Assembly: GCA_009837395.1 (NCBI GenBank)
Contig: VXTP01000029.1
Span: 1-64,000, forward strand
Direction: 5' to 3'
Origin: Gemmatimonadota bacterium
GTDB lineage: Bacteria; JAAXHH01
Length of the DNA: 64,000 bases
Shown here: one piece after another, positions 1 through 64,000 of the stretch
How positions within the stretch are numbered: position 1 is the stretch's first letter
How the letters are laid out: every line of letters begins with the position of its first letter
Made by a program: the position numbers and the translations under genes
The notes under the pieces: generated by a model
Told to the model about the DNA's origin: nothing
Database searches by the model: none
What the model saw: only the letters and a program-made list of their open reading frames with translations

Positions 1-475
1 CGTCTGGACCAAGCCATCGCAACGCCTGGACCACGGGAGCCGATGGACGTCCAGCCCATTTCATTACTCGCGGGCTCGCATGTTTAAATTGGATCGTTCG
101 GCCATCTATCTCGAGCACCCTCGAAGGTCCATCAGTTATATAGCTTGCCTTTGCGGGTACCGCGTTTGTGATACCCAACTGATTGGCAGACTGCAGACCA
201 TCGGGCATAATCCGCACACCATCTCTCCTGGCAAGCGCAGCAATGGCGACATCAATATCCGCAGGAGCAGGACGATTCAGCAAACTACTGAACCTGGGTC
301 TGTCATATAGTCCACGGCCGACACGACGAAGTTGCCCGGACTTGACAAGTCGAGACAGTGCTTGATCTACTGATTCCCTGCTGCCCAGGTCAACAAAGTC
401 TTTAGGCGTGACTACCCATTTTCCGCTCGAATGCGCGGACATTCTTTTCATTATCTTTTTCGCAATACCTTTCAA
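1..475 (-). CDS. AbiEi-type antitoxin, DUF6088 family (partial, runs off the left edge)
   Basis: Reading the minus strand from 475 to base 1 gives 158 uninterrupted codons and no stop, so the gene is cut by the window edge. The N-terminus resembles DUF6088 proteins, the winged-helix antitoxin relatives of AbiEi from type IV toxin-antitoxin pairs. Recognisable stretches are VTPKDFVDLGS, QALSRLVKSGQLRRVGRGLY and, further on, a TDGPSR segment. The start is TTG at 475 because GGAGGT (complement 484-489) lies 8 bases upstream; an ATG at 451 is the fallback. AbiEi proteins act as antitoxin and autorepressor, usually with an AbiEii nucleotidyltransferase toxin encoded just downstream, which here would lie beyond base 1. 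The family call is firm; the toxin partner is inferred. Confidence 0.82.
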   Translation of the reverse strand, partial: MKGIAKKIMKRMSAHSSGKWVVTPKDFVDLGSRESVDQALSRLVKSGQLRRVGRGLYDRPRFSSLLNRPAPADIDVAIAALARRDGVRIMPDGLQSANQLGITNAVPAKASYITDGPSRVLEIDGRTIQFKHASPRVMKWAGRPSAPVVQALRWLGPD

Positions 476-503
476 GATCAATCACCTCCAGACGTGCTCT
501 TTA

Positions 504-557
504 GTGTTACTAGTCGGTAATACATTTGTCAGAAAAATACTAATATTTTCTTACAAA
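504..557 (-). promoter_or_regulatory. Promoter and palindromic operator of the AbiEi-type antitoxin
   Basis: On the minus strand CTGACA (527-532) is followed after 17 bp by TAACAC (504-509). A second reading is TTGTTT with TATTTT further upstream. An imperfect inverted repeat covers 525-557, with arms TTTGTAAGAAAATA and TTTGTCAGAAAAATA, and overlaps the -35 box. AbiEi proteins are known to repress their own promoter through inverted repeats, so this is a plausible autoregulatory operator. Box quality is moderate. Confidence 0.5.
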
Positions 558-781
558 ACAACTGTTATTTTGAACGGGAGTGTAAATCAGGCCTAAACGT
601 GCTCAGGCGTCATTCCAAAGCCAGGTATGATCCAGGAACAGGCAGAACATTCGGTGATCCATGCTGTCAGGTAAAAAAGAAATCACGAGACTGCGTAACG
701 TAGCGCTGACTATAGCAAATAGAAGGGTCACCGTTTCGATCTATAACCTAATCGATTGACGGCTGAGAGGAGGAGAGGAAG
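558..781. other. Non-coding stretch between the antitoxin promoter and the HTH remnant
   Basis: No gene is evident. A 32-codon plus-strand reading frame (661-759) ends just before the HTH remnant, where a HigB/RelE-like toxin tail would be expected, and has a Lys/Arg-rich start. The resemblance is too weak to call. AGGAGGAGAGG at 769-779 is a strong ribosome-binding sequence for the remnant downstream. Confidence 0.4.
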
Positions 782-940
782 ATGAGTACGCTGTAGGACA
801 GAAAGGACGAGTTGCCCTCGGCCCGGCGGAAGAAAGTCGAAGAAAGAGCCCAGGAACTGATCGCCGAAGAGTTGACGCTTCGGGACCTGCGCAAGGCTCG
901 AAAGCAAGCGCAGACTGGATCTGCGGATACTGCCCGCTGA
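782..940 (+). pseudogene. Broken HigA/XRE-type antitoxin remnant
   Basis: A strong Shine-Dalgarno precedes ATG at 782, but codon 5 is TAG (794-796). Past the stop the same frame reads VEERAQELIAEELTLRDLRK, typical of the N-terminal arm of XRE-family antitoxins paired with RelE/Gp49-like toxins (consensus style: RRAKVExRAxELIAEExTLRDLRKA). The frame ends at 940, before any helix-turn-helix could be encoded. The gene is therefore both interrupted and truncated. With the AbiEi-type gene 300 bp away, this looks like an eroding toxin-antitoxin patch. Family resemblance is recognised by eye only. Confidence 0.6.
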
Positions 941-960
941 ACTAAGAGATAGGATGGATA

Positions 961-1239
961 ATGAACAATCCAGTATCAAATAGAGAACCTGACAAATCCG
1001 AATTATCCCAGGATGAGATCCAGCACTTTATCAGACAGGTTGGCAATGATTTGTACTTCGGTGCAGATAACATTCGGGTAAGACTAGGCCGAATTGAAGA
1101 GAAATTCAAAAACACCGCAACAAAAGAAGATATCGCCAATATAAAGATATGGGTATTGGTCGGTGTGGGGACCACCGGGCTTTCGTTGCTTGGGGCAGCA
1201 GGAGCGGTTGTGGTTGGTCTGATGAACTACTTCAGGTGA
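961..1239 (+). CDS. Small C-tail-anchored membrane protein, function unknown
   Basis: 92 residues. The N-terminal two thirds is charged and helix-prone (residues about 10-58) and includes the amphipathic stretch VRLGRIEEKFKNTATKED. It is followed by one hydrophobic segment at about residues 64-88 (WVLVGVGTTGLSLLGAAGAV) and a short MNYFR tail, so the topology is tail-anchored. I do not recognise a named family. The architecture resembles small coiled-coil plus transmembrane proteins found in prophage and plasmid maintenance regions. It lies 20 bp after the broken antitoxin, and its start is preceded by GATAGGATGGATA. A second small protein with the mirrored layout follows 44 bp later. Confidence 0.6.
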   Translation: MNNPVSNREPDKSELSQDEIQHFIRQVGNDLYFGADNIRVRLGRIEEKFKNTATKEDIANIKIWVLVGVGTTGLSLLGAAGAVVVGLMNYFR

Positions 1240-1283
1240 AGCTGTTAGGATTTCGCGTGTGGTTTTAAACTGGGAGTCAATCG

Positions 1284-1502
1284 ATGACCGTAATGTCCCG
1301 CGACAACTGGGCCTTCGTCGCACAGGTCATAACTGCCGTAGGAATACTCGTTATCACCATCCTGACATTCGTCAACCAGGCTAACAGCGAATTTCGAAAC
1401 GAGATCAGGACCGAACTGGCCGCTATACGGTCTGAGGTCCGGGATATAAACACCCGGCTCGCACGTGTTGAGGGTTATCTACGTGTGCCGGATACAGAGT
1501 AG
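1284..1502 (+). CDS. Small N-anchored membrane protein with coiled-coil tail, function unknown
   Basis: 72 residues. A single hydrophobic helix at about residues 10-29 (FVAQVITAVGILVITILTF) is followed by a charged, heptad-like helix to the C-terminus (about 34-65, alternating Arg/Glu/Leu/Ile). This is the reverse order of the preceding protein. ATG at 1284 or 1293 are both possible. No family is recognised. The pair may be co-expressed because they lie 44 bp apart on the same strand, with no clear terminator between. The gene ends 10 bp before the tmRNA 3' end, which lies on the opposite strand. Confidence 0.55.
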   Translation: MTVMSRDNWAFVAQVITAVGILVITILTFVNQANSEFRNEIRTELAAIRSEVRDINTRLARVEGYLRVPDTE

Positions 1503-1512
1503 GATGGAATGA

Positions 1513-1874
1513 TGGAGGTGGGGGGAATCGAACCCCCGTCCGGAAGTGCCTAAGCGGGAACGTCTACATGCATAGCCTGTTTTTTGGTCTCGTTCCGGAG
1601 AACTCCAGCAGGCAGGATTTAACCGGAACCAGCCTCAGTTGAGTCTCGCCTGGCGCCCTGAGGCGCGACACCCGGCCAGCCTGCTTTATCGTCGCTTTTA
1701 ACCATCCCGCAGGCGGGGCTGATTAAAAACGGGTTGCGCTAAGTTACCTTAGGCAGCCATTGCATACGAAGGTTCGTCTGCAGTTAATTTTGTTCCCAAT
1801 GGTTTAACGAGGTTATCGGGGACCTCGGCACGCAATTCCCACCGCATCCACTCCCGTCGAATCCTTTCACCCCC
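1513..1874 (-). ncRNA. ssrA: tmRNA (SsrA)
   Basis: The 5' end GGGGGTG (1868-1874) pairs with CACCTCC followed by discriminator A (1513-1520), and the tRNA-like half carries a GGTTCGATTCC T-loop. After the conserved GGATTCGACGGG near the 5' end, the message part encodes the tag ADEPSYAMAA followed by TAA (1749-1781, minus strand). The tag ends in the usual protease-recognised AMAA form. tmRNA with SmpB rescues stalled ribosomes and marks the nascent chain for degradation. The length of 362 nt is typical. A promoter sits immediately upstream, and two tRNA-Lys genes lie 83 bp further upstream on the same strand. Confidence 0.95.
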
Positions 1875-1883
1875 ATGTCAAAG

Positions 1884-1912
1884 AAGGTAGGACATTGGCC
1901 CTTCCCTGTCAA
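1884..1912 (-). promoter_or_regulatory. ssrA promoter
   Basis: TTGACA (complement 1907-1912) and TACCTT (1884-1889) are separated by 17 bp. The -10 box ends 9 bases before the first base of tmRNA, which fits a sigma-70-type start at 1874. Confidence 0.7.
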
Positions 1913-1956
1913 ATCCACCCGTGCCCGAAGGTTTGGGTGCGACCGGGAGAGGGCAG

Positions 1957-2029
<73 letters not shown>

Positions 2030-2034
2030 ATCTA

Positions 2035-2107
2035 TGAGCGCGGAAGGAATCGAACCTTCGACCCACAGATTAAAAGTCTGTTGCTCTGCCAACTGAGCTA
2101 CGCGCCC
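2035..2107 (-). tRNA. tRNA-Lys (anticodon TTT)
   Basis: A 73-nt cloverleaf: acceptor GGGCGCG with CGCGCTC (one G-U pair), discriminator A, and anticodon loop CTTTTAA giving TTT. Together with the CTT isoacceptor next door it covers both lysine codons. A clear promoter lies just upstream at 2121-2149. Confidence 0.95.
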
Positions 2108-2120
2108 TCGCAGGCGAAGC

Positions 2121-2149
2121 AAGATAAGCGGTTACGCCCCGAAGGTCAA
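2121..2149 (-). promoter_or_regulatory. Promoter of the tRNA-Lys pair
   Basis: TTGACC (complement 2144-2149), a 17-bp spacer and TATCTT (2121-2126), ending 13 bases before the mature 5' end of tRNA-Lys(TTT). Confidence 0.65.
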
Positions 2150-2217
2150 TCAAATTCCGGTTTGGACGGGATGGCTGATCGGCACCTGCCGGAGCCTGAA
2201 TCAGGCTGGCAAAACCC

Positions 2218-3495
2218 CTACAGGAATATGGTCGCGTCCCGGTGCGATCCGACTGAGATGATTTTCACGTCGGTCTTGACCAGTTCCGCAACCCGTTCGA
2301 TATAGGCCCGCGCTTTGACCGGAAGATCGCTCCAGGTCCGGATGTGCCCCGTGGGCCGGTCCCAGCCTTCCATCTCCTCGTAGACGGGTTCGCACCGGGC
2401 GAGGACGTTCGCGTCGTTGGGCAGGTGGGGGATTACGTCGCCGTTCAGCCGGTAACCCACGCACAGCCGCAGCGTCTGGAGACTGTCCAGCGTGTCGAGC
2501 CGGGCGAGCGCCAGGCTGTCGATGCCGTTCACCATGACGGCGTAGCGCACGACCATGGCGTCGAACCACCCGCAACGCCTCGGACGGCCCGTCGTGGCGC
2601 CGAACTCGCCCGCCATGCGCCGGAACTCGTCGCCCCACCGCGAGGGAAACTCCGTGGGAAAGGGCCCGTTCCCCACCCGGGTGGTGTAGGCCTTGGCCAC
2701 GCCGATGACCTCGTCGATGCGCGTGGGGCCGACGCCGGCCCCCATGCAGGCGGCGCCCGTGGTCGTGTTGGAGGACGTGACGTAAGGGTAGGTCCCGTGG
2801 TCCACGTCCAGCAGCGTGCCCTGGCTGCCCTCGAAGAGGATCTCCTTGCCGCCGTCGATGGCGTCGTTGAGATATTCCGACGTGTTGATCACGTATGGAC
2901 CGATCTGCCGGGCGAAAGCCAGGTATTCCTCGATGATCCGCTCCGCATCGAGCGCTTCGGCCTGGTAGATAGCGTCGAGGATCCTGTTCGCCTCCCCGAT
3001 GTTTCGCTGCAGCTTCTCCTTCAGCACGCCGTGGTCGTGGAGGTCGACGATGCGTATGCCCTTGCGGGCGGCCTTGTCCGCGTAGGCCGGTCCAATGCCC
3101 CGGCCCGTGGTACCGATACGCTCTTCTTCCTGCCTCTGCTCTTCTCCGACCCGGTCGATCAGCTTGTGATAGGGCATGATGAGGTGGGCGTTGTGGCTGA
3201 TGAACAGCCGTCCTTCCACGTCGATGCCGTGCGATCCGAGCATGTCGATCTCTTCCATCAGCGCTTCGGGATCGATTACGGTGCCGTTGCCGATGACGCA
3301 AGTCTTGTCCGGCCGCAGTATGCCCACGGGAATCAGGTGGAGGATGTACTCCTGGTCTCCGATCTGGACGGTGTGTCCGGCGTTGGCCCCGCCCTGGAAC
3401 CGCACGACGATGTCGGCCCGTTCACTCAGAAAATCAACGATCTTGCCCTTGCCTTCGTCGCCCCAGGCTGCGCCTACGAGAATGCGAACGGCCAT
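2218..3495 (-). CDS. purA: Adenylosuccinate synthetase
   Basis: 425 residues, normal for PurA, which joins IMP and aspartate with GTP to make adenylosuccinate in AMP synthesis. All signatures are present: the GDEGKGK loop near residue 12, GGANAGHT, GTTGRGIGP, EGSQG, and the long NTTTGA...GPTRIDEV segment, then GATTGRPRRCGWFD. ATG at 3495 was chosen because MAVRILVGAAWGDEGKGK matches the usual N-terminus; an in-frame extension to 3612 would overlap the leader hairpin. The gene stands alone with its own promoter (3628-3657) and a hairpin plus U-tract in the leader that could act as an attenuator. Confidence 0.95.
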   Translation of the reverse strand: MAVRILVGAAWGDEGKGKIVDFLSERADIVVRFQGGANAGHTVQIGDQEYILHLIPVGILRPDKTCVIGNGTVIDPEALMEEIDMLGSHGIDVEGRLFISHNAHLIMPYHKLIDRVGEEQRQEEERIGTTGRGIGPAYADKAARKGIRIVDLHDHGVLKEKLQRNIGEANRILDAIYQAEALDAERIIEEYLAFARQIGPYVINTSEYLNDAIDGGKEILFEGSQGTLLDVDHGTYPYVTSSNTTTGAACMGAGVGPTRIDEVIGVAKAYTTRVGNGPFPTEFPSRWGDEFRRMAGEFGATTGRPRRCGWFDAMVVRYAVMVNGIDSLALARLDTLDSLQTLRLCVGYRLNGDVIPHLPNDANVLARCEPVYEEMEGWDRPTGHIRTWSDLPVKARAYIERVAELVKTDVKIISVGSHRDATIFL

Positions 3496-3569
3496 CTTTG
3501 CTTCCATCTCCCTCATATATACCCGGCTGGCCGGTCCTTCGTTGAAATCGAGGCCGGTCCCGGGTCCAC

Positions 3570-3602
3570 AAACAACAAAAGGGCGAGTCATAAGACCCGC
3601 CC
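3570..3602 (-). terminator. Candidate attenuator hairpin in the purA leader
   Basis: On the minus strand GGGCGGGTC-TTAT-GACTCGCCC (3581-3602) forms a stem of 5+3 bp with one mismatch and is followed by TTTTGTTGTTT. It lies between the purA promoter and the purA start, so it can only affect purA mRNA. The role is inferred from shape and position. Confidence 0.45.
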
Positions 3603-3627
3603 TCGAGACCATTAGATCTTACAGTTC

Positions 3628-3657
3628 ATTTTATGCAGTATGGAAGTGGAAGGTCAA
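3628..3657 (-). promoter_or_regulatory. purA promoter
   Basis: TTGACC (complement 3652-3657), an 18-bp spacer and TAAAAT (3628-3633). The predicted leader to the purA start codon is about 125 nt and contains the hairpin at 3570-3602. Confidence 0.65.
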
Positions 3658-3807
3658 GAAAAAACGGCTGATAAAACCGGACAATGTCGCATTGCCTGAA
3701 CTTAGCTGGCGCGTCGCCCGTGCACCGCCAAAGACTCCACCAGCGCTTGGCCAGGACAACGCCAGTACGTCACCACCCTGCTGCCAGGACACCGTCGTAC
3801 AGATCGG

Positions 3808-3836
3808 TTGACAATCGACGCGTACATGGTACTAAT
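3808..3836 (+). promoter_or_regulatory. Possible promoter of the sugar isomerase gene
   Basis: TTGACA at 3808-3813, a 16-bp spacer and TACTAAT at 3830-3836 with an upstream TGG (extended -10 style). It is the only convincing plus-strand promoter in the 457-bp divergent gap between purA (3495) and the isomerase (3953). Otherwise the gap holds only the purA leader and promoter. Confidence 0.45.
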
Positions 3837-3952
3837 GCAAGAACTAGTGTTTACACGCGGGATCACGTGCAGGGCAGGTGAGAAAGACGCGTAAGATCCA
3901 ATTTGAGAAGCGGCCTGAAGCACGGACCCGTATGTCCCGGCTCGTAAGAGGA

Positions 3953-4777
3953 ATGAAAGCGAGACCTCCCATGTATTCCTGCATCAACGGCGCGACGACC
4001 ATGGCCTATTCGCTCGAGCAGGACATGGAAGCCGCGGCGAAGGCGGGGTTCGTCGCCGTGGAGATTTGGTCCAGGAAGCTCGATGCGTTCCTGGAAACCC
4101 ACGATGCCGGCGAGTTGAAGGCAACCCTGGATGCGCACGGGCTGCGGGCAGCCTCGCTCTGTCCCTACGGGCTGGTGGGATTCTCTGACAACCGGGAGCA
4201 GCTTCAGGCCATCGAACGCGCGGCGGAGGTGGCCGAGGCCATCGACTGCCCCGTCCTCCTCGTCTGCGCCGACGCGCCGCCGGACGATATGGACCGGGGT
4301 GAAGCCTTCGACACCATGGCCGCCACGGCCCGCACCTACGCCGAGCGGGCCGCCACCCACGGCGTCAAGATCGCCATCGAGCCCCTCGGGCGGCATCCCT
4401 TCATCCCCGGTCCCTGCGAAGCCCTGGAGGTGATCGAACGGGCCGGACACGACAGCCTGGGACTGATGGTGGATTTCTTCCACTACTACAAGTCGGGCGT
4501 CCCGCTCGACGACATTCGGGCGATCCCCACCGAATTGCTGATGATCGTCCACGTAGACGACTGCGAGGACCTGCCGCCGGCCGACCTGACCGACCAGCAT
4601 CGTGTCTACATGGGTGAAGGCGTACTGCCCCTGAAGGAGATGATGGGCATATTGCGGGAGAAAGGCTATTCGGGCGCGCTGTCGGTCGAGATCTTCCGGG
4701 AGGCATACTGGGAGAAGGACCCGGTGGAGATATCCGTCGCGGCGAAAGCGGCCTACGACCGGATGATGGCCGGCTGA
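3953..4777 (+). CDS. Sugar phosphate isomerase/epimerase-like TIM-barrel protein
   Basis: 274 residues of the xylose-isomerase-like/AP-endonuclease-2 fold. Metal-site positions are visible at strand ends: IAIEPLGRH (Glu), GLMVDFFHYYKSG (Asp, His), IVHVDDCED (His, Asp) and LSVEIF (Glu). The N-terminal part MAYSLEQDMEAAAKAGFVAVEIW is the usual first barrel turn. Members isomerise or epimerise sugars, inositols or hydroxypyruvate; the substrate cannot be read here. The start is uncertain: 3953 follows AAGAGGA closely, and ATG at 3971 is possible. It is transcribed alone, divergent from purA and convergent with the glycine cleavage genes. Confidence 0.75.
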   Translation: MKARPPMYSCINGATTMAYSLEQDMEAAAKAGFVAVEIWSRKLDAFLETHDAGELKATLDAHGLRAASLCPYGLVGFSDNREQLQAIERAAEVAEAIDCPVLLVCADAPPDDMDRGEAFDTMAATARTYAERAATHGVKIAIEPLGRHPFIPGPCEALEVIERAGHDSLGLMVDFFHYYKSGVPLDDIRAIPTELLMIVHVDDCEDLPPADLTDQHRVYMGEGVLPLKEMMGILREKGYSGALSVEIFREAYWEKDPVEISVAAKAAYDRMMAG

Positions 4778-4886
4778 GGACGGGAACGGCGCTGCCGCCT
4801 CCAGGGCTGAGGATGCGCACGGTTTTGGTGCTCACCACCGGAGCTAAGGTCGGGACCGGCGTTGCCTCTGCCAACCCCGAACGGCC

Positions 4887-6389
4887 CTACTCCGCCAGCG
4901 ACTTCCGGTACCGCAGGTTCAGGGTCTTCGGATGGGCGGCGCGCGCCTCGTCGAGGCGGCCGACCGGCGTGGTGTGCGGGGCGTTCCGGACCAGTTCCGG
5001 GTCGTTTTCGACTTCCTCGGCGATGGCTGTCATGGCGTCGATGAACCGGTCGATGGACTCCTTGCTCTCGGTTTCGGTGGGTTCGACCATGGCCGCCTCG
5101 GGCACGATGAGCGGGAAGTAGATCGTCGGCGCGTAGAAACCGTAGTCGAGGAGGCGCTTGGCGATGTCCAGCATCCGGACGCCGTGCTCGCGGAACCGGG
5201 TGCCGGAAGCCACGAACTCATGCTGGCAGGGCACATCGGCGGGAATTTGCGTCTCCTTCTGCGTACCGTGGACGAGGACGGTGCGGGGGTAGCTTTTCTC
5301 AAGACGCCGCATGATGTAGTTGGCGTTCAGGATGGCGTTCTCGCTCACCTGGCGCAGGCCGTCGGGACCGTTGGCCCGGATATAGGCGTAGGCCCGGACC
5401 ATCATGCCGAAGCTGCCGCCGAAACCGCGGACGCGGCCGATGGAATCCGGCCGGTCGTAGTCGAACCGGTACACGTCGCCGTCCTTCACCGGCACGGGTG
5501 TCGGCAGGAACCGGACCAGGTCGCTCCGCACGCCTACGGGTCCCGCGCCCGGACCGCCGCCCCCGTGGGGCGTGGAAAAGGTCTTGTGCAGGTTGAAGTG
5601 GACCACGTCGAAGCCCATGTCACCGGGCCGGGTTATGCCGAGGACCGCGTTGAGGTTCGCCCCGTCCATGTAGAGCAGGGCTCCTGCGTCGTGGACGATG
5701 TCCGCGATGGTGCGAATCTCCGACTCGAAGAGCCCTAGCGTGTTCGGATTGGTGAGCATGAAGGCGGCCGTTTCCTCGTCGATCAACTCCGCCAGCCGGC
5801 CGGTGTCCACGAGCCCGTGGGCATTGGTCGGGATCTGCACCGTCTCGTAGCCCACCAGGGTTACGCTGGCCGGGTTGGTGCCGTGGGCCGAATCGGGGAT
5901 GATGACCTTGCGCCGGGCATGTCCGCGCGCCTCGTGATAGGCCCGCATGATCATCAGGCCGGTCAACTCGCCGTGGGCGCCGGCCGCGGGCTGCAGCGTG
6001 ACCCCTTCCAGTCCGGCGATTTCCGCGAGGTCCCGCGAGAGTTCGTACATCAGCTGGAGGCCGCCCTGGCAGGTCTCGTCCTGCTGCATGGGGTGCAGAC
6101 GCGCGAATCCCGGCAGGGCCGCCATGTCCTCGTTGACCTTCGGGTTGTGCTTGATGGTGCACGAACCCAGGGGGTACATGGCCCGGTCCGGATGATAGTT
6201 CAGGGTGGACAGCCGGGTATAGTGGCGGACGACGTCGACCTCGCTGACTTCGGGCAGCTCGGGCGGCGCGGTGCGGAGGTCCGCTTCGGGCAGGTACGAC
6301 GCAACCGGCTTAACGGGCACGTCCGGCGCGGGCAGCGAGACCCCTCGTCGTCCGGGAGAACTCAGTTCGAATATAAGCGGTTCCGACAA
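4887..6389 (-). CDS. gcvPB: Glycine dehydrogenase (decarboxylating) subunit 2
   Basis: The catalytic half of split P-protein in the glycine cleavage system. It is PLP-dependent, releases CO2 from glycine and passes the aminomethyl group to lipoyl-GcvH. The PLP lysine lies in [16 protein letters not shown]. The N-terminus [16 protein letters not shown] and [13 protein letters not shown] are family hallmarks. The start is put at TTG 6389 ([11 protein letters not shown]) because AGAGG sits 7 bases upstream; GTG at 6404 would add five residues. The length of about 500 residues is normal. It is last in the minus-strand order gcvH-gcvPA-gcvPB. No gcvT (T-protein) is found in the window. Confidence 0.94.
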
Positions 6390-6438
6390 ACTCCGACCTC
6401 TCACTCTCAGGATGCGTATGTTTCGTGTTCGGCGGTAC

Positions 6439-7782
6439 TCAACTGAATCGCGCCAGCGCTTCGACCAGCCGGTCGATCTGGGCGCGCGTCCGCCGCTCCG
6501 TCACCGCGATCAGCAGGCCGTCTTCCATTTCCAGGGACGGGAATCGCGCCAGGTCGATGCCGGCCAGCAACCCGTCGTCCGCGAGCCGGGTCACGATCTC
6601 GCCGGGAGCGGCCGGAGTCCGCACCACGAATTCCTTGAAGAACGGCCGGTCGAAGGCGAGTTCATAGCCAGGCAGGTCCGCGATGCGCACCGCCGCGTAG
6701 TGGCTCTTGTGGAGGCACAGTTCCGCGACCTGCTTCAACCCTTCCTTCCCGATCAGCGACAGGTAGATGGTCGCCATCAGGGCGTTGAGCTGCTGGCTGG
6801 TGCAGATGTTCGACGTGGCCTTGTCCCGCCGGATGTGCTGCTCGCGGGCCTGCAGCGTCAGGACGAACCCCCTCAGGTTCTCCTGGTCGACGGTTTGCCC
6901 GGCGATGCGCCCGGGCATGCGCCGGACGAAGCGGTTTCTCGCCGCGAAGAAACCCAGGGCCGGTCCGCCGTAACTCACCTGGTTGCCCATGGACTGCCCC
7001 TCTCCCACGGCGATATCCGCGCCGTAGGCGCCAGGAGACTCGATGACCCCGAGGGAGATCGGGTCCACGGCCATGACCAGGAGGGCGCCCGCACCGTGCA
7101 CGACCCGTTCCAGTTCGCTCATGGATTCCAGGCAGCCGAAGAAGTTGGGATGCTGTACGATCACGCAGGCCGTGTCGCCGGTCAGGGCCGACGCCAGCTG
7201 GCCGGGATCCAGTGCGCCGTTCGGGCAGGGCAGCTTCTCCACTTCGATGCCCGGCCCGTGGGCGTAGGTACGGACTGTCTCGACATAATGGGGGTGCACG
7301 CTACCCGCCAGGATCACGCGGTCGCGCCCCGTGGCCGACCGGGCCAGCATGGCCGCTTCCGCCGTCGCCGAAGCGCCGTCGTACATGGAAGCGTTGGCCA
7401 CCTCCAGGCCCGTAAGTTCGCAGATCATCGTCTGGAACTCGTAGATGCCCTGGAGCGTGCCCTGGCTCACTTCCGGCTGGTAGGGTGTGTAGGAGGTCAG
7501 AAATTCCGAGCGGCCGGCCAGGTGGCCTATGGCGCTGGGAACGAAGTGATCGTACATGCCGCCGCCCACAAAGGACGCCATCCGGTCGGCCGAACCGTTG
7601 CGGGAGGCCATCTCGCCCATCGAATCGTGGAGTTCGAGTTCCGACAGGGCGGGCGGGAGGTCCAGGGGGCCGTCCAGCCGGACGTCGTTCGGGATGACGG
7701 TCAGCAGTTCTTCGACCGACCCGATGCCGATGGCTTCCATCATGGCCTGGCGGTCGGCGTCGGTGTTGGGGATATACGTCAT
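6439..7782 (-). CDS. gcvPA: Glycine dehydrogenase (decarboxylating) subunit 1
   Basis: 447 residues, the N-terminal-type subunit of split P-protein that pairs with gcvPB 49 bp downstream. Typical features are [43 protein letters not shown] and [14 protein letters not shown], all conserved in GcvPA. GGAGCATCC precedes the ATG at 7782. Two-subunit glycine decarboxylase is found in many Firmicutes, Thermotogae and deep-branching Gram-negatives, while Proteobacteria usually have a single fused GcvP; this is mildly informative about lineage. Confidence 0.94.
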
Positions 7783-7803
7783 GGATGCTCCGCAGGGGCC
7801 GCC

Positions 7804-8184
7804 TCAGGCGCCGACGAAGGAACGGTAGTCCGCGGCGGTCATCAGGCTGGTGAAGGCGCCCGCGTCGTCGACTTTCAGCCTGATCATCCATCCGTCTCCG
7901 TAGGGGTCCTGGTTGACCGCTTCGGGGTTGTCTTCCAGGTCGTCGTTGACCTCCGTCACGGTCCCGCCCATCGGGCTGTAAAGGTCCGACACGGTCTTCA
8001 CGGCTTCCACCGCCCCGAAGACGCCCATCTCAGCCACGTGGTCGTCTTCCGAAGGCAGTTCCACGAAGACGATGTCGCCCAGTTCGGACTGTGCGAAGTC
8101 CGTGATGCCGACGGTGGCGATGTCACCCTCCAGGCGCACCCACTCGTGTTCGGTCGAATAGCGGAGATCTGAGGGCGTGTTCAT
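7804..8184 (-). CDS. gcvH: Glycine cleavage system H protein
   Basis: 126 residues. A lipoyl carrier that shuttles the aminomethyl group between P, T and L proteins. The lipoylated lysine is Lys63 in EAVKTVSDLYSP. The start at 8184 (MNTPSDLRYSTEHEW) is set by GGAGAAAGGAACGC directly upstream; the longer frame from 8229 adds an Arg-rich stretch that is not part of the family. It is 21 bp upstream of gcvPA, so the three gcv genes form one unit. This unit is likely continuous with accC 56 bp upstream. Confidence 0.95.
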   Translation of the reverse strand: MNTPSDLRYSTEHEWVRLEGDIATVGITDFAQSELGDIVFVELPSEDDHVAEMGVFGAVEAVKTVSDLYSPMGGTVTEVNDDLEDNPEAVNQDPYGDGWMIRLKVDDAGAFTSLMTAADYRSFVGA

Positions 8185-8240
8185 GCGTTCCTTTCTCCGG
8201 CGCCTGGGTCCGATGCGGGCCGCCGCCACCGGTCAATTCG

Positions 8241-9587
8241 TCAGCTCAGGGAACTCAGGGATTCAACGAAGTCCGTATCCGCCTGACCGGAACGGAACGT
8301 CGGGTGCTTCAACATGAACTGGTGGAACGGTATCGTCGTGTTGATGCCTTCGACGATGAATTCCTCCAGGGCCCGCTCGGTCCGCGTCATCGCCTCCTCC
8401 CGGTCCCTGCCCCAGACGATCAGCTTCGCCAGCATGGAGTCGTAGAAGGGCGTGACGACGTACTGCGCGTACACGTGGCTGTCCACCCGCACCCCGTATC
8501 CGCCCGGCGTGTGGAAACTCGTGATCTCGCCCGTGGAGGGCATGAAGTTCCGGTCCGGGTCTTCGGCGTTGATCCGGCATTCGATGGCGTGTCCCCGCAT
8601 TTGCACGTCTTCCTGCGTGAAACCCAGGGGATTTCCCGCGGCGACGCGGATCTGTTCCTTGACGAGGTCCTGTGAAACGACCATTTCAGTCACGGGGTGT
8701 TCCACCTGGATGCGTGTGTTCATCTCCATGAAGTAGAACTGGCGGTCCTCGGTCACGAGGAACTCGACGGTACCCGCGTTTTCGTAGTCGATCGCCCGCG
8801 CCGCGCGCAGGGCGGCCTCGCCCAGCCTGGAACGAAGTTCGTCGTCCACGAAGGGGGACGGCGACTCTTCGATCAGCTTCTGACGGCGCCGCTGGATCGA
8901 ACAGTCCCGCTCGCCGAGGTGGACGACCTGGCCGTGCCGGTCGCCCAGGACCTGCACCTCGATATGCCGGGCCTTTTCAATATACCTTTCCAGGTACAGT
9001 GCGGGGTTGTTGAAGGCGTTCTGGGCCTCCCGCGAAGCCAGGCGGAAGGCTTCGCGCAACTCCTCCGCGTCGCGGACGATGCGGATACCCCGCCCGCCTC
9101 CGCCGGCCGAGGCCTTGATCACCAGGGGAAACCCGATCTCCCGGGAAGCATCAACCGCGGCGTCCTCGTCGTGGACGACGTCTTCCGTGCCCGGAATGGT
9201 GGGGACGTCTGAGGCCGCCACCGTCTTTCGCGCTTCGGCCTTGTCGCCCATGAGGCGGATGGCCCTGGACGGCGGTCCGATAAAGGCGATGTCGCAGGAT
9301 TCGCAGACTTCGGCGAAGTGGGGGTTTTCGGAGAGGAACCCGTATCCGGGATGCACGGCATCGGCATTCATGATTTCCGCCGCGCTGATGATTCGGGGTA
9401 TGTTCAGGTAGCTGTCGTTCGGCGCGTTGCTGCCGATGCAGACCGCCTCGTCGGCGAAGCGGACGTGGAGGGAGTCCTGGTCCGATTCGGAGTGGACGGC
9501 CAGCGTCGCGATGTTCAACTCTTTACACGAGCGGATGACGCGCAGGGCGATCTCGCCGCGGTTGGCGATGAGGATCTTCTGGAACAT
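8241..9587 (-). CDS. accC: Biotin carboxylase subunit of acetyl-CoA carboxylase
   Basis: 448 residues, standard AccC length. It carboxylates the biotin on AccB using bicarbonate and ATP in the first step of fatty acid synthesis. N-terminal [18 protein letters not shown], the ATP-grasp glycine loop [12 protein letters not shown], and the active-site segment [14 protein letters not shown] are present. It starts 6 bp after the stop of accB and is translationally close to it. The accA/accD transferase subunits are not in the window; birA, which biotinylates AccB, is at 31 kb. Confidence 0.95.
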
Positions 9588-9593
9588 CGCTTC

Positions 9594-10061
9594 CTATGCC
9601 GGTTCGATCAGAAACAACGGTTGGCCGTACTCGACGGGCTGGGCGTCTTCCACCAGGATGGCCATCACGCGCCCGTTCAATTCGGACTGGATGGGATTCA
9701 TCAGCTTCATGGCTTCGATGATGCACAGCTGCTGGCCGGTGCTGATCCGGTCCTGCTCCTGAACGAAGGGGTCGGCGTCGGGTTCGGGTGACCGGTAGAA
9801 GGTACCCACCATGGGCGAGGTCACCTCGACGTAGGTACTGTCCGCGGAGTCTGCCTGTCCCTCGTCCCGCTGCACCTGTTCCGCGGGTGGCGCGGCGGCC
9901 TGTACGTGCGGGTCCGCCGCGGGCGCGGGGACGGCGGCCGCGGTCGCGCCGGGCGTCATGCGCACGATCCGGATCTTCCGGTCGCCTTCGGCCACCTCGA
10001 CTTCCTGGATGTCCGTATCCCGCAGCGATTCGATCAGCTTGAGCACCTCATCGATTCCCAT
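9594..10061 (-). CDS. accB: Biotin carboxyl carrier protein
   Basis: 155 residues. An N-terminal helical part (MGIDEVLKLIESLRDTDIQE) is followed by an Ala/Pro-rich linker at about 38-70 and the biotinyl domain, with the biotinylated lysine Lys119 in IIEAMKLMNPI. It sits between efp (22 bp upstream) and accC (6 bp downstream), a common efp-accB-accC arrangement. Confidence 0.95.
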   Translation of the reverse strand: MGIDEVLKLIESLRDTDIQEVEVAEGDRKIRIVRMTPGATAAAVPAPAADPHVQAAAPPAEQVQRDEGQADSADSTYVEVTSPMVGTFYRSPEPDADPFVQEQDRISTGQQLCIIEAMKLMNPIQSELNGRVMAILVEDAQPVEYGQPLFLIEPA

Positions 10062-10083
10062 GTCAGGCTCCTCGGAAGGGCAG

Positions 10084-10641
10084 TTACACCCGCTCTACGT
10101 ATTCGCGGGACCGCGTATCGATGCGCAGTACGTCGCCGGGGTTGATGAACAGCGGGACCTGCACCACGGCGCCGCTCTCGAGCGTGGCCGGCTTGGTGCC
10201 TCCCGTCGCGGTATCGCCGCGGATACCCGGATCGGTCTGCGTCACTTCCAGCTCGATGAAATTAGGCATCTCGATGCCCACGACGCCCTGGTCCGCGGTG
10301 AGCAGTTCGAGCGTCATGCTGTCCTTGATGTAATCATTGAAGTCGCCGATGATCGACGCGCCAACCGGCACCTGTTCGTAGGTCTCCAGGTCCATCATGT
10401 AGTACATGTCGCCGTCGGTATACTGGAACTGGGCCTTGCGCCGTTCCACCCGCACGTCTTCCAGCTTGTCCGAAGCCTTGTAGGTCTTCTCGATCACGGC
10501 CCCGGTGTGGATATGTTTCAGACGCGTGCGCGAAAAGGCCGTTCCCTTGCCCGGCTTGATATGTTCGCAACCCGTGATGAAGTAAATGGATCCATCGATC
10601 CTTATGGTCATACCGGTGCGCAGGTCCGTAGCGTTCACCAT
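10084..10641 (-). CDS. efp: Translation elongation factor P
   Basis: 185 residues in three beta-barrel domains (KOW-like, OB, C-terminal). EF-P binds ribosomes stalled on polyproline and promotes peptide bond formation. The loop tip is KPGKG with Lys32 at the modified position, as in lysylated EF-Ps. No modifying enzyme (epmA/epmB) is visible nearby. The gene heads efp-accB-accC-gcvH-gcvPA-gcvPB, downstream of tRNA-His. Confidence 0.95.
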   Translation of the reverse strand: MVNATDLRTGMTIRIDGSIYFITGCEHIKPGKGTAFSRTRLKHIHTGAVIEKTYKASDKLEDVRVERRKAQFQYTDGDMYYMMDLETYEQVPVGASIIGDFNDYIKDSMTLELLTADQGVVGIEMPNFIELEVTQTDPGIRGDTATGGTKPATLESGAVVQVPLFINPGDVLRIDTRSREYVERV

Positions 10642-10761
10642 GAGATCCGGCTGGTCTCCTTTGACTGCTTCATCGGCCGCTACGCGGCAACCGGTTCACC
10701 GCCGGATCTCCGGTGCGTCGTGGATCCGGTCCGGGCGGGTAGAAAACGTCCTGATTTAAAG

Positions 10762-10836
10762 GGTGGGCAACGGGATTCGAACCCGCGACCTCCAGAGCCA
10801 CAGTCTAGCGCTCTAACCAACTGAGCTATGCCCACC
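10762..10836 (-). tRNA. tRNA-His (anticodon GTG)
   Basis: The cloverleaf has acceptor GTGGGCA with TGCCCAC and anticodon loop CTGTGGC. The extra G at -1 (10836) faces C73 (10762), a tRNA-His hallmark. A strong promoter lies 23 bp upstream. Confidence 0.95.
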
Positions 10837-10858
10837 ATCACCGACGAATGGAGCAGGC

Positions 10859-10888
10859 AATATAGGCGGGATACCAAACGACTGTCAA
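10859..10888 (-). promoter_or_regulatory. tRNA-His promoter
   Basis: TTGACA (complement 10883-10888), an 18-bp spacer and TATATT (10859-10864). It may also feed efp-accB-accC-gcv downstream, since no terminator is evident after the tRNA. Confidence 0.7.
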
Positions 10889-10917
10889 GGGATTTGTCGG
10901 TAACCAGGCGTGCCCGG

Positions 10918-11796
10918 TTACGGTGCTCCGCCCACGGTTTCGAAGACCGTCTCCGCCTCTTCCAGGGGACGGCGGACGACGGTTTCGGGTAGACGCACCC
11001 CGATGTCGGACGGCCGCAGCCCACGGTTGATCGACTGGGTCCGGTAGGCCAGTTCGAACGTCCCCGCCCGGGGGCCGTCCCGGCTGATGTGGACCCGGTC
11101 CGGTCGCCAGACGCCGTTCCGGTTCCGAAAGCGTTCGAAGGTCCTGGTGACGGACCCCTGGATTCCCGGCGATTCCGACGCCTCGCGCGTGACCGTCATC
11201 CTGCCCGTGTCGATCCACAGCGTCCTCCGGCTGGAATCGTTCCCAAGGGTGACCACCGCCGTGTTTCCTTCTCGGCGGTAGTCGGCGACGGACAGTCCCG
11301 GGTACCTGCCGGGCGCTATGGTCCCGGTCACGGCGGCGTGCACGTCGTCCAGGGTCAGGTCGAGTCCGGGAATGGACGCGTCGCGCGCCTCGAGCGTACC
11401 TTCGAACACCGTGTTTTCCCGGGGCATGTACAACTGAACGCGGAGGTCGTGGACCAGGACGACGGCGAGGATCTCGAACAAGGCGCCGTGCACGTCGAGA
11501 CGGAATCGCGCCGGGCTGAGATACCGGATGCGGAGGGACGCGCGGCCACGTTGGCCCGCGAAGGAAGTCTCCACGCCCGCGCTGCCCCTGAAATCCTGGA
11601 GGCGCCTGGAGGCCGCATCGATCTCCTGGAGGAGCAGTTCGACCGGCTGTGGTGGAGGTGCTGGAGGTGGTGGACGGCAGGACAGCAGCAGGAGACCGAG
11701 GCAGGCGAGTATCCAAAAGCGGCCGAACCGCCCGTGCCGGCCGAACCGCCCGTGCCGGCCAGTCCGCCCGTGCCGGCCGGACTTGTTACCTGGCAT
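10918..11796 (-). CDS. Outer-membrane-type lipoprotein, DUF4292/LolB-like
   Basis: 292 residues. A hydrophobic helix at about 28-38 ends in a lipobox, LLLLSCRPP, so Cys40 is the likely lipidated residue, followed by a Pro-rich linker. The remainder (FRGSAGVETSFAGQRGRASLRIRYLSPARFRLDV...) has the half-barrel pattern of LolA/LolB-like DUF4292 proteins, implicated in envelope lipid or lipoprotein handling. The n-region is odd: GRHGRTGRHGRFGRHGRFGR, made by three 18-bp DNA repeats, giving a strongly basic, His-rich leader. ATG at 11796 overlaps the last 11 bp of the upstream TPR gene, so the two are coupled. Confidence 0.7.
   Translation of the reverse strand: MPGNKSGRHGRTGRHGRFGRHGRFGRFWILACLGLLLLSCRPPPPAPPPQPVELLLQEIDAASRRLQDFRGSAGVETSFAGQRGRASLRIRYLSPARFRLDVHGALFEILAVVLVHDLRVQLYMPRENTVFEGTLEARDASIPGLDLTLDDVHAAVTGTIAPGRYPGLSVADYRREGNTAVVTLGNDSSRRTLWIDTGRMTVTREASESPGIQGSVTRTFERFRNRNGVWRPDRVHISRDGPRAGTFELAYRTQSINRGLRPSDIGVRLPETVVRRPLEEAETVFETVGGAP
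11723..11776. repeat. 18-bp tandem repeat, 3 copies, in the lipoprotein signal region
   Basis: The unit ccgaaccgcccgtgccgg starts at 11723, 11741 and, with two substitutions, 11759. It encodes a six-residue motif G-R-[T/F]-G-R-H on the minus strand. One of several period-9/18 repeats in this window. Confidence 0.9.
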
Positions 11797-14101
11797 CTTG
11801 AAGCTTCTGCCGGATCTCTTCGGATTCCTCGGGGGTTATGTCTTCCATTTCGAGGGCGCGCTGCCAGTAACGAACGGCGCTTCGGTGCATACCGAGCCGG
11901 CTGTAGATGTCCCCGAGGTGGTCGTGCACCGTGGCGCTCGTGTCTTCGAATTGCAGGGCCTTTTCCACGTACTGCCGCGCTTTCCGGTAGTCGCCCAGCC
12001 GGTAGTACACCCATCCCAGGCTGTCGAGGAAAGCGCCGTTTTCCGGGCTTTTCTCAAGGGCTTTTTCGATCATCACCTTGGCTTCTTCAAGCCGCAGGCC
12101 CCGATCGGCCAGGATGTAACCCAGGTAGTTCAGCGTGTAGATGTCTTCGGGATCGATCTCAAGGGCGGTCTCGAAGGTGGCCACGGCTTTCTCGAACTGT
12201 CCCGACTGGTCGTAGTTCTGAGCCAGCAGGAAGTGGAGGCGGTGGTGGTCGTTGAACCGCTCGACCGCTTCTTTCGTGATCGCGATGGCTTCTTCGTAAT
12301 TCTCCTGCTCGGTATGGGCATATCCCAGGTAGAACCACAGGTCCGGGTTCCCGGGCGCCTTTTCCAACCCGTCGCGAAGGGCCTGAATGCCGGTCTCGTA
12401 ATCCTCCTGGCGCAGATGGGAAAGGCCGAGATTCACCCAACCTCTTCCGTCTTGCGGATTGAGCTCCACGACCTTTCGGAAGTGAGCGCCGGCCTGATCG
12501 AACTCCTCCCGGGACATGAAACTAACGCCCAGGTACAGGTAGAACTCGGGCATATCGGGCAGGATCGACAGGGCCTGGGTGAGCACGCGCTCCGCCTGTG
12601 CGAACTGGTCCTGGCGGAGATAGGCCAGGCTCAGGCTGATCCACCCGCGCGGATCATGGCGGTTGATGCCGATGCTCTTCTGCGACTGGTCGATGGCCTG
12701 GTTGTACATCCCGTTATCGAGGTAGACATTCGCCAGGTTCAGGCGCAGGGTAACGTCGTCCGGCAACTGCTCCACGCCTTCGTGCAACGCGGCGATGCCC
12801 TCCTCCGTCTGTCCCTGATCCATGAGGGCGTATCCCAGCGAAATCCAGCTCCGGCCGTGGGCGGGGTCCGCGGCGATGGCCGACCGGTACGCGGCGACGG
12901 CGAGGGGATAGTCGCCGGCCTCCTGGTAGACGAAGCCCAGGTTCAGGTGGAGGTCGGGGTGGTCTCCCAGGACGCCCAGGCCCTCCTTCAGCGCGTTCAC
13001 GGCCTGTTCCGTTTGTCCGGTGGCGCGATAGGCCATCCCCAGGCCGATCCGGAACCTCACTTCGCGCTCGTCCAGGGAGATCGCCTTCTGCAGCGGCGCC
13101 ACGGCCTCCGCCGGCTTGTCCTGATTGAGCAGCACGTCGCCCAGCGTGCCATGAAGCTCCGCCGAGCCGGGATGCAGTTCGAGGCCCTCCTCCAGGGTGG
13201 AAAGCGCCAGTTTCGCCTGGCCGAGGTTCTGGTAGGCCTCCCCAAGTTCCGCCCAAAGGGCCGGGGACGTCCGGTTGTGCTCCAGCAGCACCCGGTACTC
13301 TTCCACCGCTTCGCCCGGCCGGCCGAGGAACATCAGGAGGCGCGCGAGCCGGTGCCGCAGGGCCGCTTCGCGGTCGGGACCCAGCGCTATGATCTCACGG
13401 TACATGACGACGGCCCGGTCCCACTGCCGCCTTTGCTCATAGATCTCCGCCAGGCCCACCCGCGCGGGGATCGAATCGGGATAGTCGTCGAGCACCTTCT
13501 GCAGCGCGATGACCGCCTTGTCGTACATCCCTCGCTGCTTGTAGACATCGGCCAGTTTGAAGTGGAATTCGGGATTGCGCGGCGCCAGTCGGCTCACCGT
13601 TTCCAGTTCCCTCAGCGCGGCGTCCGGGTCGTTCAGCCGGCTTGCCAGCTGGGAAAGGGCGATATGGGCCTCGATGTGGCCCGGTTCCAGCGTGACGACC
13701 CGTTCGAAAGCGTCTCGGGCTGGGAGGTACTTGCCCAGTTCGGCGTTGTACCTGCCCAGTACGAACCAGGATTCCGTGGCCGTCGAATCGAGTTCCACCG
13801 CGATCCTGGCGTGTTGCTGCGCCCTTTCTCGCTCCGTCACGCGGTAGTAGACCTGGGCGAGGGCGGAGTGGATTTCCGCCGAGGAGGAATCGTACTCCAG
13901 CGCCTGGAGATAGGATTTGATCGCGTTGACCGGATCGTTCCTGGCTTCGTGAAGGCCGCCCTCCGCGTAATGCTCCAGGGCCCTGGCCCGGTCCACCTGT
14001 CCGAGTGCGTGCTCCGGGGGACAGACGGCGGCCAGCATCACGGTGACGACGAGGACGTACCAGGTACGACCGGCGGCGCCGAGACTTCTCCCGACCGGCA
14101 T
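11786..14101 (-). CDS. Large TPR-repeat protein, probably periplasmic
   Basis: 771 residues. A basic start and hydrophobic core (YVLVVTVMLAAV) with a plausible cleavage near HALGQ form a signal peptide. The rest is roughly 19-20 tetratricopeptide repeats of 34 residues (patterns such as WVNLGLSHLRQEDYETGI and YLGYILADRGLRLEEA), which form a superhelical scaffold for protein-protein contacts. GGGAGGAAAC directly before ATG 14101 fixes the start; a frame extending to 14146 overlaps rseP. It is coupled to the DUF4292 lipoprotein downstream, suggesting a shared envelope assembly or transport role. It follows rseP in the envelope cluster. Confidence 0.8.
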   Translation of the reverse strand: MPVGRSLGAAGRTWYVLVVTVMLAAVCPPEHALGQVDRARALEHYAEGGLHEARNDPVNAIKSYLQALEYDSSSAEIHSALAQVYYRVTERERAQQHARIAVELDSTATESWFVLGRYNAELGKYLPARDAFERVVTLEPGHIEAHIALSQLASRLNDPDAALRELETVSRLAPRNPEFHFKLADVYKQRGMYDKAVIALQKVLDDYPDSIPARVGLAEIYEQRRQWDRAVVMYREIIALGPDREAALRHRLARLLMFLGRPGEAVEEYRVLLEHNRTSPALWAELGEAYQNLGQAKLALSTLEEGLELHPGSAELHGTLGDVLLNQDKPAEAVAPLQKAISLDEREVRFRIGLGMAYRATGQTEQAVNALKEGLGVLGDHPDLHLNLGFVYQEAGDYPLAVAAYRSAIAADPAHGRSWISLGYALMDQGQTEEGIAALHEGVEQLPDDVTLRLNLANVYLDNGMYNQAIDQSQKSIGINRHDPRGWISLSLAYLRQDQFAQAERVLTQALSILPDMPEFYLYLGVSFMSREEFDQAGAHFRKVVELNPQDGRGWVNLGLSHLRQEDYETGIQALRDGLEKAPGNPDLWFYLGYAHTEQENYEEAIAITKEAVERFNDHHRLHFLLAQNYDQSGQFEKAVATFETALEIDPEDIYTLNYLGYILADRGLRLEEAKVMIEKALEKSPENGAFLDSLGWVYYRLGDYRKARQYVEKALQFEDTSATVHDHLGDIYSRLGMHRSAVRYWQRALEMEDITPEESEEIRQKLQDAR

Positions 14102-14123
14102 GTTTCCTCCCTTCGCCGTGTAA

Positions 14124-15446
14124 CTACCTGAAGATCCGTGTGACATCGTTGAATACCACGAACACCATGAGCAACAGCAGCAGGGCCATTCCCGTCTGCT
14201 GCCATACCAGCCGGTACTTCAGCGAAAGCGGACGCCGGATGATCTTCTCGACGCCCAGGATGAGCAGCTGGCCGCCGTCCAGCGCGGGTATGGGCAGGAG
14301 GTTCAGTATGGCGAGGTTGATGCTCAGAAAGGCCATGAAACTGAAGAGACTGCTCGCGCCCTGGCGGGCGCTGTCCCCCGCCATCTGGGCAATAGCGATG
14401 GGACCGCCCACCGAGTCGGTGGACACCTGGCCCATGACCAGTTTCCCTACGAAGTCGACGATGGTAAAGGTAACGGCCACCAGTTGCGTACCCGCCAGTC
14501 CCGCGGAGGTGACGATCCCGATCGGACTGCGTTTGATGTGGTCCTGCTGGGTGATGCCGATCTGGCCGATGTCGATGACGTCTCCGGTCTCCCGGTCCAG
14601 GTCCTGGGCCGTATTGGGTATGATGCTCACCTGGTGGGACTGACCGTTCCTGGACCACGACACCGCGGTCTCCATGCCCGGCCGGACGCGGATCTGCTCG
14701 ACCATCTCGTACCACTGCGTGACCGGAACGCCGTTCACGGACGTGATCACGTCCCCTGGCCTGAGACCGGCCTTCTCAGCGGGTGAATCCGGGATGACCG
14801 TGCTCACGGCCGACGCGCGGAAATAGTCGAGCCCGCCCAGCCGTTCCGCCGCCCCGCCGTCGTCGTACCGCACCAGGACCGTGCGGTCCTGCCCGTCCCG
14901 GCGCAGCTTCAGGGACAGGGACGCCCCCGTGCCGGTCGCGAGCCCTTCCCGGACATCCTCCCAGGTATCGACGGCCGCCTGGTCGATTTCGAGGATTTCA
15001 TCGCCGACCTGCAATCCTGCCGCGGCATAGGGGCTTGCGACGTCCACCCGGCCCACGGTGGTCGTATCGACGAGCATCACGCCCATGGTCGCGTAGAACA
15101 ACCAGAAGATGATAAAGGCGAGGACGAAGTTCGCCCCCGGACCGGCCGCGATGACAAAGGCGCGGGCTCCCACGGACTTGGACTGGAACTCCCACGGTTT
15201 GCCGCCTTCCCCTTCGGACTGGGCGTCGGGCCGCTCCCCGGCCATGGACACGTATCCTCCCAGGGGGATCCAGGAGATACAGTATTCGGTGTCCCCGACC
15301 TTCTTGCCGATCATCTTGGGCGGAAAGCCGAGGGAGAACCGTTCCACTCTGATGCCCATGCGTTTGGCGGCCAGGAAATGGCCGAGCTCGTGGAAGAAGA
15401 CCAGCAATCCCAGGACGAAAATCGCCGATAACACGGTGGTCAGCAT
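14124..15446 (-). CDS. rseP: Site-2 protease RseP, zinc metalloprotease
   Basis: 440 residues. An inner-membrane protease that cuts anti-sigma factors and leftover signal peptides within the membrane. The zinc motif HELGH is at residues 19-23 in the first membrane helix. Two PDZ domains follow (around SPYAAAGLQVGDEIL and SPAEKAGLRPGDVI), then a C-terminal LDGG segment in IPALDGGQLLILG supplying the third zinc ligand. Position after dxr matches the classical uppS-cdsA-dxr-rseP order. A BamA-like gene, often next, is replaced here by the TPR protein. Confidence 0.94.
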   Translation of the reverse strand: MLTTVLSAIFVLGLLVFFHELGHFLAAKRMGIRVERFSLGFPPKMIGKKVGDTEYCISWIPLGGYVSMAGERPDAQSEGEGGKPWEFQSKSVGARAFVIAAGPGANFVLAFIIFWLFYATMGVMLVDTTTVGRVDVASPYAAAGLQVGDEILEIDQAAVDTWEDVREGLATGTGASLSLKLRRDGQDRTVLVRYDDGGAAERLGGLDYFRASAVSTVIPDSPAEKAGLRPGDVITSVNGVPVTQWYEMVEQIRVRPGMETAVSWSRNGQSHQVSIIPNTAQDLDRETGDVIDIGQIGITQQDHIKRSPIGIVTSAGLAGTQLVAVTFTIVDFVGKLVMGQVSTDSVGGPIAIAQMAGDSARQGASSLFSFMAFLSINLAILNLLPIPALDGGQLLILGVEKIIRRPLSLKYRLVWQQTGMALLLLLMVFVVFNDVTRIFR

Positions 15447-15563
15447 GCCAATGTCTCCGTTCTGCTTCTGCCGTCTCAGATCCGATTGCTTCTGATGTTT
15501 CCGGTGTTCCCCCGCCCGTGCCGGCGCGTGGCAACCAATTAGGGAATATACAGGTTTTCGGCA

Positions 15564-16760
15564 CTATCCGGCAATCAACTTTTCCCCGCAGAACGTCCGG
15601 GTCCACTGGTCCGCCGCCATGATGGATTCCAGGGTGACGGGCGCCGTGAGATCCGTCGCGGCCAGGTGCCTGTCCATGGCGTCGGCGATGATGCGCGGTA
15701 TGTCGGTGAACCCGATCCGCTGCCGGAGGAAGGCCTCGACGGCCATCTCGTCGGCGGTGCTCAGGACGGCGGGCACGGAGGATCCGCGGCGGATGGCCTC
15801 GTAGGCCAGCCCCAGGCAGGGGAACATGGCCTCGTCGGGCGGGTCCAGGGTCAGGGACCAGTTCCGCGTGATGTCGAACCGGGGCCAGGGAGATTCGAGG
15901 CGCTCCGGGTACGAGAGGGCGTACTGGATCGGAATGCGCATGTCGGTCGGACCCATCTGGGCCAGCAGCGACCCGTCGACCATCTCGACCATGGAGTGGA
16001 TGATGGACTGGGGATGGATCACCACGTCGATCTTCGAGACGGGGAGGCCGAAGAGCCAGTGGGCCTCGATGACCTCGAATCCCTTGTTCATGAGGGTGGC
16101 GGAATCGATCGTGACCTTCTGCCCCATGTTCCAGGTGGGATGGTTCAACGCGTCCTTCGAAGTCATCCGCGCCAGGGCTTCGGGGGCGGTGTCGCGGAAG
16201 GGCCCGCCCGATGCCGTGAGGACCACGCGCTGGATCCGGTCCGGGTCCTGCCCGGCCAGGCACTGGTGCACCGCGCAGTGTTCGCTGTCCACGGGCAGGA
16301 TCTCCACCCTGTTGCGCCGCGCCGACTCCATCACGATCTCGCCGGCCATGACCAGGATCTCCTTGTTGGCCAGGGCGATGGTCTTGCCCGCTTCGATCGC
16401 ACGCAGCGTGGGGACCAGCCCCGCGCTGCCCGGCAGGGCGCTGATGACCAGGTCCACGTCGGGGTGGGTGACCGCTTCGATCAGGCCCTCCTCGCCGGTG
16501 TGGATCGACGGTCCGGGCTGACCAGGCTGTCCGCCGCCGCCTCGCGCGAATCCGGCGGCCTGCTTGGCCCGTTCGGCGCATTCCGCGTCCCGGATGGCGA
16601 CCATGCGCGGGCCGAAGCGCGCGCACTGCTGCTCCAGCAGGTCGATCCGGCTCCTGGCCGTCAGGCTGTGGGCCGCATACCGGTCCGGGAAGGCCGCGAT
16701 GACCTCCAGCGTCTGCGTGCCGACCGAACCCGTCGAACCCAGGATGGCGATGCGTTTCAT
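15564..16760 (-). CDS. dxr: 1-deoxy-D-xylulose 5-phosphate reductoisomerase
   Basis: 398 residues. NADPH-dependent conversion of DXP to MEP in the non-mevalonate isoprenoid pathway, feeding UppS two genes upstream. GSTGSVGTQTLEV (NADPH loop), ALANKEILVMAGE, VDSEHCAVHQCL and ASGGPFRD are canonical. An atypical insert, FARGGGGQPGQPGPS (about residues 71-85, DNA 16505-16550), lies between the first domain strands and is built from 9-bp-like repeats. The region of the insert is variable in the family, so activity need not be lost. Confidence 0.94.
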   Translation of the reverse strand: MKRIAILGSTGSVGTQTLEVIAAFPDRYAAHSLTARSRIDLLEQQCARFGPRMVAIRDAECAERAKQAAGFARGGGGQPGQPGPSIHTGEEGLIEAVTHPDVDLVISALPGSAGLVPTLRAIEAGKTIALANKEILVMAGEIVMESARRNRVEILPVDSEHCAVHQCLAGQDPDRIQRVVLTASGGPFRDTAPEALARMTSKDALNHPTWNMGQKVTIDSATLMNKGFEVIEAHWLFGLPVSKIDVVIHPQSIIHSMVEMVDGSLLAQMGPTDMRIPIQYALSYPERLESPWPRFDITRNWSLTLDPPDEAMFPCLGLAYEAIRRGSSVPAVLSTADEMAVEAFLRQRIGFTDIPRIIADAMDRHLAATDLTAPVTLESIMAADQWTRTFCGEKLIAG

Positions 16761-16821
16761 GACTTGTCGATACTCCGTCCCTATGTCCGGGTCGTCCGGA
16801 CCGCCCGGGTCGTACGCTGCT

Positions 16822-17664
16822 TCATCCGGTCACGTAGGCCAGGTAATAGTACACGAAAGGCGCCGCGAAGAAAACGCTGTCGAACCGGTCCAGGATGCCG
16901 CCGTGTCCCGGGATGATGCGGGATGAATCCTTCAGGCCGGCGTCTCTTTTCACCAGGGACTCCGCGAGGTCGCCCAGCTGGGCGACGATGGCGCCGGCGG
17001 CGCCCAGGACGACGCAGTGGAGCGGACTGAGAAAGGGAAACAGGGCGTACTGGAGCACGAACATGAAGGCGACGGTGCCGATCAGACCACCGACGGCCCC
17101 TTCGACGGTCTTGCTTGCGCTGACGCGGCGCAGCAGCTTGCGGCGGCCCAGCAGCCGGCCAGTGAAATAGGCGAAGGCGTCGTAGGACCAGGGTATGGCG
17201 ATGGCGAGCAGGGCCGGCGTCATGGCCCGCTCCCCCAATTCGACGACGTCGGCGCCGTTCATCGGCCACCTGCCCAGCAGGATCAGGTGGCTGCCGAGCA
17301 GGCCGATCCAGGCCACGCCGAAGACCGTGGCGGCGATGTTGTAGAAGGGGGATTGCACGCGTTTTCTGAATACTTCCGCCGCAGCGGTTATAAGCAGGAG
17401 GGCCGTGAGGATCAGGGGGGTGTGGCGGCCTGCTTCGAGCCAGGCGTCGAGACACAGCAGAACAGCCGCGGGTACGCCAAGGTACCAGTTGGGTGCCAGG
17501 TCCCTGGCCGCGGCGATGCCGTGGTACTCGCGCAGGCCGAAGAGCACGACCAGGGTGACGAATACGAAGAGGCTCGTCCCGCCGACCCAGCAAACAAGCA
17601 CGATGCACGGGATGAACACCGCGCCTACCAGGATTCGGATCCACGTCTCCGCGTAGGCCGCCAT
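16822..17664 (-). CDS. cdsA: Phosphatidate cytidylyltransferase
   Basis: 280 residues with about eight hydrophobic helices. Makes CDP-diacylglycerol from phosphatidic acid and CTP at the inner membrane. The family signature is at the C-terminus: DAGLKDSSRIIPGHGGILDR followed by FDS. WSYDAFAYFTGRLLGR and SKTVEGAVGG are also conserved. It lies 61 bp upstream of dxr and 14 bp after uppS. Confidence 0.93.
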   Translation of the reverse strand: MAAYAETWIRILVGAVFIPCIVLVCWVGGTSLFVFVTLVVLFGLREYHGIAAARDLAPNWYLGVPAAVLLCLDAWLEAGRHTPLILTALLLITAAAEVFRKRVQSPFYNIAATVFGVAWIGLLGSHLILLGRWPMNGADVVELGERAMTPALLAIAIPWSYDAFAYFTGRLLGRRKLLRRVSASKTVEGAVGGLIGTVAFMFVLQYALFPFLSPLHCVVLGAAGAIVAQLGDLAESLVKRDAGLKDSSRIIPGHGGILDRFDSVFFAAPFVYYYLAYVTG

Positions 17665-17678
17665 GGAGATCCACTCCG

Positions 17679-18458
17679 TTACGTGCTGTGTGAGGAGACC
17701 TGTTCACCGGTCCGGCCGAAACGGCGCTCTCTCGACTGGTAATCCCTGATGGCCCCGATGAAGTGGCTCCGTGAGAAATCGGGCCAGAGGACCGGAGAAA
17801 CCAGGAGTTCGGTATAGGCCAACTGGTAGAGCAGGAAGTTGCTGATCCGCATCTCCCCGCTGGTCCGGATCAACAGGTCCGGGTCGGGCAGGTGCTCCGT
17901 GTACAGGTAGGACGCGAAAAGCGACTCGTCGATGGCCTCCGGATCCAGCCGGCCGGCCTGGACGTCCAGGGCGATGCATTGCGCGGCTTCGACGATCTCC
18001 TGCCTGCCGCCGTAATTCAGGGCGAAGTTCAACAGAAGACGATCGTTGCCCGCCGTCTGCTCGGTGATCTGCTTGATGACCTGCCGGTTGGATTCCGGCA
18101 ACTCGTCCCATCTGCCCAGGAAGGAGACCCGGATCCCGTGCGCGCTGGCTTCTTCGACGGCGCCGCGGAGCGATTCGACGATCAACTGCATGATGGCGGC
18201 GACTTCACGCCTGGGACGATTCCAGTTCTCGGTGGAGAACCCGAAGAAGGTGAGGATCCCCACGCCGAACTCCCCGGCGCACCGGATCATCTCGCGAACG
18301 GACTCCACCCCCGCGGAGTGACCCTGGTCCCGCGCGAGCCCCTGCTTCTTCGCCCACCTGCCGTTGCCGTCCATGATGAACGCGATGTGGCGGGGCATGC
18401 GCTCCGGATCCAGTCCTTCTTCCGAGACCGCCCGGTCTTGCTCTGCGTATCGACCCAC
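17679..18458 (-). CDS. uppS: Isoprenyl transferase (undecaprenyl diphosphate synthase)
   Basis: 259 residues. Extends farnesyl diphosphate with IPP to the lipid carrier for peptidoglycan and polysaccharide synthesis. HIAFIMDGNGRWAKK supplies the catalytic Asp and diphosphate-binding residues; FFGFSTENWNRP and the C-terminal RTSGEMRISNFLLYQLAY are diagnostic. The order frr-uppS-cdsA-dxr-rseP is conserved across many phyla. Confidence 0.95.
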   Translation of the reverse strand: MGRYAEQDRAVSEEGLDPERMPRHIAFIMDGNGRWAKKQGLARDQGHSAGVESVREMIRCAGEFGVGILTFFGFSTENWNRPRREVAAIMQLIVESLRGAVEEASAHGIRVSFLGRWDELPESNRQVIKQITEQTAGNDRLLLNFALNYGGRQEIVEAAQCIALDVQAGRLDPEAIDESLFASYLYTEHLPDPDLLIRTSGEMRISNFLLYQLAYTELLVSPVLWPDFSRSHFIGAIRDYQSRERRFGRTGEQVSSHST

Positions 18459-18510
18459 GTCACCCCCGTAAGGCCGCCGCCGGGTATGGACCCGGATAGC
18501 CGGTATCCGC

Positions 18511-19071
18511 CTAGATCTCCAGGATTTCCTGTTCTTTAACCGATATGGCGCTGTCGATGGAGGAGGTATGCTGGTCGGTGAGATCCTGGATGGTCTTCTG
18601 GTGCCGCTTGCTTTCGTCTTCCGACAACCGGTGGGCCTTTTCTTCGGCCTTGATGCGCTCGTTCATTTCCCGGCGCACGTTCCGGATACCGATCTTTCCG
18701 TCCTCGCCCAGTTTCTTGATTACTTTTACGTATTCGAGCCTTCGCTCTTCGGTGAGCGCCGGTACCGGCAGGTGGATGACGTTGCCGTCGGAATTCGGCA
18801 TGAGTCCCAGGTCGGAGGTCTGGATGGCCCGGAGGATTTCGGGGACCATCTGCTTGTCCCACGGCTGGATCGAGATCGTGCGGGCGTCCGGCGTATTGAT
18901 GGTGGCGACCTGGTTGATGGGGGTCATGGTCCCGTAGGCTTCCACCTGGATGTTGTCCAGCAGGGCCGGATTGGCCCGGCCGGCCCGGACGCCGGCGAGT
19001 TCCATGCGCAGCACCTCGACGGACTGATCCATCTTTCGGCTGGTTTCCTTGATGATCTCTTTCGCTTCCAC
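18511..19071 (-). CDS. frr: Ribosome recycling factor
   Basis: 186 residues from GTG 19071, matching the usual 185. Splits the post-termination ribosome with EF-G. Family features: SVEVLRMELAGVRAGRANPALLD near the N-terminus and the C-terminal three-helix arm. GTG was chosen because AGAGAGG lies 6 bases upstream; ATG at 19089 would add six residues, and earlier starts are far too long. pyrH, which normally separates tsf and frr, is absent: only 61 bp lie between them. Confidence 0.95.
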   Translation of the reverse strand: MEAKEIIKETSRKMDQSVEVLRMELAGVRAGRANPALLDNIQVEAYGTMTPINQVATINTPDARTISIQPWDKQMVPEILRAIQTSDLGLMPNSDGNVIHLPVPALTEERRLEYVKVIKKLGEDGKIGIRNVRREMNERIKAEEKAHRLSEDESKRHQKTIQDLTDQHTSSIDSAISVKEQEILEI

Positions 19072-19132
19072 GATACACCTCTCTGTCATCGGAAAACCGG
19101 TTACGTTCCTGCCGGCAAGGGTGTTCGGCGGG

Positions 19133-19729
19133 TTATTCTCCGCCCAGTTCGTACCGGACAAACCGTCTGACCAGGATGTTCTCGCCCAGCGTGGCCACCG
19201 CCTCCGTGATCAGGTCCCGCACCGTCTTGTCGGTGTCCCGTATGAACGGTTGTTCCAGGAGACAGCTCTCCTGGTTGAATTTCTCGATCTTTCCCTGTAC
19301 GATCCGGTCGATGATATGATCGGGCTTGCCCTCGTTCCGCGCCTGGTTCCGGTAGATCTCCCGTTCCTGTTCCAGGACGGCTTCTTCGATCTGGTCCCGG
19401 TCCACGGCGAGAGGGCGGGTGGCCGCCACCTGCATGGCGATATCGCGGGCCAGGGTCTGGAAGGACTCGTTCCGCGCGACGAAATCGGTCTCGCAATTGA
19501 TCTCGACCATGGTGGCGATACGGCTGCCGGGATGGATATAGGTATGGATAATGCCTTCTTTCGCCTCCCGGGCGCTCTTCTTGGACGCCGCCATGATGCC
19601 TTTCTCGCGCAGGAGCGTGACCGCCTTTTCGATACTGCCTTCGGACTCTTCGAGAGCCCGCTTGCAGTCCATCATGCCGGCGCCGGTCTGGCTTCTCAAC
19701 GTCTTTACGTCACTGGCTGATATAGTCAT
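19133..19729 (-). CDS. tsf: Elongation factor Ts
   Basis: 198 residues, the short form of EF-Ts (as in Thermus) rather than the 280-residue enterobacterial type. Nucleotide exchange factor for EF-Tu. The N-terminal UBA-like domain and the TDFVARNESF motif (NCETDFVARN) are clear. It follows rpsB as in most bacteria. Confidence 0.95.
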   Translation of the reverse strand: MTISASDVKTLRSQTGAGMMDCKRALEESEGSIEKAVTLLREKGIMAASKKSAREAKEGIIHTYIHPGSRIATMVEINCETDFVARNESFQTLARDIAMQVAATRPLAVDRDQIEEAVLEQEREIYRNQARNEGKPDHIIDRIVQGKIEKFNQESCLLEQPFIRDTDKTVRDLITEAVATLGENILVRRFVRYELGGE

Positions 19730-19817
19730 GAAATCGTATGAAGTCTAGCGGTCATGATTGGATACGAACGGATCCGATCATCCGCTACGGCCGCCTTTCC
19801 CCGGCCATGTATCCGCT

Positions 19818-20561
19818 TCAGGCCTGCCGCTCTTCGACCTCTTCGACCGGTGCCTCGTCCCCTGGCACGGCCCGTCCGGAATTGCGAAGCCCTTCCTCCG
19901 CGGCGCTCGCGACGACTTCCGTGATGAGTCCGATGGACCGTAGGGCGTCGTCGTTCCCGGGTATGGGAAAATCGATCAGGTCGGGGTCGCAGTTCGTATC
20001 CAGGATGCTGACGATGGGGATCTCCAGGGTGTTCGCCTCCGCGACGGCGATCCGTTCCTTGCGGGCGTCCACCACGAAAATGACGCCGGGCAGGTCGCGC
20101 ATTTCACGAATGCCGCCCAGTACCTTCTGCAGGCGCTCCCGCTCCTTCTCCAGGCTGGCGGCCTCTTTTTTCGTGAGCGCATCCATGGTGCCGTGCTCTT
20201 TCATCTTCTCGAGTTCTTCCAGGCGCTTGACGCTGGTCTGGATGGTCTGGAAGTTCGTCAACATCCCACCGAGCCAGCGTTCCGCGACGTAGAACATGCC
20301 GCACCGTTGCGCCATTTCGATGATGACGGGCCTGGCCTGCTTCTTCGTGCCCACGAAGAGGACGGACTGCCCGTTTTCGACGGCCTTGCGCACGGCGTCA
20401 TACGCGATCTCGATCTGGCTGAGCGTCTTCTTCAGGTCGATGATGTAGATGTTGTTGCGCTCGGCGAAAATGAATTCCTTCATCTTCGGGTTCCAGCGTC
20501 GGGTCTGGTGACCGAAGTGAACGCCCGCATCCAGCAGGTCCTGTATGGTCGGAATCCCCAT
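19818..20561 (-). CDS. rpsB: 30S ribosomal protein S2
   Basis: 247 residues. [15 protein letters not shown] near the N-terminus and [20 protein letters not shown] plus [12 protein letters not shown] near the C-terminus are diagnostic of S2. An acidic tail follows. Part of rplM-rpsI-rpsB-tsf-frr. Confidence 0.96.
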
Positions 20562-20613
20562 AGGCGGTACTGATCTCCTTGTCTGGCAGGCGGTCAGGCC
20601 TGCGTCCGGTGAA

Positions 20614-21018
20614 TTAACGCTTAGAGAACTGGAACCGCTTGCGTGCGCCGGCCAGTCCGTATTTCTTGCGTTCCTTGATGCGTGAATCCCGCGTCAGCAT
20701 GCCCGCTTCGCGCAACGGCGCGTGCAGGCTTTCGTCCATGTCCTTCAGCGCCCGCGCGATGCCGAGTCTCAACGCCCCGGCCTGGCCGGTCTTGCCGCCG
20801 CCGAAGGTCCGTGCGAACACGACGACCTGGTCGTTCATTTCGGTAAGCACCAGGGGTTCCTCGATCGCGGCGACGAGACCGGGCCGATCGAAGTAGTCGA
20901 TCAGCGGCTTGTCGTTGACCTTGTGGCTGGCGCCATCCTTCTTCGCGCGCAGCCAGACCTTGGCGATCGCGCGTTTCCTTCTGCCCACTGCATGGTGTCC
21001 ATGGGTATCCGAATTCAT
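20614..21018 (-). CDS. rpsI: 30S ribosomal protein S9
   Basis: 134 residues ending in [14 protein letters not shown], the basic tail that contacts P-site t[19 protein letters not shown] and [19 protein letters not shown] are typical. It starts 15 bp after the rplM stop, the near-universal L13-S9 pair. Confidence 0.96.
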
Positions 21019-21033
21019 GCTTCTTTACGCTCC

Positions 21034-21462
21034 TTATATGTCCAGCGCGACCGGTTTCTGGGCGCTGTGGGGGTGTTCCGCGCCGGCGTACACGCGGAGT
21101 TTGCGAAAGATCTGGCGGCCGAGGGCGTTGTGCGGCAACATGCCCTTGATGGCCATGCGCAGCGCCCGGTCGGGATGGCGGGCGGCCATGCGTTCGTAGC
21201 TGATCGTCTTCAGACCGCCGGGATAGCCGCTATGGCGGTAGTAGAGCTTGTTCTGCGGTTTCTTGCCCGTCAGCACCACCTTTTCCGCGTTGATGACGAT
21301 GACGTGGTCACCGGTGTCCAGGTGCGGCGAGTAGATCGGCTTGTGCTTGCCGCGCAGGATCTTGGCCACTTCGCTGGCCAGCCTGCCCAGCACCTTGCCG
21401 TCGGCGTCCACGACGTGCCAGTCCCGCTGCAGGTCTTCCTTCTTAACCGTTGGTGTCTTCAT
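21034..21462 (-). CDS. rplM: 50S ribosomal protein L13
   Basis: 142 residues. [37 protein letters not shown] and [19 protein letters not shown] are L13 signatures. ATG 21462 is supported by GGAG upstream. Its leader contains an 18-bp tandem duplication (21464-21499), so two identical ribosome-binding sequences precede the start in series. Confidence 0.96.
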
Positions 21463-21463
21463 A

Positions 21464-21535
21464 GATGGTACACGCTCCTTTGATGGTACACGCTCCTTTA
21501 TCCGGTGACGGCCGGTTATCCGGTGACGGCCGGTT
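21464..21535. repeat. Two adjacent 18-bp tandem duplications between mtnA and rplM
   Basis: The unit gatggtacacgctccttt occurs at 21464-21481 and 21482-21499; the unit atccggtgacggccggtt occurs at 21500-21517 and 21518-21535. The second pair covers the mtnA stop codon (complement 21516-21518) and recreates the same end with a second TAA at 21498-21500. The first pair duplicates the rplM Shine-Dalgarno. Confidence 0.95.
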
Positions 21536-22586
21536 CCCAAGCATGGTGTGACAGCGCGGCGAGACTCTCGGCGTAGGGCGGTCTCGCCACGCCGCGTTCC
21601 GTGATGATAGCAGACACGTAACGGGCCGGGGTTACGTCGAATGCGGGATTGTACACTTCCACTTCCTCGGGGGCGGTGCGTCCGCCCGGTCCCTGGCTTA
21701 CTTCGGCGGCTTCGCGTTCTTCGATCGGGATTCCGGCGCCCGATTCGATGGACAGGTCGATCGAAGAATAAGGCGCCGCCACGTACAGGGGCACGTCGTG
21801 CGCGTCGGCCAGCACGGCCACGCCGTAGGTACCGATCTTGTTGGCGACGTCGCCGTTGGCGGCCACACGGTCCGCGCCAACGATCACGCAGTCGATCCGG
21901 CCTTCTTTCATGACCTGGGCAGCCATGTTGTCGCATATGAGCGTCACGCCTATGCCTGCCCGGGTCAGCTCCCAGGAAGTCAGCCTGGCGCCCTGGAGCA
22001 CGGGTCTCGTCTCATCGGCGAATACGTGGACCCGCTTGCCTTCGCTGTGCGCCTGGTATACCACGGCGAGGGCCGTGCCCGCGCCGGCCGTGGCGAGCGC
22101 GCCGGCGTTACAGTGCGTGAGCACCGTCTGTCCGGTGCGGAGCAGCGCGGCGCCGTGCTCACCGATCAGGCGGCACGTGTGCTCGTCCTCCGACTGTATG
22201 GCCTGGGCTTCGCTGAGCAAGGCGCGCTTGATGTCCTCCACGGGTGCATTCCGATGTTCCCGGACGGTCCGGCGCATCCGCTCCAGCGCCCAGAACAGGT
22301 TGACCGCCGTGGGTCGGGTGGCCGCCAGCAGTTCCGCGGCTTCGTCGACTTCCCGGCTGAAGGCGGCGAAGTCGGCCGCGCGGCTGTGCTGGACCCCGAC
22401 GACGACCCCATAGGCCGCGGCGACGCCGATGGCCGGCGCACCGCGTACTCTCAGCCGCCGGATGGCTTCCGCCACGGAGGCGATGTCCCGGCATTTGGTG
22501 TAGACCACTTCGCCGGGCAGGCGCGTCTGGTCCAGCAATACCAGCACGTCTTCGTCGCGCTCCCACCGGATGGTCTTGAAACTCAT
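21516..22586 (-). CDS. mtnA: S-methyl-5-thioribose-1-phosphate isomerase
   Basis: 356 residues, methionine salvage: converts MTR-1-P to MTRu-1-P. The catalytic Cys is in [13 protein letters not shown] and the catalytic Asp in [20 protein letters not shown], both intact. [15 protein letters not shown] is the N-terminal phosphate-site segment. These residues separate it from the related regulatory eIF2B subunits. It lies 34 bp downstream of a PfkB-type sugar kinase. No other salvage genes are seen. Confidence 0.93.
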
Positions 22587-22620
22587 GATTGCCGAACCTT
22601 TTCTTTCTGCTTGACGCCGG

Positions 22621-23538
22621 TCAGGGCGTAATCATCTCCATGAACCGATCGTGGCGGTCCGTAATCTCGTCCTGGGTAAGCGATTCGAGCCGCCGGACGC
22701 TGAAATCCTCCACGTTGAACGAGGCCATGACGCTGCCGTGCACCATGGCGCGTTTCAAGGCGCCTACGCCCATTTCGCCCGACCGGGCGAGATAACCCAT
22801 GAATCCGCCCGCGAAAGTATCCCCCGCGCCCGTCGGATCCACCACGTCGGCCACGGGGAATGAAGGGATGCCGAACCAGGCGTCTCGGGTACAGAGCGTC
22901 GCGCCGTGCGCGCCTCTCTTGACCACTACCGCCCGCGGGCCGAGCTCCAGGATGCGTTCCGCCGCCCGCACGAGGTTGTGGTCTTCCACCAGTTGCAGGG
23001 CCTCGCTGTCGTTGATGATCAGCACGTCCACTCCGCTGAGCGTCGACAGCAGGGACGTCCGTTGCCCCTCGATCCAGAAGTCCATGGTGTCGCAGGCGAC
23101 GACGCCGGGACGGTCCGATTGGTCCGTACGGCACGCCTGGGTCAGCACGTCGCGCTGAACGTCCGGATCGAGATTCGCCAGGAACACGTGATCGTGCGCG
23201 CGGTGACGGTCCGCCAGCACGGGCTTGAATCCGGAGAACACGTTCAACTGCGTGTCGATCGTGCGACGGTCGTTCATGTTGGCGGCGTATTCGCCCGCCC
23301 AGCGGAAGGTCTTTCCTTCCTTCACCTCCAGGCCCGATACGTCGACCTGTCTCTCCCGCAGGAAATCCAGGGACGCCATGGGAAAATCGTTCCCCACGAC
23401 GGCGATGACGTCTACCGGCGCGTAGAAACTGGCGGCGGCCGAAAAATAGGTCGCCGATCCCCCGATCGCGTCGCTTGCCTCTCCTTCCGGCGTCTTCACC
23501 GAATCAAAAGCCACCGTTCCGACGACGAGAATGCCCAA
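22621..23538 (-). CDS. PfkB-family sugar kinase
   Basis: 305 residues from TTG 23538. The ribokinase fold is shown by [17 protein letters not shown] near residue 25 and the C-terminal [18 protein letters not shown] with the catalytic Asp. The substrate cannot be read; ribokinase, adenosine kinase or a thioribose-type role beside mtnA are all possible. The start is chosen because [12 protein letters not shown] is the usual first strand and GAGG lies 7 bases upstream, inside the end of rsfS; longer frames run through rsfS. Only one base separates the rsfS stop from this start, indicating coupling. Confidence 0.85.
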
Positions 23539-23539
23539 T

Positions 23540-23971
23540 CTATGCCTCGTGTTCCAGTGCGTCCACCCTGGCCCCGGGGACGCCCGCGTCGGACGTGCGG
23601 ATGATTTCACCCGTTGCCGCGTCGGTCGAAACGGCGACCCGGGGCGCGTCACCCCAGAGCCGCTCGAGTCCGTAGAATGCCCGGACTTCCGCTCTGAACA
23701 CGTGTACGACCACGTCCACGTAGTCGAGCAGCACCCACCGCCAGCTCTGTTTGCCTTCCGTGTGCCAGGGCGTTGTATCCCGCTCCTTGAGATCCGACGC
23801 CACCTGCTCGACGACCGCCTTGATCTGCGGTTCGGAACCCGCAGTCCCGATGACGAAGTAGTCCGTGATGGACGAGAGCCCCCTGAGGTCGATGATCATC
23901 ACGTCCGCCGCATTCTTGGCCAGCATGGAAAGGGTCGCCTGCTCCGCGATTTCCTGCGATGCCAACGTCAC
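23540..23971 (-). CDS. rsfS: Ribosomal silencing factor RsfS
   Basis: 143 residues (DUF143 family). Binds L14 and blocks subunit joining under starvation. The N-terminal MLAKNAADVMIIDLRGLS and ITDYFVIGTAGSEPQIKAV are diagnostic, as is the central YVDVVVHVF. It follows the LytR_C protein by 2 bp and is immediately followed by the PfkB kinase. The C-terminal 25 residues are extra relative to many homologues. Confidence 0.93.
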   Translation of the reverse strand: MTLASQEIAEQATLSMLAKNAADVMIIDLRGLSSITDYFVIGTAGSEPQIKAVVEQVASDLKERDTTPWHTEGKQSWRWVLLDYVDVVVHVFRAEVRAFYGLERLWGDAPRVAVSTDAATGEIIRTSDAGVPGARVDALEHEA

Positions 23972-23973
23972 GA

Positions 23974-24495
23974 TCAGTCGTTCTCCACGGAAAAGAGCAG
24001 TTCGCTGTAGTCCTTGCCGATCACCACCGTTACGTCCACCAGGCGGTCATCGTTCTGCTGGAGCAGGACGTATTGCGTGCCCAGCGCGTTTCCGACCGCA
24101 CGGGCGGCCTCGGACGGCCCATCCGTTCCCCGGCGGTCCAGCACGACCGTTTCCCGGTACTCGAAGTGGTCGGCGTTGTCGATATTGACCACGTCGAATC
24201 CTCGTTCTCTGAGAAACCGCATGGCCTGTTGTCCGATTCCCCGTTCACCGCATCCGTTCAGGACCTCCACCTGGATTTGGAAGGCCGAGGGGTCGACGAC
24301 CGTCTCGACGGACCGTTCGGCGGACGTCGAGAATGCGGACGAGGTCGCCACCGAATAGATCAGGTATGCGTTCAGCCCGACCAGGATGATGATCACGCCT
24401 TCAAGCACCCGAACGCGCCAGCGGCCGCCTGTCCCCCGTCCTTCCTGAACGGCTTCCGGCCGGTTCGCGGAGGGTTGGATGACCTGTCTCGTCAT
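23974..24495 (-). CDS. Membrane-anchored LytR C-terminal domain protein
   Basis: 173 residues. A single membrane helix at about 27-48 (VLEGVIIILVGLNAYLIYSV) is followed by an extracytoplasmic LytR_C-type domain (QIQVEVLNGCGERGIGQQ, RFLRERGFDVV, VVIGKDY). Such proteins, encoded just before rsfS in many bacteria, are thought to act at the cell wall, but their activity is not established. ATG 24495 is preferred; 24516 is an alternative. It is the first gene after the strong promoter at 24760-24789. Confidence 0.8.
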   Translation of the reverse strand: MTRQVIQPSANRPEAVQEGRGTGGRWRVRVLEGVIIILVGLNAYLIYSVATSSAFSTSAERSVETVVDPSAFQIQVEVLNGCGERGIGQQAMRFLRERGFDVVNIDNADHFEYRETVVLDRRGTDGPSEAARAVGNALGTQYVLLQQNDDRLVDVTVVIGKDYSELLFSVEND

Positions 24496-24759
24496 GGCGG
24501 ATCCCACGCGGAACACGTCCTAAAGGTACGGCCTGCAACGGGACCGTGCGACCATCGATATCTGCTTGTCAGAGATAACCGGAGAGCTAACTAGGGGAAT
24601 ACACCAGGAAGGGAAACATAGGCAGGGTACCAACAGTGCTTCATCGACCAGTTCCTTTCACCATGCGATCCCCCTTTGTACCCCGGTCTCGACACAGTTC
24701 CGCCGTCAAATCGAACGCTGGTTCGACAGGCGGAATCCGATTCGCTTTCCAGACCACTA

Positions 24760-24789
24760 TATATACAGAGTTGGAGGGTGCGGTGTCAA
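24760..24789 (-). promoter_or_regulatory. Strong sigma-70-type promoter ahead of the lytR_C-rsfS-mtnA-rplM cluster
   Basis: Perfect TTGACA (complement 24784-24789), an 18-bp spacer and TATATA (24760-24765). It lies 7 bp after the stop of the upstream nucleotidyltransferase gene. The remaining 264 bp to the LytR_C start hold nothing else recognisable. Confidence 0.75.
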
Positions 24790-24796
24790 CTGTTTT

Positions 24797-25612
24797 TTAG
24801 CTGTCGTGAGGCCGCGCACGGTCCCGTTCCTGCAGCCATGATTCGGCCGCCGACAGCTGCTCCGGGGTGTTGATCCCCATGGATTCTTCCGGCACGCCGG
24901 CCGGTGCGTCTGCGATGCGTCGGCCCTCCCTCCGGAGGATCCCGATCGTGTCCGTCAGGTAGTATTCGGCCTGCCGGTTCTCCGGGGTCAGCCGGTCCAG
25001 GGCCCGCAGCAGCAGGACCGGATCGAAACAATAGGTGCTGGTGTTGATCTCCTTGAGCGCCCGCTGTTCCTCGGTGGCGTCCTTCTCCTCTACGATCCGG
25101 TCGATACGGCCAGCGTCGTCGCGCAGGATGCGTCCCAGGCCCGTGGGATCGGCGACGTGGGCGGTGAGTACGGAGGCCGCGGCGCCGTCCCGTCGGTGCA
25201 CTTCGATCAACGACGCCAGGGTGGAAGGACGGATCAGGGGCGTGTCGCCGGCGAGGACGAGGACGACCCCGCTTTCGCCGGCCAGCAGCGGTCCGGCCTG
25301 GCGCACCGCGTGGCCGGTGCCCAATTGCTCCTCCTGCACGGCGAATTCCACGGCCAGCCTTGTCGGCCCGGTCGGCCCGGTCGGCTCGGGCAGTTCGGGC
25401 AGTTCGGCCAGTTCCCACCGCACCGCGCCGGCCTGGTGGCCGACGATGACGATGATCCGCCGCGGCCGGAGCGCCCGCGCCGTGTCCAGCACGTAGTGAA
25501 TCATCGGCCGGCCGTTTATCCGGTGCAGCACCTTCGCCAGATCGGAATGCATCCTGGTGCCTTTTCCCGCGGCCAGGACCAGCGTAATCAGATCGCCGTT
25601 GGCTTCTTTCAT
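24797..25612 (-). CDS. GlmU-type nucleotidyltransferase, stand-alone N-terminal domain
   Basis: 271 residues. LVLAAGKGTRMHSDLAKVLH is the pyrophosphorylase signature, and GTGHAV, VLAGDTPLI and the C-terminal MGINTPEQL match the UDP-GlcNAc pyrophosphorylase half of GlmU. The left-handed beta-helix acetyltransferase half is missing: bacterial GlmU is about 450 residues. It may make UDP-GlcNAc or another UDP-sugar. A non-conserved insert, ELAELPELPEPTGPTGPT (residues 67-84, DNA about 25360-25415), comes from short tandem repeats. It lies 11 bp downstream of folK. Confidence 0.85.
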   Translation of the reverse strand: MKEANGDLITLVLAAGKGTRMHSDLAKVLHRINGRPMIHYVLDTARALRPRRIIVIVGHQAGAVRWELAELPELPEPTGPTGPTRLAVEFAVQEEQLGTGHAVRQAGPLLAGESGVVLVLAGDTPLIRPSTLASLIEVHRRDGAAASVLTAHVADPTGLGRILRDDAGRIDRIVEEKDATEEQRALKEINTSTYCFDPVLLLRALDRLTPENRQAEYYLTDTIGILRREGRRIADAPAGVPEESMGINTPEQLSAAESWLQERDRARPHDS

Positions 25613-25623
25613 CGGGGCTCCGG

Positions 25624-26118
25624 TTACGGCTCGGCGAGAAAGCGGACGAGATGGTCCACGGGTTTCAGGTCATCCAGCAGGTCGGACACGGTCCGCCCGT
25701 GCACCGGGTGGACCCGGTCCGGCTGGATCTCCGCCAGGGGAACGAGCACGAAGGCCCGTTGCGCCATGGCGGGATGGGGAATGTCGAGACCCGGCCGTCT
25801 GAGTGCCAGGTCGTCGTAAAGCAACAGGTCGAGATCGATTTCGCGTGGTCCTTTTTCCCACGTCACGGAACGTCCCATGCGCGTTTCGACGTCCTTGAGC
25901 GTTTCGAGGAGTCCTTCGGGCGCAAGCGTGGTGTCCAGAAGGGCCGCGCCGTTGACGAAGTCGGGCTGGCCGGCGTGACCTACCGGCTGCGTCTCGTACC
26001 ATGACGAGCGCCTGACGATCCGGATCGCCTCCCGCCCGGCCAGTTCGCATAGCGCCTGCCGGCATCTCGCGACGCGATCCCCGATGTTGCTGCCCAGTCC
26101 CAGCGCGACAGACGCCAT
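25624..26118 (-). CDS. folK: 2-amino-4-hydroxy-6-hydroxymethyldihydropteridine pyrophosphokinase
   Basis: 164 residues. Transfers pyrophosphate from ATP to the pterin in folate synthesis. ALGLGSNIGDR, the GPREIDLDLLLYDD active-site segment and IPHPAMAQRAFVLVPL are canonical. ATG 26118 is set by AAGGAG 7 bases upstream. It follows folB (dihydroneopterin aldolase), the previous pathway step, across a 150-bp spacer packed with 9-bp repeats. Confidence 0.93.
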   Translation of the reverse strand: MASVALGLGSNIGDRVARCRQALCELAGREAIRIVRRSSWYETQPVGHAGQPDFVNGAALLDTTLAPEGLLETLKDVETRMGRSVTWEKGPREIDLDLLLYDDLALRRPGLDIPHPAMAQRAFVLVPLAEIQPDRVHPVHGRTVSDLLDDLKPVDHLVRFLAEP

Positions 26119-26130
26119 TTCGCTCCTTGC

Positions 26131-26262
26131 GGTCCGCATAGTCCGCTTGGTCCGCTTGGTCCGCCTGGTCCGCTTGGTCCGCCTGGTCCGATTAGTTCGG
26201 TCCGGTACATCGCGATCCGGTACGCCGCGGTCCGGTCCGTCCGGTCCGGCAGGTCACGGACC
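26131..26262. repeat. 9-bp minisatellite filling the folB-folK spacer
   Basis: Seven consecutive 9-mers of the form ggtccgcNN run from 26131 to 26193, followed by a less regular ggtccggtac-like array to 26262. The array occupies nearly the whole spacer between the two folate genes. Confidence 0.9.
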
Positions 26263-26268
26263 GGAACG

Positions 26269-26643
26269 TCACGCCTCCCTGCTACGATGCACGGTGACCC
26301 CGGGGGTTCCCGAATGCGGCAATTCCGCGGCCACACCGGGCTTCCACAGTCTGACCACGACCTGGTCCACAGGAGGGTAGGCGGAAAGCAGCTCGTCCGC
26401 CACCCGGCCGGCGACCGCCTCCAGCAGACGGCACGGCTCGCCACCGAGGACGCGTCCCACGCGCCGGCAGACGTCCGCGTAATCCACGGTATCGGACAAT
26501 CGGTCCGTCCGGGACGCCTCCGACAGGTCCAGACGCAGTGCGACGTGGGCTTCGAAGACCTGTCCCCGCGTCCGTTCCCGGGCCGTCACGCCATGATGGC
26601 CGAATGTGCGGATACCCCGCACGCTGATCCAGTCTCCGGACAT
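26269..26643 (-). CDS. folB: Dihydroneopterin aldolase
   Basis: 124 residues. Splits dihydroneopterin to the hydroxymethyl-pterin used by FolK. IRTFGHHGVTARERTRGQVF (substrate-binding N-terminus), DTVDYADVCRRV and the LLEAVAGRVADELL helix are typical. It starts 20 bp after the aminotransferase-like gene's stop and precedes folK. Confidence 0.92.
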   Translation of the reverse strand: MSGDWISVRGIRTFGHHGVTARERTRGQVFEAHVALRLDLSEASRTDRLSDTVDYADVCRRVGRVLGGEPCRLLEAVAGRVADELLSAYPPVDQVVVRLWKPGVAAELPHSGTPGVTVHRSREA

Positions 26644-26663
26644 GGGGCGGATCCGTTGGGGGT

Positions 26664-27938
26664 TCAGGCCAGACTGACCGCGGGGAACGCCCGTTTGCGC
26701 AAACGGAACCGCGACATCTGCCGGTCGATGCGGTCGAGCGCTTCACGGATCTGCGACTCGTCGCCGTTGAAGGCTATTCGGACGTATCCTTCGCCGTATT
26801 CGCCCAGGTATGCGCCGGGCACGACGAACACGCCCGCCTTGCGCAACAGGATGCTGAATCGTACGGAGGAATAGCGGGGCGGTACGGGTAGCCAGACGTA
26901 AGGTCCGCCGCCAGGCGCGGGCAGGTGCCAGCCGAGGTCCCGCAGCCCCGACACCATCAGGTCCCTTTGCGAACCGCACCGGGAAACCATGGCTTCCACG
27001 TGCCGGTCCAGACGGGGAAACTCCGCGGCCGCGGCCGCGAGAAGGCCGGGGAGCAGCGGGGCATGCAGATGGGAGGTCAACTGGGAGATGGCGGCCAGCG
27101 CAGAAGGATTGCCCACCGCAACGCCCAGGTCGCGGAACATGCCGCCGGGCAGCACAGAAAGGGAGAACAGCTCGATGCCCACGTTCATCGCGCCGGGCGT
27201 CTGCAGGAGGCTCGGGGCTTCGACCCCGTCGTACGTCAGGAAATGCTGCGTCGCGTCGTGACAGACGATGATATTGTGCCGGCGTGCGAAATCGATGAGT
27301 TCCCGGAAGAATGAATGGTCCGCCACGACCCCGGTCGGGTCGTTAGGAAAACCGACGTACATCAGTTTTGCCTGCCCGGCGATCCGGGATTCGATCTGCT
27401 TCAGGTTGGGCAGGAAATCGTTCCGCCCGTGCAGGGGATAGGACTGGATCTGCCCGTTCGCCAGCACGGCGCTGGTCCGGTACGCCGGGTGGGAGGGGTC
27501 GGGCGCCAGCACGGTTTCACCGGGGTTGACCAGCGCCATGGCCACGCAGGCCGGGCCGACCGCCGAACCCGCGAAGGGCAGGACGTGCCTGTCCGGATCG
27601 ATCTCTACGTCGAACCGGTACGCGAACCAGTTGCTGAATGCCCTGCGGAATTCCGCGCCGGTGAGCCGGGATGGCTCGGCCGGTACTTCCGGTCCGCCTG
27701 GGCCGCCTGGACTGCCTGGGCTGCCTGGGCCGCCCCGGCCGCCGGTGGCCGATTCGGAGTCGGATGTCCTTACAATGGCATCCTGTCGCGGGGGAGAGTC
27801 GGTGAAGCCCGTGGTCAGATCTATGGGCTCGATCCCCCTGGCGGCCAGTCTTCTTAAGTATCGGGAATGTTCCAGGGGCCGGTTCAGCGGGATCTGGTGA
27901 AGCCGTTCCGCGCGTTCTATCACCACCGGGTTTCTCAT
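26664..27938 (-). CDS. Fold-type I aminotransferase homologue lacking the PLP lysine
   Basis: 424 residues with the class I/II aminotransferase layout: PFAGSAVGPACVAMAL, PDPSHPAYRTSAVL, VGFPNDPTGVV (usual NPTG site), VCHDATQHFLTYDG and a C-terminal ARG-type tail. Where active enzymes have S-L/F-S-K before the G-W-R motif, this protein reads SLSV (Val262) then LPGGMFRDLGVAVGN; the Tyr after the conserved Asp228 is also replaced. Without the lysine no internal aldimine can form, so classical transamination is unlikely. A collagen-like insert (GPGSPGSPGGPGGP, about residues 70-83) follows the N-terminal region. The start is placed at ATG 27938 because the longer frame crosses the groEL terminator. 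Confidence 0.8.
   Translation of the reverse strand: MRNPVVIERAERLHQIPLNRPLEHSRYLRRLAARGIEPIDLTTGFTDSPPRQDAIVRTSDSESATGGRGGPGSPGSPGGPGGPEVPAEPSRLTGAEFRRAFSNWFAYRFDVEIDPDRHVLPFAGSAVGPACVAMALVNPGETVLAPDPSHPAYRTSAVLANGQIQSYPLHGRNDFLPNLKQIESRIAGQAKLMYVGFPNDPTGVVADHSFFRELIDFARRHNIIVCHDATQHFLTYDGVEAPSLLQTPGAMNVGIELFSLSVLPGGMFRDLGVAVGNPSALAAISQLTSHLHAPLLPGLLAAAAAEFPRLDRHVEAMVSRCGSQRDLMVSGLRDLGWHLPAPGGGPYVWLPVPPRYSSVRFSILLRKAGVFVVPGAYLGEYGEGYVRIAFNGDESQIREALDRIDRQMSRFRLRKRAFPAVSLA
27691..27743. repeat. 9-bp repeat encoding a Gly-X-Pro stretch in the aminotransferase homologue
   Basis: About six imperfect copies of a 9-mer of the type ggNcNgcct (minus: GGC-GGC-CCA). In frame it gives repeated G-[G/S]-P triplets. 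Confidence 0.85.
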
Positions 27939-28020
27939 GGTCGCTCCGTCGCCCTGGACCTGTCTTTCGCATCCGCCGCCGATCTCGGGGGAATATAGAA
28001 TCGGCGACCGTCCGTAGCAA

Positions 28021-28052
28021 GAGAAAACCCCCGGTGAAGCCACCGGGGGTTT
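28021..28052 (-). terminator. groEL rho-independent terminator
   Basis: A perfect 12-bp stem AAACCCCCGGTG / CACCGGGGGTTT (28025-28036 and 28041-28052) with a 4-base loop, followed on the minus strand by TTTTCTCTT. It lies 45 bp past the groEL stop. Confidence 0.9.
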
Positions 28053-28096
28053 ACCTGCAACCGGTCGGGGACCGGTTCCTTTTCGAAGCGTCCCGC

Positions 28097-29719
28097 TTAG
28101 TACATGCCGCCGCCGTGAGGCATGGCCGGAGGCGGGGTGTCTTCGGGGAGTTCCGCCACCAGCGCTTCGGTGGTCAGCAGCAGGCCTGCGATGCTCGCGG
28201 CGTGCTGCAGCGCAACGCGGGAGACTTTGGCGGGCTCGATCACGCCCGTTTCGGACATGTCGCCGTAGGCATCGGATTCGAAGTTGTAACCGAATCCGCC
28301 TTCGCCTTCCCGGATCTTCTGCAGGATGATGGAACCCTCCAGGCCGGCGTTCTCCGCCAACTGCCTGACGGGCGCCTCGAGCGCCTTGTGCACGATGCCG
28401 GCGCCAACGGCTTCGTCGCCCTCGGTGTCCAGTCCGTTGTCCAACGCGGAGAGCGCGCGGATGAACGTGACGCCGCCGCCCGGCACGACCCCTTCCTCGA
28501 TGGCCGCCTTGGCGTTGTTGAGGGCGTCTTCGACCCGGGCCTTCTTTTCCTTCATCTCGGCTTCCGTCGCGGCGCCCACGTTGATGACCGCCACGCCGCC
28601 CGCCAGCTTGGCCAGGCGTTCCTGCAGCTTCTCCCGGTCGTAATCGGAGGTGGTTTCCTCGATCTGGGCGCGGATCTGGTTGATGCGTCCCTGGATCGCG
28701 TCGGTGCCGCCGGCGCCTTCGACGATCGTCGTGTTGTCCTTGTCGAGGTTGACGCGCTTGGCCGTACCCAGGTCGCCCACGGTCACGTTTTCCAGCTTGA
28801 AGCCGGCGTCCTCGGAGATGACCGTGCCGCCGGTCAGGATGGAGATATCCTCGAGCATGGCCTTACGGCGATCACCGAACCCGGGCGCCTTGACCGCGGC
28901 GACCTTCAGGGTGCCGCGAAGCTTGTTGACCACCAGCAGGGCAAGGGCCTCGCCCTCGATGTCCTCGGCGATGATCAGCAGCGGGGAGCCGCTCTGGGCG
29001 ATCTTCTCGACGACGGGATAGATATCCTTGACGGCGCTGATCTTCTTGTCGTGAATCAGGATTTTCGTGTCCTCGAGTACGGCTTCCATGGACTCGGAGT
29101 CGGTAACGAAGTAAGGCGACAGATAACCGCGGTCGAACTGCATGCCCTCCACGACGTCAAGGGAGGTTTCCATGCTCTTGGCCTCTTCGACCGTGATGAC
29201 GCCGTCCTTGCCCACTTTTTCCATCGCGTCCGCGATCAGGTCGCCGATGGCGGCGTCGCCATGGGCTGAAACGGTGGCGGTCTCCGAGATTTCCTTCCGT
29301 CCTTCCACGGCCTTCGACATTTCAGCGATCGAACCGACCACCGCGGACACCGCCTTGTCGATGCCCCGCTTCAGGTCCATGGGATTGGCGCCGGAAGTCA
29401 CGTTCCGCAAGCCTTCCGCGTAAATGGCCTGGGCGAGCACGGTGGCCGTGGTCGTCCCGTCGCCGGCCACGTCACTCGTCTTCGACGCGGCTTCCTTGAT
29501 CATCTGGGCGCCCATGTTTTCGTAGTTGTCCTCGAGTTCGATTTCCTTCGCCACCGTGACGCCGTCCAGCGTGAAGGTGGGCGAACCGAATTTCTTGTCG
29601 AGCACGACGCAACGTCCCTTGGGACCCATGGTGACACGGACCGCGTCAGCCAGGGTGTCCACGCCTCGTTTGAGGGCCTGCCGGGCATCGGCGTCGAATG
29701 AAAGTTGTTTTGCTGGCAC
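28097..29719 (-). CDS. groEL: Chaperonin GroEL
   Basis: 540 residues. ATP-binding [14 protein letters not shown] and [11 protein letters not shown], catalytic Asp region and [19 protein letters not shown] are canonical. The C-terminus is AMPHGGGMY rather than the repeated GGM tail. The start is GTG 29719 after a GGGGG-type ribosome-binding site. No groES is adjacent on either side, which is unusual because groES normally precedes groEL. Expression should be heat-responsive through HrcA because the promoter carries a CIRCE element. It is monocistronic, with a strong terminator. Confidence 0.96.
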
Positions 29720-29810
29720 TTCTGCTACCCCCTATGTTTCGCCGGGTGGTACCGGGCGATTCCGAGCACGGCGAACTGGCAATGCCGTACACACTTTTGA
29801 GTCAACTAAA

Positions 29811-29831
29811 TACTTGTATATTCAACAAGTA
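29811..29831. promoter_or_regulatory. Inverted repeat in the groEL leader
   Basis: TACTTGT (29811-29817), spacer atattca, ACAAGTA (29825-29831): a perfect 7-bp palindrome between the CIRCE element and the groEL start. It may be a second operator or an mRNA structure; no function is known. Confidence 0.45.
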
Positions 29832-29843
29832 GTGATTCTGAAA

Positions 29844-29897
29844 TTAGCACTCGAATGTCCAGTCTGCTAATATATGAAGGGTCGTCGGCTGATGCAA
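29844..29897 (-). promoter_or_regulatory. groEL promoter with CIRCE (HrcA) operator
   Basis: CIRCE: TTAGCACTC (29844-29852), 9-bp spacer, GTCTGCTAA (29862-29870); the left arm is perfect, the right arm matches 7 of 9. On the minus strand TTGCAT (complement 29892-29897) and TATATT (29869-29874) are 17 bp apart, and the -10 overlaps the edge of CIRCE, so bound HrcA would block transcription start. hrcA itself is not in the window. Confidence 0.85.
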
Positions 29898-29981
29898 GTG
29901 TTTTTTGATTTGTGGCACGCGTGTTTTTCTGGCGTTCACCGGTGATAGGACGTGGTGCGGCTCCTCATCCTGGCGCGGCGT

Positions 29982-30833
29982 TCAAGCGCTCCGCCGCAGC
30001 AAGGCGATATAGATCAGCGCGGTGGCGAACATGATCAGGCTGTAGGTCGCCGCCGGCATGGTCGCGAGCCCGCCGCCGAACAGCATCACCGCAACCGCGA
30101 TCGCGAGCGTCCCGTTCTGGATGCCGCATTCGATCGCAATGGCGGTCCGCTGGGTCGGTCCGGTGGTGAACATCCGGGCGAGGAACCAGGCGATGGTCAT
30201 CATCAGCAAGTTAAGGACGAGTGTGACCAGGCCAGCCTGCGCGAAATAGGAGACGATGTTGGCGCGTTGATCGAAGATCGCGCCGGCGAGTACGAGCGTC
30301 AGCAGCACCGCGGAGACCTTGCGGGCCGCTGGTTCGAACCGTATTGCGAAACCTTCCGCTAATCGGCGGATGACCAGACCGATCAGCACGGGAACGGCGA
30401 CGATCAGAAATACGCTGAGCGCGGCCCCGGTGACCGATATGTCCTGCGCCGCCGAATCGCCGATAAACTGACCGTAGGCGAAGACCACGATGAGCGGAAT
30501 GGTGATCACGCTGGCCAGGCTGATCACCGCAGTCAGCGAGATCGACAGCGCGACATCGCCGCGGGCAAACGCGGTCAGGATATTGGAGGTCGGGCCGCCC
30601 GGCGCGGCGGCGATGATCATCAGGCCCAACGCGAGCTCTGGCGCCATCGGCCAGACGCTGGCGAGGACGAAGGCAACCACCGGCAGCAGGACGATCTGGG
30701 AGAGGGCACCCACCGCGAAATCGCGCGGCCGGCGCACCACCCGGGCGAAATCGTCGAAGGTAAGCCCGAGCCCGAGCCCGAACATGATGAAAGCGAGCGC
30801 CAGCGGCAGCGCGACGTCGATTAGTAATCCCAT
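29982..30833 (-). CDS. Bile acid:sodium symporter family (BASS) transporter
   Basis: 283 residues, almost wholly hydrophobic, with about nine to ten membrane helices. The family core AAAPGGPTSNILTAFARGDVAL (unwound sodium-site helix) and ECGIQNGTLAIAVAV (second crossover helix with the E-x-G-x-Q/N-x signature) are clear. BASS members move organic anions, including bile acids, pyruvate, pantoate or 2-oxoacids, with sodium; the substrate is unknown here. It is a lone gene between groEL and birA with about 150 bp of empty sequence each side, so it may be a later arrival. Confidence 0.85.
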   Translation of the reverse strand: MGLLIDVALPLALAFIMFGLGLGLTFDDFARVVRRPRDFAVGALSQIVLLPVVAFVLASVWPMAPELALGLMIIAAAPGGPTSNILTAFARGDVALSISLTAVISLASVITIPLIVVFAYGQFIGDSAAQDISVTGAALSVFLIVAVPVLIGLVIRRLAEGFAIRFEPAARKVSAVLLTLVLAGAIFDQRANIVSYFAQAGLVTLVLNLLMMTIAWFLARMFTTGPTQRTAIAIECGIQNGTLAIAVAVMLFGGGLATMPAATYSLIMFATALIYIALLRRSA

Positions 30834-31003
30834 GAAGCCTGGTCTCCCTTTAGTTGCCGACTAAGCCCGTGCGCGGCAGACCGCGAGAACGGCCGGCAAT
30901 CTGCCGATCATGCACGGGATGAACGCCGAATCCGTTGATCTAATCTATCTCGATCCGCTTTTCAACCGCAATGCCAATTATGCTGAAAAGGTGGTCGCCG
31001 GAT

Positions 31004-31843
31004 TTACGTACGGAGTCTAAGCAGTCTGATGGATCCGGACCGGATGACAAGGGGGCGACCGTCCTGTCGGTCGAGCACCAGGCCGCCCTCCTCATCGACG
31101 CGGGATACGCGGCCGGCGGATCCGGCGGGGCTGTCGGCCTCGACCGTCAACCCTCGCCAGGCGAGGCGGGCGTCGACTTCGGAAAGGAGAGCAGCGGGCC
31201 CGGATGCCAGGTAGTGCCCGTAGGCGGACTCCAGGGAGGCCAGGATGGCCAGGAACAGGTCCTCGCGATTCACGGGACGGCCCGATTCGATGCGCAGCGA
31301 AGTGGCGGACGCGGAAAGTTCGTCGGGAAACTGTCCACGGGTGTGGTTTACGTTGATCCCCATGCCGATCACGATGACCGGCTCGTCACCGGACACGACG
31401 CGGGATTCGGCCAGGATGCCGGCGACCTTGCGTCCTCCCATGAGCAGGTCGTTCGGCCACTTGATCTCCACGGACACGCCGGCGGCCGTTTCCAGGACGG
31501 GGGCCACGGCCGCTGCGGCACACAACGTAATCGGCGGGGTCCGGGCGGCAGACAGCCGGGGCCTGAGCAGGATGGAGGCCCAGATCCCGCATCCGGGCGG
31601 CGAGAACCACTCGTATCCGCGGCGGCCCCTTCCGGCCGACTGCTCATCGGCAAGGCAGGCCGTCCCATGGGGCGCCGCCTGTTCGGCCATATCCAGGATG
31701 ACGTCATTGGTGGACCCCACCCGCTCCTGGTACTCCAGTACGCGGCCGAAGATCCGCGATGACAACTTCGCGCGCATACGGTCCGCGTCGTACCGGTCCT
31801 GGAATCCTTCCAACTCATCGCTCGGGGACGGGGGCTTCATCAT
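31004..31843 (-). CDS. birA: Biotin--[acetyl-CoA-carboxylase] ligase
   Basis: 279 residues, catalytic form without the N-terminal DNA-binding domain, so not a biotin repressor. Attaches biotin to AccB Lys119. VGSTNDVILDMA, the biotinyl-AMP loop SAGRGRRGYEWFSP and EIKWPNDLLMGGRKVAGIL are canonical, with the small C-terminal beta-barrel after about residue 230. It is clustered with nadC and the NAD(P)HX repair gene. Confidence 0.93.
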   Translation of the reverse strand: MMKPPSPSDELEGFQDRYDADRMRAKLSSRIFGRVLEYQERVGSTNDVILDMAEQAAPHGTACLADEQSAGRGRRGYEWFSPPGCGIWASILLRPRLSAARTPPITLCAAAAVAPVLETAAGVSVEIKWPNDLLMGGRKVAGILAESRVVSGDEPVIVIGMGINVNHTRGQFPDELSASATSLRIESGRPVNREDLFLAILASLESAYGHYLASGPAALLSEVDARLAWRGLTVEADSPAGSAGRVSRVDEEGGLVLDRQDGRPLVIRSGSIRLLRLRT

Positions 31844-31917
31844 CGTTCCATTTCAGGTGGGCGAGGCCGTACCCGCCGGCGGGAGCGGGGACCGGTCAGG
31901 GGTTGCGGTACATCCGT

Positions 31918-32796
31918 TCAGGCGGAGGTAATTACGTTCAGGCTGATATCGAGCGCCGGTGCGGAATGGGTCAAGGCACCGACAGAAATCACGTCGACCC
32001 CGGTTTTCGCGATCACCTCGAGCCGTTTCAACGTGATCGCTCCCGACGCTTCGACCACGATGGACCGATCTGCCGCGGTCAACGCGCGGATCCGGCCGAC
32101 CGCCGTCCGCATTTCCACATCGCTCATGTTGTCCAGCATGATCCAGTCCGCCCCGCTGCGCACGGCCTCTTCGACTTGGTCCAGGCCGCTCGTTTCCACC
32201 TCGATGTCGTACCGCCTGCCCGCCTGCTTCATGTGCGACCTGCACCTTCGAACCGCGGCGGCGATACCTCCCGCGGCCGCGATGTGGTTGTCCTTGATCA
32301 GCACCATGTCGAAGAGGCCGTGGCGGTGATTTTCTCCGCCGCCGTGCAGTACGGCCCTTTTCTCCAGGTCGCGGAGACCGGGCGTGGTCTTGCGGGTATC
32401 CACGATGCGCGCGCCGGTGTTCCGCACGGCGTCGACGTATTGCCGGGTCATGGAGGCGATGCCGGAGAGATGGCGCATGAAGTTGAGCGCCGTACGTTCG
32501 GCGGTGAGCAACGAACCCGCGGCGCCCCGCACTTCGGCGATGGGCTGGCCGGGTTCCACCTTGTCGCCATCGGTCAGCAGGGCCCGGAATTCCAGGCCGG
32601 GGTCCACCTCACGGAACGTGAGACACGCCGGGTACAGACCGGACAGTATGCCGGCCTGCCCGGCCTCGAACCGGGCGCGGGCTTCAGCGTCGGGCGCCAG
32701 CGTCCACTCGGTGGTGACGTCACCGTCTCCCACGTCTTCCCGCAAGGCGCGGGTCACGATCTCCTCAAGCGACACCGGGTCGAAATTCGTGTCCAC
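31918..32796 (-). CDS. nadC: Nicotinate-nucleotide pyrophosphorylase (carboxylating)
   Basis: 292 residues. Makes nicotinate mononucleotide from quinolinate and PRPP. REDVGDGDVTTEWTL, DTRKTTPGLRDLEKRAV, GGGENHRHGLFDMVLIKDNH and VETSGLDQVEEAVRSGADW are all conserved. It is 12 bp downstream of the NAD(P)HX repair gene, so NAD synthesis and NAD repair are co-transcribed. Confidence 0.95.
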   Translation of the reverse strand: MDTNFDPVSLEEIVTRALREDVGDGDVTTEWTLAPDAEARARFEAGQAGILSGLYPACLTFREVDPGLEFRALLTDGDKVEPGQPIAEVRGAAGSLLTAERTALNFMRHLSGIASMTRQYVDAVRNTGARIVDTRKTTPGLRDLEKRAVLHGGGENHRHGLFDMVLIKDNHIAAAGGIAAAVRRCRSHMKQAGRRYDIEVETSGLDQVEEAVRSGADWIMLDNMSDVEMRTAVGRIRALTAADRSIVVEASGAITLKRLEVIAKTGVDVISVGALTHSAPALDISLNVITSA

Positions 32797-32808
32797 GGAA
32801 TCCTCTTT

Positions 32809-34380
32809 CTAGGATGAAATCCGCCCCTCGCCCGTACGCAGGAACGCGCCGGGCAAATGGTCGATGAGATCACCGGCCACCAGGCTGTGGGGCCCCATGG
32901 CTTCCGCGCCAAGATCGCCGGCCAGGCCGTGGAGGTACACCCCCAGGCGGGCCGCGTCCCATGCGCCGAGGCCCTGCCCGAGCAGGGCCGCGATGAGGCC
33001 GGTCAGCACGTCGCCCGATCCGGCGGTGGCCATCCCCGGGTTCCCCGTGGGATTCACCGAGACCAGTCCATCGGGGGAAGCCACCAGCGAGGCGGCGCCT
33101 TTGAGCACGAGCGTGACCTGCAGGGAACCGGCGGCCTGTCTCGCGGCCACGACCCGGTCCGCCTCGATGTCGTCGGCGTCCATGCCGGTCAGCCTGGAAA
33201 GCTCGAACACGTGGGGCGTCATGATGACTTCCGGTGCCGAGCCGGCCATGCCGTCCGGGTGGCCCGTGAAGGCATTCACCCCGTCGGCGTCGATGACGAC
33301 CGGCCGCTCGCTGTTCGATACGACGCGGCGGACCAGCGCGGATGTTTCCTCGTGGCGCGTGAGACCCGGACCGATGGCCAGCACGTCGGCCCAGGAAAGC
33401 AGCGCATCGATGTGGGACTCGGCTGCGAGAGAAATAGATCCCTCAGCGGTTTCGGGCAGCCCGCGAAGCATCACTTCCGTGTGCCTGGCCGTCAGGGCAT
33501 CCATCAGGCCCGCGGGTGCACCGAGCATGACCATGCCCGCGCCGCCGCGCAGGGCCGCGCGCGAAGCCAGCGTGGCCGCTCCCGCCATGCCCGCCGAACC
33601 GGCGACGACGGCGACCTTTCCGCGGCTTCCTTTGTGGTCCCCGGGCCGGTGAACAGGGATCAGGCCAGCCATCTCGCTTCGCTCGGGCATGGAGAGGTAT
33701 AACCCCTCCGCTTCTAGGGCAGCTTCGGGAAAGCCGATGTCCGCGACTTCCAGGGCGCCGCACCAGGACCGGCCTGGGAGGGTGGCAAGGTCGACCTTCA
33801 TCAGGCCGATCGCAAGGGTATGGTCGGCGCGCACGCAGGTCCATTCCGCACGGGGACGGGATTGCGGACTTCCGCAACCGGGCGCCACGCCCGAAGGGGT
33901 GTCGACGGAGAGCACGGGGGAAGGGCTGAGGTTGATCACCGCGATGGCGGCGGCGTATGGATCGCGCGGCGGTCCCTTCAACCCGGTGCCGAGGAGCGCG
34001 TCGACGATCAGCGCCGGGGGCCGGTCGGGCAATTCAAGCGGACCGTCGGGCCGGAAGTCCGGAACCAGGCCGGCTTCTTCGAGCCGTTCCAGGTGCTTCG
34101 CGGCGTCAACCGGCAGGGCTGGCCTGTCGGCGAGCACGTGGCAGGTGACCGAAGCGCCCCACAGATGGAGATACCGGGCGGCCACGAAGCCGTCGCCCCC
34201 GTTGTTCCCCTTTCCGCACACCACGGCGACCGTCTTGCCGGCCACGCTTTCCAGGAGTTGCTTCGCGGTTTCCGCCACCCGGCAGCCCGCCGTTTCCATG
34301 AGTTCATAGCCGGACAGGCCGTAGTATTCGATGGAGCGACGGTCGATCGACCGTATCTGAAGGGTGGTACAGAGTTTCAT
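32809..34380 (-). CDS. nnr: Bifunctional NAD(P)HX epimerase / ADP-dependent dehydratase
   Basis: 523 residues. The N-terminal YjeF_N epimerase (about 1-215, GYELMETAG, VVCGKGNNGGDGFVAARYL) and C-terminal ribokinase-like dehydratase (about 235-510, GSAGMAGAATLASRAALRGG, TPHVFELSRLTG, KGAASLVASPDG, GNPGMATAGSGDVLTGLIAAL) are both complete. Repairs hydrated NADH/NADPH. ATG 34380 is preferred over TTG 34386. It starts 60 bp after the CCA-adding gene, across a 34-bp tandem duplication. Confidence 0.94.
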   Translation of the reverse strand: MKLCTTLQIRSIDRRSIEYYGLSGYELMETAGCRVAETAKQLLESVAGKTVAVVCGKGNNGGDGFVAARYLHLWGASVTCHVLADRPALPVDAAKHLERLEEAGLVPDFRPDGPLELPDRPPALIVDALLGTGLKGPPRDPYAAAIAVINLSPSPVLSVDTPSGVAPGCGSPQSRPRAEWTCVRADHTLAIGLMKVDLATLPGRSWCGALEVADIGFPEAALEAEGLYLSMPERSEMAGLIPVHRPGDHKGSRGKVAVVAGSAGMAGAATLASRAALRGGAGMVMLGAPAGLMDALTARHTEVMLRGLPETAEGSISLAAESHIDALLSWADVLAIGPGLTRHEETSALVRRVVSNSERPVVIDADGVNAFTGHPDGMAGSAPEVIMTPHVFELSRLTGMDADDIEADRVVAARQAAGSLQVTLVLKGAASLVASPDGLVSVNPTGNPGMATAGSGDVLTGLIAALLGQGLGAWDAARLGVYLHGLAGDLGAEAMGPHSLVAGDLIDHLPGAFLRTGEGRISS

Positions 34381-34403
34381 GGTCAAAACTCGCAGTCCGG
34401 ACC

Positions 34404-34471
34404 GCGCTATGCGCTTTCCGCACTCGGCAGGTCGTGCGCGCTATGCGCTTTCCGCACTCGCCAGGCCGTGC
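34404..34471. repeat. 34-bp tandem duplication across the cca stop codon
   Basis: The unit beginning gcgctatgcgctttccgcac starts at 34404 and again at 34438, with two mismatches in 34. The cca stop (complement 34441-34443) lies in one copy and an identical stop triplet lies in the other (34407-34409). Confidence 0.92.
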
Positions 34472-35940
34472 GCGGCATCGCCGTAAAGTAGCTTCCGGGC
34501 TTGTTCCCTGGTCCGAATATCATGTATGGTCTGGATTGTTTCAAGCTTATCCAGCAGGCGGCCGACCTCCGGTCCCTCGGTCAGGCCCAGGTCGTCCATG
34601 ATGTCCGCGCCGTTCAACAACAGGCCCTTTGCCCGAAGGTTCCGGTGCCGGGCGTAAAGCCACAGAAGCCGGCGCGCGGCCTTCGCGATCCTGCCGCCCG
34701 TCGCGCTTCCCTCGTCCGGTCCGTGCGCCAGGGCGAGGAGTGCCGCGCCGGGAGTATCGTCTTTCGATCCGCGCAAAATCCGGCAGAGTGTTTCATCGTC
34801 CGGTTCCCGCGTAGCGGCCCCTTCGAGCAGCCTTACCGCCCCGAATACTAACTGGTGGAGCGCCTGCCTTTCCCGTTTGCTCACCCTCAACCGGTCGGCC
34901 GCGACTTCGACCCGGTCGAGGGTTGGGTCCGCACTGGCGTCCGCGCCGCCGGCCGCGCCTTCGACCCGGTCAAGAGTTGGGTCCGTACTGGCATCTGTTG
35001 TGCCGGCCGCACCGCCAGCCCGGATGCCGCACAGCAGGAGGCTGGCGAATCGGAGGATCCACAGGCTGGTCCGGTCGCCTGCCATTTTGGCTTCGTAACC
35101 GGTAAGATGGGTGTAAAGCCCCTGATCCTCCAGGAATACGTCCCGCGCGATGAGCCGGTCCGTCCGCTCCAGGCGCCGTGAGGGTGATGTCGACGGCGAT
35201 GTCGTAGACGATGTTTTCGCCGATGCCGACAACGATTCCATCCACCCGGGAAATAGCGATCCGAACACGCCGGAGCGGATCATGGCGGACACCCGGTCCG
35301 CGGTGCGCCGCCTCCCCATGATCAGGGACAGTTCGTAAAGCAGGCGTTCTCCCGATACCCTCCGCAGGTCATCGTCGCATGCCGCGATCCACGTCTGTGT
35401 TCGCTGCGTGATGTCCAGGCCGAACTGGCCGGCAAGCCGGAACGCCCTCAATACGCGCAGCGGGTCGTCGCGAAAGGAAGCCTCGGATACGGCCTTGAGC
35501 CGCCTTGCCGCGAGGTCGGCCGCGCCGCCTAGGGGATCGATGATCGACGGCCGGCCGTCCAGCAGGTCCGCCAGGCGGACGGCCATGGCGTTGATGGTGA
35601 AATCCCGTTTGCGGAGATCCGCCTCCAGGGAATCGCCTTTGAAGGACGAGATATCGATCGTGAACCGGCGCCGCAACACGACGCGTCCGGTTCGGTCCGT
35701 ATCGTCGAGGGGCACGAAGGGACACCGGAGGCGGTCCGCCAGTTTCCGTCCCAGCGCCAGTCCGTCCGCCGCGAGCGTAATATCCAGATCCCGTACCGTG
35801 CGGCCCAGGATGGCATCCCGCACGGAACCGCCCACGAGATAGACCTCGTGATTCACCTCCCGGCACAGGTCGGCCAGATCGGAGGCCAGTCGCCTATGGG
35901 CCTTCAACAGGGGCTGAACAGGATCGACAAGGGCTGACAT
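34441..35940 (-). CDS. CCA-adding / poly(A) polymerase family nucleotidyltransferase
   Basis: 499 residues. The N-terminal nucleotidyltransferase head has YLVGGSVRDAILGRTVRDLD with the metal-binding Asp pair, then RRDFTINAMAVRLADLLDG and DPLRVLRAFRLAGQFGLD. This class II family includes CCA-adding, A-adding and poly(A) polymerases, so exact activity is uncertain. Two low-complexity inserts interrupt the body: a Ser/Thr-rich stretch near residue 245, and two copies of an 18-residue unit D-A-S-x-D-P-T-L-D-R-V-E (about 310-345) made by a 54-bp DNA repeat. ATG 35940 gives the canonical start; the longer frame passes through the promoter region. Confidence 0.88.
   Translation of the reverse strand: MSALVDPVQPLLKAHRRLASDLADLCREVNHEVYLVGGSVRDAILGRTVRDLDITLAADGLALGRKLADRLRCPFVPLDDTDRTGRVVLRRRFTIDISSFKGDSLEADLRKRDFTINAMAVRLADLLDGRPSIIDPLGGAADLAARRLKAVSEASFRDDPLRVLRAFRLAGQFGLDITQRTQTWIAACDDDLRRVSGERLLYELSLIMGRRRTADRVSAMIRSGVFGSLFPGWMESLSASAKTSSTTSPSTSPSRRLERTDRLIARDVFLEDQGLYTHLTGYEAKMAGDRTSLWILRFASLLLCGIRAGGAAGTTDASTDPTLDRVEGAAGGADASADPTLDRVEVAADRLRVSKRERQALHQLVFGAVRLLEGAATREPDDETLCRILRGSKDDTPGAALLALAHGPDEGSATGGRIAKAARRLLWLYARHRNLRAKGLLLNGADIMDDLGLTEGPEVGRLLDKLETIQTIHDIRTREQARKLLYGDAAHGLASAESA
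34905..35012. repeat. 54-bp tandem repeat inside the CCA-adding-family gene
   Basis: The cttcgacccggtc-type unit starts at 34905 and again at 34959, period 54, about 85% identical. It keeps frame and adds 18 residues per copy. Confidence 0.85.
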
Positions 35941-36055
35941 CGGGTATAAACAAGGCGTGGGGTCGGAGGGTCGGAGGGGAAGTCGGCCACTGCACGGGGA
36001 ACCGGCGATGAATGGGCCGGGATACCCGGTTAGCCATTGAGCCGGATTCCACCGA

Positions 36056-36102
36056 AAACTATGGGCCCGGGTAATCCATGTCAAGGGAATTGTCGGTTGA
36101 CA
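36056..36102. promoter_or_regulatory. Back-to-back promoters between cca and hisA
   Basis: Leftward: TTGACA (complement 36079-36084), 17 bp, TAGTTT (36056-36061). Rightward: TTGACA (36097-36102) with only a weak -10 (CATCTT, 36121-36126). The two -35 boxes form an inverted pair, TGTCAA...TTGACA, 12 bp apart. The rightward promoter would drive hisA and the signalling operon. The rest of the 250-bp gap shows nothing else clear. Confidence 0.5.
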
Positions 36103-36190
36103 GGCCGGCGCTTTTCGGTCCATCTTTAGCACAGGACGCGTGGTTCGAAAGCGTGCCACCGGACAGGGATCAGGAGGGTCAGGAATCCAG

Positions 36191-36961
36191 ATGCAACTCT
36201 ACCCCGCCATCGATATCAGACAGGGGCGATGCGTCCGTCTCGTCAAGGGCAGGCGCGATCACGAAACGGTGTACGGTGATTCCCCGGCGGACGTCGCGTC
36301 GAGATGGAAATCGCAAGGCGCGACCTACCTGCATGTCGTCGACCTGGACGGCGCGTTCACCGGCGAAGCGGGCAACCGGACGAGTGTCGTCGCCATCCTG
36401 GAAACGGCCGATCTGCCGGTGCAGTTGGGCGGAGGCATCCGTACGCCCGAGGCCGTGGAGGCCTGGCTGGCCCTGGGAGTGCGCCGCGTCATCCTGGGCA
36501 CGGCGGCCGTGGAGCGTCCGGACATGGTGCGGCAGGCGGTGGAGGAATGGGGGCCGGAACGCATCGTCGTTGGCATCGACGCCCTGGCGGGACGGGTCGC
36601 GGTCAAAGGCTGGACGTCCGGCGGGTCCTGTTCATCCCTCGAACTGGCGGAGGCCATGAAGGAAGCCGGCGTCTGCCGGATCGTCTACACGGACATCGAC
36701 CGGGACGGTACAATGAACGGACTGAATACCGGTTCGACGGCGAGCCTGGCCCGGGAGAGCGGATTGCGGGTGATCGCGTCTGGGGGCGTGGCCACGCTGG
36801 AAGACCTCGAGCGGGCATCCGGGGCGGTCGCGGACGGCCTGGAAGGGGTGGTACTCGGCAAATCCCTGTACGAAGGAACGATCGATCTGTCTGAAGCCGT
36901 GCGCATATACCAGTCTGCCCCGGGCGCGCGGGATCCTGGCGCGCAGGACCCTGGAGAGTGA
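36191..36961 (+). CDS. hisA: ProFAR isomerase, histidine biosynthesis
   Basis: 256 residues in a TIM barrel. MQLYPAIDIRQGRCVRLVKG carries the first catalytic Asp and VYTDIDRDGTMNG the second; QLGGGIRTPEAVEAWL and VIASGGVATLEDLER are the phosphate sites. It isomerises ProFAR to PRFAR. ATG 36191 is set by AGGAGGGTCAGGAATCCAG. The C-terminus ends with a repeat-derived GARDPGAQDPGE tail. No other his gene is near. The stop overlaps or abuts the next gene (TGA 36959-36961, next ATG 36964), placing hisA at the head of the GDH signalling operon. Confidence 0.93.
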   Translation: MQLYPAIDIRQGRCVRLVKGRRDHETVYGDSPADVASRWKSQGATYLHVVDLDGAFTGEAGNRTSVVAILETADLPVQLGGGIRTPEAVEAWLALGVRRVILGTAAVERPDMVRQAVEEWGPERIVVGIDALAGRVAVKGWTSGGSCSSLELAEAMKEAGVCRIVYTDIDRDGTMNGLNTGSTASLARESGLRVIASGGVATLEDLERASGAVADGLEGVVLGKSLYEGTIDLSEAVRIYQSAPGARDPGAQDPGE

Positions 36962-36963
36962 AC

Positions 36964-38610
36964 ATGCCGGAAAACACCGTCGAAGTCCTGATGATCGAAG
37001 ACAACCCCGTGCACGTGCAGCTGATTCGCCACTACATGGAATCCAGCCGCCTTACTACCCGGCTTCACGTCGCCGGGACGCTCCGGGAAGGGCTGGACCT
37101 GATCGGGGAGGCGTCCTTCGATGTGGTGCTTCTGGACCTTGTCCTGCCCGACAGCGCCGATCTCGACACGCTCCACAGCGTCCGGGCGGTCGCGCCGGAC
37201 CTGCCGGTCATCATACTGACCGGGCTCGACGACGTTTCCCTGGCCGCCACGGCCGTGGAAGCGGGCGCCCAGGACTACATCGTGAAGACCCAGGCCAACA
37301 CGACCCTGCTCTCCCGATCCATCCATTACGCTATCGAACGCGTGCGCGCGCGAAGCGGCGAATGGGATTCGGTCATGTTCAAACTGGCCCAGCAGCAGTT
37401 TCTCAAGGCGGCGCAGATCATGGGACTGGACGAGAACATCCGGGAACGGCTGCTCTTTCCCCAGCGGACCCATATCGTGACCCTCCCCTTTCGCCGGGAC
37501 GAATACCATCTCGTGGAAAACGTCTTCGGATACCGGGTGCAGCACCTGCTCACCATGGGTCCGACCAAGGGCGGCATCCGCTACCACGAGGACGTGAACC
37601 TGGGGGAGGTCTCCGCCCTGGCCATGTGGATGACCTGGAAATGCGCGCTGATCAACCTGCCCTTCGGCGGCGCCAAGGGCGGCGTCAGGATCGACCCGAC
37701 CGACCTGTCCCGCCGGGAACTGCAGCGCCTCACCCGCCGCTTCACGTCGGAAATCATCGACATCATTGGACCGGACAAGGACATCCCCGCCCCGGACATG
37801 GGCACCGATGAGCAGGTCATGGCCTGGATCATGGATACGTACAGCCAGCAGGCGGGCTACACGGTGCCCGGCGTCGTCACCGGCAAGCCGGTCGTGCTGG
37901 GCGGGTCCCTGGGACGCCGCGAAGCCACCGGCCGCGGCCTGGTCTACCTGATTGAGGCGGCCGCAAAACACATGGGCATGTCCCTGGACGGCGCTACGGC
38001 GGTGGTCCAGGGCTTCGGCAACGTGGGCAGCAACACGGCGCGCTTCCTGGATGAGGAAGGGGTCAGGGTGGTCGCGGTAAGCGACGTCACCACCGGGATC
38101 TACAACGCCAACGGACTGTCGCTGGAGGATGTCTTCAAGTACTGCGAGGAATATCGTTTCCTTTCGGGCTATCCCGAGGCCGACGAGGTCACCAACCAGG
38201 AACTGCTGGAACTGCCCTGCGACATCCTCGCCCCGGCCGCGCTGCAGAACCAGATCACCGGAGACAACGCGGACCGGCTGAAGTGCAGGCTTCTCGCGGA
38301 AGGGGCCAACGGCCCCACCACGCTCGATGCCGACGAGATCCTCGGGGAAAAGGACGTATTCATCCTGCCGGACGTCCTGGGCAACGCCGGTGGCGTGACC
38401 GTCTCGTACTTCGAATGGGTACAGGATACGCAAAACTACATGTGGACGCTCGAGGAGATCAACGGCAGGCTGCATAACATCCTCATCGATGCCTTCGGCA
38501 GGACCGTCCACCGGGCAGCCGAAGACAAGGTCGACATGCGTACCGCGGCGTTGATCGAGGGGATCAGCCGGGTGACCCAGGCTAAACTCCTCCGGGGGAT
38601 CTTCCCCTGA
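36964..38610 (+). CDS. Receiver domain fused to glutamate dehydrogenase-type enzyme
   Basis: 548 residues, one uninterrupted frame. Residues 1-125 are a CheY-like receiver with every phosphorylation residue: acidic pair Glu12-Asp13, acceptor Asp58 (VVLLDLVLPDS), Thr86 (VIILTG) and Lys108 (DYIVKTQ). After a helical linker (about 120-145), residues 146-548 form a complete Glu/Leu/Phe/Val dehydrogenase: GPTKGGIRYHEDV, MTWKCALINLPFGGAKGG (catalytic lysines 226 and 238), PAPDMGTDEQVMAW (catalytic Asp), and Rossmann loop VVQGFGNVGSNTARF, with an Asp at the next strand end hinting at NAD. The predicted reaction is glutamate to 2-oxoglutarate plus ammonia, reversible. ATG 36964 has GGAGAG upstream. 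A hybrid kinase with HPt follows 34 bp later. Control by phosphorylation is inferred; the fusion itself is seen. Confidence 0.92.
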   Translation: MPENTVEVLMIEDNPVHVQLIRHYMESSRLTTRLHVAGTLREGLDLIGEASFDVVLLDLVLPDSADLDTLHSVRAVAPDLPVIILTGLDDVSLAATAVEAGAQDYIVKTQANTTLLSRSIHYAIERVRARSGEWDSVMFKLAQQQFLKAAQIMGLDENIRERLLFPQRTHIVTLPFRRDEYHLVENVFGYRVQHLLTMGPTKGGIRYHEDVNLGEVSALAMWMTWKCALINLPFGGAKGGVRIDPTDLSRRELQRLTRRFTSEIIDIIGPDKDIPAPDMGTDEQVMAWIMDTYSQQAGYTVPGVVTGKPVVLGGSLGRREATGRGLVYLIEAAAKHMGMSLDGATAVVQGFGNVGSNTARFLDEEGVRVVAVSDVTTGIYNANGLSLEDVFKYCEEYRFLSGYPEADEVTNQELLELPCDILAPAALQNQITGDNADRLKCRLLAEGANGPTTLDADEILGEKDVFILPDVLGNAGGVTVSYFEWVQDTQNYMWTLEEINGRLHNILIDAFGRTVHRAAEDKVDMRTAALIEGISRVTQAKLLRGIFP

Positions 38611-38644
38611 CGACCGCCGGCCTGCGTTGACCGGGAGGTAGGCC

Positions 38645-41587
38645 ATGGCTTCAACGGAAACCGACGCGCCTTCGACGGAGATCGACGCGGCCTGGGTGCG
38701 GCTGTTGCAGAAAGCCGCCTACCTGTGCAGCGTGATCGTCATCGCGTGCTCGGTGCTCGTGCTTTCCGGCTGGCAGTTCGATCTCGCCGTCCTGCGGGGT
38801 CTGGTCAATCCAGGGCGGGTTCCCATGAATCCGCTCACGGCCGCCGCTTTTCTGCTGGCCGGCGCCACGTTGTGCGCCTTGCTGCCGAGGAAAGCTTCGG
38901 CGTATCGCCGCTGGACGGGTTTCGCCGGCGCGGGTCTCCTCATGGCCCTGGGGGCCGTCAAGCTGTTCGACGTGGACGTTGGCGGCAGGGGGATCGACCA
39001 GTGGCTCTTCGCGACGTCCCTGAGCGGCAGCCGCATGGCGCCGCACACCGCCTTCACCTTCATGCTGGTGGGTCTCGCGCTCCTGCTCCTCGACCTGCGC
39101 GGGCCGAGACACTGGCTGTCCCACGTCTGCGTCATGAACGCAGGGATCATTGCCCTGCTGTCCCTGGCCGGTGCGATCTACAGCACCATGGTCCTTTACC
39201 GGGTTTCCGGCGTAATCCCCATTTCTCTGAACACCGCACTGGGCTTCGGCGTCCTGTGCGTCGGCATATTCTGCGCCCGTCCCCGCCGCGAACCGGCCGC
39301 CACGCTGGTCAGCGCCACGGCCGGCGGCCTCATGGCCCGCCGTTTGCTCCCGGCGGCCTTTCTCATCCCCATCATCCTTGGCTGGCTCCAGTTCCAGGGA
39401 GAAAGGGCGGGGTTCTACGGGGTGGAGTTCGGTCATTCGATCTTCGTGGTCTGTAACGTGATCGCCTTCAATATCCTGATCTGGTGGAACGCCCGCTCGA
39501 TCGGGCAGATCGACGCGGAACGCACGCGTATGGCCCACGAACTGCACCGGCAGAACGCCCTGCTGGAGCAGACGACCCACGACATGGTGCTCTTCCAGGG
39601 GGAACTCCAGGAAGCCAAGGAGTCCGCCGAGGAGGCCAGCCGGGCCAAGAGCGAGTTTCTCGCCAACATGAGCCACGAGATCCGCACGCCGATCAACGGG
39701 ATCACCGGCATGACCCAGCTCATGCTGCATACCGAACTTACCTCCCGGCAGCGGGAGTTCATGCGGCTCATCGATCAGTCCACGGAATCGCTCCAGGGCC
39801 TTTTGAACGATATCCTGGACTTCTCGAAGATCGAGGCCGGACGCCTCGAACTCGAATCGATCCCCTTCGAACTGCGGGAGCGCATCGCCAATACCGTGCA
39901 GGCCATGGCGATCCCCGCTACGGAAAAGGGCCTCGAAGTGGCGTACCGGGTAGCTCCCGACGTGCCCGACCAGCTGGTGGGCGACCCGGGACGGTTGAGC
40001 CAGATCGTGATCAACCTGGTCGGAAACGCCATCAAGTTCACGGAGTCGGGAGACGTGGTCCTTTCCATGTCGCTGGCCTCTGAATCGGAGGAAGCCGTGA
40101 CACTGGCCTGCTCGGTGGCCGACACCGGCATCGGCATACCGGAAGACAAGCAGCAGCTGATCTTCGACGTTTTCAGCCAAGCGGACAGCTCCATGTCGCG
40201 GAAATACGGTGGAACGGGCCTGGGACTGGCCATCTGCGCGCAGTTGACCGCCATGATGAACGGCCGCATCTGGGTCGAAAGCGTAGAAGGCCGGGGAAGC
40301 ACCTTCCACTTTACCGTCGAAATGCAAAAACGGCGCGACGCGGTGGAAAAGCCGGTCGTGGACGCCGGGCCGCTGACCGGCCTGCGGGTACTCGTGGTCG
40401 ACGACCATCCCACCAATCGGGGGTTCCTGGTCGACATGCTGGCCGAATGGTCCATGCAGACCACGGAAGCCGGCACCGGAGTGGAAGCCCTCGCCGCCCT
40501 TACCGGCGATGGCGGCGAAGCCATCCGGCTGGTCCTGCTGGACGAAACCATGCCGGAAATGGAAGAACACGGGCTCATCCGGGAAATCAACCGGTGTGCC
40601 GAAGGAAGGGACCTCGCCGTTATCCTCCTGGTCTCCGCCGGACAGCGGGCCGACACCGGGGTCGGCGATTACGTCGGGATCGCCTGTACGGTCAGCAAGC
40701 CGGTCAAGCAGTCCGATCTGCTGAACGCCATCATGGATACCGTGGCCGGTACGAGCGCCCCCGCGCTGGAAGAACGCGCCGGCGGCTTGTCCGAAGGGGT
40801 GGTGCCGAGGCGCATCCTCCTGGCCGAGGACGGCGTCGTGAACCAGCGTGTCGCGGTCCTCATGCTGGAGTCGAGGGGCCACGCGGTCACCGTGGCGAAC
40901 AACGGCCGGGAAGCGGTCGAGCGGTTCAAGTCCGGGGCCTTCGACCTGATCCTGATGGACGTGCAGATGCCCGAGATGGATGGACTGGAGGCGACGCGGA
41001 CCATACGCGGCCTGGAATCGGGCAGCGATCACATCCCCATCGTCGCCATGACAGCCCACGCCATGAGCGGCGACCGGGAGCGGTGCCTGGAGGCCGGGAT
41101 GGACGATTACCTGTCCAAACCCATCCAGGCCCAGTTGCTGTACGCGGCGGTGGAGGGCGCGCATGCGGCCGGCAGTTCACCGGCCGGCCCGGAATCCTCT
41201 TCGTTCGCCGCATCACCGGAATCCGCGCCCGTCGATTGGGAAAAGGCCGTCGCGCAGGTTGGCGGGGACGTGGCCGTGGTCGCCGAACTGGCCGGACTTT
41301 TCCTGGCCGAGTGCCCGAAACTCGTGACCGGCATACGCGAGGCGGTCGATACGGGGAACGCCGCCGACCTGCGCCGGCATGCCCATACATTGAAGGGCTC
41401 CGCCGGGGTTTTCAAGGCCGAGGCCGTCGTCGATGCCGCCCAGCGCCTGGAGAAGATGGGCCGTGATGGCGACCTGGATAATGTGGAAGCGGCTTTGTTG
41501 GCGCTCGCCCATGAACTGGACCGGTTGAAGCCGGTCCTCGCGGAACGCGTCGCCGATGCAAAACTGCAGGCCGGGAGTGGAAAATGA
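38645..41587 (+). CDS. Membrane hybrid histidine kinase with two receivers and HPt domain
   Basis: 980 residues, BarA/EvgS-like order. Residues 1-285: seven or eight membrane helices and no obvious periplasmic sensor loop, suggesting an intramembrane or lipid/small-molecule signal. Coiled coil about 288-330. HisKA with His344 ([16 protein letters not shown]). HATPase with N461 (VGNAIKF), DTGIGI 493-498 and GGTGLGL 522-528. Receiver 1 with Asp633 ([11 protein letters not shown]). Receiver 2 with Asp772 ([13 protein letters not shown]) and DYLSKPI. HPt with His914 ([10 protein letters not shown]). All relay residues are intact. GGGAGGTAGGCC precedes the ATG. No free response regulator or DNA-binding output follows; the nearest separate receiver is on the GDH fusion upstream. 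The stop overlaps the next start (ATGA). Confidence 0.93.
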
Positions 41588-42720
41588 CCAGCATGCTCCA
41601 GGAGCTCACCGCTCGACTCGTTTCGATCGACTCGACGAATCCCACGCTGTCACCGGACGCCGCGGGCGAAGAGGAGATCGCCGCCTTCGTTGCGGACTGG
41701 TGCCGGGACCGGTCCCTCGACGTGCGGATCGTGGATGCGGACGGACGTCCCAGCGTGGTTGCCGTCGCGCGGGGAACGGGGGGCGGACGGTCGCTCATCC
41801 TGAACGGTCATCTCGACACGGTCGGCGTGGCCGGCATGGATGACCCGTTCCGCCCGAGGGTCGAAGCGGGCAGGATGTACGGCCGCGGCGCCGGCGACAT
41901 GAAGGCCTCCGTCGCCGCGATGATGGCTGTAGTGGCCGGCGCACGGACCATGGATCTGAGGGGGGACGTGATCATGACGGCCGTCTCCGACGAAGAAGCC
42001 TACAGCGTCGGCACCACGGCCGTTCTGGACAGCGGCGTGACGGCCGACGCGGCCATCGTGACCGAACCCACCAACGGAGAAGTCCTGGTCGCGCACAAGG
42101 GTTTCGTCTGGGCGGATGTCATCACACAGGGACGCGCCGCCCATGGCTCAAGGCCGGAAGATGGACTGGACGCCATCACGAAGATGGGGGCGTTCCTCCA
42201 GGGACTCGGGCAACTGCAGGCCGATCTGGAACAACGAAACGGAGATCCGCTCCTCGGTTCGGGCTCGGTGCACGCATCGGTCATCGACGGCGGCCGCGAG
42301 ATGTCAAGCTATCCCGCGACCTGCCGCCTGGGGGTGGAGAGACGCACGGTTCCGGGCGAGACGGCGCAGAGCGTGATCGCCGAACTGGAAGAAATAGCCG
42401 AACAATGCCGCCAGGCCGATCCGGATTTTCAGGCTACGATCGATCTGACCTTCGAGCGGCGGCCGTTCTCGATCGATGCCGGTCATGAGATCGTTGAACT
42501 GGTCAGGACGGTCGCCGCGCGGACCTCCGGCCGCAGGCCCCGTGTCTCCGGGAGTGCGGGCTGGATGGACGCCGCGCTGCTGAGCGAACGCTCGATCCCG
42601 ACGGTAATCTACGGCCCGGCGGGAGGTGGCTACCACGGGGATAACGAATGGGTGGACGTTTCGTCGATCGAAGCCTGTGCCGAGGTCCTCACGGAAGTAG
42701 CCAAAGCGTACTGCGCATGA
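41584..42720 (+). CDS. M20 family deacylase, ArgE/DapE type
   Basis: 378 residues. Zinc residues are evident: NGHLDTV (His, Asp), [10 protein letters not shown] (bridging Asp), DEEA (catalytic Glu pair), and a C-terminal [10 protein letters not shown] (His). ArgE/DapE members remove acetyl or succinyl groups from ornithine or diaminopimelate precursors; which one cannot be decided. Its start ATG lies within the kinase stop (ATGA overlap), so it is translationally coupled to the kinase and belongs to the hisA-GDH-kinase operon. That links the operon to glutamate-derived amino acids. Confidence 0.85.
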
Positions 42721-42754
42721 CCGGCGCCCCGGCGCAATTCAAGCCCTTCCCGGA

Positions 42755-44449
42755 TTACGTTTTCTTCCCGTACCGCTCCAGGTACCTGTTTTCCGCTTCG
42801 ATCGTCCCGATGAGCAGGATCTCGCACCCGGTGGACAGTTTCATCGACGGTGGGGGACTCACGATGCTCTCCTTCCCGGTGAAAACGGCCGCGATGTAAC
42901 ATCCCGTCTCCGGGTAGACCTGCGATTCGGCGATGGTCCTGCCGGCCAGTTCGCGGGGAAGCCGGACCCGGAAGAAGTTCAACCCTTCCGTGATCATGAC
43001 GATATCGTTCCGCTTGAGCAGGTTCAGGATGATGTTGGCGCCCATGGAAGCGTAGGACATGACGAAATCCGCCCCTGCCCGGTGGAGCGCTTCCACGTTC
43101 CGTTCCTCTTTCGCCCGGGTGATGATCTGGATATCCGGCCGCAGCTTGCGGCAGTAGATCGTGAGGTAGATGTTCATGTCGTCTTCATGGGACGTGATGA
43201 TGACGGTGGGCGCGTCCATGAGACCGGCCTTCTTCATGGTCTCGATATCCGCCGCGTCGCCCAGTACGTAGTGCTTCTCATCCCGGATCCGGTCGGCCTG
43301 CTGCTCGATGATCCGGTAGTCCAGCCCTCTCTCCACGAGCGTGCCCCCCGCGGACCGTCCCACGCGTCCTCCGCCGATGATGACGATGGGCGGATCGGAT
43401 ACGTTGTAGATGGCGAACAACTCATTGTAGGACGTGATCTGGCTTTCCGTTCCCAGGAGCACCAGGATCATCCGTTCGGTCAGCGGCGTATCGGGCGCGA
43501 TCACGTGGAACCTCCCCCGCTCCCACACGCCGACGACCGTGACGCCCGTCAGTTCGCGAAGACGCGTCTCGCGCAGGGTCTTGCCGATGAGCGGGGTATC
43601 CACGATGCTCGCGTCGGCGACCATCAGGTCCTCGACGTTTCCGAGTACGTGGGACATGGAATCCACGCTCGAAGCGAGCCGGGCGAGAAGCTGCCCCATC
43701 TGCTGTCCCAGCTGGATCACGTGGGTGCAGCCCGCCAGTTCGAGGATATCCACGGAGTCTGGAGAATTCGCCGTCGCCAGGATGGGGATATCCTTGTTGA
43801 TATTCCGGATCGTAAAGGCGATGCTGGTATTCAGCGTGTCCTTGCCGGTGGCCACGACGAGCGCCGCCTGGTCCACGTTCGCGTAGCGGTAGGTCTCGGC
43901 ATTGTCCAGGTCGCCGTAAACGACGTTGAGACCCCGGTCGTGAAGAAGCAGCGCTTCGTCCAGATTGGGTATGATGAATACGTAGTCGTTTCCGTACTGC
44001 TTGAGCCGGGCGGCAAGCGAACTCGTCACCTCGTCGTGATGGGTGATGACCACGTGATCCTGGTATGCAGGATCCAGAGCTCTGGGCGCGCGCGCAATAG
44101 AGTGGGCGCTGAGCCAGGGCCGGTAGATGAACTCGACAAAGGCCACGGGAAGCACGATGATCAGCGTCGTCAGGCCCGTCAGCAGCACGCACAGTGAGAA
44201 TATACGGCCCAGGTCGGTGGTAAAGACGATGTCGCCGTAACCGAGCGTGGTCATCGTGACCAGCGTCCAGTAGAATCCGGTGAACCACGAATGTTCCCGT
44301 CCTTCCATTTCCTGGAGCTGGTGGAACAGGAACGTATAGACCAGGATCAACAGGAAGAGGAAGATGAAAAACCGGTAGAAGAACTTCAGGTTTCCCGATC
44401 CGATCGTGGTGCGCAACACGCCCAGGTACTGTTTCAAGAAGGTCTGCAT
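42755..44449 (-). CDS. Potassium channel with two tandem RCK/TrkA modules
   Basis: 564 residues. Two membrane helices (about 26-45 and 83-110) flank the pore with selectivity filter TTLGYGD (67-73), as in MthK/Kch-type channels. Two TrkA-N plus TrkA-C units follow: the first Rossmann domain begins at DHVVITHHDEV with a degenerate glycine loop, the second at VIIGGGRVGRSAGG with an intact GxGxxG. Tandem RCKs suggest gating by nucleotide or ions. It has its own promoter at 44534-44562 and is convergent with the GDH operon. Confidence 0.88.
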   Translation of the reverse strand: MQTFLKQYLGVLRTTIGSGNLKFFYRFFIFLFLLILVYTFLFHQLQEMEGREHSWFTGFYWTLVTMTTLGYGDIVFTTDLGRIFSLCVLLTGLTTLIIVLPVAFVEFIYRPWLSAHSIARAPRALDPAYQDHVVITHHDEVTSSLAARLKQYGNDYVFIIPNLDEALLLHDRGLNVVYGDLDNAETYRYANVDQAALVVATGKDTLNTSIAFTIRNINKDIPILATANSPDSVDILELAGCTHVIQLGQQMGQLLARLASSVDSMSHVLGNVEDLMVADASIVDTPLIGKTLRETRLRELTGVTVVGVWERGRFHVIAPDTPLTERMILVLLGTESQITSYNELFAIYNVSDPPIVIIGGGRVGRSAGGTLVERGLDYRIIEQQADRIRDEKHYVLGDAADIETMKKAGLMDAPTVIITSHEDDMNIYLTIYCRKLRPDIQIITRAKEERNVEALHRAGADFVMSYASMGANIILNLLKRNDIVMITEGLNFFRVRLPRELAGRTIAESQVYPETGCYIAAVFTGKESIVSPPPSMKLSTGCEILLIGTIEAENRYLERYGKKT

Positions 44450-44533
44450 GTCGAATCCGGAGATGGCCGGTAATGGTTCGAGTCACGACGCGGCGAATCC
44501 TGCCCGCACCGTGCACCACATTGCGAAATAACC

Positions 44534-44562
44534 AGTCTAAGACCATCCCGGCATACTGTCAA
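44534..44562 (-). promoter_or_regulatory. Potassium channel promoter
   Basis: TTGACA (complement 44557-44562), 17 bp, TAGACT (44534-44539). The leader to the start at 44449 is about 75 nt. Confidence 0.65.
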
Positions 44563-44611
44563 GCCCACACGGGAAGCCCGAGGCCGAAAAGTCGAATCCG
44601 CCCGGTTGTGC

Positions 44612-44915
44612 CCGCACCGCGGCCCCGTCTCCTTTCCCGTCCGCACCGTGGTCCCGTTCCCGGCCGCACCGCGGTCCCGTTCCCGGCCCCCGTGTTTTTC
44701 TCCTTGCTCCTCCGTCCCCCGTTCCTGTAACCTGCCAGACGCACGCGGCGCTTCGATTGCAGGCGCTTCGAATGCAGGCGCTTCGGTCGCGGGAGGCCGG
44801 GTCCCGTCCCAGGCGGTCAGGTTCGGTCACGGGAGGCCGTGTCCCGTCCCGGGCGTTCAGATTCGGTCCCGGGCGTTCAGATTCGGTCCCGGGCGTTCAG
44901 ATTCGGTCCCGGGCG
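44612..44915. repeat. Compound minisatellite upstream of the M20 dipeptidase
   Basis: Three arrays fill most of the 517-bp intergenic region: a 23-bp unit (ccgcaccgcggtcccgttcc..., 44641-44686 plus a decayed copy before it), a 15-bp unit (ggcgcttcgaNtgca, 44747-44785), and a 20-bp unit gggcgttcagattcggtccc repeated exactly three times (44851-44910) inside an older, diverged 40-bp duplication (about 44790-44870). The spacing is tandem with no spacers, so this is not CRISPR. No gene is supported here apart from the peptidase start at 44967. Confidence 0.85.
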
Positions 44916-44966
44916 GCCGGAAGCAGAAACCCATACCATCATCCCCAACGAACGGAATCTCAGACC

Positions 44967-46337
44967 ATGGACAGCGTCATTTCATACCTGGAAGGACAGC
45001 GGACCCAGGCCCTGGAGGGCTTGAAGGACTTCCTCCGCATTCCCAGCGTGAGCACCCATCCCCACCACCGCGAGGACCTGCGCCGGTGCGCCCGGTTCCT
45101 TGCCGACGAACTGGAGCGGATCGGCATGCATAACGTGACCGTGAACCCCACTCCCGGCCATCCCATCGTGACGGCGGATTGGCTGGGCGCGCCCGGCAAG
45201 CCAACCGTCCTGCTGTACGGCCACTACGACGTCCAGCCCGCCGAACCCTTTGAGTTGTGGGAGAGCGATCCCTTCGATCCCGTGATCCGGGGCGACAACC
45301 TCTACGCCCGGGGATCGACGGACGACAAGGGGCAGGTCTGGGTGCACGTGAAGGCGCTGGAAGCCCACCTGCGGGAAACGGGCGGGCTGCCGGTGAACGT
45401 CCGCTTGCTGATCGAGGGCGAGGAAGAGGTCTCGAGCGAGAACCTGGAAGCCTACCTGGAAAGCCACAGGGAAGCACTGGCGGCGGACGTGGTAGTCATT
45501 TCCGACACGTCCATGTTCGACTACGAGCAGCCCTCGATCGGGTATGCCCTGCGGGGCATGGCCTACATGGAGGTCCGGCTCGAGGGACCCAACAAGGACC
45601 TGCATTCGGGCGTCTACGGCGGCGCGGTGCCCAACCCCCTGAACGTGCTTTCCGAGATGCTGGGCAAGATGGTGGACGATGACGGAAGGATCACCGTGCC
45701 CGGTTTCTACGACGACGTCCTGGCCCTGGGCGATGAAGAGCGTGCGTCGCTTGCCGCGCTACCCTTCGACGAGGAAGGATTCGCCGGGAGGCTGGGCCTT
45801 CCGGAGGCCACGGGCGAGAAAGGCTACTCGACCCTGGAACGCCTGTGGGCGCGGCCCACCCTCGATGTAAACGGGATGTTGGGGGGATTCACGGGCGAGG
45901 GATCGAAGACCGTGATCCCCTCGAAGGCCATGGCCAAGGTGAGCATGCGCCTCGTGCCGAACCAGGACCCCGAAAAGATCGCCCGGTCGTTCGAAGACTA
46001 CGTCAGAAGCCTCGCACCGCCCTCGGTCAAGGTGGAAGTCATCCATCACGGCACGGGCAAGCCGGTGCTCACGGCGCGGGACCATCCCGCGGTGACGGCC
46101 GCCCACGAGGCCATAACGCGGGGCTTCGGCAAGGAGCCCGTCTACATCCGGGAAGGCGGCAGCATCCCGGTGGTGGCCATGTTCGAGGAGATACTCGGCC
46201 TGCCCACGGTCCTGATGGCCTTCGGCCTGCCCGACTGCGACGCCCACGCGCCCAACGAGAAGTTCCACCTGCCCAATTTCTACCGGGGTATCGACAGCGC
46301 GGCCTGGTTCTACGAGGTATACGGACGGCAGCACTGA
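44967..46337 (+). CDS. M20 family dipeptidase
   Basis: 456 residues of the cytosolic dipeptidase/CNDP-like M20 branch. VLLYGHYDVQPAEPFELW supplies the first zinc His/Asp, LYARGSTDDKGQVWVHVKAL the bridging Asp, GEEEVSSENL the catalytic Glu, and the C-terminal DCDAHAPNEKFHLPNF the last zinc His. The dimerisation lid lies at about residues 200-310. Expected role: hydrolysis of dipeptides in the cytoplasm. ATG 44967 begins at the conserved MDSVISYLEGQ; an in-frame extension to 44757 is entirely minisatellite and is rejected. Confidence 0.88.
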   Translation: MDSVISYLEGQRTQALEGLKDFLRIPSVSTHPHHREDLRRCARFLADELERIGMHNVTVNPTPGHPIVTADWLGAPGKPTVLLYGHYDVQPAEPFELWESDPFDPVIRGDNLYARGSTDDKGQVWVHVKALEAHLRETGGLPVNVRLLIEGEEEVSSENLEAYLESHREALAADVVVISDTSMFDYEQPSIGYALRGMAYMEVRLEGPNKDLHSGVYGGAVPNPLNVLSEMLGKMVDDDGRITVPGFYDDVLALGDEERASLAALPFDEEGFAGRLGLPEATGEKGYSTLERLWARPTLDVNGMLGGFTGEGSKTVIPSKAMAKVSMRLVPNQDPEKIARSFEDYVRSLAPPSVKVEVIHHGTGKPVLTARDHPAVTAAHEAITRGFGKEPVYIREGGSIPVVAMFEEILGLPTVLMAFGLPDCDAHAPNEKFHLPNFYRGIDSAAWFYEVYGRQH

Positions 46338-46373
46338 CCGTTACGCGGACTGATCGACCGTTACGCGGACTGA
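46336..46373. repeat. 20-bp tandem duplication on the symporter stop codon
   Basis: gaccgttacgcggactga occurs at 46336-46353 and 46356-46373. The second copy contains the stop of the minus-strand symporter (complement 46361-46363); the first copy carries the same TAA. It starts at the stop of the plus-strand dipeptidase. Confidence 0.95.
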
Positions 46374-47662
46374 CCGGCGGCCGCCCGTTTTTCCATGGCG
46401 TCCACCGAGGTCGCCACGGCGGCGTCGCCCGTGACGTTCACCGCGGTGCGGCACATGTCGAGGATGCGGTCGACGCCGAGGATCAGCGCGATGCCCGCGG
46501 CCGGCACGCCGATGGTCTCCAGGATGATAATCAGCATGATGATGCCCGCGCCGGGCACCGCGGCGGTGCCGATGGAGGCGAGGACGGCCGTGAGGACGAT
46601 CTGCAACTGGGCCGTCGTGTCTAGCCCGAGTCCGAGGGCCTGGGCGATGAACACGGCGGCCACGGCCTGGTAGAGCGCGGTTCCGTCCATGTTGATCGTG
46701 GCGCCGAGAGGCAGGACGAAGGAGGAGACCTCTTTCGAGACGCCGAGATTCCGTTGGCTCACATCCATGGTGACGGGGAGCGTGGCCCCGCTGGAACTGG
46801 ATGAGAAGGCCAGGAGCTGGGCCGGGGCGATACCCCGGAAAAACCGCCCGATTTTCATGTTGGAGAAGATCTTGAGCATGACCGGGTAGGTGATGATGCC
46901 GTGGATCAGCAGCCCCGCGAGCACCACAAGGCAGTAAAAACCCAGGGCGCCAAGGAGTTCACCGACGGCGGACAGGTCGTCCCGGGCCACCTGGTTGATG
47001 GTCTTGGCGATCAGGGCGAAGACCCCGATGGGGGCGACGACCATGATCATGTTCACGATCTGGATGATGACCGATGTCAGGCCGGAGAAGAAATCCACCA
47101 GGGGTTTACTCTTGTCGGACGGGATCAGTACCAGGGCTATGCCGAAGAGGAGTGAGAAGAAGACGACCTGGAGCATGCGCCCGTTGTTGCTCAGTGCGCC
47201 GAAGATGTTATCGGGGGTCATGTCCACGAAGACCTGCAGCGGACCCCGCTCCCTGGCCGTTTCAGCCCGTTCCATGTCGGATTCCGCGTCGGACTGGTAA
47301 GCCGCCTGCAACTGTTCCTGCAACCCCTGGGGCACGCCAGTCCCGGGTTCGAGCAGATTGACCATGACCAGCCCGATGGTTACGGAGACCGTCGTCGTGA
47401 GGATGTAGATGGCGATCGTCCTGCCCCCGATGCGCGACAGTTTCCTCACGTCCGACAGGGAGGCGACGCCCATGATGAGCGAGCCCAGCACGAGGGGTAC
47501 GGCGATGACCTTGAGCAGGTTCAGGAAGATGTCGCCGAAGGGCGTGATCCAGTCCTCGGTGAACCGACTCCAGCCCATGGCCGCGGAGAGGATGCCGTAC
47601 AGCAATCCGAGAATCAACCCGATGATGATTTTCCAGTGCAGGGGAAGGCGCCACAGGTTCAT
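46361..47662 (-). CDS. Dicarboxylate/amino acid:cation symporter (DAACS)
   Basis: 433 residues, GltP/DctA fold. Signatures include the Ser-rich re-entrant loop [30 protein letters not shown] (sodium and substrate site), and [17 protein letters not shown]. Carries glutamate, aspartate or C4-dicarboxylates with sodium or protons. Specificity is not readable: the helix-8 region lacks a clear Arg for aspartate, reading [17 protein letters not shown], which does keep DMCRTAVN as in glutamate/aspartate types. It lies 45 bp downstream of the E1 beta gene. Confidence 0.9.
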
Positions 47663-47676
47663 ATAGTATGATCGCT

Positions 47677-47710
47677 CCGCAGACTCGGTTTAATCCGCAG
47701 TCTCGGTTTA
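47677..47710. repeat. 18-bp tandem duplication on the E1 beta stop codon
   Basis: ccgcagactcggttta at 47677-47692 and ccgcagtctcggttta at 47695-47710, period 18, one mismatch. The E1 beta stop (complement 47708-47710) and an identical TAA at 47690-47692 are the ends of the two copies. Confidence 0.93.
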
Positions 47711-48709
47711 GACGGTTACGTCGTGGAAAAGTCCCTGTACGGTGCGGACCAGTTTCGCCTCGTCGGGAATGGTCTGCGGTTCCAGCCCGGGGCTGAAGGG
47801 TACGGGGACGTCCATGGCCCCCACGCGTTTCACGGGGGCGTCCAGGTAGTCGAAGGCCTCGTCGGCGATCCGGGAGGCCAGTTCACCCGTTACTCCGTAG
47901 CTCTGGTAGGCCTCGTCGACCACCACGGCGCGGCTGGTCTTCTCGACGGAACGAATGATCGTGTCCATATCGAGGGGCGAAAGCGTCCTGGGATCCACCA
48001 CCTCCGCGCCGATACCCTCCTTGTCCAGCATGTCCGCGGCCTTGAGCGCGGTATGCACCATGCTCGAGGTGGCGACGAGAGTCACGTCCGACCCCTCCCG
48101 CTTAATGTCGGCCACGCCGAAGGGTATGGTGTAGTCGTCGTCATCGGGCACCGGCCCCTTCAGGCCGTACATCATCTTGTCTTCGTAGATGACGGTGGGG
48201 TTGTCGTCGCGGATGGAGGTCTTGAGCAGGCCCTTCAGGTCGGCCGGCGTGGAGGGGATGGCCACCTTGACGCCGGGTATGTGGGACAGCCAGGCCTGCA
48301 GGCTCTGGGAGTGCTGGGCCGCCGAGGAACGGCCCGCGCCGATCGTGGTCCGGATCGTCAGCGGCACCATGGCCTGTCCGCCAGTCATGTAACACATCTT
48401 GGCGGCCTGGTTGACGATCTGGTCCATGGCGATGGTGATGAAGTCGCCGAACATGATCTCGACGATGGGCCGCATGCCCGTCAGGGCGGCGCCCACGCCG
48501 GCGCCCATGATGCCCGCTTCCGATATGGGCGTGTCCCGCACCCGGTCTTCGCCGAACTCGTCGAGCAGGCCCACGGTGACCTTGAATACGCCGCCCGCGG
48601 CGGCCACGTCCTCTCCCATGAAGAAGACGGTTTCGTCCCGCCGCATTTCCTCCGCGATGGCCTCGCGGACCGCTTCGCCATAGGTGATTACCCGCTCAGG
48701 CGTAGACAT
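47708..48709 (-). CDS. 2-oxoacid dehydrogenase E1 component, beta subunit
   Basis: 333 residues. Transketolase-like pyrimidine-binding domain (FFMGEDVAAAGGVFKVT with the catalytic Glu), then RPIVEIMFGDFITIAMDQIVNQ and the C-terminal transketolase domain. With the alpha subunit it decarboxylates pyruvate, acetoin or a branched-chain 2-oxoacid using ThDP; the pattern is closest to pyruvate/acetoin types. ATG 48709 overlaps the alpha-subunit stop by 14 bp. E2 and E3 are not in the window. Confidence 0.92.
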   Translation of the reverse strand: MSTPERVITYGEAVREAIAEEMRRDETVFFMGEDVAAAGGVFKVTVGLLDEFGEDRVRDTPISEAGIMGAGVGAALTGMRPIVEIMFGDFITIAMDQIVNQAAKMCYMTGGQAMVPLTIRTTIGAGRSSAAQHSQSLQAWLSHIPGVKVAIPSTPADLKGLLKTSIRDDNPTVIYEDKMMYGLKGPVPDDDDYTIPFGVADIKREGSDVTLVATSSMVHTALKAADMLDKEGIGAEVVDPRTLSPLDMDTIIRSVEKTSRAVVVDEAYQSYGVTGELASRIADEAFDYLDAPVKRVGAMDVPVPFSPGLEPQTIPDEAKLVRTVQGLFHDVTV

Positions 48710-49715
48710 GGTCGGTCACCTCGTCGGCCGTGGGATAGGGGGATTCGTTGGCGAAGGTCACGGCGTCTTCCACCCGTTTCGTGATGTCTGCGTCAATGGA
48801 CTCCAGTTCCGTCTCGTCGACCATGCCCGCCTTCAGCATGCGCCGGGCGAAGCGGGGAATGGGATCTTTCGCGAGCCAGGTGTCCGTCTCCTCCTGGGTC
48901 CGGTAGGTCTTCTCCGGATCGCCGTCGCCCACGTGGTGCCCGCGGTACCGGTAGGTCTTGTTCTCGATCAGGCACGGCCCTTCGCCGGCCCGGGCACGCT
49001 CCACCATCTCCACCGCGGTCTGGTGCACCGCAACGGCGTCGTTGCCGTCCACCACCATGGCCGGCATGTTGAACCCTGCGGCCCGTTCGGCCACGTGTTC
49101 CCGGACGGCCGTTACGTCACTGGCGGCCGTGTACTCTCCGTAGTGGTTGTTTTCGCAGACGAACAGGACGGGCAGCGACCAGACGGAAGCAAGGTTGGCG
49201 GATTCCAGGAAGGCGCCCTGGTTGATGGCGCCGTCGCCGAAGAAGCACACGGCCACCTGCCCGCTGCCTCGCATCTTGCCACTCAGGGCCGCACCGGTCG
49301 CCATGCCCATGCCGCCTCCCACGATACCGTTTGCCCCCAGGATGCCCAGGCTCATGTCGGCGATGTGCATGGTGCCGCCCTTGCCGCGGTTGTAGCCGTC
49401 GACCTTGCCCATCATTTCCGCCATCATGCGGTCGACCTTGCCGCCCTTCGCGATCAGGTGGCCGTGGCCCCGGTGGGTGCTGGTGAGGTAGTCATCGTCG
49501 TTCAACGCCGAGCAGATGCCCACGGCCGAGGCTTCCTGGCCGATGTACAGGTGCGCCAGGCCGCGCATCAGGCCCTGGGTGTAGATCTCCAGCACGGCCT
49601 CTTCGAACCGCCGTATCGTCAGCATTTTGTCGTAGATTTCCCGGCACAGCGGCTCGGGCAGAGGCAGCGTTCCTTCGTCGCTGGAGGTTGTAATTAACTC
49701 CAGGGATTCGGACAT
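48696..49715 (-). CDS. 2-oxoacid dehydrogenase E1 component, alpha subunit
   Basis: 339 residues. The ThDP motif spans GDGAINQGAFLESANLASVW to CENNHYG (GDG...NN). RRFEEAVLEIYTQGLMRG, STHRGHGHLIAKGG, and the phosphorylation-loop-like YRYRGHHVGDGD are typical of PDH-E1 alpha/acetoin dehydrogenase. ATG 49715 has AAGGAGTGCTCGAAAC upstream; the longer frame is rejected. It lies 178 bp downstream of a ThiT-like thiamine transporter, which would supply its cofactor. Confidence 0.92.
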   Translation of the reverse strand: MSESLELITTSSDEGTLPLPEPLCREIYDKMLTIRRFEEAVLEIYTQGLMRGLAHLYIGQEASAVGICSALNDDDYLTSTHRGHGHLIAKGGKVDRMMAEMMGKVDGYNRGKGGTMHIADMSLGILGANGIVGGGMGMATGAALSGKMRGSGQVAVCFFGDGAINQGAFLESANLASVWSLPVLFVCENNHYGEYTAASDVTAVREHVAERAAGFNMPAMVVDGNDAVAVHQTAVEMVERARAGEGPCLIENKTYRYRGHHVGDGDPEKTYRTQEETDTWLAKDPIPRFARRMLKAGMVDETELESIDADITKRVEDAVTFANESPYPTADEVTDHVYA

Positions 49716-49893
49716 GTTTCGAGCACTCCTTGACCGTAACGGCGAGATGGGAGATTCGGTACGGACGAAAAGGGAAATACGGTACGGACGAACTGTGACA
49801 AAATACGGGTGGGCCGGCGGCCAGGCAAGAGGAAAATACCCCCGTCCAGGCGCCGTTGATCCCACTCGATGCCAGCGGTTTCCACGCCTGCGT

Positions 49894-50529
49894 TCACCTG
49901 CTGTGATCCGGCGAGAATCCACGGTTGAGCCGTCTGACCAGCGGCGGGGCGAAGAGGATCATCAGGACCGTCTCGGGAACGACGACGCTGGCATTGTAAA
50001 GCAGGGCGTAGAGCCACGGCGCCGTCCATTCCTGGAGCAGGGAGGAGAGGGTGATCCCCGTGTAATCCCGGACCAGTTCGTAGACCTGCCGGTTCAGTTC
50101 CGGGGGCGTGAAGGCCGCGAAGTAGACCGCGCCGGACACCACGTGGCTCGCCAGGCGGAGTACGCCGGCCGCAAGGATGCCCACCCGGGGCCAGGAAGGG
50201 AAGAAGCCGATGATCCCGAGCAATGCGTAGGGGAGCAGGTAGTCCAGGAAGACCTGTATGGGATGGAAGATGACCGGGTCGAGGATCAGCGTGACCAGGC
50301 CCGCGGCGAGCCCCCCGGCTATGCCCGCCCTGGGTCCGTAGGTGATCGCCAGGTAGACCAGGGGCAGGATCTTGAGCGAAAGCGAACCGCCCCACGGCAG
50401 CCGGTACAGACGGATGAACCCGAGGAGGACCGCAAGGGCAACAGCCACGGCCATGGCCGTCAGGCGGCGCGTACCGGCGGCGCTATTCGCCGTCTTTGGA
50501 TTCGCTTTCTTCGGGCTCGTGCTTGCCAT
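49894..50529 (-). CDS. ThiT/YuaJ-like thiamine transporter
   Basis: 211 residues with about six membrane helices. Matches the thiamine ECF S-component family: the LYRLPWGGSLSLKILPLVYLA segment with the conserved P-x-G-G-S, then YGPRAGIAGGLAAGLV, HPIQVFLDYLLPYALLGIIGF and a mid-protein SHVVSGAVYFAAF. S-components work with an EcfAA'T energising module, which is not encoded here; solitary family members exist. The first 25 residues are polar and the true start may be ATG 50454. From 50529 the gene overlaps the LON-domain gene by 47 bp. No TPP riboswitch is possible directly upstream because that DNA is coding. Confidence 0.8.
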   Translation of the reverse strand: MASTSPKKANPKTANSAAGTRRLTAMAVAVALAVLLGFIRLYRLPWGGSLSLKILPLVYLAITYGPRAGIAGGLAAGLVTLILDPVIFHPIQVFLDYLLPYALLGIIGFFPSWPRVGILAAGVLRLASHVVSGAVYFAAFTPPELNRQVYELVRDYTGITLSSLLQEWTAPWLYALLYNASVVVPETVLMILFAPPLVRRLNRGFSPDHSR

Positions 50530-51142
50530 GTCCGTTCATTTCGGCCACGCGCTTCAGTTTTTCCTGCTTGTCCAGTTTCCGCATCGTCACGAGGAGCGCC
50601 GTGTCGAGTTTCCTGATCCGTTCCGTGGTGGAAGTCAACTCAAGCAGGGATTGCCTGTCCTTCAGGACCATGTCGATCGTCGACGCGATGATGAAGGAGA
50701 AGTGCACCGGGTCGAATATGCCGCGGATGGCGCCCACGCCCCTGGTCTGCAGGCGGATCATCTTCTGGTAGGCGTTCAGGACCTTCTTCAGGAGGTCGGA
50801 GGGGATGTCCTCGTTCTCGTCGTCGAAATACTCCACGACGGCTTCCAGGTAGGACTCACGGTTCAGCACGTCGAGGACCCGGAACCGCCTGCGGCCCTCG
50901 GTGAGGATATCCATGGAACCGTTCTCGAACTGTCTCAGGATCTGCGTGATCCGGGCCGTGCAGCCCACCTGGCACAACTGGGTTTCATGGAGAAGGAGAA
51001 TGCCGAATTCCGTTTTCTCGTCGAGGCACTTCTGCACCATTTCCTTGTAGCGCGGTTCAAAAATGTGAAGGTGCAGTGGCATGCCCGGAAAGAGCACGGT
51101 ATTGAGGGGGAAGAGCGGTATCTCGAGCGTGTTCATAGCCAT
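50483..51142 (-). CDS. LON substrate-binding (N-terminal) domain protein
   Basis: 219 residues. EIPLFPLNTVLFPGMPLHLH and FEPRYKEMVQKCL are the hallmark start of the Lon N-domain/PUA-like fold; GRRRFRVLDV and the C-terminal helical bundle (about 110-190) follow. ATPase and protease domains of Lon are absent, so it is a stand-alone substrate-recognition-type protein of unknown role. A charged tail ends the protein. Start ATG 51142 or 51136. A good promoter is present at 51279-51308. It overlaps the thiamine transporter gene. Confidence 0.85.
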   Translation of the reverse strand: MAMNTLEIPLFPLNTVLFPGMPLHLHIFEPRYKEMVQKCLDEKTEFGILLLHETQLCQVGCTARITQILRQFENGSMDILTEGRRRFRVLDVLNRESYLEAVVEYFDDENEDIPSDLLKKVLNAYQKMIRLQTRGVGAIRGIFDPVHFSFIIASTIDMVLKDRQSLLELTSTTERIRKLDTALLVTMRKLDKQEKLKRVAEMNGHGKHEPEESESKDGE

Positions 51143-51250
51143 GCCGGAGGTTCGGAATTCGAGAAAATGACGCGGGAAACCACAGTTGAAATGGATGACG
51201 AACGCGGCACGGTGGGCGGCGAATCCGTAAATCGCCGCGCGCAATTATCG

Positions 51251-51268
51251 CGATCAAAAGTGTGATCG
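51251..51268. promoter_or_regulatory. Small palindrome at the LON-gene transcription start
   Basis: CGATCA-aaagtg-TGATCG (51251-51268) lies just downstream of the -10 of the LON-gene promoter, near the expected transcript start. Arms are 6 bp and perfect. A repressor site is possible; no regulator is identified. Confidence 0.35.
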
Positions 51269-51278
51269 GGTCATGCGA

Positions 51279-51308
51279 ATCTTAACCGGTGGGAGTCGAA
51301 AATGTCAA
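51279..51308 (-). promoter_or_regulatory. Promoter of LON-domain/thiamine transporter/E1 genes
   Basis: TTGACA (complement 51303-51308), 18 bp, TAAGAT (51279-51284). Expected start near 51272. Confidence 0.65.
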
Positions 51309-51354
51309 CGGAATTCGGCGGTCCCCGCGGGTGTTTCAGGGGAGCACTTCCCGC

Positions 51355-51382
51355 TTGACGACCCCCTGCCCGCGCCTATATT
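51355..51382 (+). promoter_or_regulatory. Promoter of the methylmalonyl-CoA mutase gene
   Basis: TTGACG (51355-51360), 16 bp, TATATT (51377-51382). Expected start near 51390, about 57 nt before the start codon. Confidence 0.65.
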
Positions 51383-51446
51383 ACGGTGTTGATCGTGGGT
51401 GTAACTGAAATAGTTTGGCGCAATTAAGTCTTGCCGGGCGGACACG

Positions 51447-53087
51447 ATGGACGGAATGAAAAGAAAGCAGAAGGAAGTTGAAAATGGGGGGCGGCCCTTG
51501 CGCAAGCCTTCCTTCACCAATATCTCCGGATCTCCCGTGGAAGGGTTGTATACGGCCGGCCAGCAGTCCGGTACCGGTTATCTGCGCGACGAAGGATATC
51601 CGGGACAGTACCCCTACACGCGCGGGATCCACGCTTCCCTGTACCGCGGCAGGCCCTGGACCATCCGGCAGTTCTCCGGCTTCGGTTCCGCGGCCGATTC
51701 CAACGCTCGTTTCAAGTTTCTCCTGGACCAGGGTCAGAACGGCCTGTCGGTGGCTTTCGACGTACCCACGCTGATGGGTCTGGATTCGGACCACCCGTCC
51801 TCCGAAGGCGAAGTGGGCGTCTGCGGGGTCGCTGTCGACACGCTGGAAGACATGGAGACCCTTTTTACCGGCATTCCACTGGACCGGATCAGCACGTCCA
51901 TGACCATCAACGCTCCGGCCGCCGTGCTGCTGGCCATGTACCTGGCCCTGGCGGAGAAAAGAGGCATAGCCTGGACCGGTTTGCGGGGCACGCTGCAGAA
52001 CGACATCCTGAAAGAATACATCGCGCAGAAGGAGTGGATCTGCCCGCCGGCCTCCGCGGTAGGTTTCGTATCCGATACGGTGGTTTTCTGCACAGAGCGC
52101 GTACCCCAGTGGAACCCCGTCAGCATCAGCGGGTACCATATCCGGGAGGCGGGCGCGACGGCCGCCCAGGAACTGGCCTTCACTCTGGCGGACGGATTCG
52201 CCTACGTCGACGCCTGCCTGGCCTCCGGCCTCGAAGTCGACCGCTTCGCGTCCCGGCTTTCCTTCTTCTTCAACGCCCACATCGATTTCTTCGAAGAGAT
52301 CGCCAAGTTCCGCGCCGCAAGGAGGATCTGGGCGCGCCACATGCGCCGGCGGTACGGCGCCCGGTCCGAGAAATCCTGGATGCTGCGCTTCCACACCCAG
52401 ACCGCCGGGTGCAGCCTGACCGCCCAGCAGCCGGAGAACAACATCGTGCGCACGGCCGTGGAAGCGCTGTCCGCGGTGCTGGGCGGCACCCAGTCGCTGC
52501 ATACCAACGCGCTGGACGAAGCCTACGCGCTGCCCTCGGAAAAGGCGGCCCGCATCGCCGTGCGGACCCAGCAGATCATCGCCCATGAAACCGGCGTGAC
52601 CGACACGGTCGATCCCCTGGGCGGATCGTACTACGTCGAATCCCTGACGAACCGGCTGGAAGAGGAGGCCGAGGCGTATTTCAAGAAGATCGACGGCTTC
52701 GGCGGCATGGTTGGGGCGATCGAAGCGGGCTTTCCCCAGCGCGAGATCATGGCCGCGGCCAACCGGTACCAGGCGGAGATCGAAGAACGGGAACGCATTA
52801 TCACCGGGGTGAACGAGTTCGTCGCCCCCGAGGAACGCGACCTGGAGACGCTTCGCATCGACCCCCGCATCGAAAGTGAACAGCGAAACCGCCTCGACGC
52901 GGTGCGGCGGCGGAGAGACGACCCGGCAGCCCGGCACGCCCTCGATATACTGGGGATCGCGCTGCGGAACGGGGAGAATATCATGCCGCCCATGCTGGCC
53001 GCGGTGAAGGCATACGCCTCGCTGGGGGAAATCGTGGGCGTAATGCAGGAAGTGCACGGTCTGTACGAGGAACCCTCGGCCTATTGA
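51447..53087 (+). CDS. Methylmalonyl-CoA mutase large subunit, catalytic domain only
   Basis: 546 residues of the acyl-CoA mutase TIM barrel. [56 protein letters not shown] and [19 protein letters not shown] are family signatures. The tyrosine/histidine-containing substrate region is consistent with the methylmalonyl branch, but related isobutyryl- or ethylmalonyl-type mutases cannot be excluded. The C-terminal B12-binding domain is missing; in two-gene mutases a separate small subunit (DxHxxG) supplies it, and none is found here. Start ATG 51447; 51456 also possible. Confidence 0.9.
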
Positions 53088-53154
53088 CGCGCGTCGACCG
53101 TAATTGCCATCAGGATGCCAAAGTAATCAGAAACCTTAAGGGAAACCTGATCAC

Positions 53155-54336
53155 ATGCCGCGTAACAAGAAGGGACTGTCCACCCGCTCCGTGCATGGCG
53201 GGGAACACCGCGACAAACCGTTTTCGTCGGTGACCAATCCCATCGTCCAGACCTCCACCTACGTATTCCAGAATACCCGGGAGCTGATCGACTACACGAC
53301 GGGAGAGGTCGACCGGGAGGAATACGGGCGCTACGGCAACCCCACCAAGTCGGTGGCGGAACGCAAGATCGCCGAGCTGGAAGGCGGTGAGGACGCCGCC
53401 CTGTTCTCTTCGGGGATGAGTGCCTTCACTTCCGTGCTGCTTGCCATGCTCTCCTCGGGCGCCCACGTGATCGTCATGGACGAGTGCTACCGGCGCAGCC
53501 GCCAGTTCTGCCGGCAGATCCTCCCGCGGTACAACATCGACGTGACCTTCGTCAAGACGGGCGATTACGATGAACTGGCCTCGGCGATCACCTCGAAGAC
53601 CCGGCTCATCGTATCCGAATCCCCCACGAATCCGTACCTGAACGTGATCGACCTGGAGAAGGTCGCAGAGATCGCCGCCCGGCACCGGGTAAAGGTGCTG
53701 ATCGACGGCACGTTCGCCACGCCTTACAACCAGAAGCCGCTGGAATTCGGGATCGACCTGGTCCTCCACAGCGCCACGAAGTACCTGGGCGGCCACAACG
53801 ACCTGCTGTCGGGCGCCGTCGTGGGCAGCGCGCCGCTCATCGCCGCCGTCCGCGAGTTCCGAGATGTCACGGGGGGCATCGTCGATCCGCACGGCGCATA
53901 CCTGCTGATCCGCGGACTGAAGACCTTCGCCCTGCGCATGGAACAGCACAACGCGAACGGCCTGGCCGTCGCCCGTTTCCTGGAAGGCCATCCGCGCATC
54001 CGGAAGACGTACTATCCCGGTCTGGAAAGCCACGCGGGTCATGAAATCGCGCGCAGGCAGATGAGCGGTTTCGGCGGCGTGGTGAGCTTCGAGGTCGACG
54101 GCGACATGGATACGACCATCCGCTTCATCGACGCGGTGCGCATCCCCTACATCGCTCCGAGCCTGGGCGGTGTGGAGAGCCTGATCGAGCAGCCCGCCAT
54201 CATGTCCTTCTATGAAATGGACCGGTCCGAGCGCCTCGAGATCGGCATCAAGGACGAACTCGTCCGGTTTTCCGTGGGGATCGAAAACGCCGACGATCTG
54301 ATCGCCGACCTGGACCAGGCCCTGGGACAGATCTAG
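53155..54336 (+). CDS. Cystathionine gamma-synthase / beta-lyase family enzyme
   Basis: 393 residues, PLP fold type I, Cys/Met metabolism family. The PLP lysine is in HSATKYLGGHND; YGRYGNPTKSVAERKIAEL, FSSGMSAFTSVLLAML and SESPTNPYLNVID are diagnostic. The C-terminal segment SLGGVESLIEQPA is conserved. It may act as gamma-synthase, gamma-lyase or beta-lyase; sequence alone does not decide. AAGGGAAACC precedes the ATG. It is 67 bp after the mutase gene. Confidence 0.92.
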   Translation: MPRNKKGLSTRSVHGGEHRDKPFSSVTNPIVQTSTYVFQNTRELIDYTTGEVDREEYGRYGNPTKSVAERKIAELEGGEDAALFSSGMSAFTSVLLAMLSSGAHVIVMDECYRRSRQFCRQILPRYNIDVTFVKTGDYDELASAITSKTRLIVSESPTNPYLNVIDLEKVAEIAARHRVKVLIDGTFATPYNQKPLEFGIDLVLHSATKYLGGHNDLLSGAVVGSAPLIAAVREFRDVTGGIVDPHGAYLLIRGLKTFALRMEQHNANGLAVARFLEGHPRIRKTYYPGLESHAGHEIARRQMSGFGGVVSFEVDGDMDTTIRFIDAVRIPYIAPSLGGVESLIEQPAIMSFYEMDRSERLEIGIKDELVRFSVGIENADDLIADLDQALGQI

Positions 54337-55162
54337 TCGGATCATGGATTGCAGGTTCGCAGGGACTGGCACCCCCAGGCCATCATTGATCCCGGCTTGC
54401 CACTTCCTGCCGTAAATCTCCAAAACAAAACGACCCTACGCAGCATGTAAGGCGATCGACAAGCCTTGGTTGCCGTGCCAGGCCCATGGAGCTGAGGGAT
54501 GGCGCCAGGCCGATGGAGCCAGAGGGATGGCACCTGGGGTGTGACGCCTGGGATTTGGCGCCTGTGGGACGATTTCCGGATGACGATGCCAAAGGATTTT
54601 ACTAAAAACGTTTGACATAAAAGTATACGCACAGGATACACAGATAAACCTGAAAGGCGGACTCGGTGTGTCGGTTTGCAGGATGGGCCGGGGTTTCTAC
54701 TACCGGCAGCAAAGACGACCTCTCCTTTAAGCTCCTTCTAATCCTGCTTCTTTCCTTCCGATGTAACTGTCCTGGTAGACCGTAACGATGGCTCACGGCA
54801 CGAAAGCGGCGCTGGTTGCGAAGGCAGTCACCTCGTTTTATCAATTTTTTTAATAATTTGATATTAGATAAAGTACAGGCTTTGTTTATATCGACTGGGC
54901 AGTTCGCAATCGAGACCGAGATTCGGTAAACCAGGTCACAGAATTGGATTTTGAAACGGAATTGAACATAATCCCGCAGGCTGTTCGACCTCCGCAGGCG
55001 TGGCGATGTCGTCCGTTAGGGTGGTGATGTCATCTGTTGGCGTGGCGATTATAGTTGCTCACCGATTTGTAGCATTGTACTATTAAAGTTCCCTGATTCA
55101 GTCCAAACTACGTTCTTCCGGAATCAGCATTTCGATACGGACACTGGGCGGATTCGATTCGG
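54337..55162. other. Long gene-free region with local repeats and an AT-rich core
   Basis: About 830 bp without a credible gene. Short frames on the minus strand (54342-54641, 54602-54844) show no domain, signal peptide or good ribosome-binding site and are not called. 54450-54565 contains degenerate ggcgccaggc/gatggNgcc repeats. 54838-54895 is strongly AT-rich. Near 55000-55060, ggcgtggcgatgtcgtc and ggcgtggcgattatag repeat. The drop in GC content relative to both sides suggests decayed or acquired DNA. Confidence 0.5.
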
Positions 55163-55210
55163 TTGTTTCTTTAGCAGAAATGTTTATATTCAAAGAAAAG
55201 TCGTTTCTTT
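55163..55210 (+). promoter_or_regulatory. MarR gene promoter with palindromic operator
   Basis: TTGTTT (55163-55168), 16 bp, TATATT (55185-55190). Starting one base after the -10 is a perfect inverted repeat AAAGAAA-agtcg-TTTCTTT (55192-55210), covering the expected transcript start. MarR proteins typically autorepress through such sites. Confidence 0.6.
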
Positions 55211-55246
55211 ATGTAATGTGTGAACCCACATATCCAAAAGGCGATG

Positions 55247-55762
55247 ATGCATAGAAAACCGACAACAGGCCCGGAAGGAAAACTGATCGAAAGATTCGTA
55301 TACGCGGTTGAGCATCTGAATCGCTTGATGTTCAGCGGTCGTATTACAGAACTCCGACGCCTGCACGTGAATGCGCACCAGATTAACGCCCTGTTCCTGC
55401 TGGGATACTTCGGCCCGTTGAAGATGAGCGATATCGCGGGCGAACTGGGCACTTCGATCGCCCACACGACGATCATAGTGAAGAACCTGGTTCAAAAGGA
55501 GTACGTTAAGCGAGGCACCAGTCCGACTGACCGCAGGCTGATTATCTGTGAACTGACCGATCTCGGCAAGGAAGCTACGGAAGCGTTCCTGAGTCACGCG
55601 CGACAGCGTGCGTTGCAGATCGCGGAGCGGTGGGATGCGGAGAGCCTGGAGTCCGTGGTGAGTTCTTTGGAGTTGTTGTGGGAAACCGAAGACGAAGTAC
55701 TGAAATCAGCAGGGGCAAATTCAAAGCAGCAAACTCCGGGGCCAGGACTCGAACCTGGATAG
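55247..55762 (+). CDS. MarR family transcriptional regulator
   Basis: 171 residues, winged-helix dimer. The recognition core is LKMSDIAGELGTSIAHTTII with the wing VKRGTSPTDRRLIICELTDLG, the diagnostic D-x-R beta-hairpin. N- and C-terminal helices (about 10-35, 110-150) form the dimer interface. ATG 55247 has AAAAGG five bases upstream; GTG 55220 is an alternative nine codons earlier. The last nine codons run into the tRNA-Gln gene on the opposite strand (overlap 55734-55762), so the final residues TPGPGLEPG are read from antisense tRNA sequence. The ligand and targets are unknown. Confidence 0.88.
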   Translation: MHRKPTTGPEGKLIERFVYAVEHLNRLMFSGRITELRRLHVNAHQINALFLLGYFGPLKMSDIAGELGTSIAHTTIIVKNLVQKEYVKRGTSPTDRRLIICELTDLGKEATEAFLSHARQRALQIAERWDAESLESVVSSLELLWETEDEVLKSAGANSKQQTPGPGLEPG

Positions 55763-55805
55763 CCAGAACCAAAATCTGGTGTCCTGCCAATTGAACGACC
55801 CCGGA
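55734..55805 (-). tRNA. tRNA-Gln (anticodon TTG)
   Basis: A 72-nt cloverleaf: acceptor TCCGGGG with CCCCGGA, discriminator G, anticodon loop TTTTGGT giving TTG, and T-arm CCAGG-TTCGAGT-CCTGG. It lies 4 bp downstream of a lipoprotein gene on the same strand and may be processed from that transcript. Its 3' end overlaps the end of the MarR gene. Confidence 0.95.
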
Positions 55806-55809
55806 ATAC

Positions 55810-56208
55810 TCACGGACCGGTCGGTGTTTCAGACCGGAATTCTTCTACCTGCCACGCGATTTCGCACGCCCCCGTCTGCGCGTTTCTTTCAGCCCGGTAC
55901 CTGAGAATGGTATCGGCGGCGACTTCCACCGAGTTGCGGTCGACACCCGAACAGGTAGGGGATTCCACCGACAGGATGTGCGTCCCCGGCTTGACGGACC
56001 GGAACTCCGTGTAAGCGCCTACCGGCAGTTCCCTCGCGTCCCCCGCCAGGTCGACCCGAATGGCTTCGGTACTCTCCAGCGTGTTGTATACGGTCAGCAT
56101 GAAGGTGTCCTCGCCCCCGCAGGCCGCATGCACGAATGCCGCGATAAACAGGGCAGCGACGCAACCGGCTTGCTTTCGCGTTGACGCTGAGCCGTTGTAT
56201 CCATCCAT
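55810..56208 (-). CDS. Small lipoprotein, function unknown
   Basis: 132 residues from ATG 56208. A basic n-region (STRKQ), hydrophobic stretch CVAALFIAAFVHA and lipobox HAAC|GG give a lipoprotein signal with Cys30 lipidated. The mature part is about 100 residues of beta-type sequence (TFMLTVYNTLESTEAIRVDL, GTHILSVES), with two further cysteines (SPTCSGV, GACEIAW) that could form a disulfide. No family is recognised. A much longer upstream frame to 56475 lacks any secretion logic and is rejected. Confidence 0.6.
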   Translation of the reverse strand: MDGYNGSASTRKQAGCVAALFIAAFVHAACGGEDTFMLTVYNTLESTEAIRVDLAGDARELPVGAYTEFRSVKPGTHILSVESPTCSGVDRNSVEVAADTILRYRAERNAQTGACEIAWQVEEFRSETPTGP

Positions 56209-56319
56209 AGCAATACCAGCAATTCCCGAAACCATTGCCCCGAATACCGCGGTACCCGCGGCCCGGCTCAATCTACCCGGCCGGCCGCCCCGTGTCAATC
56301 GGAAGTTGGCCACTGGCCC

Positions 56320-56376
56320 GCGTTCAGCGTCGGCCCGTGTGTGGCGTCGGTCCTCGGTCAGCGTCGGCCCGTGTTG
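56320..56376. repeat. Direct repeat in the divergent lipoprotein/binding-protein region
   Basis: ttcagcgtcggcccgtgt and its near copy tcagcgtcggcccgtgtt lie about 37 bp apart, with a third decayed gcgtcggtcctcgg between. The rest of this 310-bp divergent region holds the promoter at 56435-56463. Confidence 0.7.
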
Positions 56377-56434
56377 ACCGATAGTCCGCGACAGCCGGCA
56401 TCCCGCGTTGACCCGCGCCGGGGCCGTAATCTGC

Positions 56435-56463
56435 TTGACAGGTGGTCCATTCGATAGTAAAAT
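56435..56463 (+). promoter_or_regulatory. Promoter of the binding protein-kinase-regulator operon
   Basis: TTGACA (56435-56440), 17 bp, TAAAAT (56458-56463): nearly consensus. Leader of about 50 nt to ATG 56519. Confidence 0.75.
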
Positions 56464-56518
56464 GTTGAAACTCACACGATCCCCTCCTCCAGATCAGGTA
56501 CTACTGGGCGGTGTTTTC

Positions 56519-58192
56519 ATGCTGAAAGCACGGCATTTCACGGTCAGACACCTGCTTGCCTGCACGTATATCCTGGGCCTGTCCCTGCTCTCGTCACCCG
56601 ACGCGGTCCTCGGTCAGTCTCCGGTGCGTCCGGAGCCACAGGAGCGCCTGGATTCCCAGTACGGCCCGGCTTCGGAAGGCGGCGTGGTCACCATCGGCAA
56701 GGTGGCCGTAGGAGACCTCACCTTCCACCCCCTGTTCAACAGTCTCGGCGTGGAGCGGGAGATCGCCTCGCTGATTTATGGCGAAGGCCTGCTTCACGTG
56801 GATGAATCGGGTACGACGTCGGACGGGCTGGCCTATCTGCCCATCAAGCTGGCGAGCGGTCGCGACTGGGTGTTCCGGCTGAAACAGGGCATTGAATTCC
56901 ACGACGGTGAGCCGATGACGGCCGCCGACGTGATCTTTACGTACACGCGGTACAAGGCCGCCCGGGTGTACGATCCCGTCTTTCACCGCTATTTCCAGAA
57001 TATCGAGCAGATTGCCGCCCTCGATCCACAGACCGTCCGGATCACCATGAAGTCGCCGATCGATGCCTTTCCCGACCGGCTCGCGACCCTGCCCATACTG
57101 CCCCGGCACCAGATGGGCCCCGGCCTCTTCGCCGACGCCGGCGCGCACCTGGAAACGACCCGGCCCATCGGACTGGGTCCGTACCGGGTAGCGACATGGC
57201 CCGTCCAGGATACGGTGACGCTCGAGGCCAATGAAACCTGGCACCAGGGCCGCGCGAACCTGGACCGGGTGGTCTACCGGTTCTACCCCACATCCGAGTC
57301 CCTGCAGGCGGCATTCATCATGCGGGAAGTGGATCTCATCGAAGTGGAACGAGACGGCACGCTTAAGGACCTGAAGCGGGCGCGGTCCGATGCGAAGATC
57401 CAGGCGATCGTGCCCGGTAGCCGCGCTTTCTCGGCGGTTTTCTACAATCACCGGCATCCGCTGCTCTCAGATTCGGCCATTCGGCGCGCGCTGACCTTTG
57501 CCACGGACCGCCAGCGCATCCTGGAAGAGGTGCTCGTGCGCGGTGCCGGGGTGCTGGCCCAGGGTCCCCTGCACCCGGATTTCGAGTTCAAGGGCGGCGA
57601 CATGGGATACGATTACCGTCCGCGCGAAGCCCTTGAGCTGCTGCGCGTGCAGGGTTGGGAGGACGGCGACGGCGATGGGTTCCTCGACCGGGAGGGACGG
57701 CCCCTCCGGTTCGAGCTGCTGTTTCCCAGGGGACAGACCTCGGCCGAGAAGACGGTGCGGGTCGTCAAGCTGAACCTGAACCATATCGGCATCCAGGTCG
57801 TTCCCGTGCCCGTTACCCAGAAAGAACTGGTCCAACGGCTGGCTATCGGCAGCTACGACGCGGCGCTGTTCGTGCAGGATTTCGAGCCCACGGCGGATGA
57901 TCTCTACGCCGTCTTCCACTCGGAGAGCATCGGCCTGGGGAACATGCTCGGATACCGGAACCGCCAGGTCGACCGCAACATCAACTTCCTCTTCGGGCTG
58001 CTCGACCAGGTTCGGGCCGGGCCCGTCTACCAGCAGCTCGAAATGCTCTTGATCCGGGACCAGCCCTGCATGTTCCTCTACTTCGTGGATACCCGGTACA
58101 TCGCGTACGATCCTACCTTGAACAACCTGGGCCGCCCAGGTGAAGCGCTCCGGTCGCCCTCGGCCTGGTTCCGGACCGAAAACGCCCCTTGA
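56519..58192 (+). CDS. Peptide/nickel-type extracytoplasmic solute-binding protein (SBP family 5)
   Basis: 557 residues. Signal peptide LLACTYILGLSLLSSPDAVLGQ, then the two-lobed SBP_bac_5 fold: FRLKQGIEFHDGEPMTAADVIFTY is the family hallmark and SAIRRALTFATDRQRIL the second-lobe segment. Family members bind oligopeptides, dipeptides, nickel or heme for ABC uptake, but no permease or ATPase gene is present. Instead the next gene is a sensor kinase whose potential TTG start overlaps this stop. This points to a sensing rather than an import role, as an inference. ATG 56519 is chosen because it begins the signal peptide. Confidence 0.85.
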   Translation: MLKARHFTVRHLLACTYILGLSLLSSPDAVLGQSPVRPEPQERLDSQYGPASEGGVVTIGKVAVGDLTFHPLFNSLGVEREIASLIYGEGLLHVDESGTTSDGLAYLPIKLASGRDWVFRLKQGIEFHDGEPMTAADVIFTYTRYKAARVYDPVFHRYFQNIEQIAALDPQTVRITMKSPIDAFPDRLATLPILPRHQMGPGLFADAGAHLETTRPIGLGPYRVATWPVQDTVTLEANETWHQGRANLDRVVYRFYPTSESLQAAFIMREVDLIEVERDGTLKDLKRARSDAKIQAIVPGSRAFSAVFYNHRHPLLSDSAIRRALTFATDRQRILEEVLVRGAGVLAQGPLHPDFEFKGGDMGYDYRPREALELLRVQGWEDGDGDGFLDREGRPLRFELLFPRGQTSAEKTVRVVKLNLNHIGIQVVPVPVTQKELVQRLAIGSYDAALFVQDFEPTADDLYAVFHSESIGLGNMLGYRNRQVDRNINFLFGLLDQVRAGPVYQQLEMLLIRDQPCMFLYFVDTRYIAYDPTLNNLGRPGEALRSPSAWFRTENAP

Positions 58193-58206
58193 CGGCGCGC
58201 AAATCC

Positions 58207-60090
58207 ATGTTTCCCAGAAACTTACGAGAAGGACTGTGGCCACGGCTGCTCGTGTCCCATATCGCGCTGGCCACCATTCCCGTACTGATCGTCGGACTGC
58301 TTCTGCTCGCGACCGCCCGCCGTTCGATCGAGGACACGGTGGCCGACGGCAACCTCGAGGTCGCACGCCGGGCGAGCAACGAGATACGCCTGTATATCGA
58401 ACAGGCGCGGCGCGTGATCGACCTCGCCGCCGACAACATGGACATGATCGACGGGACGGACGCGGTGTACCAGCAGCTGATCGACAACCTGGTCATCCGT
58501 CAGGACTTCCTCAGCGAACTGTCCGTGCTCGACCTGTCGGGAAGCGAAAGGCTGACGACTCGGCTCGAAGGGCCGTTGCGGGCGCGGCCGGACCTGGCGC
58601 TTCCTCCGGAGGACGGCACCACGATCTCCCCGGTGTTCATTGCGGGCGACGGCCTGCCCGCGGTGACGATCACCGTGCCCGTGCGGCGTCTCGACGAGCA
58701 CACGGGATATCTCACGGCGCGGGTGAGCCTGAAGGACATGTGGGACCTGGTGGACAACATTCAACTTGGGGAGGGGCAACAGGAAGGGTTCGGCAACGCC
58801 TACGTCGCGACCGGGAACGGCCGCCTGATTGCCCATCCGGAACGGGAAAGGGTGTACCGCCAGGACGATTTGTCCGGCTCTCCCGTCGGCACGGCGCTGG
58901 GTGAGCAGCAGAGCGGCACGCTGGTCTATACCGGGGCGTCGGGCGAGATGGTCGCCGCCTTCGCGACCGTCACGCCGATCGGGTGGAAGGTCGTCATCGA
59001 ACAACCGGCGGACCGGGCCTTTGCCAGGTCGCGGGACATGATCCTGGGCATCAGCGTACTCATGGTGATCAGCGCGGCGGTCGCTTCACTGATCGGCATA
59101 CTCGTCGTCCGCAAAATCGTCCGCCCGATCTACGAACTGGTGCGCGGCGCGCAGTTGTTCGCCCGGGGCAGGTTGACCCATACCATCGAAACGCCGGGCC
59201 ATGGCGAGCTGACGACCCTGGCCCGGGAGTTCAACCAGATGGCCCGCGAGCTGCTGGAGAAGGAACGCCGCCTGAAACAGGCCGAGCGGCTGGCGACACT
59301 GAGCAAATTCGCCACCATACTCTCCCACGAGATCCGAAATCCGCTCAACTCCATGATCATCAACCTCAGGATTCTCAAGCGGGACATGGAGAAGCAGAAC
59401 GGCGACCAGGGGAACCGGGGCGGGCATTATGAGAAGGTGATTTCGGAAATCTGGCGTATCGACAGCCTCGTCGAGAACTTCCTGAATTACGCCCGGCCGC
59501 CCGAACTGGTGGCTTACCCCCACGACATCAACGAGGTGCTCGACGAAGTCGTCGCGACCCACCAGGGCACGGCACAGGAACGGGGTGTCCGCATCGACAC
59601 CCGGTACCGGGACGGCGAACTGCCGGTATCGGTCGATGTCAACCAGATCAAGCAGGTGTTCCTGAATATCATGTTGAATGCTTTCGACGCCATGGAGGCC
59701 GGAGGCACGCTTACGATCTCCACGGAGCGGGCGTCGCCCCGCAGCAGCAGCGACCTGACCCTGGAAGGCTTCGGCGAAAGCCCACTGGTCCACATAAAAT
59801 TCGAAGATACGGGAAGGGGTATTGATCCCGGCCGGCTGGATCGTATATTCGAGGTGTACTACACGTCCAAGTCGACCGGTACGGGTCTGGGCCTGCCCAT
59901 CGCCCAGCAGATCGTGGAAAAACACGGGGGCGTGATCTCGGTCGAAAGCACACCCGGCAAGGGGACGGCCTTCACGCTGACCCTGCCGGCGCTGGAAGCG
60001 GAAAACGCCGAGCCTTCCGCCGGAAAAGAGGCAACAGAGGTCATCCATGGAACGCATACTGATCGCGGAAGACGACCGGAACACCCGTGA
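58207..60090 (+). CDS. Cache-HAMP sensor histidine kinase, NtrB/AtoS type
   Basis: 627 residues. First membrane helix about 16-37 (ALATIPVLIVGLLLLATA), a periplasmic double-Cache-like sensor about 38-275 (GYLTARVSLKDMWDLV, GNAYVATGNGRLIAHPE), second helix about 280-303, HAMP (IVRPIYELVRGAQLFARG), HisKA with His in ILSHEIRNPLNSM, and HATPase with NIMLNAFDAM, EDTGRGID and GTGLGLPI. The C-terminal tail overlaps the regulator gene by 44 bp. TTG 58189 overlapping the binding-protein stop is an alternative start. It probably senses the ligand, possibly through the neighbouring binding protein, and phosphorylates the NtrC-type regulator. Confidence 0.92.
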   Translation: MFPRNLREGLWPRLLVSHIALATIPVLIVGLLLLATARRSIEDTVADGNLEVARRASNEIRLYIEQARRVIDLAADNMDMIDGTDAVYQQLIDNLVIRQDFLSELSVLDLSGSERLTTRLEGPLRARPDLALPPEDGTTISPVFIAGDGLPAVTITVPVRRLDEHTGYLTARVSLKDMWDLVDNIQLGEGQQEGFGNAYVATGNGRLIAHPERERVYRQDDLSGSPVGTALGEQQSGTLVYTGASGEMVAAFATVTPIGWKVVIEQPADRAFARSRDMILGISVLMVISAAVASLIGILVVRKIVRPIYELVRGAQLFARGRLTHTIETPGHGELTTLAREFNQMARELLEKERRLKQAERLATLSKFATILSHEIRNPLNSMIINLRILKRDMEKQNGDQGNRGGHYEKVISEIWRIDSLVENFLNYARPPELVAYPHDINEVLDEVVATHQGTAQERGVRIDTRYRDGELPVSVDVNQIKQVFLNIMLNAFDAMEAGGTLTISTERASPRSSSDLTLEGFGESPLVHIKFEDTGRGIDPGRLDRIFEVYYTSKSTGTGLGLPIAQQIVEKHGGVISVESTPGKGTAFTLTLPALEAENAEPSAGKEATEVIHGTHTDRGRRPEHP

Positions 60091-61396
60091 GGGGCTGGTC
60101 GAGCTACTATCGGGCGAGGGGTACGAAGTCACCGGTGTGGCCGACGGGGAACAGGCCTATGAAACGGCCCGTAACGGCCAATTCGACGTTTTGCTCACGG
60201 ACATGAAAATGCCCCGGGTCAACGGCCTCAACCTGATCAAGCGCATGACCGGCACTTCGCCGGAAACGAGTATCATCATGATGACGGCCTTCGCCACCGT
60301 GGAGACGGCCGTCAAGGCCATGCGCGACGGCGCTTTTACCTATCTGACCAAGCCGGTGAAGTTAGAGGAACTGCTCGCCACCATAGAAGGCGCGCTGCAG
60401 GAGAAGAAGAACCGGCGGCGTACGGATGCATCAACCAAACCGCCTTCCATCCCCGACCCGGACATCATCGGGGAAAGCGCCCAGATCAGGGACATCTTCG
60501 AACGCGTGGAGAAGGTCGCCAGGGCCAATACCACGGTCCTGCTGCTCGGTGAAAGCGGTACGGGCAAAAGCCTGATCGCCCGGGCGATCCACGCCAGAAG
60601 CTACCGGAAGGAACACCCTTTCGTGGATGTGAGTTGCGCTTCCATTCCCGAAAGCCTGCTGGAAAGCGAACTCTTCGGGACCGAAAAAGGGGCGTATACC
60701 GGCGCGCTGAGCACGACGCGCAAGGGCTATTTCGAGCGGGCGGCCGGCGGTACGATCTTTCTGGACGAAATCGGCGAGATCAGCGGGGCCGTCCAGGTCA
60801 AGTTGCTGCGCGTGCTGCAGGAACGCCGGTTCGAACGACTCGGCGGCACGGAACCGTTGCATATCGACGTCCGGGTGATCGCGGCCACCAACCGCAACCT
60901 GGAGGACGCGGTCGCAGAGGGGCGCTATCGGCAGGACCTCTACTACCGGTTGAACGTCCTGCCCATCGTGGTGCCGCCCCTGCGAGAGCACCGGAACGAC
61001 ATCCCGCCGCTCATCGACTACTTCATCCGGAAGTACACGCGGGAGAACGGCCTCGGCGACAAGTATATCTCCGAGGAAGCCCTGGAGATCTGCACGAGAT
61101 ACGACTGGCCCGGGAACATCCGGGAAGTGGAGAACGCCATCGAGAGCGCCGTCGTATTGAGCGACGGAGAACGCATCCTGCCGGAACATCTGCCCGGCTT
61201 TCCCCACGCGCCCGCGATCGAAGCGGACGCGGTCCCCGTCCAGGGGTCACTCAAGGACTCCAGGGGACAGGCCGAAAAACGCCTCATCCAGCAAGCGCTG
61301 CTGGAATCCGGCGGAAACCGGACGCGCGCGGCGGAGGCCCTCGGCGTCACGGTCAGGACCATCCAGTACAAGATCAAGAAATACGGTCTTCAGTGA
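60047..61396 (+). CDS. NtrC-family sigma-54-dependent response regulator
   Basis: 449 residues. Receiver 1-120 with Asp52 (VLLTDMKMPRVNG), Thr and Lys (YLTKPVK). AAA+ domain about 140-380: Walker A GESGTGKS, sigma-54 loop ESELFGTEKGAYTGA (Tyr variant of GAFTGA, which still supports activation in known members), Walker B GTIFLDEIGE, and RYDWPGNIREVENAIE. The Fis-type helix-turn-helix is at about 410-447 (NRTRAAEALGVTVRTIQYKI). It activates sigma-54 promoters once phosphorylated. Its own C-terminal stop is inside a 16-bp tandem duplication. Confidence 0.95.
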   Translation: MERILIAEDDRNTREGLVELLSGEGYEVTGVADGEQAYETARNGQFDVLLTDMKMPRVNGLNLIKRMTGTSPETSIIMMTAFATVETAVKAMRDGAFTYLTKPVKLEELLATIEGALQEKKNRRRTDASTKPPSIPDPDIIGESAQIRDIFERVEKVARANTTVLLLGESGTGKSLIARAIHARSYRKEHPFVDVSCASIPESLLESELFGTEKGAYTGALSTTRKGYFERAAGGTIFLDEIGEISGAVQVKLLRVLQERRFERLGGTEPLHIDVRVIAATNRNLEDAVAEGRYRQDLYYRLNVLPIVVPPLREHRNDIPPLIDYFIRKYTRENGLGDKYISEEALEICTRYDWPGNIREVENAIESAVVLSDGERILPEHLPGFPHAPAIEADAVPVQGSLKDSRGQAEKRLIQQALLESGGNRTRAAEALGVTVRTIQYKIKKYGLQ

Positions 61397-61423
61397 CGGG
61401 CTTCAGGAGTGACGGGCTTCAGG
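61392..61423. repeat. 16-bp tandem duplication on the regulator stop codon
   Basis: agtgacgggcttcagg at 61392-61407 and again, identical, at 61408-61423. The stop TGA (61394-61396) is repeated at 61410-61412. Confidence 0.96.
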
Positions 61424-61433
61424 ATGGTACCAC

Positions 61434-62327
61434 ATGGAAACGACAATCCGTCCCGTCTCCGTCGTGATTCCCACCTATAACCGGGAAGACCGGCTGCCGT
61501 CGGCGATCCGGTCCGTCCTGGAACAGTCGGCGCCGCCGGCCGAGATCATCGTGGTCGACGACGGTTCGACGGACGGTACGCCCGCCCTCGTCCGCACTTT
61601 TCCCGGTGTGCGGTACCTTCGGCAGGAAAACCAGGGCGTGAGCGCGGCCAGGAATCACGGCATCGACGCGGCGAAACACGATTGGATCGCCTTGCTCGAT
61701 TCCGACGACGAATGGCTTCCCCGCAAGCTGGAAAGACAGTGGAGCGCGCTGGAACGGGATCCGCGATTCAGGTTCTGCCACACCGATGAGATCTGGATCC
61801 GCAAGGGCAGGCGGGTCAATCCGATGAAAAAGCACGCCAAGTACGGCGGACACATCTTCCATCATTGTCTGCCCCTGTGCGTCATTTCCCCTTCTTCCGC
61901 GCTGATACATCGTGATCTGTTCGAACGCTTCGGCATGTTCGACCCGGAACTGCCGGTGTGCGAAGACTACGATCTGTGGCTGCGCATCTGCGCGCGGGAA
62001 CCCGTGCTCTACGTGGACGAACCTCTGCTGCTGAAGTTTGGCGGCCATGAGGACCAGTTGTCGCGCGCGCACTGGGGCATGGACCGTTTCCGCATACGCG
62101 CACTGGAGAAGCTGATTCAAAGCGGCGCCTTGGAAGACGAGGCCCTGACCGCCGCCCTGGATACCCTGTTCCTGAAAATCGACATTTACGCCGCCGGCGC
62201 GGAGAAGCGGCGCAGGTTCGAGGAAGCCGCTCGCTACCGGGACAAGAAACGGCGTTTAGCGGCCAGCCTGGCCAGCCTGGCCAGCCTGGTCAGCCTGGCC
62301 TGCAACGCCGGGACAGCGGGCAGCTGA
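61434..62327 (+). CDS. Glycosyltransferase family 2
   Basis: 297 residues, GT-A fold. SVVIPTYNREDRLPSAIRSV and IIVVDDGSTDGT bind the nucleotide sugar; the DxD equivalent is LLDSDDEW, and the acceptor/catalytic region is VCEDYDLWLRI. It lacks membrane helices, so it is a soluble inverting transferase of unknown acceptor. The C-terminal 15 or so residues are repetitive (ASL four times), made by four exact or near-exact 9-bp repeats. It follows the NtrC regulator by 37 bp but need not be in the same transcript. Confidence 0.9.
   Translation: METTIRPVSVVIPTYNREDRLPSAIRSVLEQSAPPAEIIVVDDGSTDGTPALVRTFPGVRYLRQENQGVSAARNHGIDAAKHDWIALLDSDDEWLPRKLERQWSALERDPRFRFCHTDEIWIRKGRRVNPMKKHAKYGGHIFHHCLPLCVISPSSALIHRDLFERFGMFDPELPVCEDYDLWLRICAREPVLYVDEPLLLKFGGHEDQLSRAHWGMDRFRIRALEKLIQSGALEDEALTAALDTLFLKIDIYAAGAEKRRRFEEAARYRDKKRRLAASLASLASLVSLACNAGTAGS
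62262..62297. repeat. 9-bp repeat, four copies, at the glycosyltransferase C-terminus
   Basis: gccagcctg at 62262, 62271, 62280 and gtcagcctg at 62289, in frame, encoding Ala/Val-Ser-Leu repeats. Confidence 0.93.
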
Positions 62328-62542
62328 ACCTGTGCAAATCCTTTCACATCGTTCCGAAGGGGATTTCCGGTTCGCGCCCGCATTCCGCGCGGAATCCCCG
62401 CTTCCAGGGCGTATTTATCCCGGAATTCCACGATTTTGAACGTTTCCGGCAGAAAATGAACGCCCTGTACGCCCGTCGGCATGTTATTTGCGACCTGTCG
62501 GTAACGGATGATTGTATCGAACTCACGAGGAACTGGAGCCTC

Positions 62543-64000
62543 ATGAAGCGCATTGCTTTGCTGATCATACTTTTCTGCGGACTCGTCCCGGGTTCCGCCC
62601 TGGCCGTCACCTCCGGCAAGGTCACGGGGTTTGTACGGGACGCGGCGACCGGTGATCCGCTGGCTGGCGTCACGGTCCGCGTGGAGGGTACCGAATCACG
62701 GGCTGTTTCGGGCTTGAACGGGGAGTATTTCATCCTCAACGTTCCCGTTGGCGCGTACCGGCTTGAAGTACAGATGATCGGCTACCTGCCCGTCCGCACC
62801 CAGGTGCTCACCGTCAACAGCGATCGCACCACGCGGATCGACTTCGAGCTGGAAACGACGATGCTCGACCTGGCCGAGCCCGTTACCATCACCGCGCGGA
62901 GGACGTCCGCCCGGTCGGACCTGACCGCTTCAAGCGAATTGATCGTCCCCCGGGAAATCGAGTCTTTGCCCGTAACGGACCTGTCGGACCTGATCTTTCT
63001 CCAGAACGGGGTGATCCGTGACGCCGAGGGCGGCCTGCACGTGCGGGGCGGCCGGGCGAACGAGATCTCCTACTACGTGGACGGCGCCACCCTGGAAGAT
63101 CCCCTGCTGGGCGGCATGGGTACGCATATACCCCTGGATTCGGTCGAGGAACTGGTCGTCAACCGGGGCGGATTCAACGCGCAGTACGGGGAGGCCATGT
63201 CGGGTGTCGTCAATATCGTGACCCGCGAGGGAAGCGGTCCCCTGTCGGGTACCCTCAGGGCCGCGACGACGCTGCAGTCCCAGTATGACCTGGAGGCGGG
63301 AAGCTACGACGAAACCGCGGCGGGACGGGGAGGGCGCCTGGAGGGGACGCTGGGCGGCGCGCTGCCCTGGTTCGGGGACCGTGGCGGCTATTTCCTTTCA
63401 GGCCAGGTCCTGAGCGACGGGCACCATATCCCCCACAACAGCCGTTCGCTGGCCACGGTGGCGGGAAACCTGGTGTTCAAGCCCTATCCCCTCATGAAGC
63501 TCAAGGTCAGCGGTCACTACTTCCGACAGCGCCATCTTCAGTATGACCATCGCAACCAGAATGGGCTTTCTTACGATTTCAACCCGGACGGGCTTCCGGA
63601 ACGACAGGCCGACAGCCAGGCGCTCAACCTGTCCGTCAGCCAGAACATCAGTCCGCGACTCTTCTATACCGCACGGTTCTACAGGTATGCCACCAACAGC
63701 ATCCTTTTTCCGACCATGCTGGCGGACAGATACTGGTCGGAGTGGCCGGGTTATTCGGTGGACGATCACGGTCAATACAACGGATCGATCTACGAGTCCA
63801 CCCAGTTGCCCTCCGATCGATACGAGGGACTGCCGTTCACGGAAGGCAGCGACTTCTTTCCGCTGTACCGCGACGCCCGGTCAACCTATTACGGCGCCAG
63901 GGCGGACCTGAGCGGGCAGGTCACCTACTGGAACCAGGTCCGGGCGGGCATCGAAGCGCAGTGGTACCGGCTGGACTGGAACGAGCGGTCGTTCCTGCAG
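62543..64000 (+). CDS. TonB-dependent receptor with carboxypeptidase-like N-domain (partial, runs off the right edge)
   Basis: 486 codons are open from ATG 62543 to the last base, with no stop, so the gene is truncated by the window. A signal peptide (RIALLIILFCGLVPGSALA) is followed by a CarboxypepD-regulatory-like domain (VTGFVRDAATGDPLAGVTVR, to about residue 105). Then come the plug domain (about 130-220: LSDLIFLQNGVIRDAEGGLHV, RGGRANEISYYVDG, GEAMSGVVNIVTREG) and the first beta-strands of the barrel. GGAG lies 6 bases before the ATG. The layout is typical of SusC-like or related outer-membrane receptors of FCB bacteria. The substrate is unknown. The 215 bp upstream holds no clear gene. 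Confidence 0.9.
   Translation, partial: MKRIALLIILFCGLVPGSALAVTSGKVTGFVRDAATGDPLAGVTVRVEGTESRAVSGLNGEYFILNVPVGAYRLEVQMIGYLPVRTQVLTVNSDRTTRIDFELETTMLDLAEPVTITARRTSARSDLTASSELIVPREIESLPVTDLSDLIFLQNGVIRDAEGGLHVRGGRANEISYYVDGATLEDPLLGGMGTHIPLDSVEELVVNRGGFNAQYGEAMSGVVNIVTREGSGPLSGTLRAATTLQSQYDLEAGSYDETAAGRGGRLEGTLGGALPWFGDRGGYFLSGQVLSDGHHIPHNSRSLATVAGNLVFKPYPLMKLKVSGHYFRQRHLQYDHRNQNGLSYDFNPDGLPERQADSQALNLSVSQNISPRLFYTARFYRYATNSILFPTMLADRYWSEWPGYSVDDHGQYNGSIYESTQLPSDRYEGLPFTEGSDFFPLYRDARSTYYGARADLSGQVTYWNQVRAGIEAQWYRLDWNERSFLQ

Follow-up and report, generated by a model that had tools for sequence, protein, structure and literature searches.

Can a protein of the aminotransferase fold that has no lysine at the cofactor position still be a transaminase and, if not, for what has its gene been kept? 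The question is raised by an open reading frame, here called psAT, in the window (the whole analysed stretch, 64,000 nucleotides of contig VXTP01000029.1). The frame is intact, with an ATG start preceded by a GGAG-like site, and a profile search places its product in the aminotransferase class I/II fold (PF00155, 7e-35). The best-scoring named families are the LL-diaminopimelate (LL-DAP) aminotransferases (TIGR03540; DapC_direct/PRK09276 type, NF006756). The TIGR03540 score of psAT, 279 bits, is about half the curated cut-off of 593, which leaves it outside that family; scores across the Lys-less clade range from 279 to 396 bits, so that even the highest member falls below the cut-off.

26664..27938, reverse strand: psAT, putative Lys-less pseudo-transaminase of the LL-DAP-aminotransferase type, 424 aa (from ORF, profile, alignment and model)
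27672..27740, reverse strand: Gly-Pro-rich linker of variable length, aa 67-89, replacing the Tyr70-equivalent active-site loop; pLDDT below 50, probably disordered
26667..26714, reverse strand: C-terminal extension, aa 409-424 (SRFRLRKRAFPAVSLA), which most Lys-bearing homologues do not have

Tandem repeats of period 9 occur in the window at 25362-25414, 26131-26190, 27694-27743 and 62261-62300, and three of them are clustered in or between genes of the psAT operon. The repeat within psAT encodes the Gly-Pro linker, whose length varies among species.

Loss of the lysine and of other cofactor contacts

The residues that bear on cofactor binding are as follows.

27153..27155, reverse strand: codon 262, GTG (Val), Schiff-base lysine position; Lys in 66/66 homologues outside the phylum and 0/15 inside
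27129..27131, reverse strand: codon 270, GAC (Asp), equivalent of the PLP-phosphate Arg266; Arg in 66/66 outside, Asp or Glu throughout the clade
27246..27248, reverse strand: codon 231, CAG (Gln), Tyr225 equivalent by alignment
27339..27341, reverse strand: codon 200, GAC (Asp), Asn194 equivalent; Asn in deeper relatives
27561..27563, reverse strand: codon 126, GCG (Ala), position of the lysine of the GSKEG phosphate loop; Lys kept in deeper relatives
27255..27257, reverse strand: codon 228, GAC, retained Asp222 equivalent by alignment
26778..26780, reverse strand: codon 387, CGA, retained Arg386 equivalent (substrate carboxylate) by alignment

A sequence-only reading of this locus had reported that the PLP lysine was lost, with SLSV standing for SLSK, and the wider comparison bears this out. 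Four solved structures (PDB 2x5d, 6l1l, 2o1b and 2dou) align with psAT, the closest by sequence being 2x5d and BacF (6l1l), and their SLSK is SLSV in psAT. All 15 phylum genomes with a complete gene have V, M, T, S, I or F at the site, and lysine stands there in 0/10 of the aligned clade rows. These genomes are that of the window itself, 11 others of its genus, and members of two further genera of the family and of another family; related contigs carry the label Candidatus Latescibacterota or Gemmatimonadetes. A sixteenth genome, G015, holds only a C-terminal fragment of psAT at a contig edge. One outside homologue reads SCSK and so does have the lysine. In a quick tree the Lys-less proteins are separated from the rest by a branch supported at SH-aLRT 100, and in a search of 384 genomes they score at least 695 bits while all others score at most 379 bits.

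Two ways in which that reading could have been wrong were a local base error and a different lysine at the PLP site. Orthologues with lysine would point to the former; there are none, and the GTG codon of V262 is two substitutions away from any lysine codon. As to the latter, a search of aa 240-300 of the window protein revealed no alternative lysine, and only one of the ten aligned clade rows has a lysine in this stretch, at a different and non-conserved position.

The loss of the Tyr after the conserved Asp had also been claimed and holds: the Tyr225 equivalent is Gln or His in 10/10 aligned clade rows versus Tyr in 66/66 outside homologues. It is clear, though, that the loss extends well beyond these two residues. 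The Tyr70 equivalent is gone clade-wide and, in the genus, the Gly-Pro linker, which is not constant in length, stands in place of its loop. In the KTYNMTGWR motif the clade has other residues for the Met and the Gly, and it shows an invariant Gly-Gly at 265-266. An arginine at 269 had been listed among the conserved landmarks, but in the alignment R269 falls opposite the Trp of GWR, and the phosphate arginine position is that of D270. An NPTG-like site was likewise said to be kept; the motif is indeed kept in part, but the Asn194 equivalent within it is D200 in the genus. Of the other landmarks named, Asp228 and the VAVGN motif are present as described.

The Asn194 equivalent and the GSKEG-loop lysine are both present in the three deeper relatives (G012, G013 and G014) and lost in the genus, so the cofactor site decayed in steps. 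The PLP-binding role of each residue is that of general aspartate aminotransferase and DapL knowledge. For DapL these roles are supported in part by published work (PMC7113581, PMC3102117); the conserved active-site residues of the V. spinosum enzyme are I43, G44, Y74, E77, K111, Y134, N189, N294 and R390 (PMC7113581). Against this list, with numbering correspondence being inferred, psAT keeps R387, Y153 and G44, and the genus has lost the Tyr at 88, the Lys at 126 and the Asn at 200; K111 of the V. spinosum protein would correspond to position 126 in the GSKEG loop. Taken together, these losses suggest that psAT binds no PLP and performs no transamination.

Selection and the predicted fold

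Within the genus the median pairwise dN/dS (NG86) is 0.20 for psAT, 0.27 for folK, 0.31 for folB and 0.06 for groEL; psAT is under purifying selection and is not decaying. By the same measure, the N-terminal arm (residues 1-44) stands at 0.08, the linker at 0.54 and the core at 0.17, and the C-terminal tail has a median dN of 0. The two ends of the protein are thus the most guarded and the old active site less so. A decaying pseudogene, or a sequencing or assembly error, might be suspected from the lost cofactor residues and the hypervariable linker, but a gene that is intact in 15 genomes, with nearly invariant ends and a valine codon two steps from lysine, makes such an origin scarcely credible. 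We reject a base error, another lysine at the site and a decaying pseudogene on the codon, the alignment and the dN/dS.

An AlphaFold model built on a 76-row alignment, 66 rows of which are Lys-bearing homologues, has a pLDDT of 86 and falls below 50 only in the linker (67-89) and the last residues; on the 14 clade sequences alone the pLDDT is 46. The top Foldseek matches of the model are BacF (TM 0.82) and then 2x5d. The aminotransferase fold is predicted to be intact, from an input alignment that consists mostly of catalytic homologues and favours that fold.

The Asp222 and Arg386 equivalents and the Tyr153 position are kept in psAT, so that some pocket remains, which is a point against the loss of PLP binding. 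Asp228 and Arg387 are invariant in the clade, F258, G265, G266, T288 and Y377 are newly invariant, and D270 is nearly so. Since these new residues lie near the old site in sequence, the cleft might have been reused for new chemistry, with psAT as a PLP-independent or other catalyst. We consider this unlikely, as the old lysine position varies freely among V, M, T, S, I and F and the strongest constraint is found at the N- and C-terminal ends, not in the cleft loops.

A catalytic residue has been lost clade-wide from a protein under purifying selection, and the assignment of psAT as a pseudoenzyme is, from these sequences, highly probable. The sequence-only reading had described an intact gene in a housekeeping neighbourhood, selected for a role other than transamination; the phylum-wide orthologues, the loss of most cofactor contacts and the low dN/dS support it in this, and a binding or regulatory protein, as it proposed, would be a reasonable expectation.

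Gene order, catalytic relatives and the diaminopimelate pathway

The neighbours of psAT are listed below.

28097..29719, reverse strand: groEL, conserved upstream neighbour (PF00118, conserved order)
28020..28060, reverse strand: terminator-like stem-loop followed by a T-run after groEL (-24.3 kcal/mol, z -5.4; not listed by the pattern scan)
27992..28020, reverse strand: sigma-70-like promoter TTGCTA-17-TATATT upstream of psAT (consensus match only)
26269..26643, reverse strand: folB, dihydroneopterin aldolase, next downstream of psAT (PF02152, conserved order)
25624..26139, reverse strand: folK, HPPK (PF01288, conserved order)
24797..25612, reverse strand: NTP-transferase family protein, next in the conserved order (PF00483)

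The order groEL, psAT, folB, folK, NTP transferase is found in all Latescibacterota loci examined, as far as the contigs reach. Given the stem-loop and T-run after groEL and the sigma-70-like promoter before psAT, psAT probably opens a folB-folK transcription unit.

Of 30 Lys-bearing homologue loci outside the phylum, 19 have the gene directly 5' of folK and in the same orientation (L036, L037, L039-L041, L045, L046, L049, L050, L089, L090, L092, L093, L096, L098 and L100-L103, with L039 and L100 being overlapping views of one gene). A folB match lies between the two genes in two of these, and groEL is upstream in one, as at psAT. When Lys-bearing folK-linked proteins were scored, 2/3 passed the TIGR03540 cut-off and 3/3 that of NF006756. 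Because Lys-bearing genes of DapL type stand 5' of folK elsewhere, psAT corresponds in position to a catalytic LL-DAP aminotransferase and was altered in place, not acquired. The DapL-type aminotransferase and folK form an old gene pair, the reason for which is not obvious; no literature on a dapL-folK pair was found, and likewise none for DapX-GpsB.

Besides psAT, no gene in the Latescibacterota genomes comes near the DapL model, except for part of a second DapL-type gene at a contig edge in G008 (L146, G008:C1:4-855, 360 bits). This genome has 6% contamination and the fragment is probably foreign. In the genome of the window psAT scores 275 bits on this model and the runner-up 205 bits, and the nearest paralogues are about 25% identical. 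The lysine motif was found in 17 of 19 other aminotransferase loci there (L005 and L011 being the same gene). It was not matched in two class I/II loci, L015 and L016, which may reflect a limit of the pattern or a real loss.

These counts bear on whether psAT, in the manner of LCB1 with LCB2, could pair with a catalytic aminotransferase chain in a PLP-enzyme heterodimer and, itself non-catalytic, supply residues to the partner's active site. Enzymes of fold type I form dimers whose chains share active sites (for DapL, PMC3102117), and the genome has many class I/II aminotransferases that keep the lysine and could serve as the partner. The absence of a close catalytic sibling, however, disfavours such an arrangement; moreover, the genus has a variable linker where a loop would have to enter the partner's active site, and the Tyr of this loop is lost clade-wide. 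A heterodimer of this kind seems to us distinctly unlikely.

The pathway that psAT would have served was also searched. G012, G014 and G015 have DapH together with DapB; both were undetected in all 12 genus genomes and in G013, and a search of seven genomes for DapD and Ddh detected neither. DapF is found in 7/16 genomes and MurE in 15/16. G012 and G014 have DapA, DapB and a MurE with DNPR, and by alignment the genus MurE also has DNPR. At another place in MurE the two genus proteins examined (L079, L080) read RGDT and the deeper ones KGHE or KGDE; RGDT may indicate a changed third peptidoglycan residue in the genus.

Might psAT then still be an LL-DAP aminotransferase that works without its lysine? 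It is the sole DapL-family gene in the phylum bar the one fragment, and DapA, DapB and the DNPR-type MurE of G012 and G014 would fit such a role. The same two genomes, however, carry DapH and hence an alternative route, DapB is undetected in the genus, which leaves the substrate with no obvious source there, and the Arg266, Tyr225 and Tyr70 equivalents have been lost as well; continued DapL activity is hardly tenable. Rather, basal members would make diaminopimelate by the acetyl route, through DapH, which would have rendered DapL activity dispensable, and the genus would later have lost this route. Since complete lysine pathways have been reported in sponge Latescibacterota genomes (PMC12993501), we keep this scenario conditional.

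Possible function and comparison with known systems

The explanation that we favour, at a probability of about 0.6, is that an LL-diaminopimelate aminotransferase of the DapL/TIGR03540 type became a PLP-free pseudoenzyme, in place, in the ancestor from which the sampled Latescibacterota descend, and was retained thereafter for a non-catalytic function. In this sponge-found phylum psAT very probably now does another, non-enzymatic job. As to what that job is, psAT might be a dimer that serves as a scaffold or binds a ligand, with FolB/FolK as its most likely partners; the conserved N-terminal arm and C-terminal tail might be partner contacts, and the old cleft, with Asp228, Arg387 and Tyr153 kept, could bind a small non-phosphorylated ligand. 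A folate partnership is a tentative proposal and on balance doubtful. The tie to FolB and FolK is one of gene order, which may be inherited rather than functional, and it is weakened because the pairing with folK is older than the lysine's disappearance. In a more specific form, the PLP-free fold would be a pterin/folate accessory that binds a pterin- or folate-like molecule in its cleft and links FolB with FolK; the removal of the phosphate grip, with the ring-facing Asp, the stacking Tyr and the carboxylate-binding Arg all kept, would suit such a ligand, and we regard this as a very unlikely refinement.

The psAT clade thus offers an ordered series of residue losses at an unchanged chromosomal position beside folK. 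Annotation by best hit would call psAT an LL-DAP aminotransferase and credit these organisms with a step that they probably do not perform. Pseudoenzymes have, to our knowledge, been studied in depth among kinases and proteases but seldom described among bacterial PLP enzymes; no comparable case was found in the open-access literature searched.

psAT resembles DapL (TIGR03540/NF006756) in being best matched by that named family, in fold and in its gene position before folB/folK; it differs in that its clade is below the cut-off and has no Schiff-base lysine, phosphate Arg or Tyr225 and Tyr70 equivalents. BacF (PDB 6l1l, 6l1n and 6l1o) and 2x5d are the closest solved structures by fold and sequence, but the PLP lysine is theirs and not that of psAT. 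SPTLC1/LCB1 is a fold-type-I chain of the PLP family that is without the lysine and is kept by selection. It forms part of the serine palmitoyltransferase heterodimer (PMC5650666). LCB1 has a close catalytic partner, LCB2, whereas none is visible for psAT; the likeness between them is that of Lys-less fold-type-I chains retained under selection.
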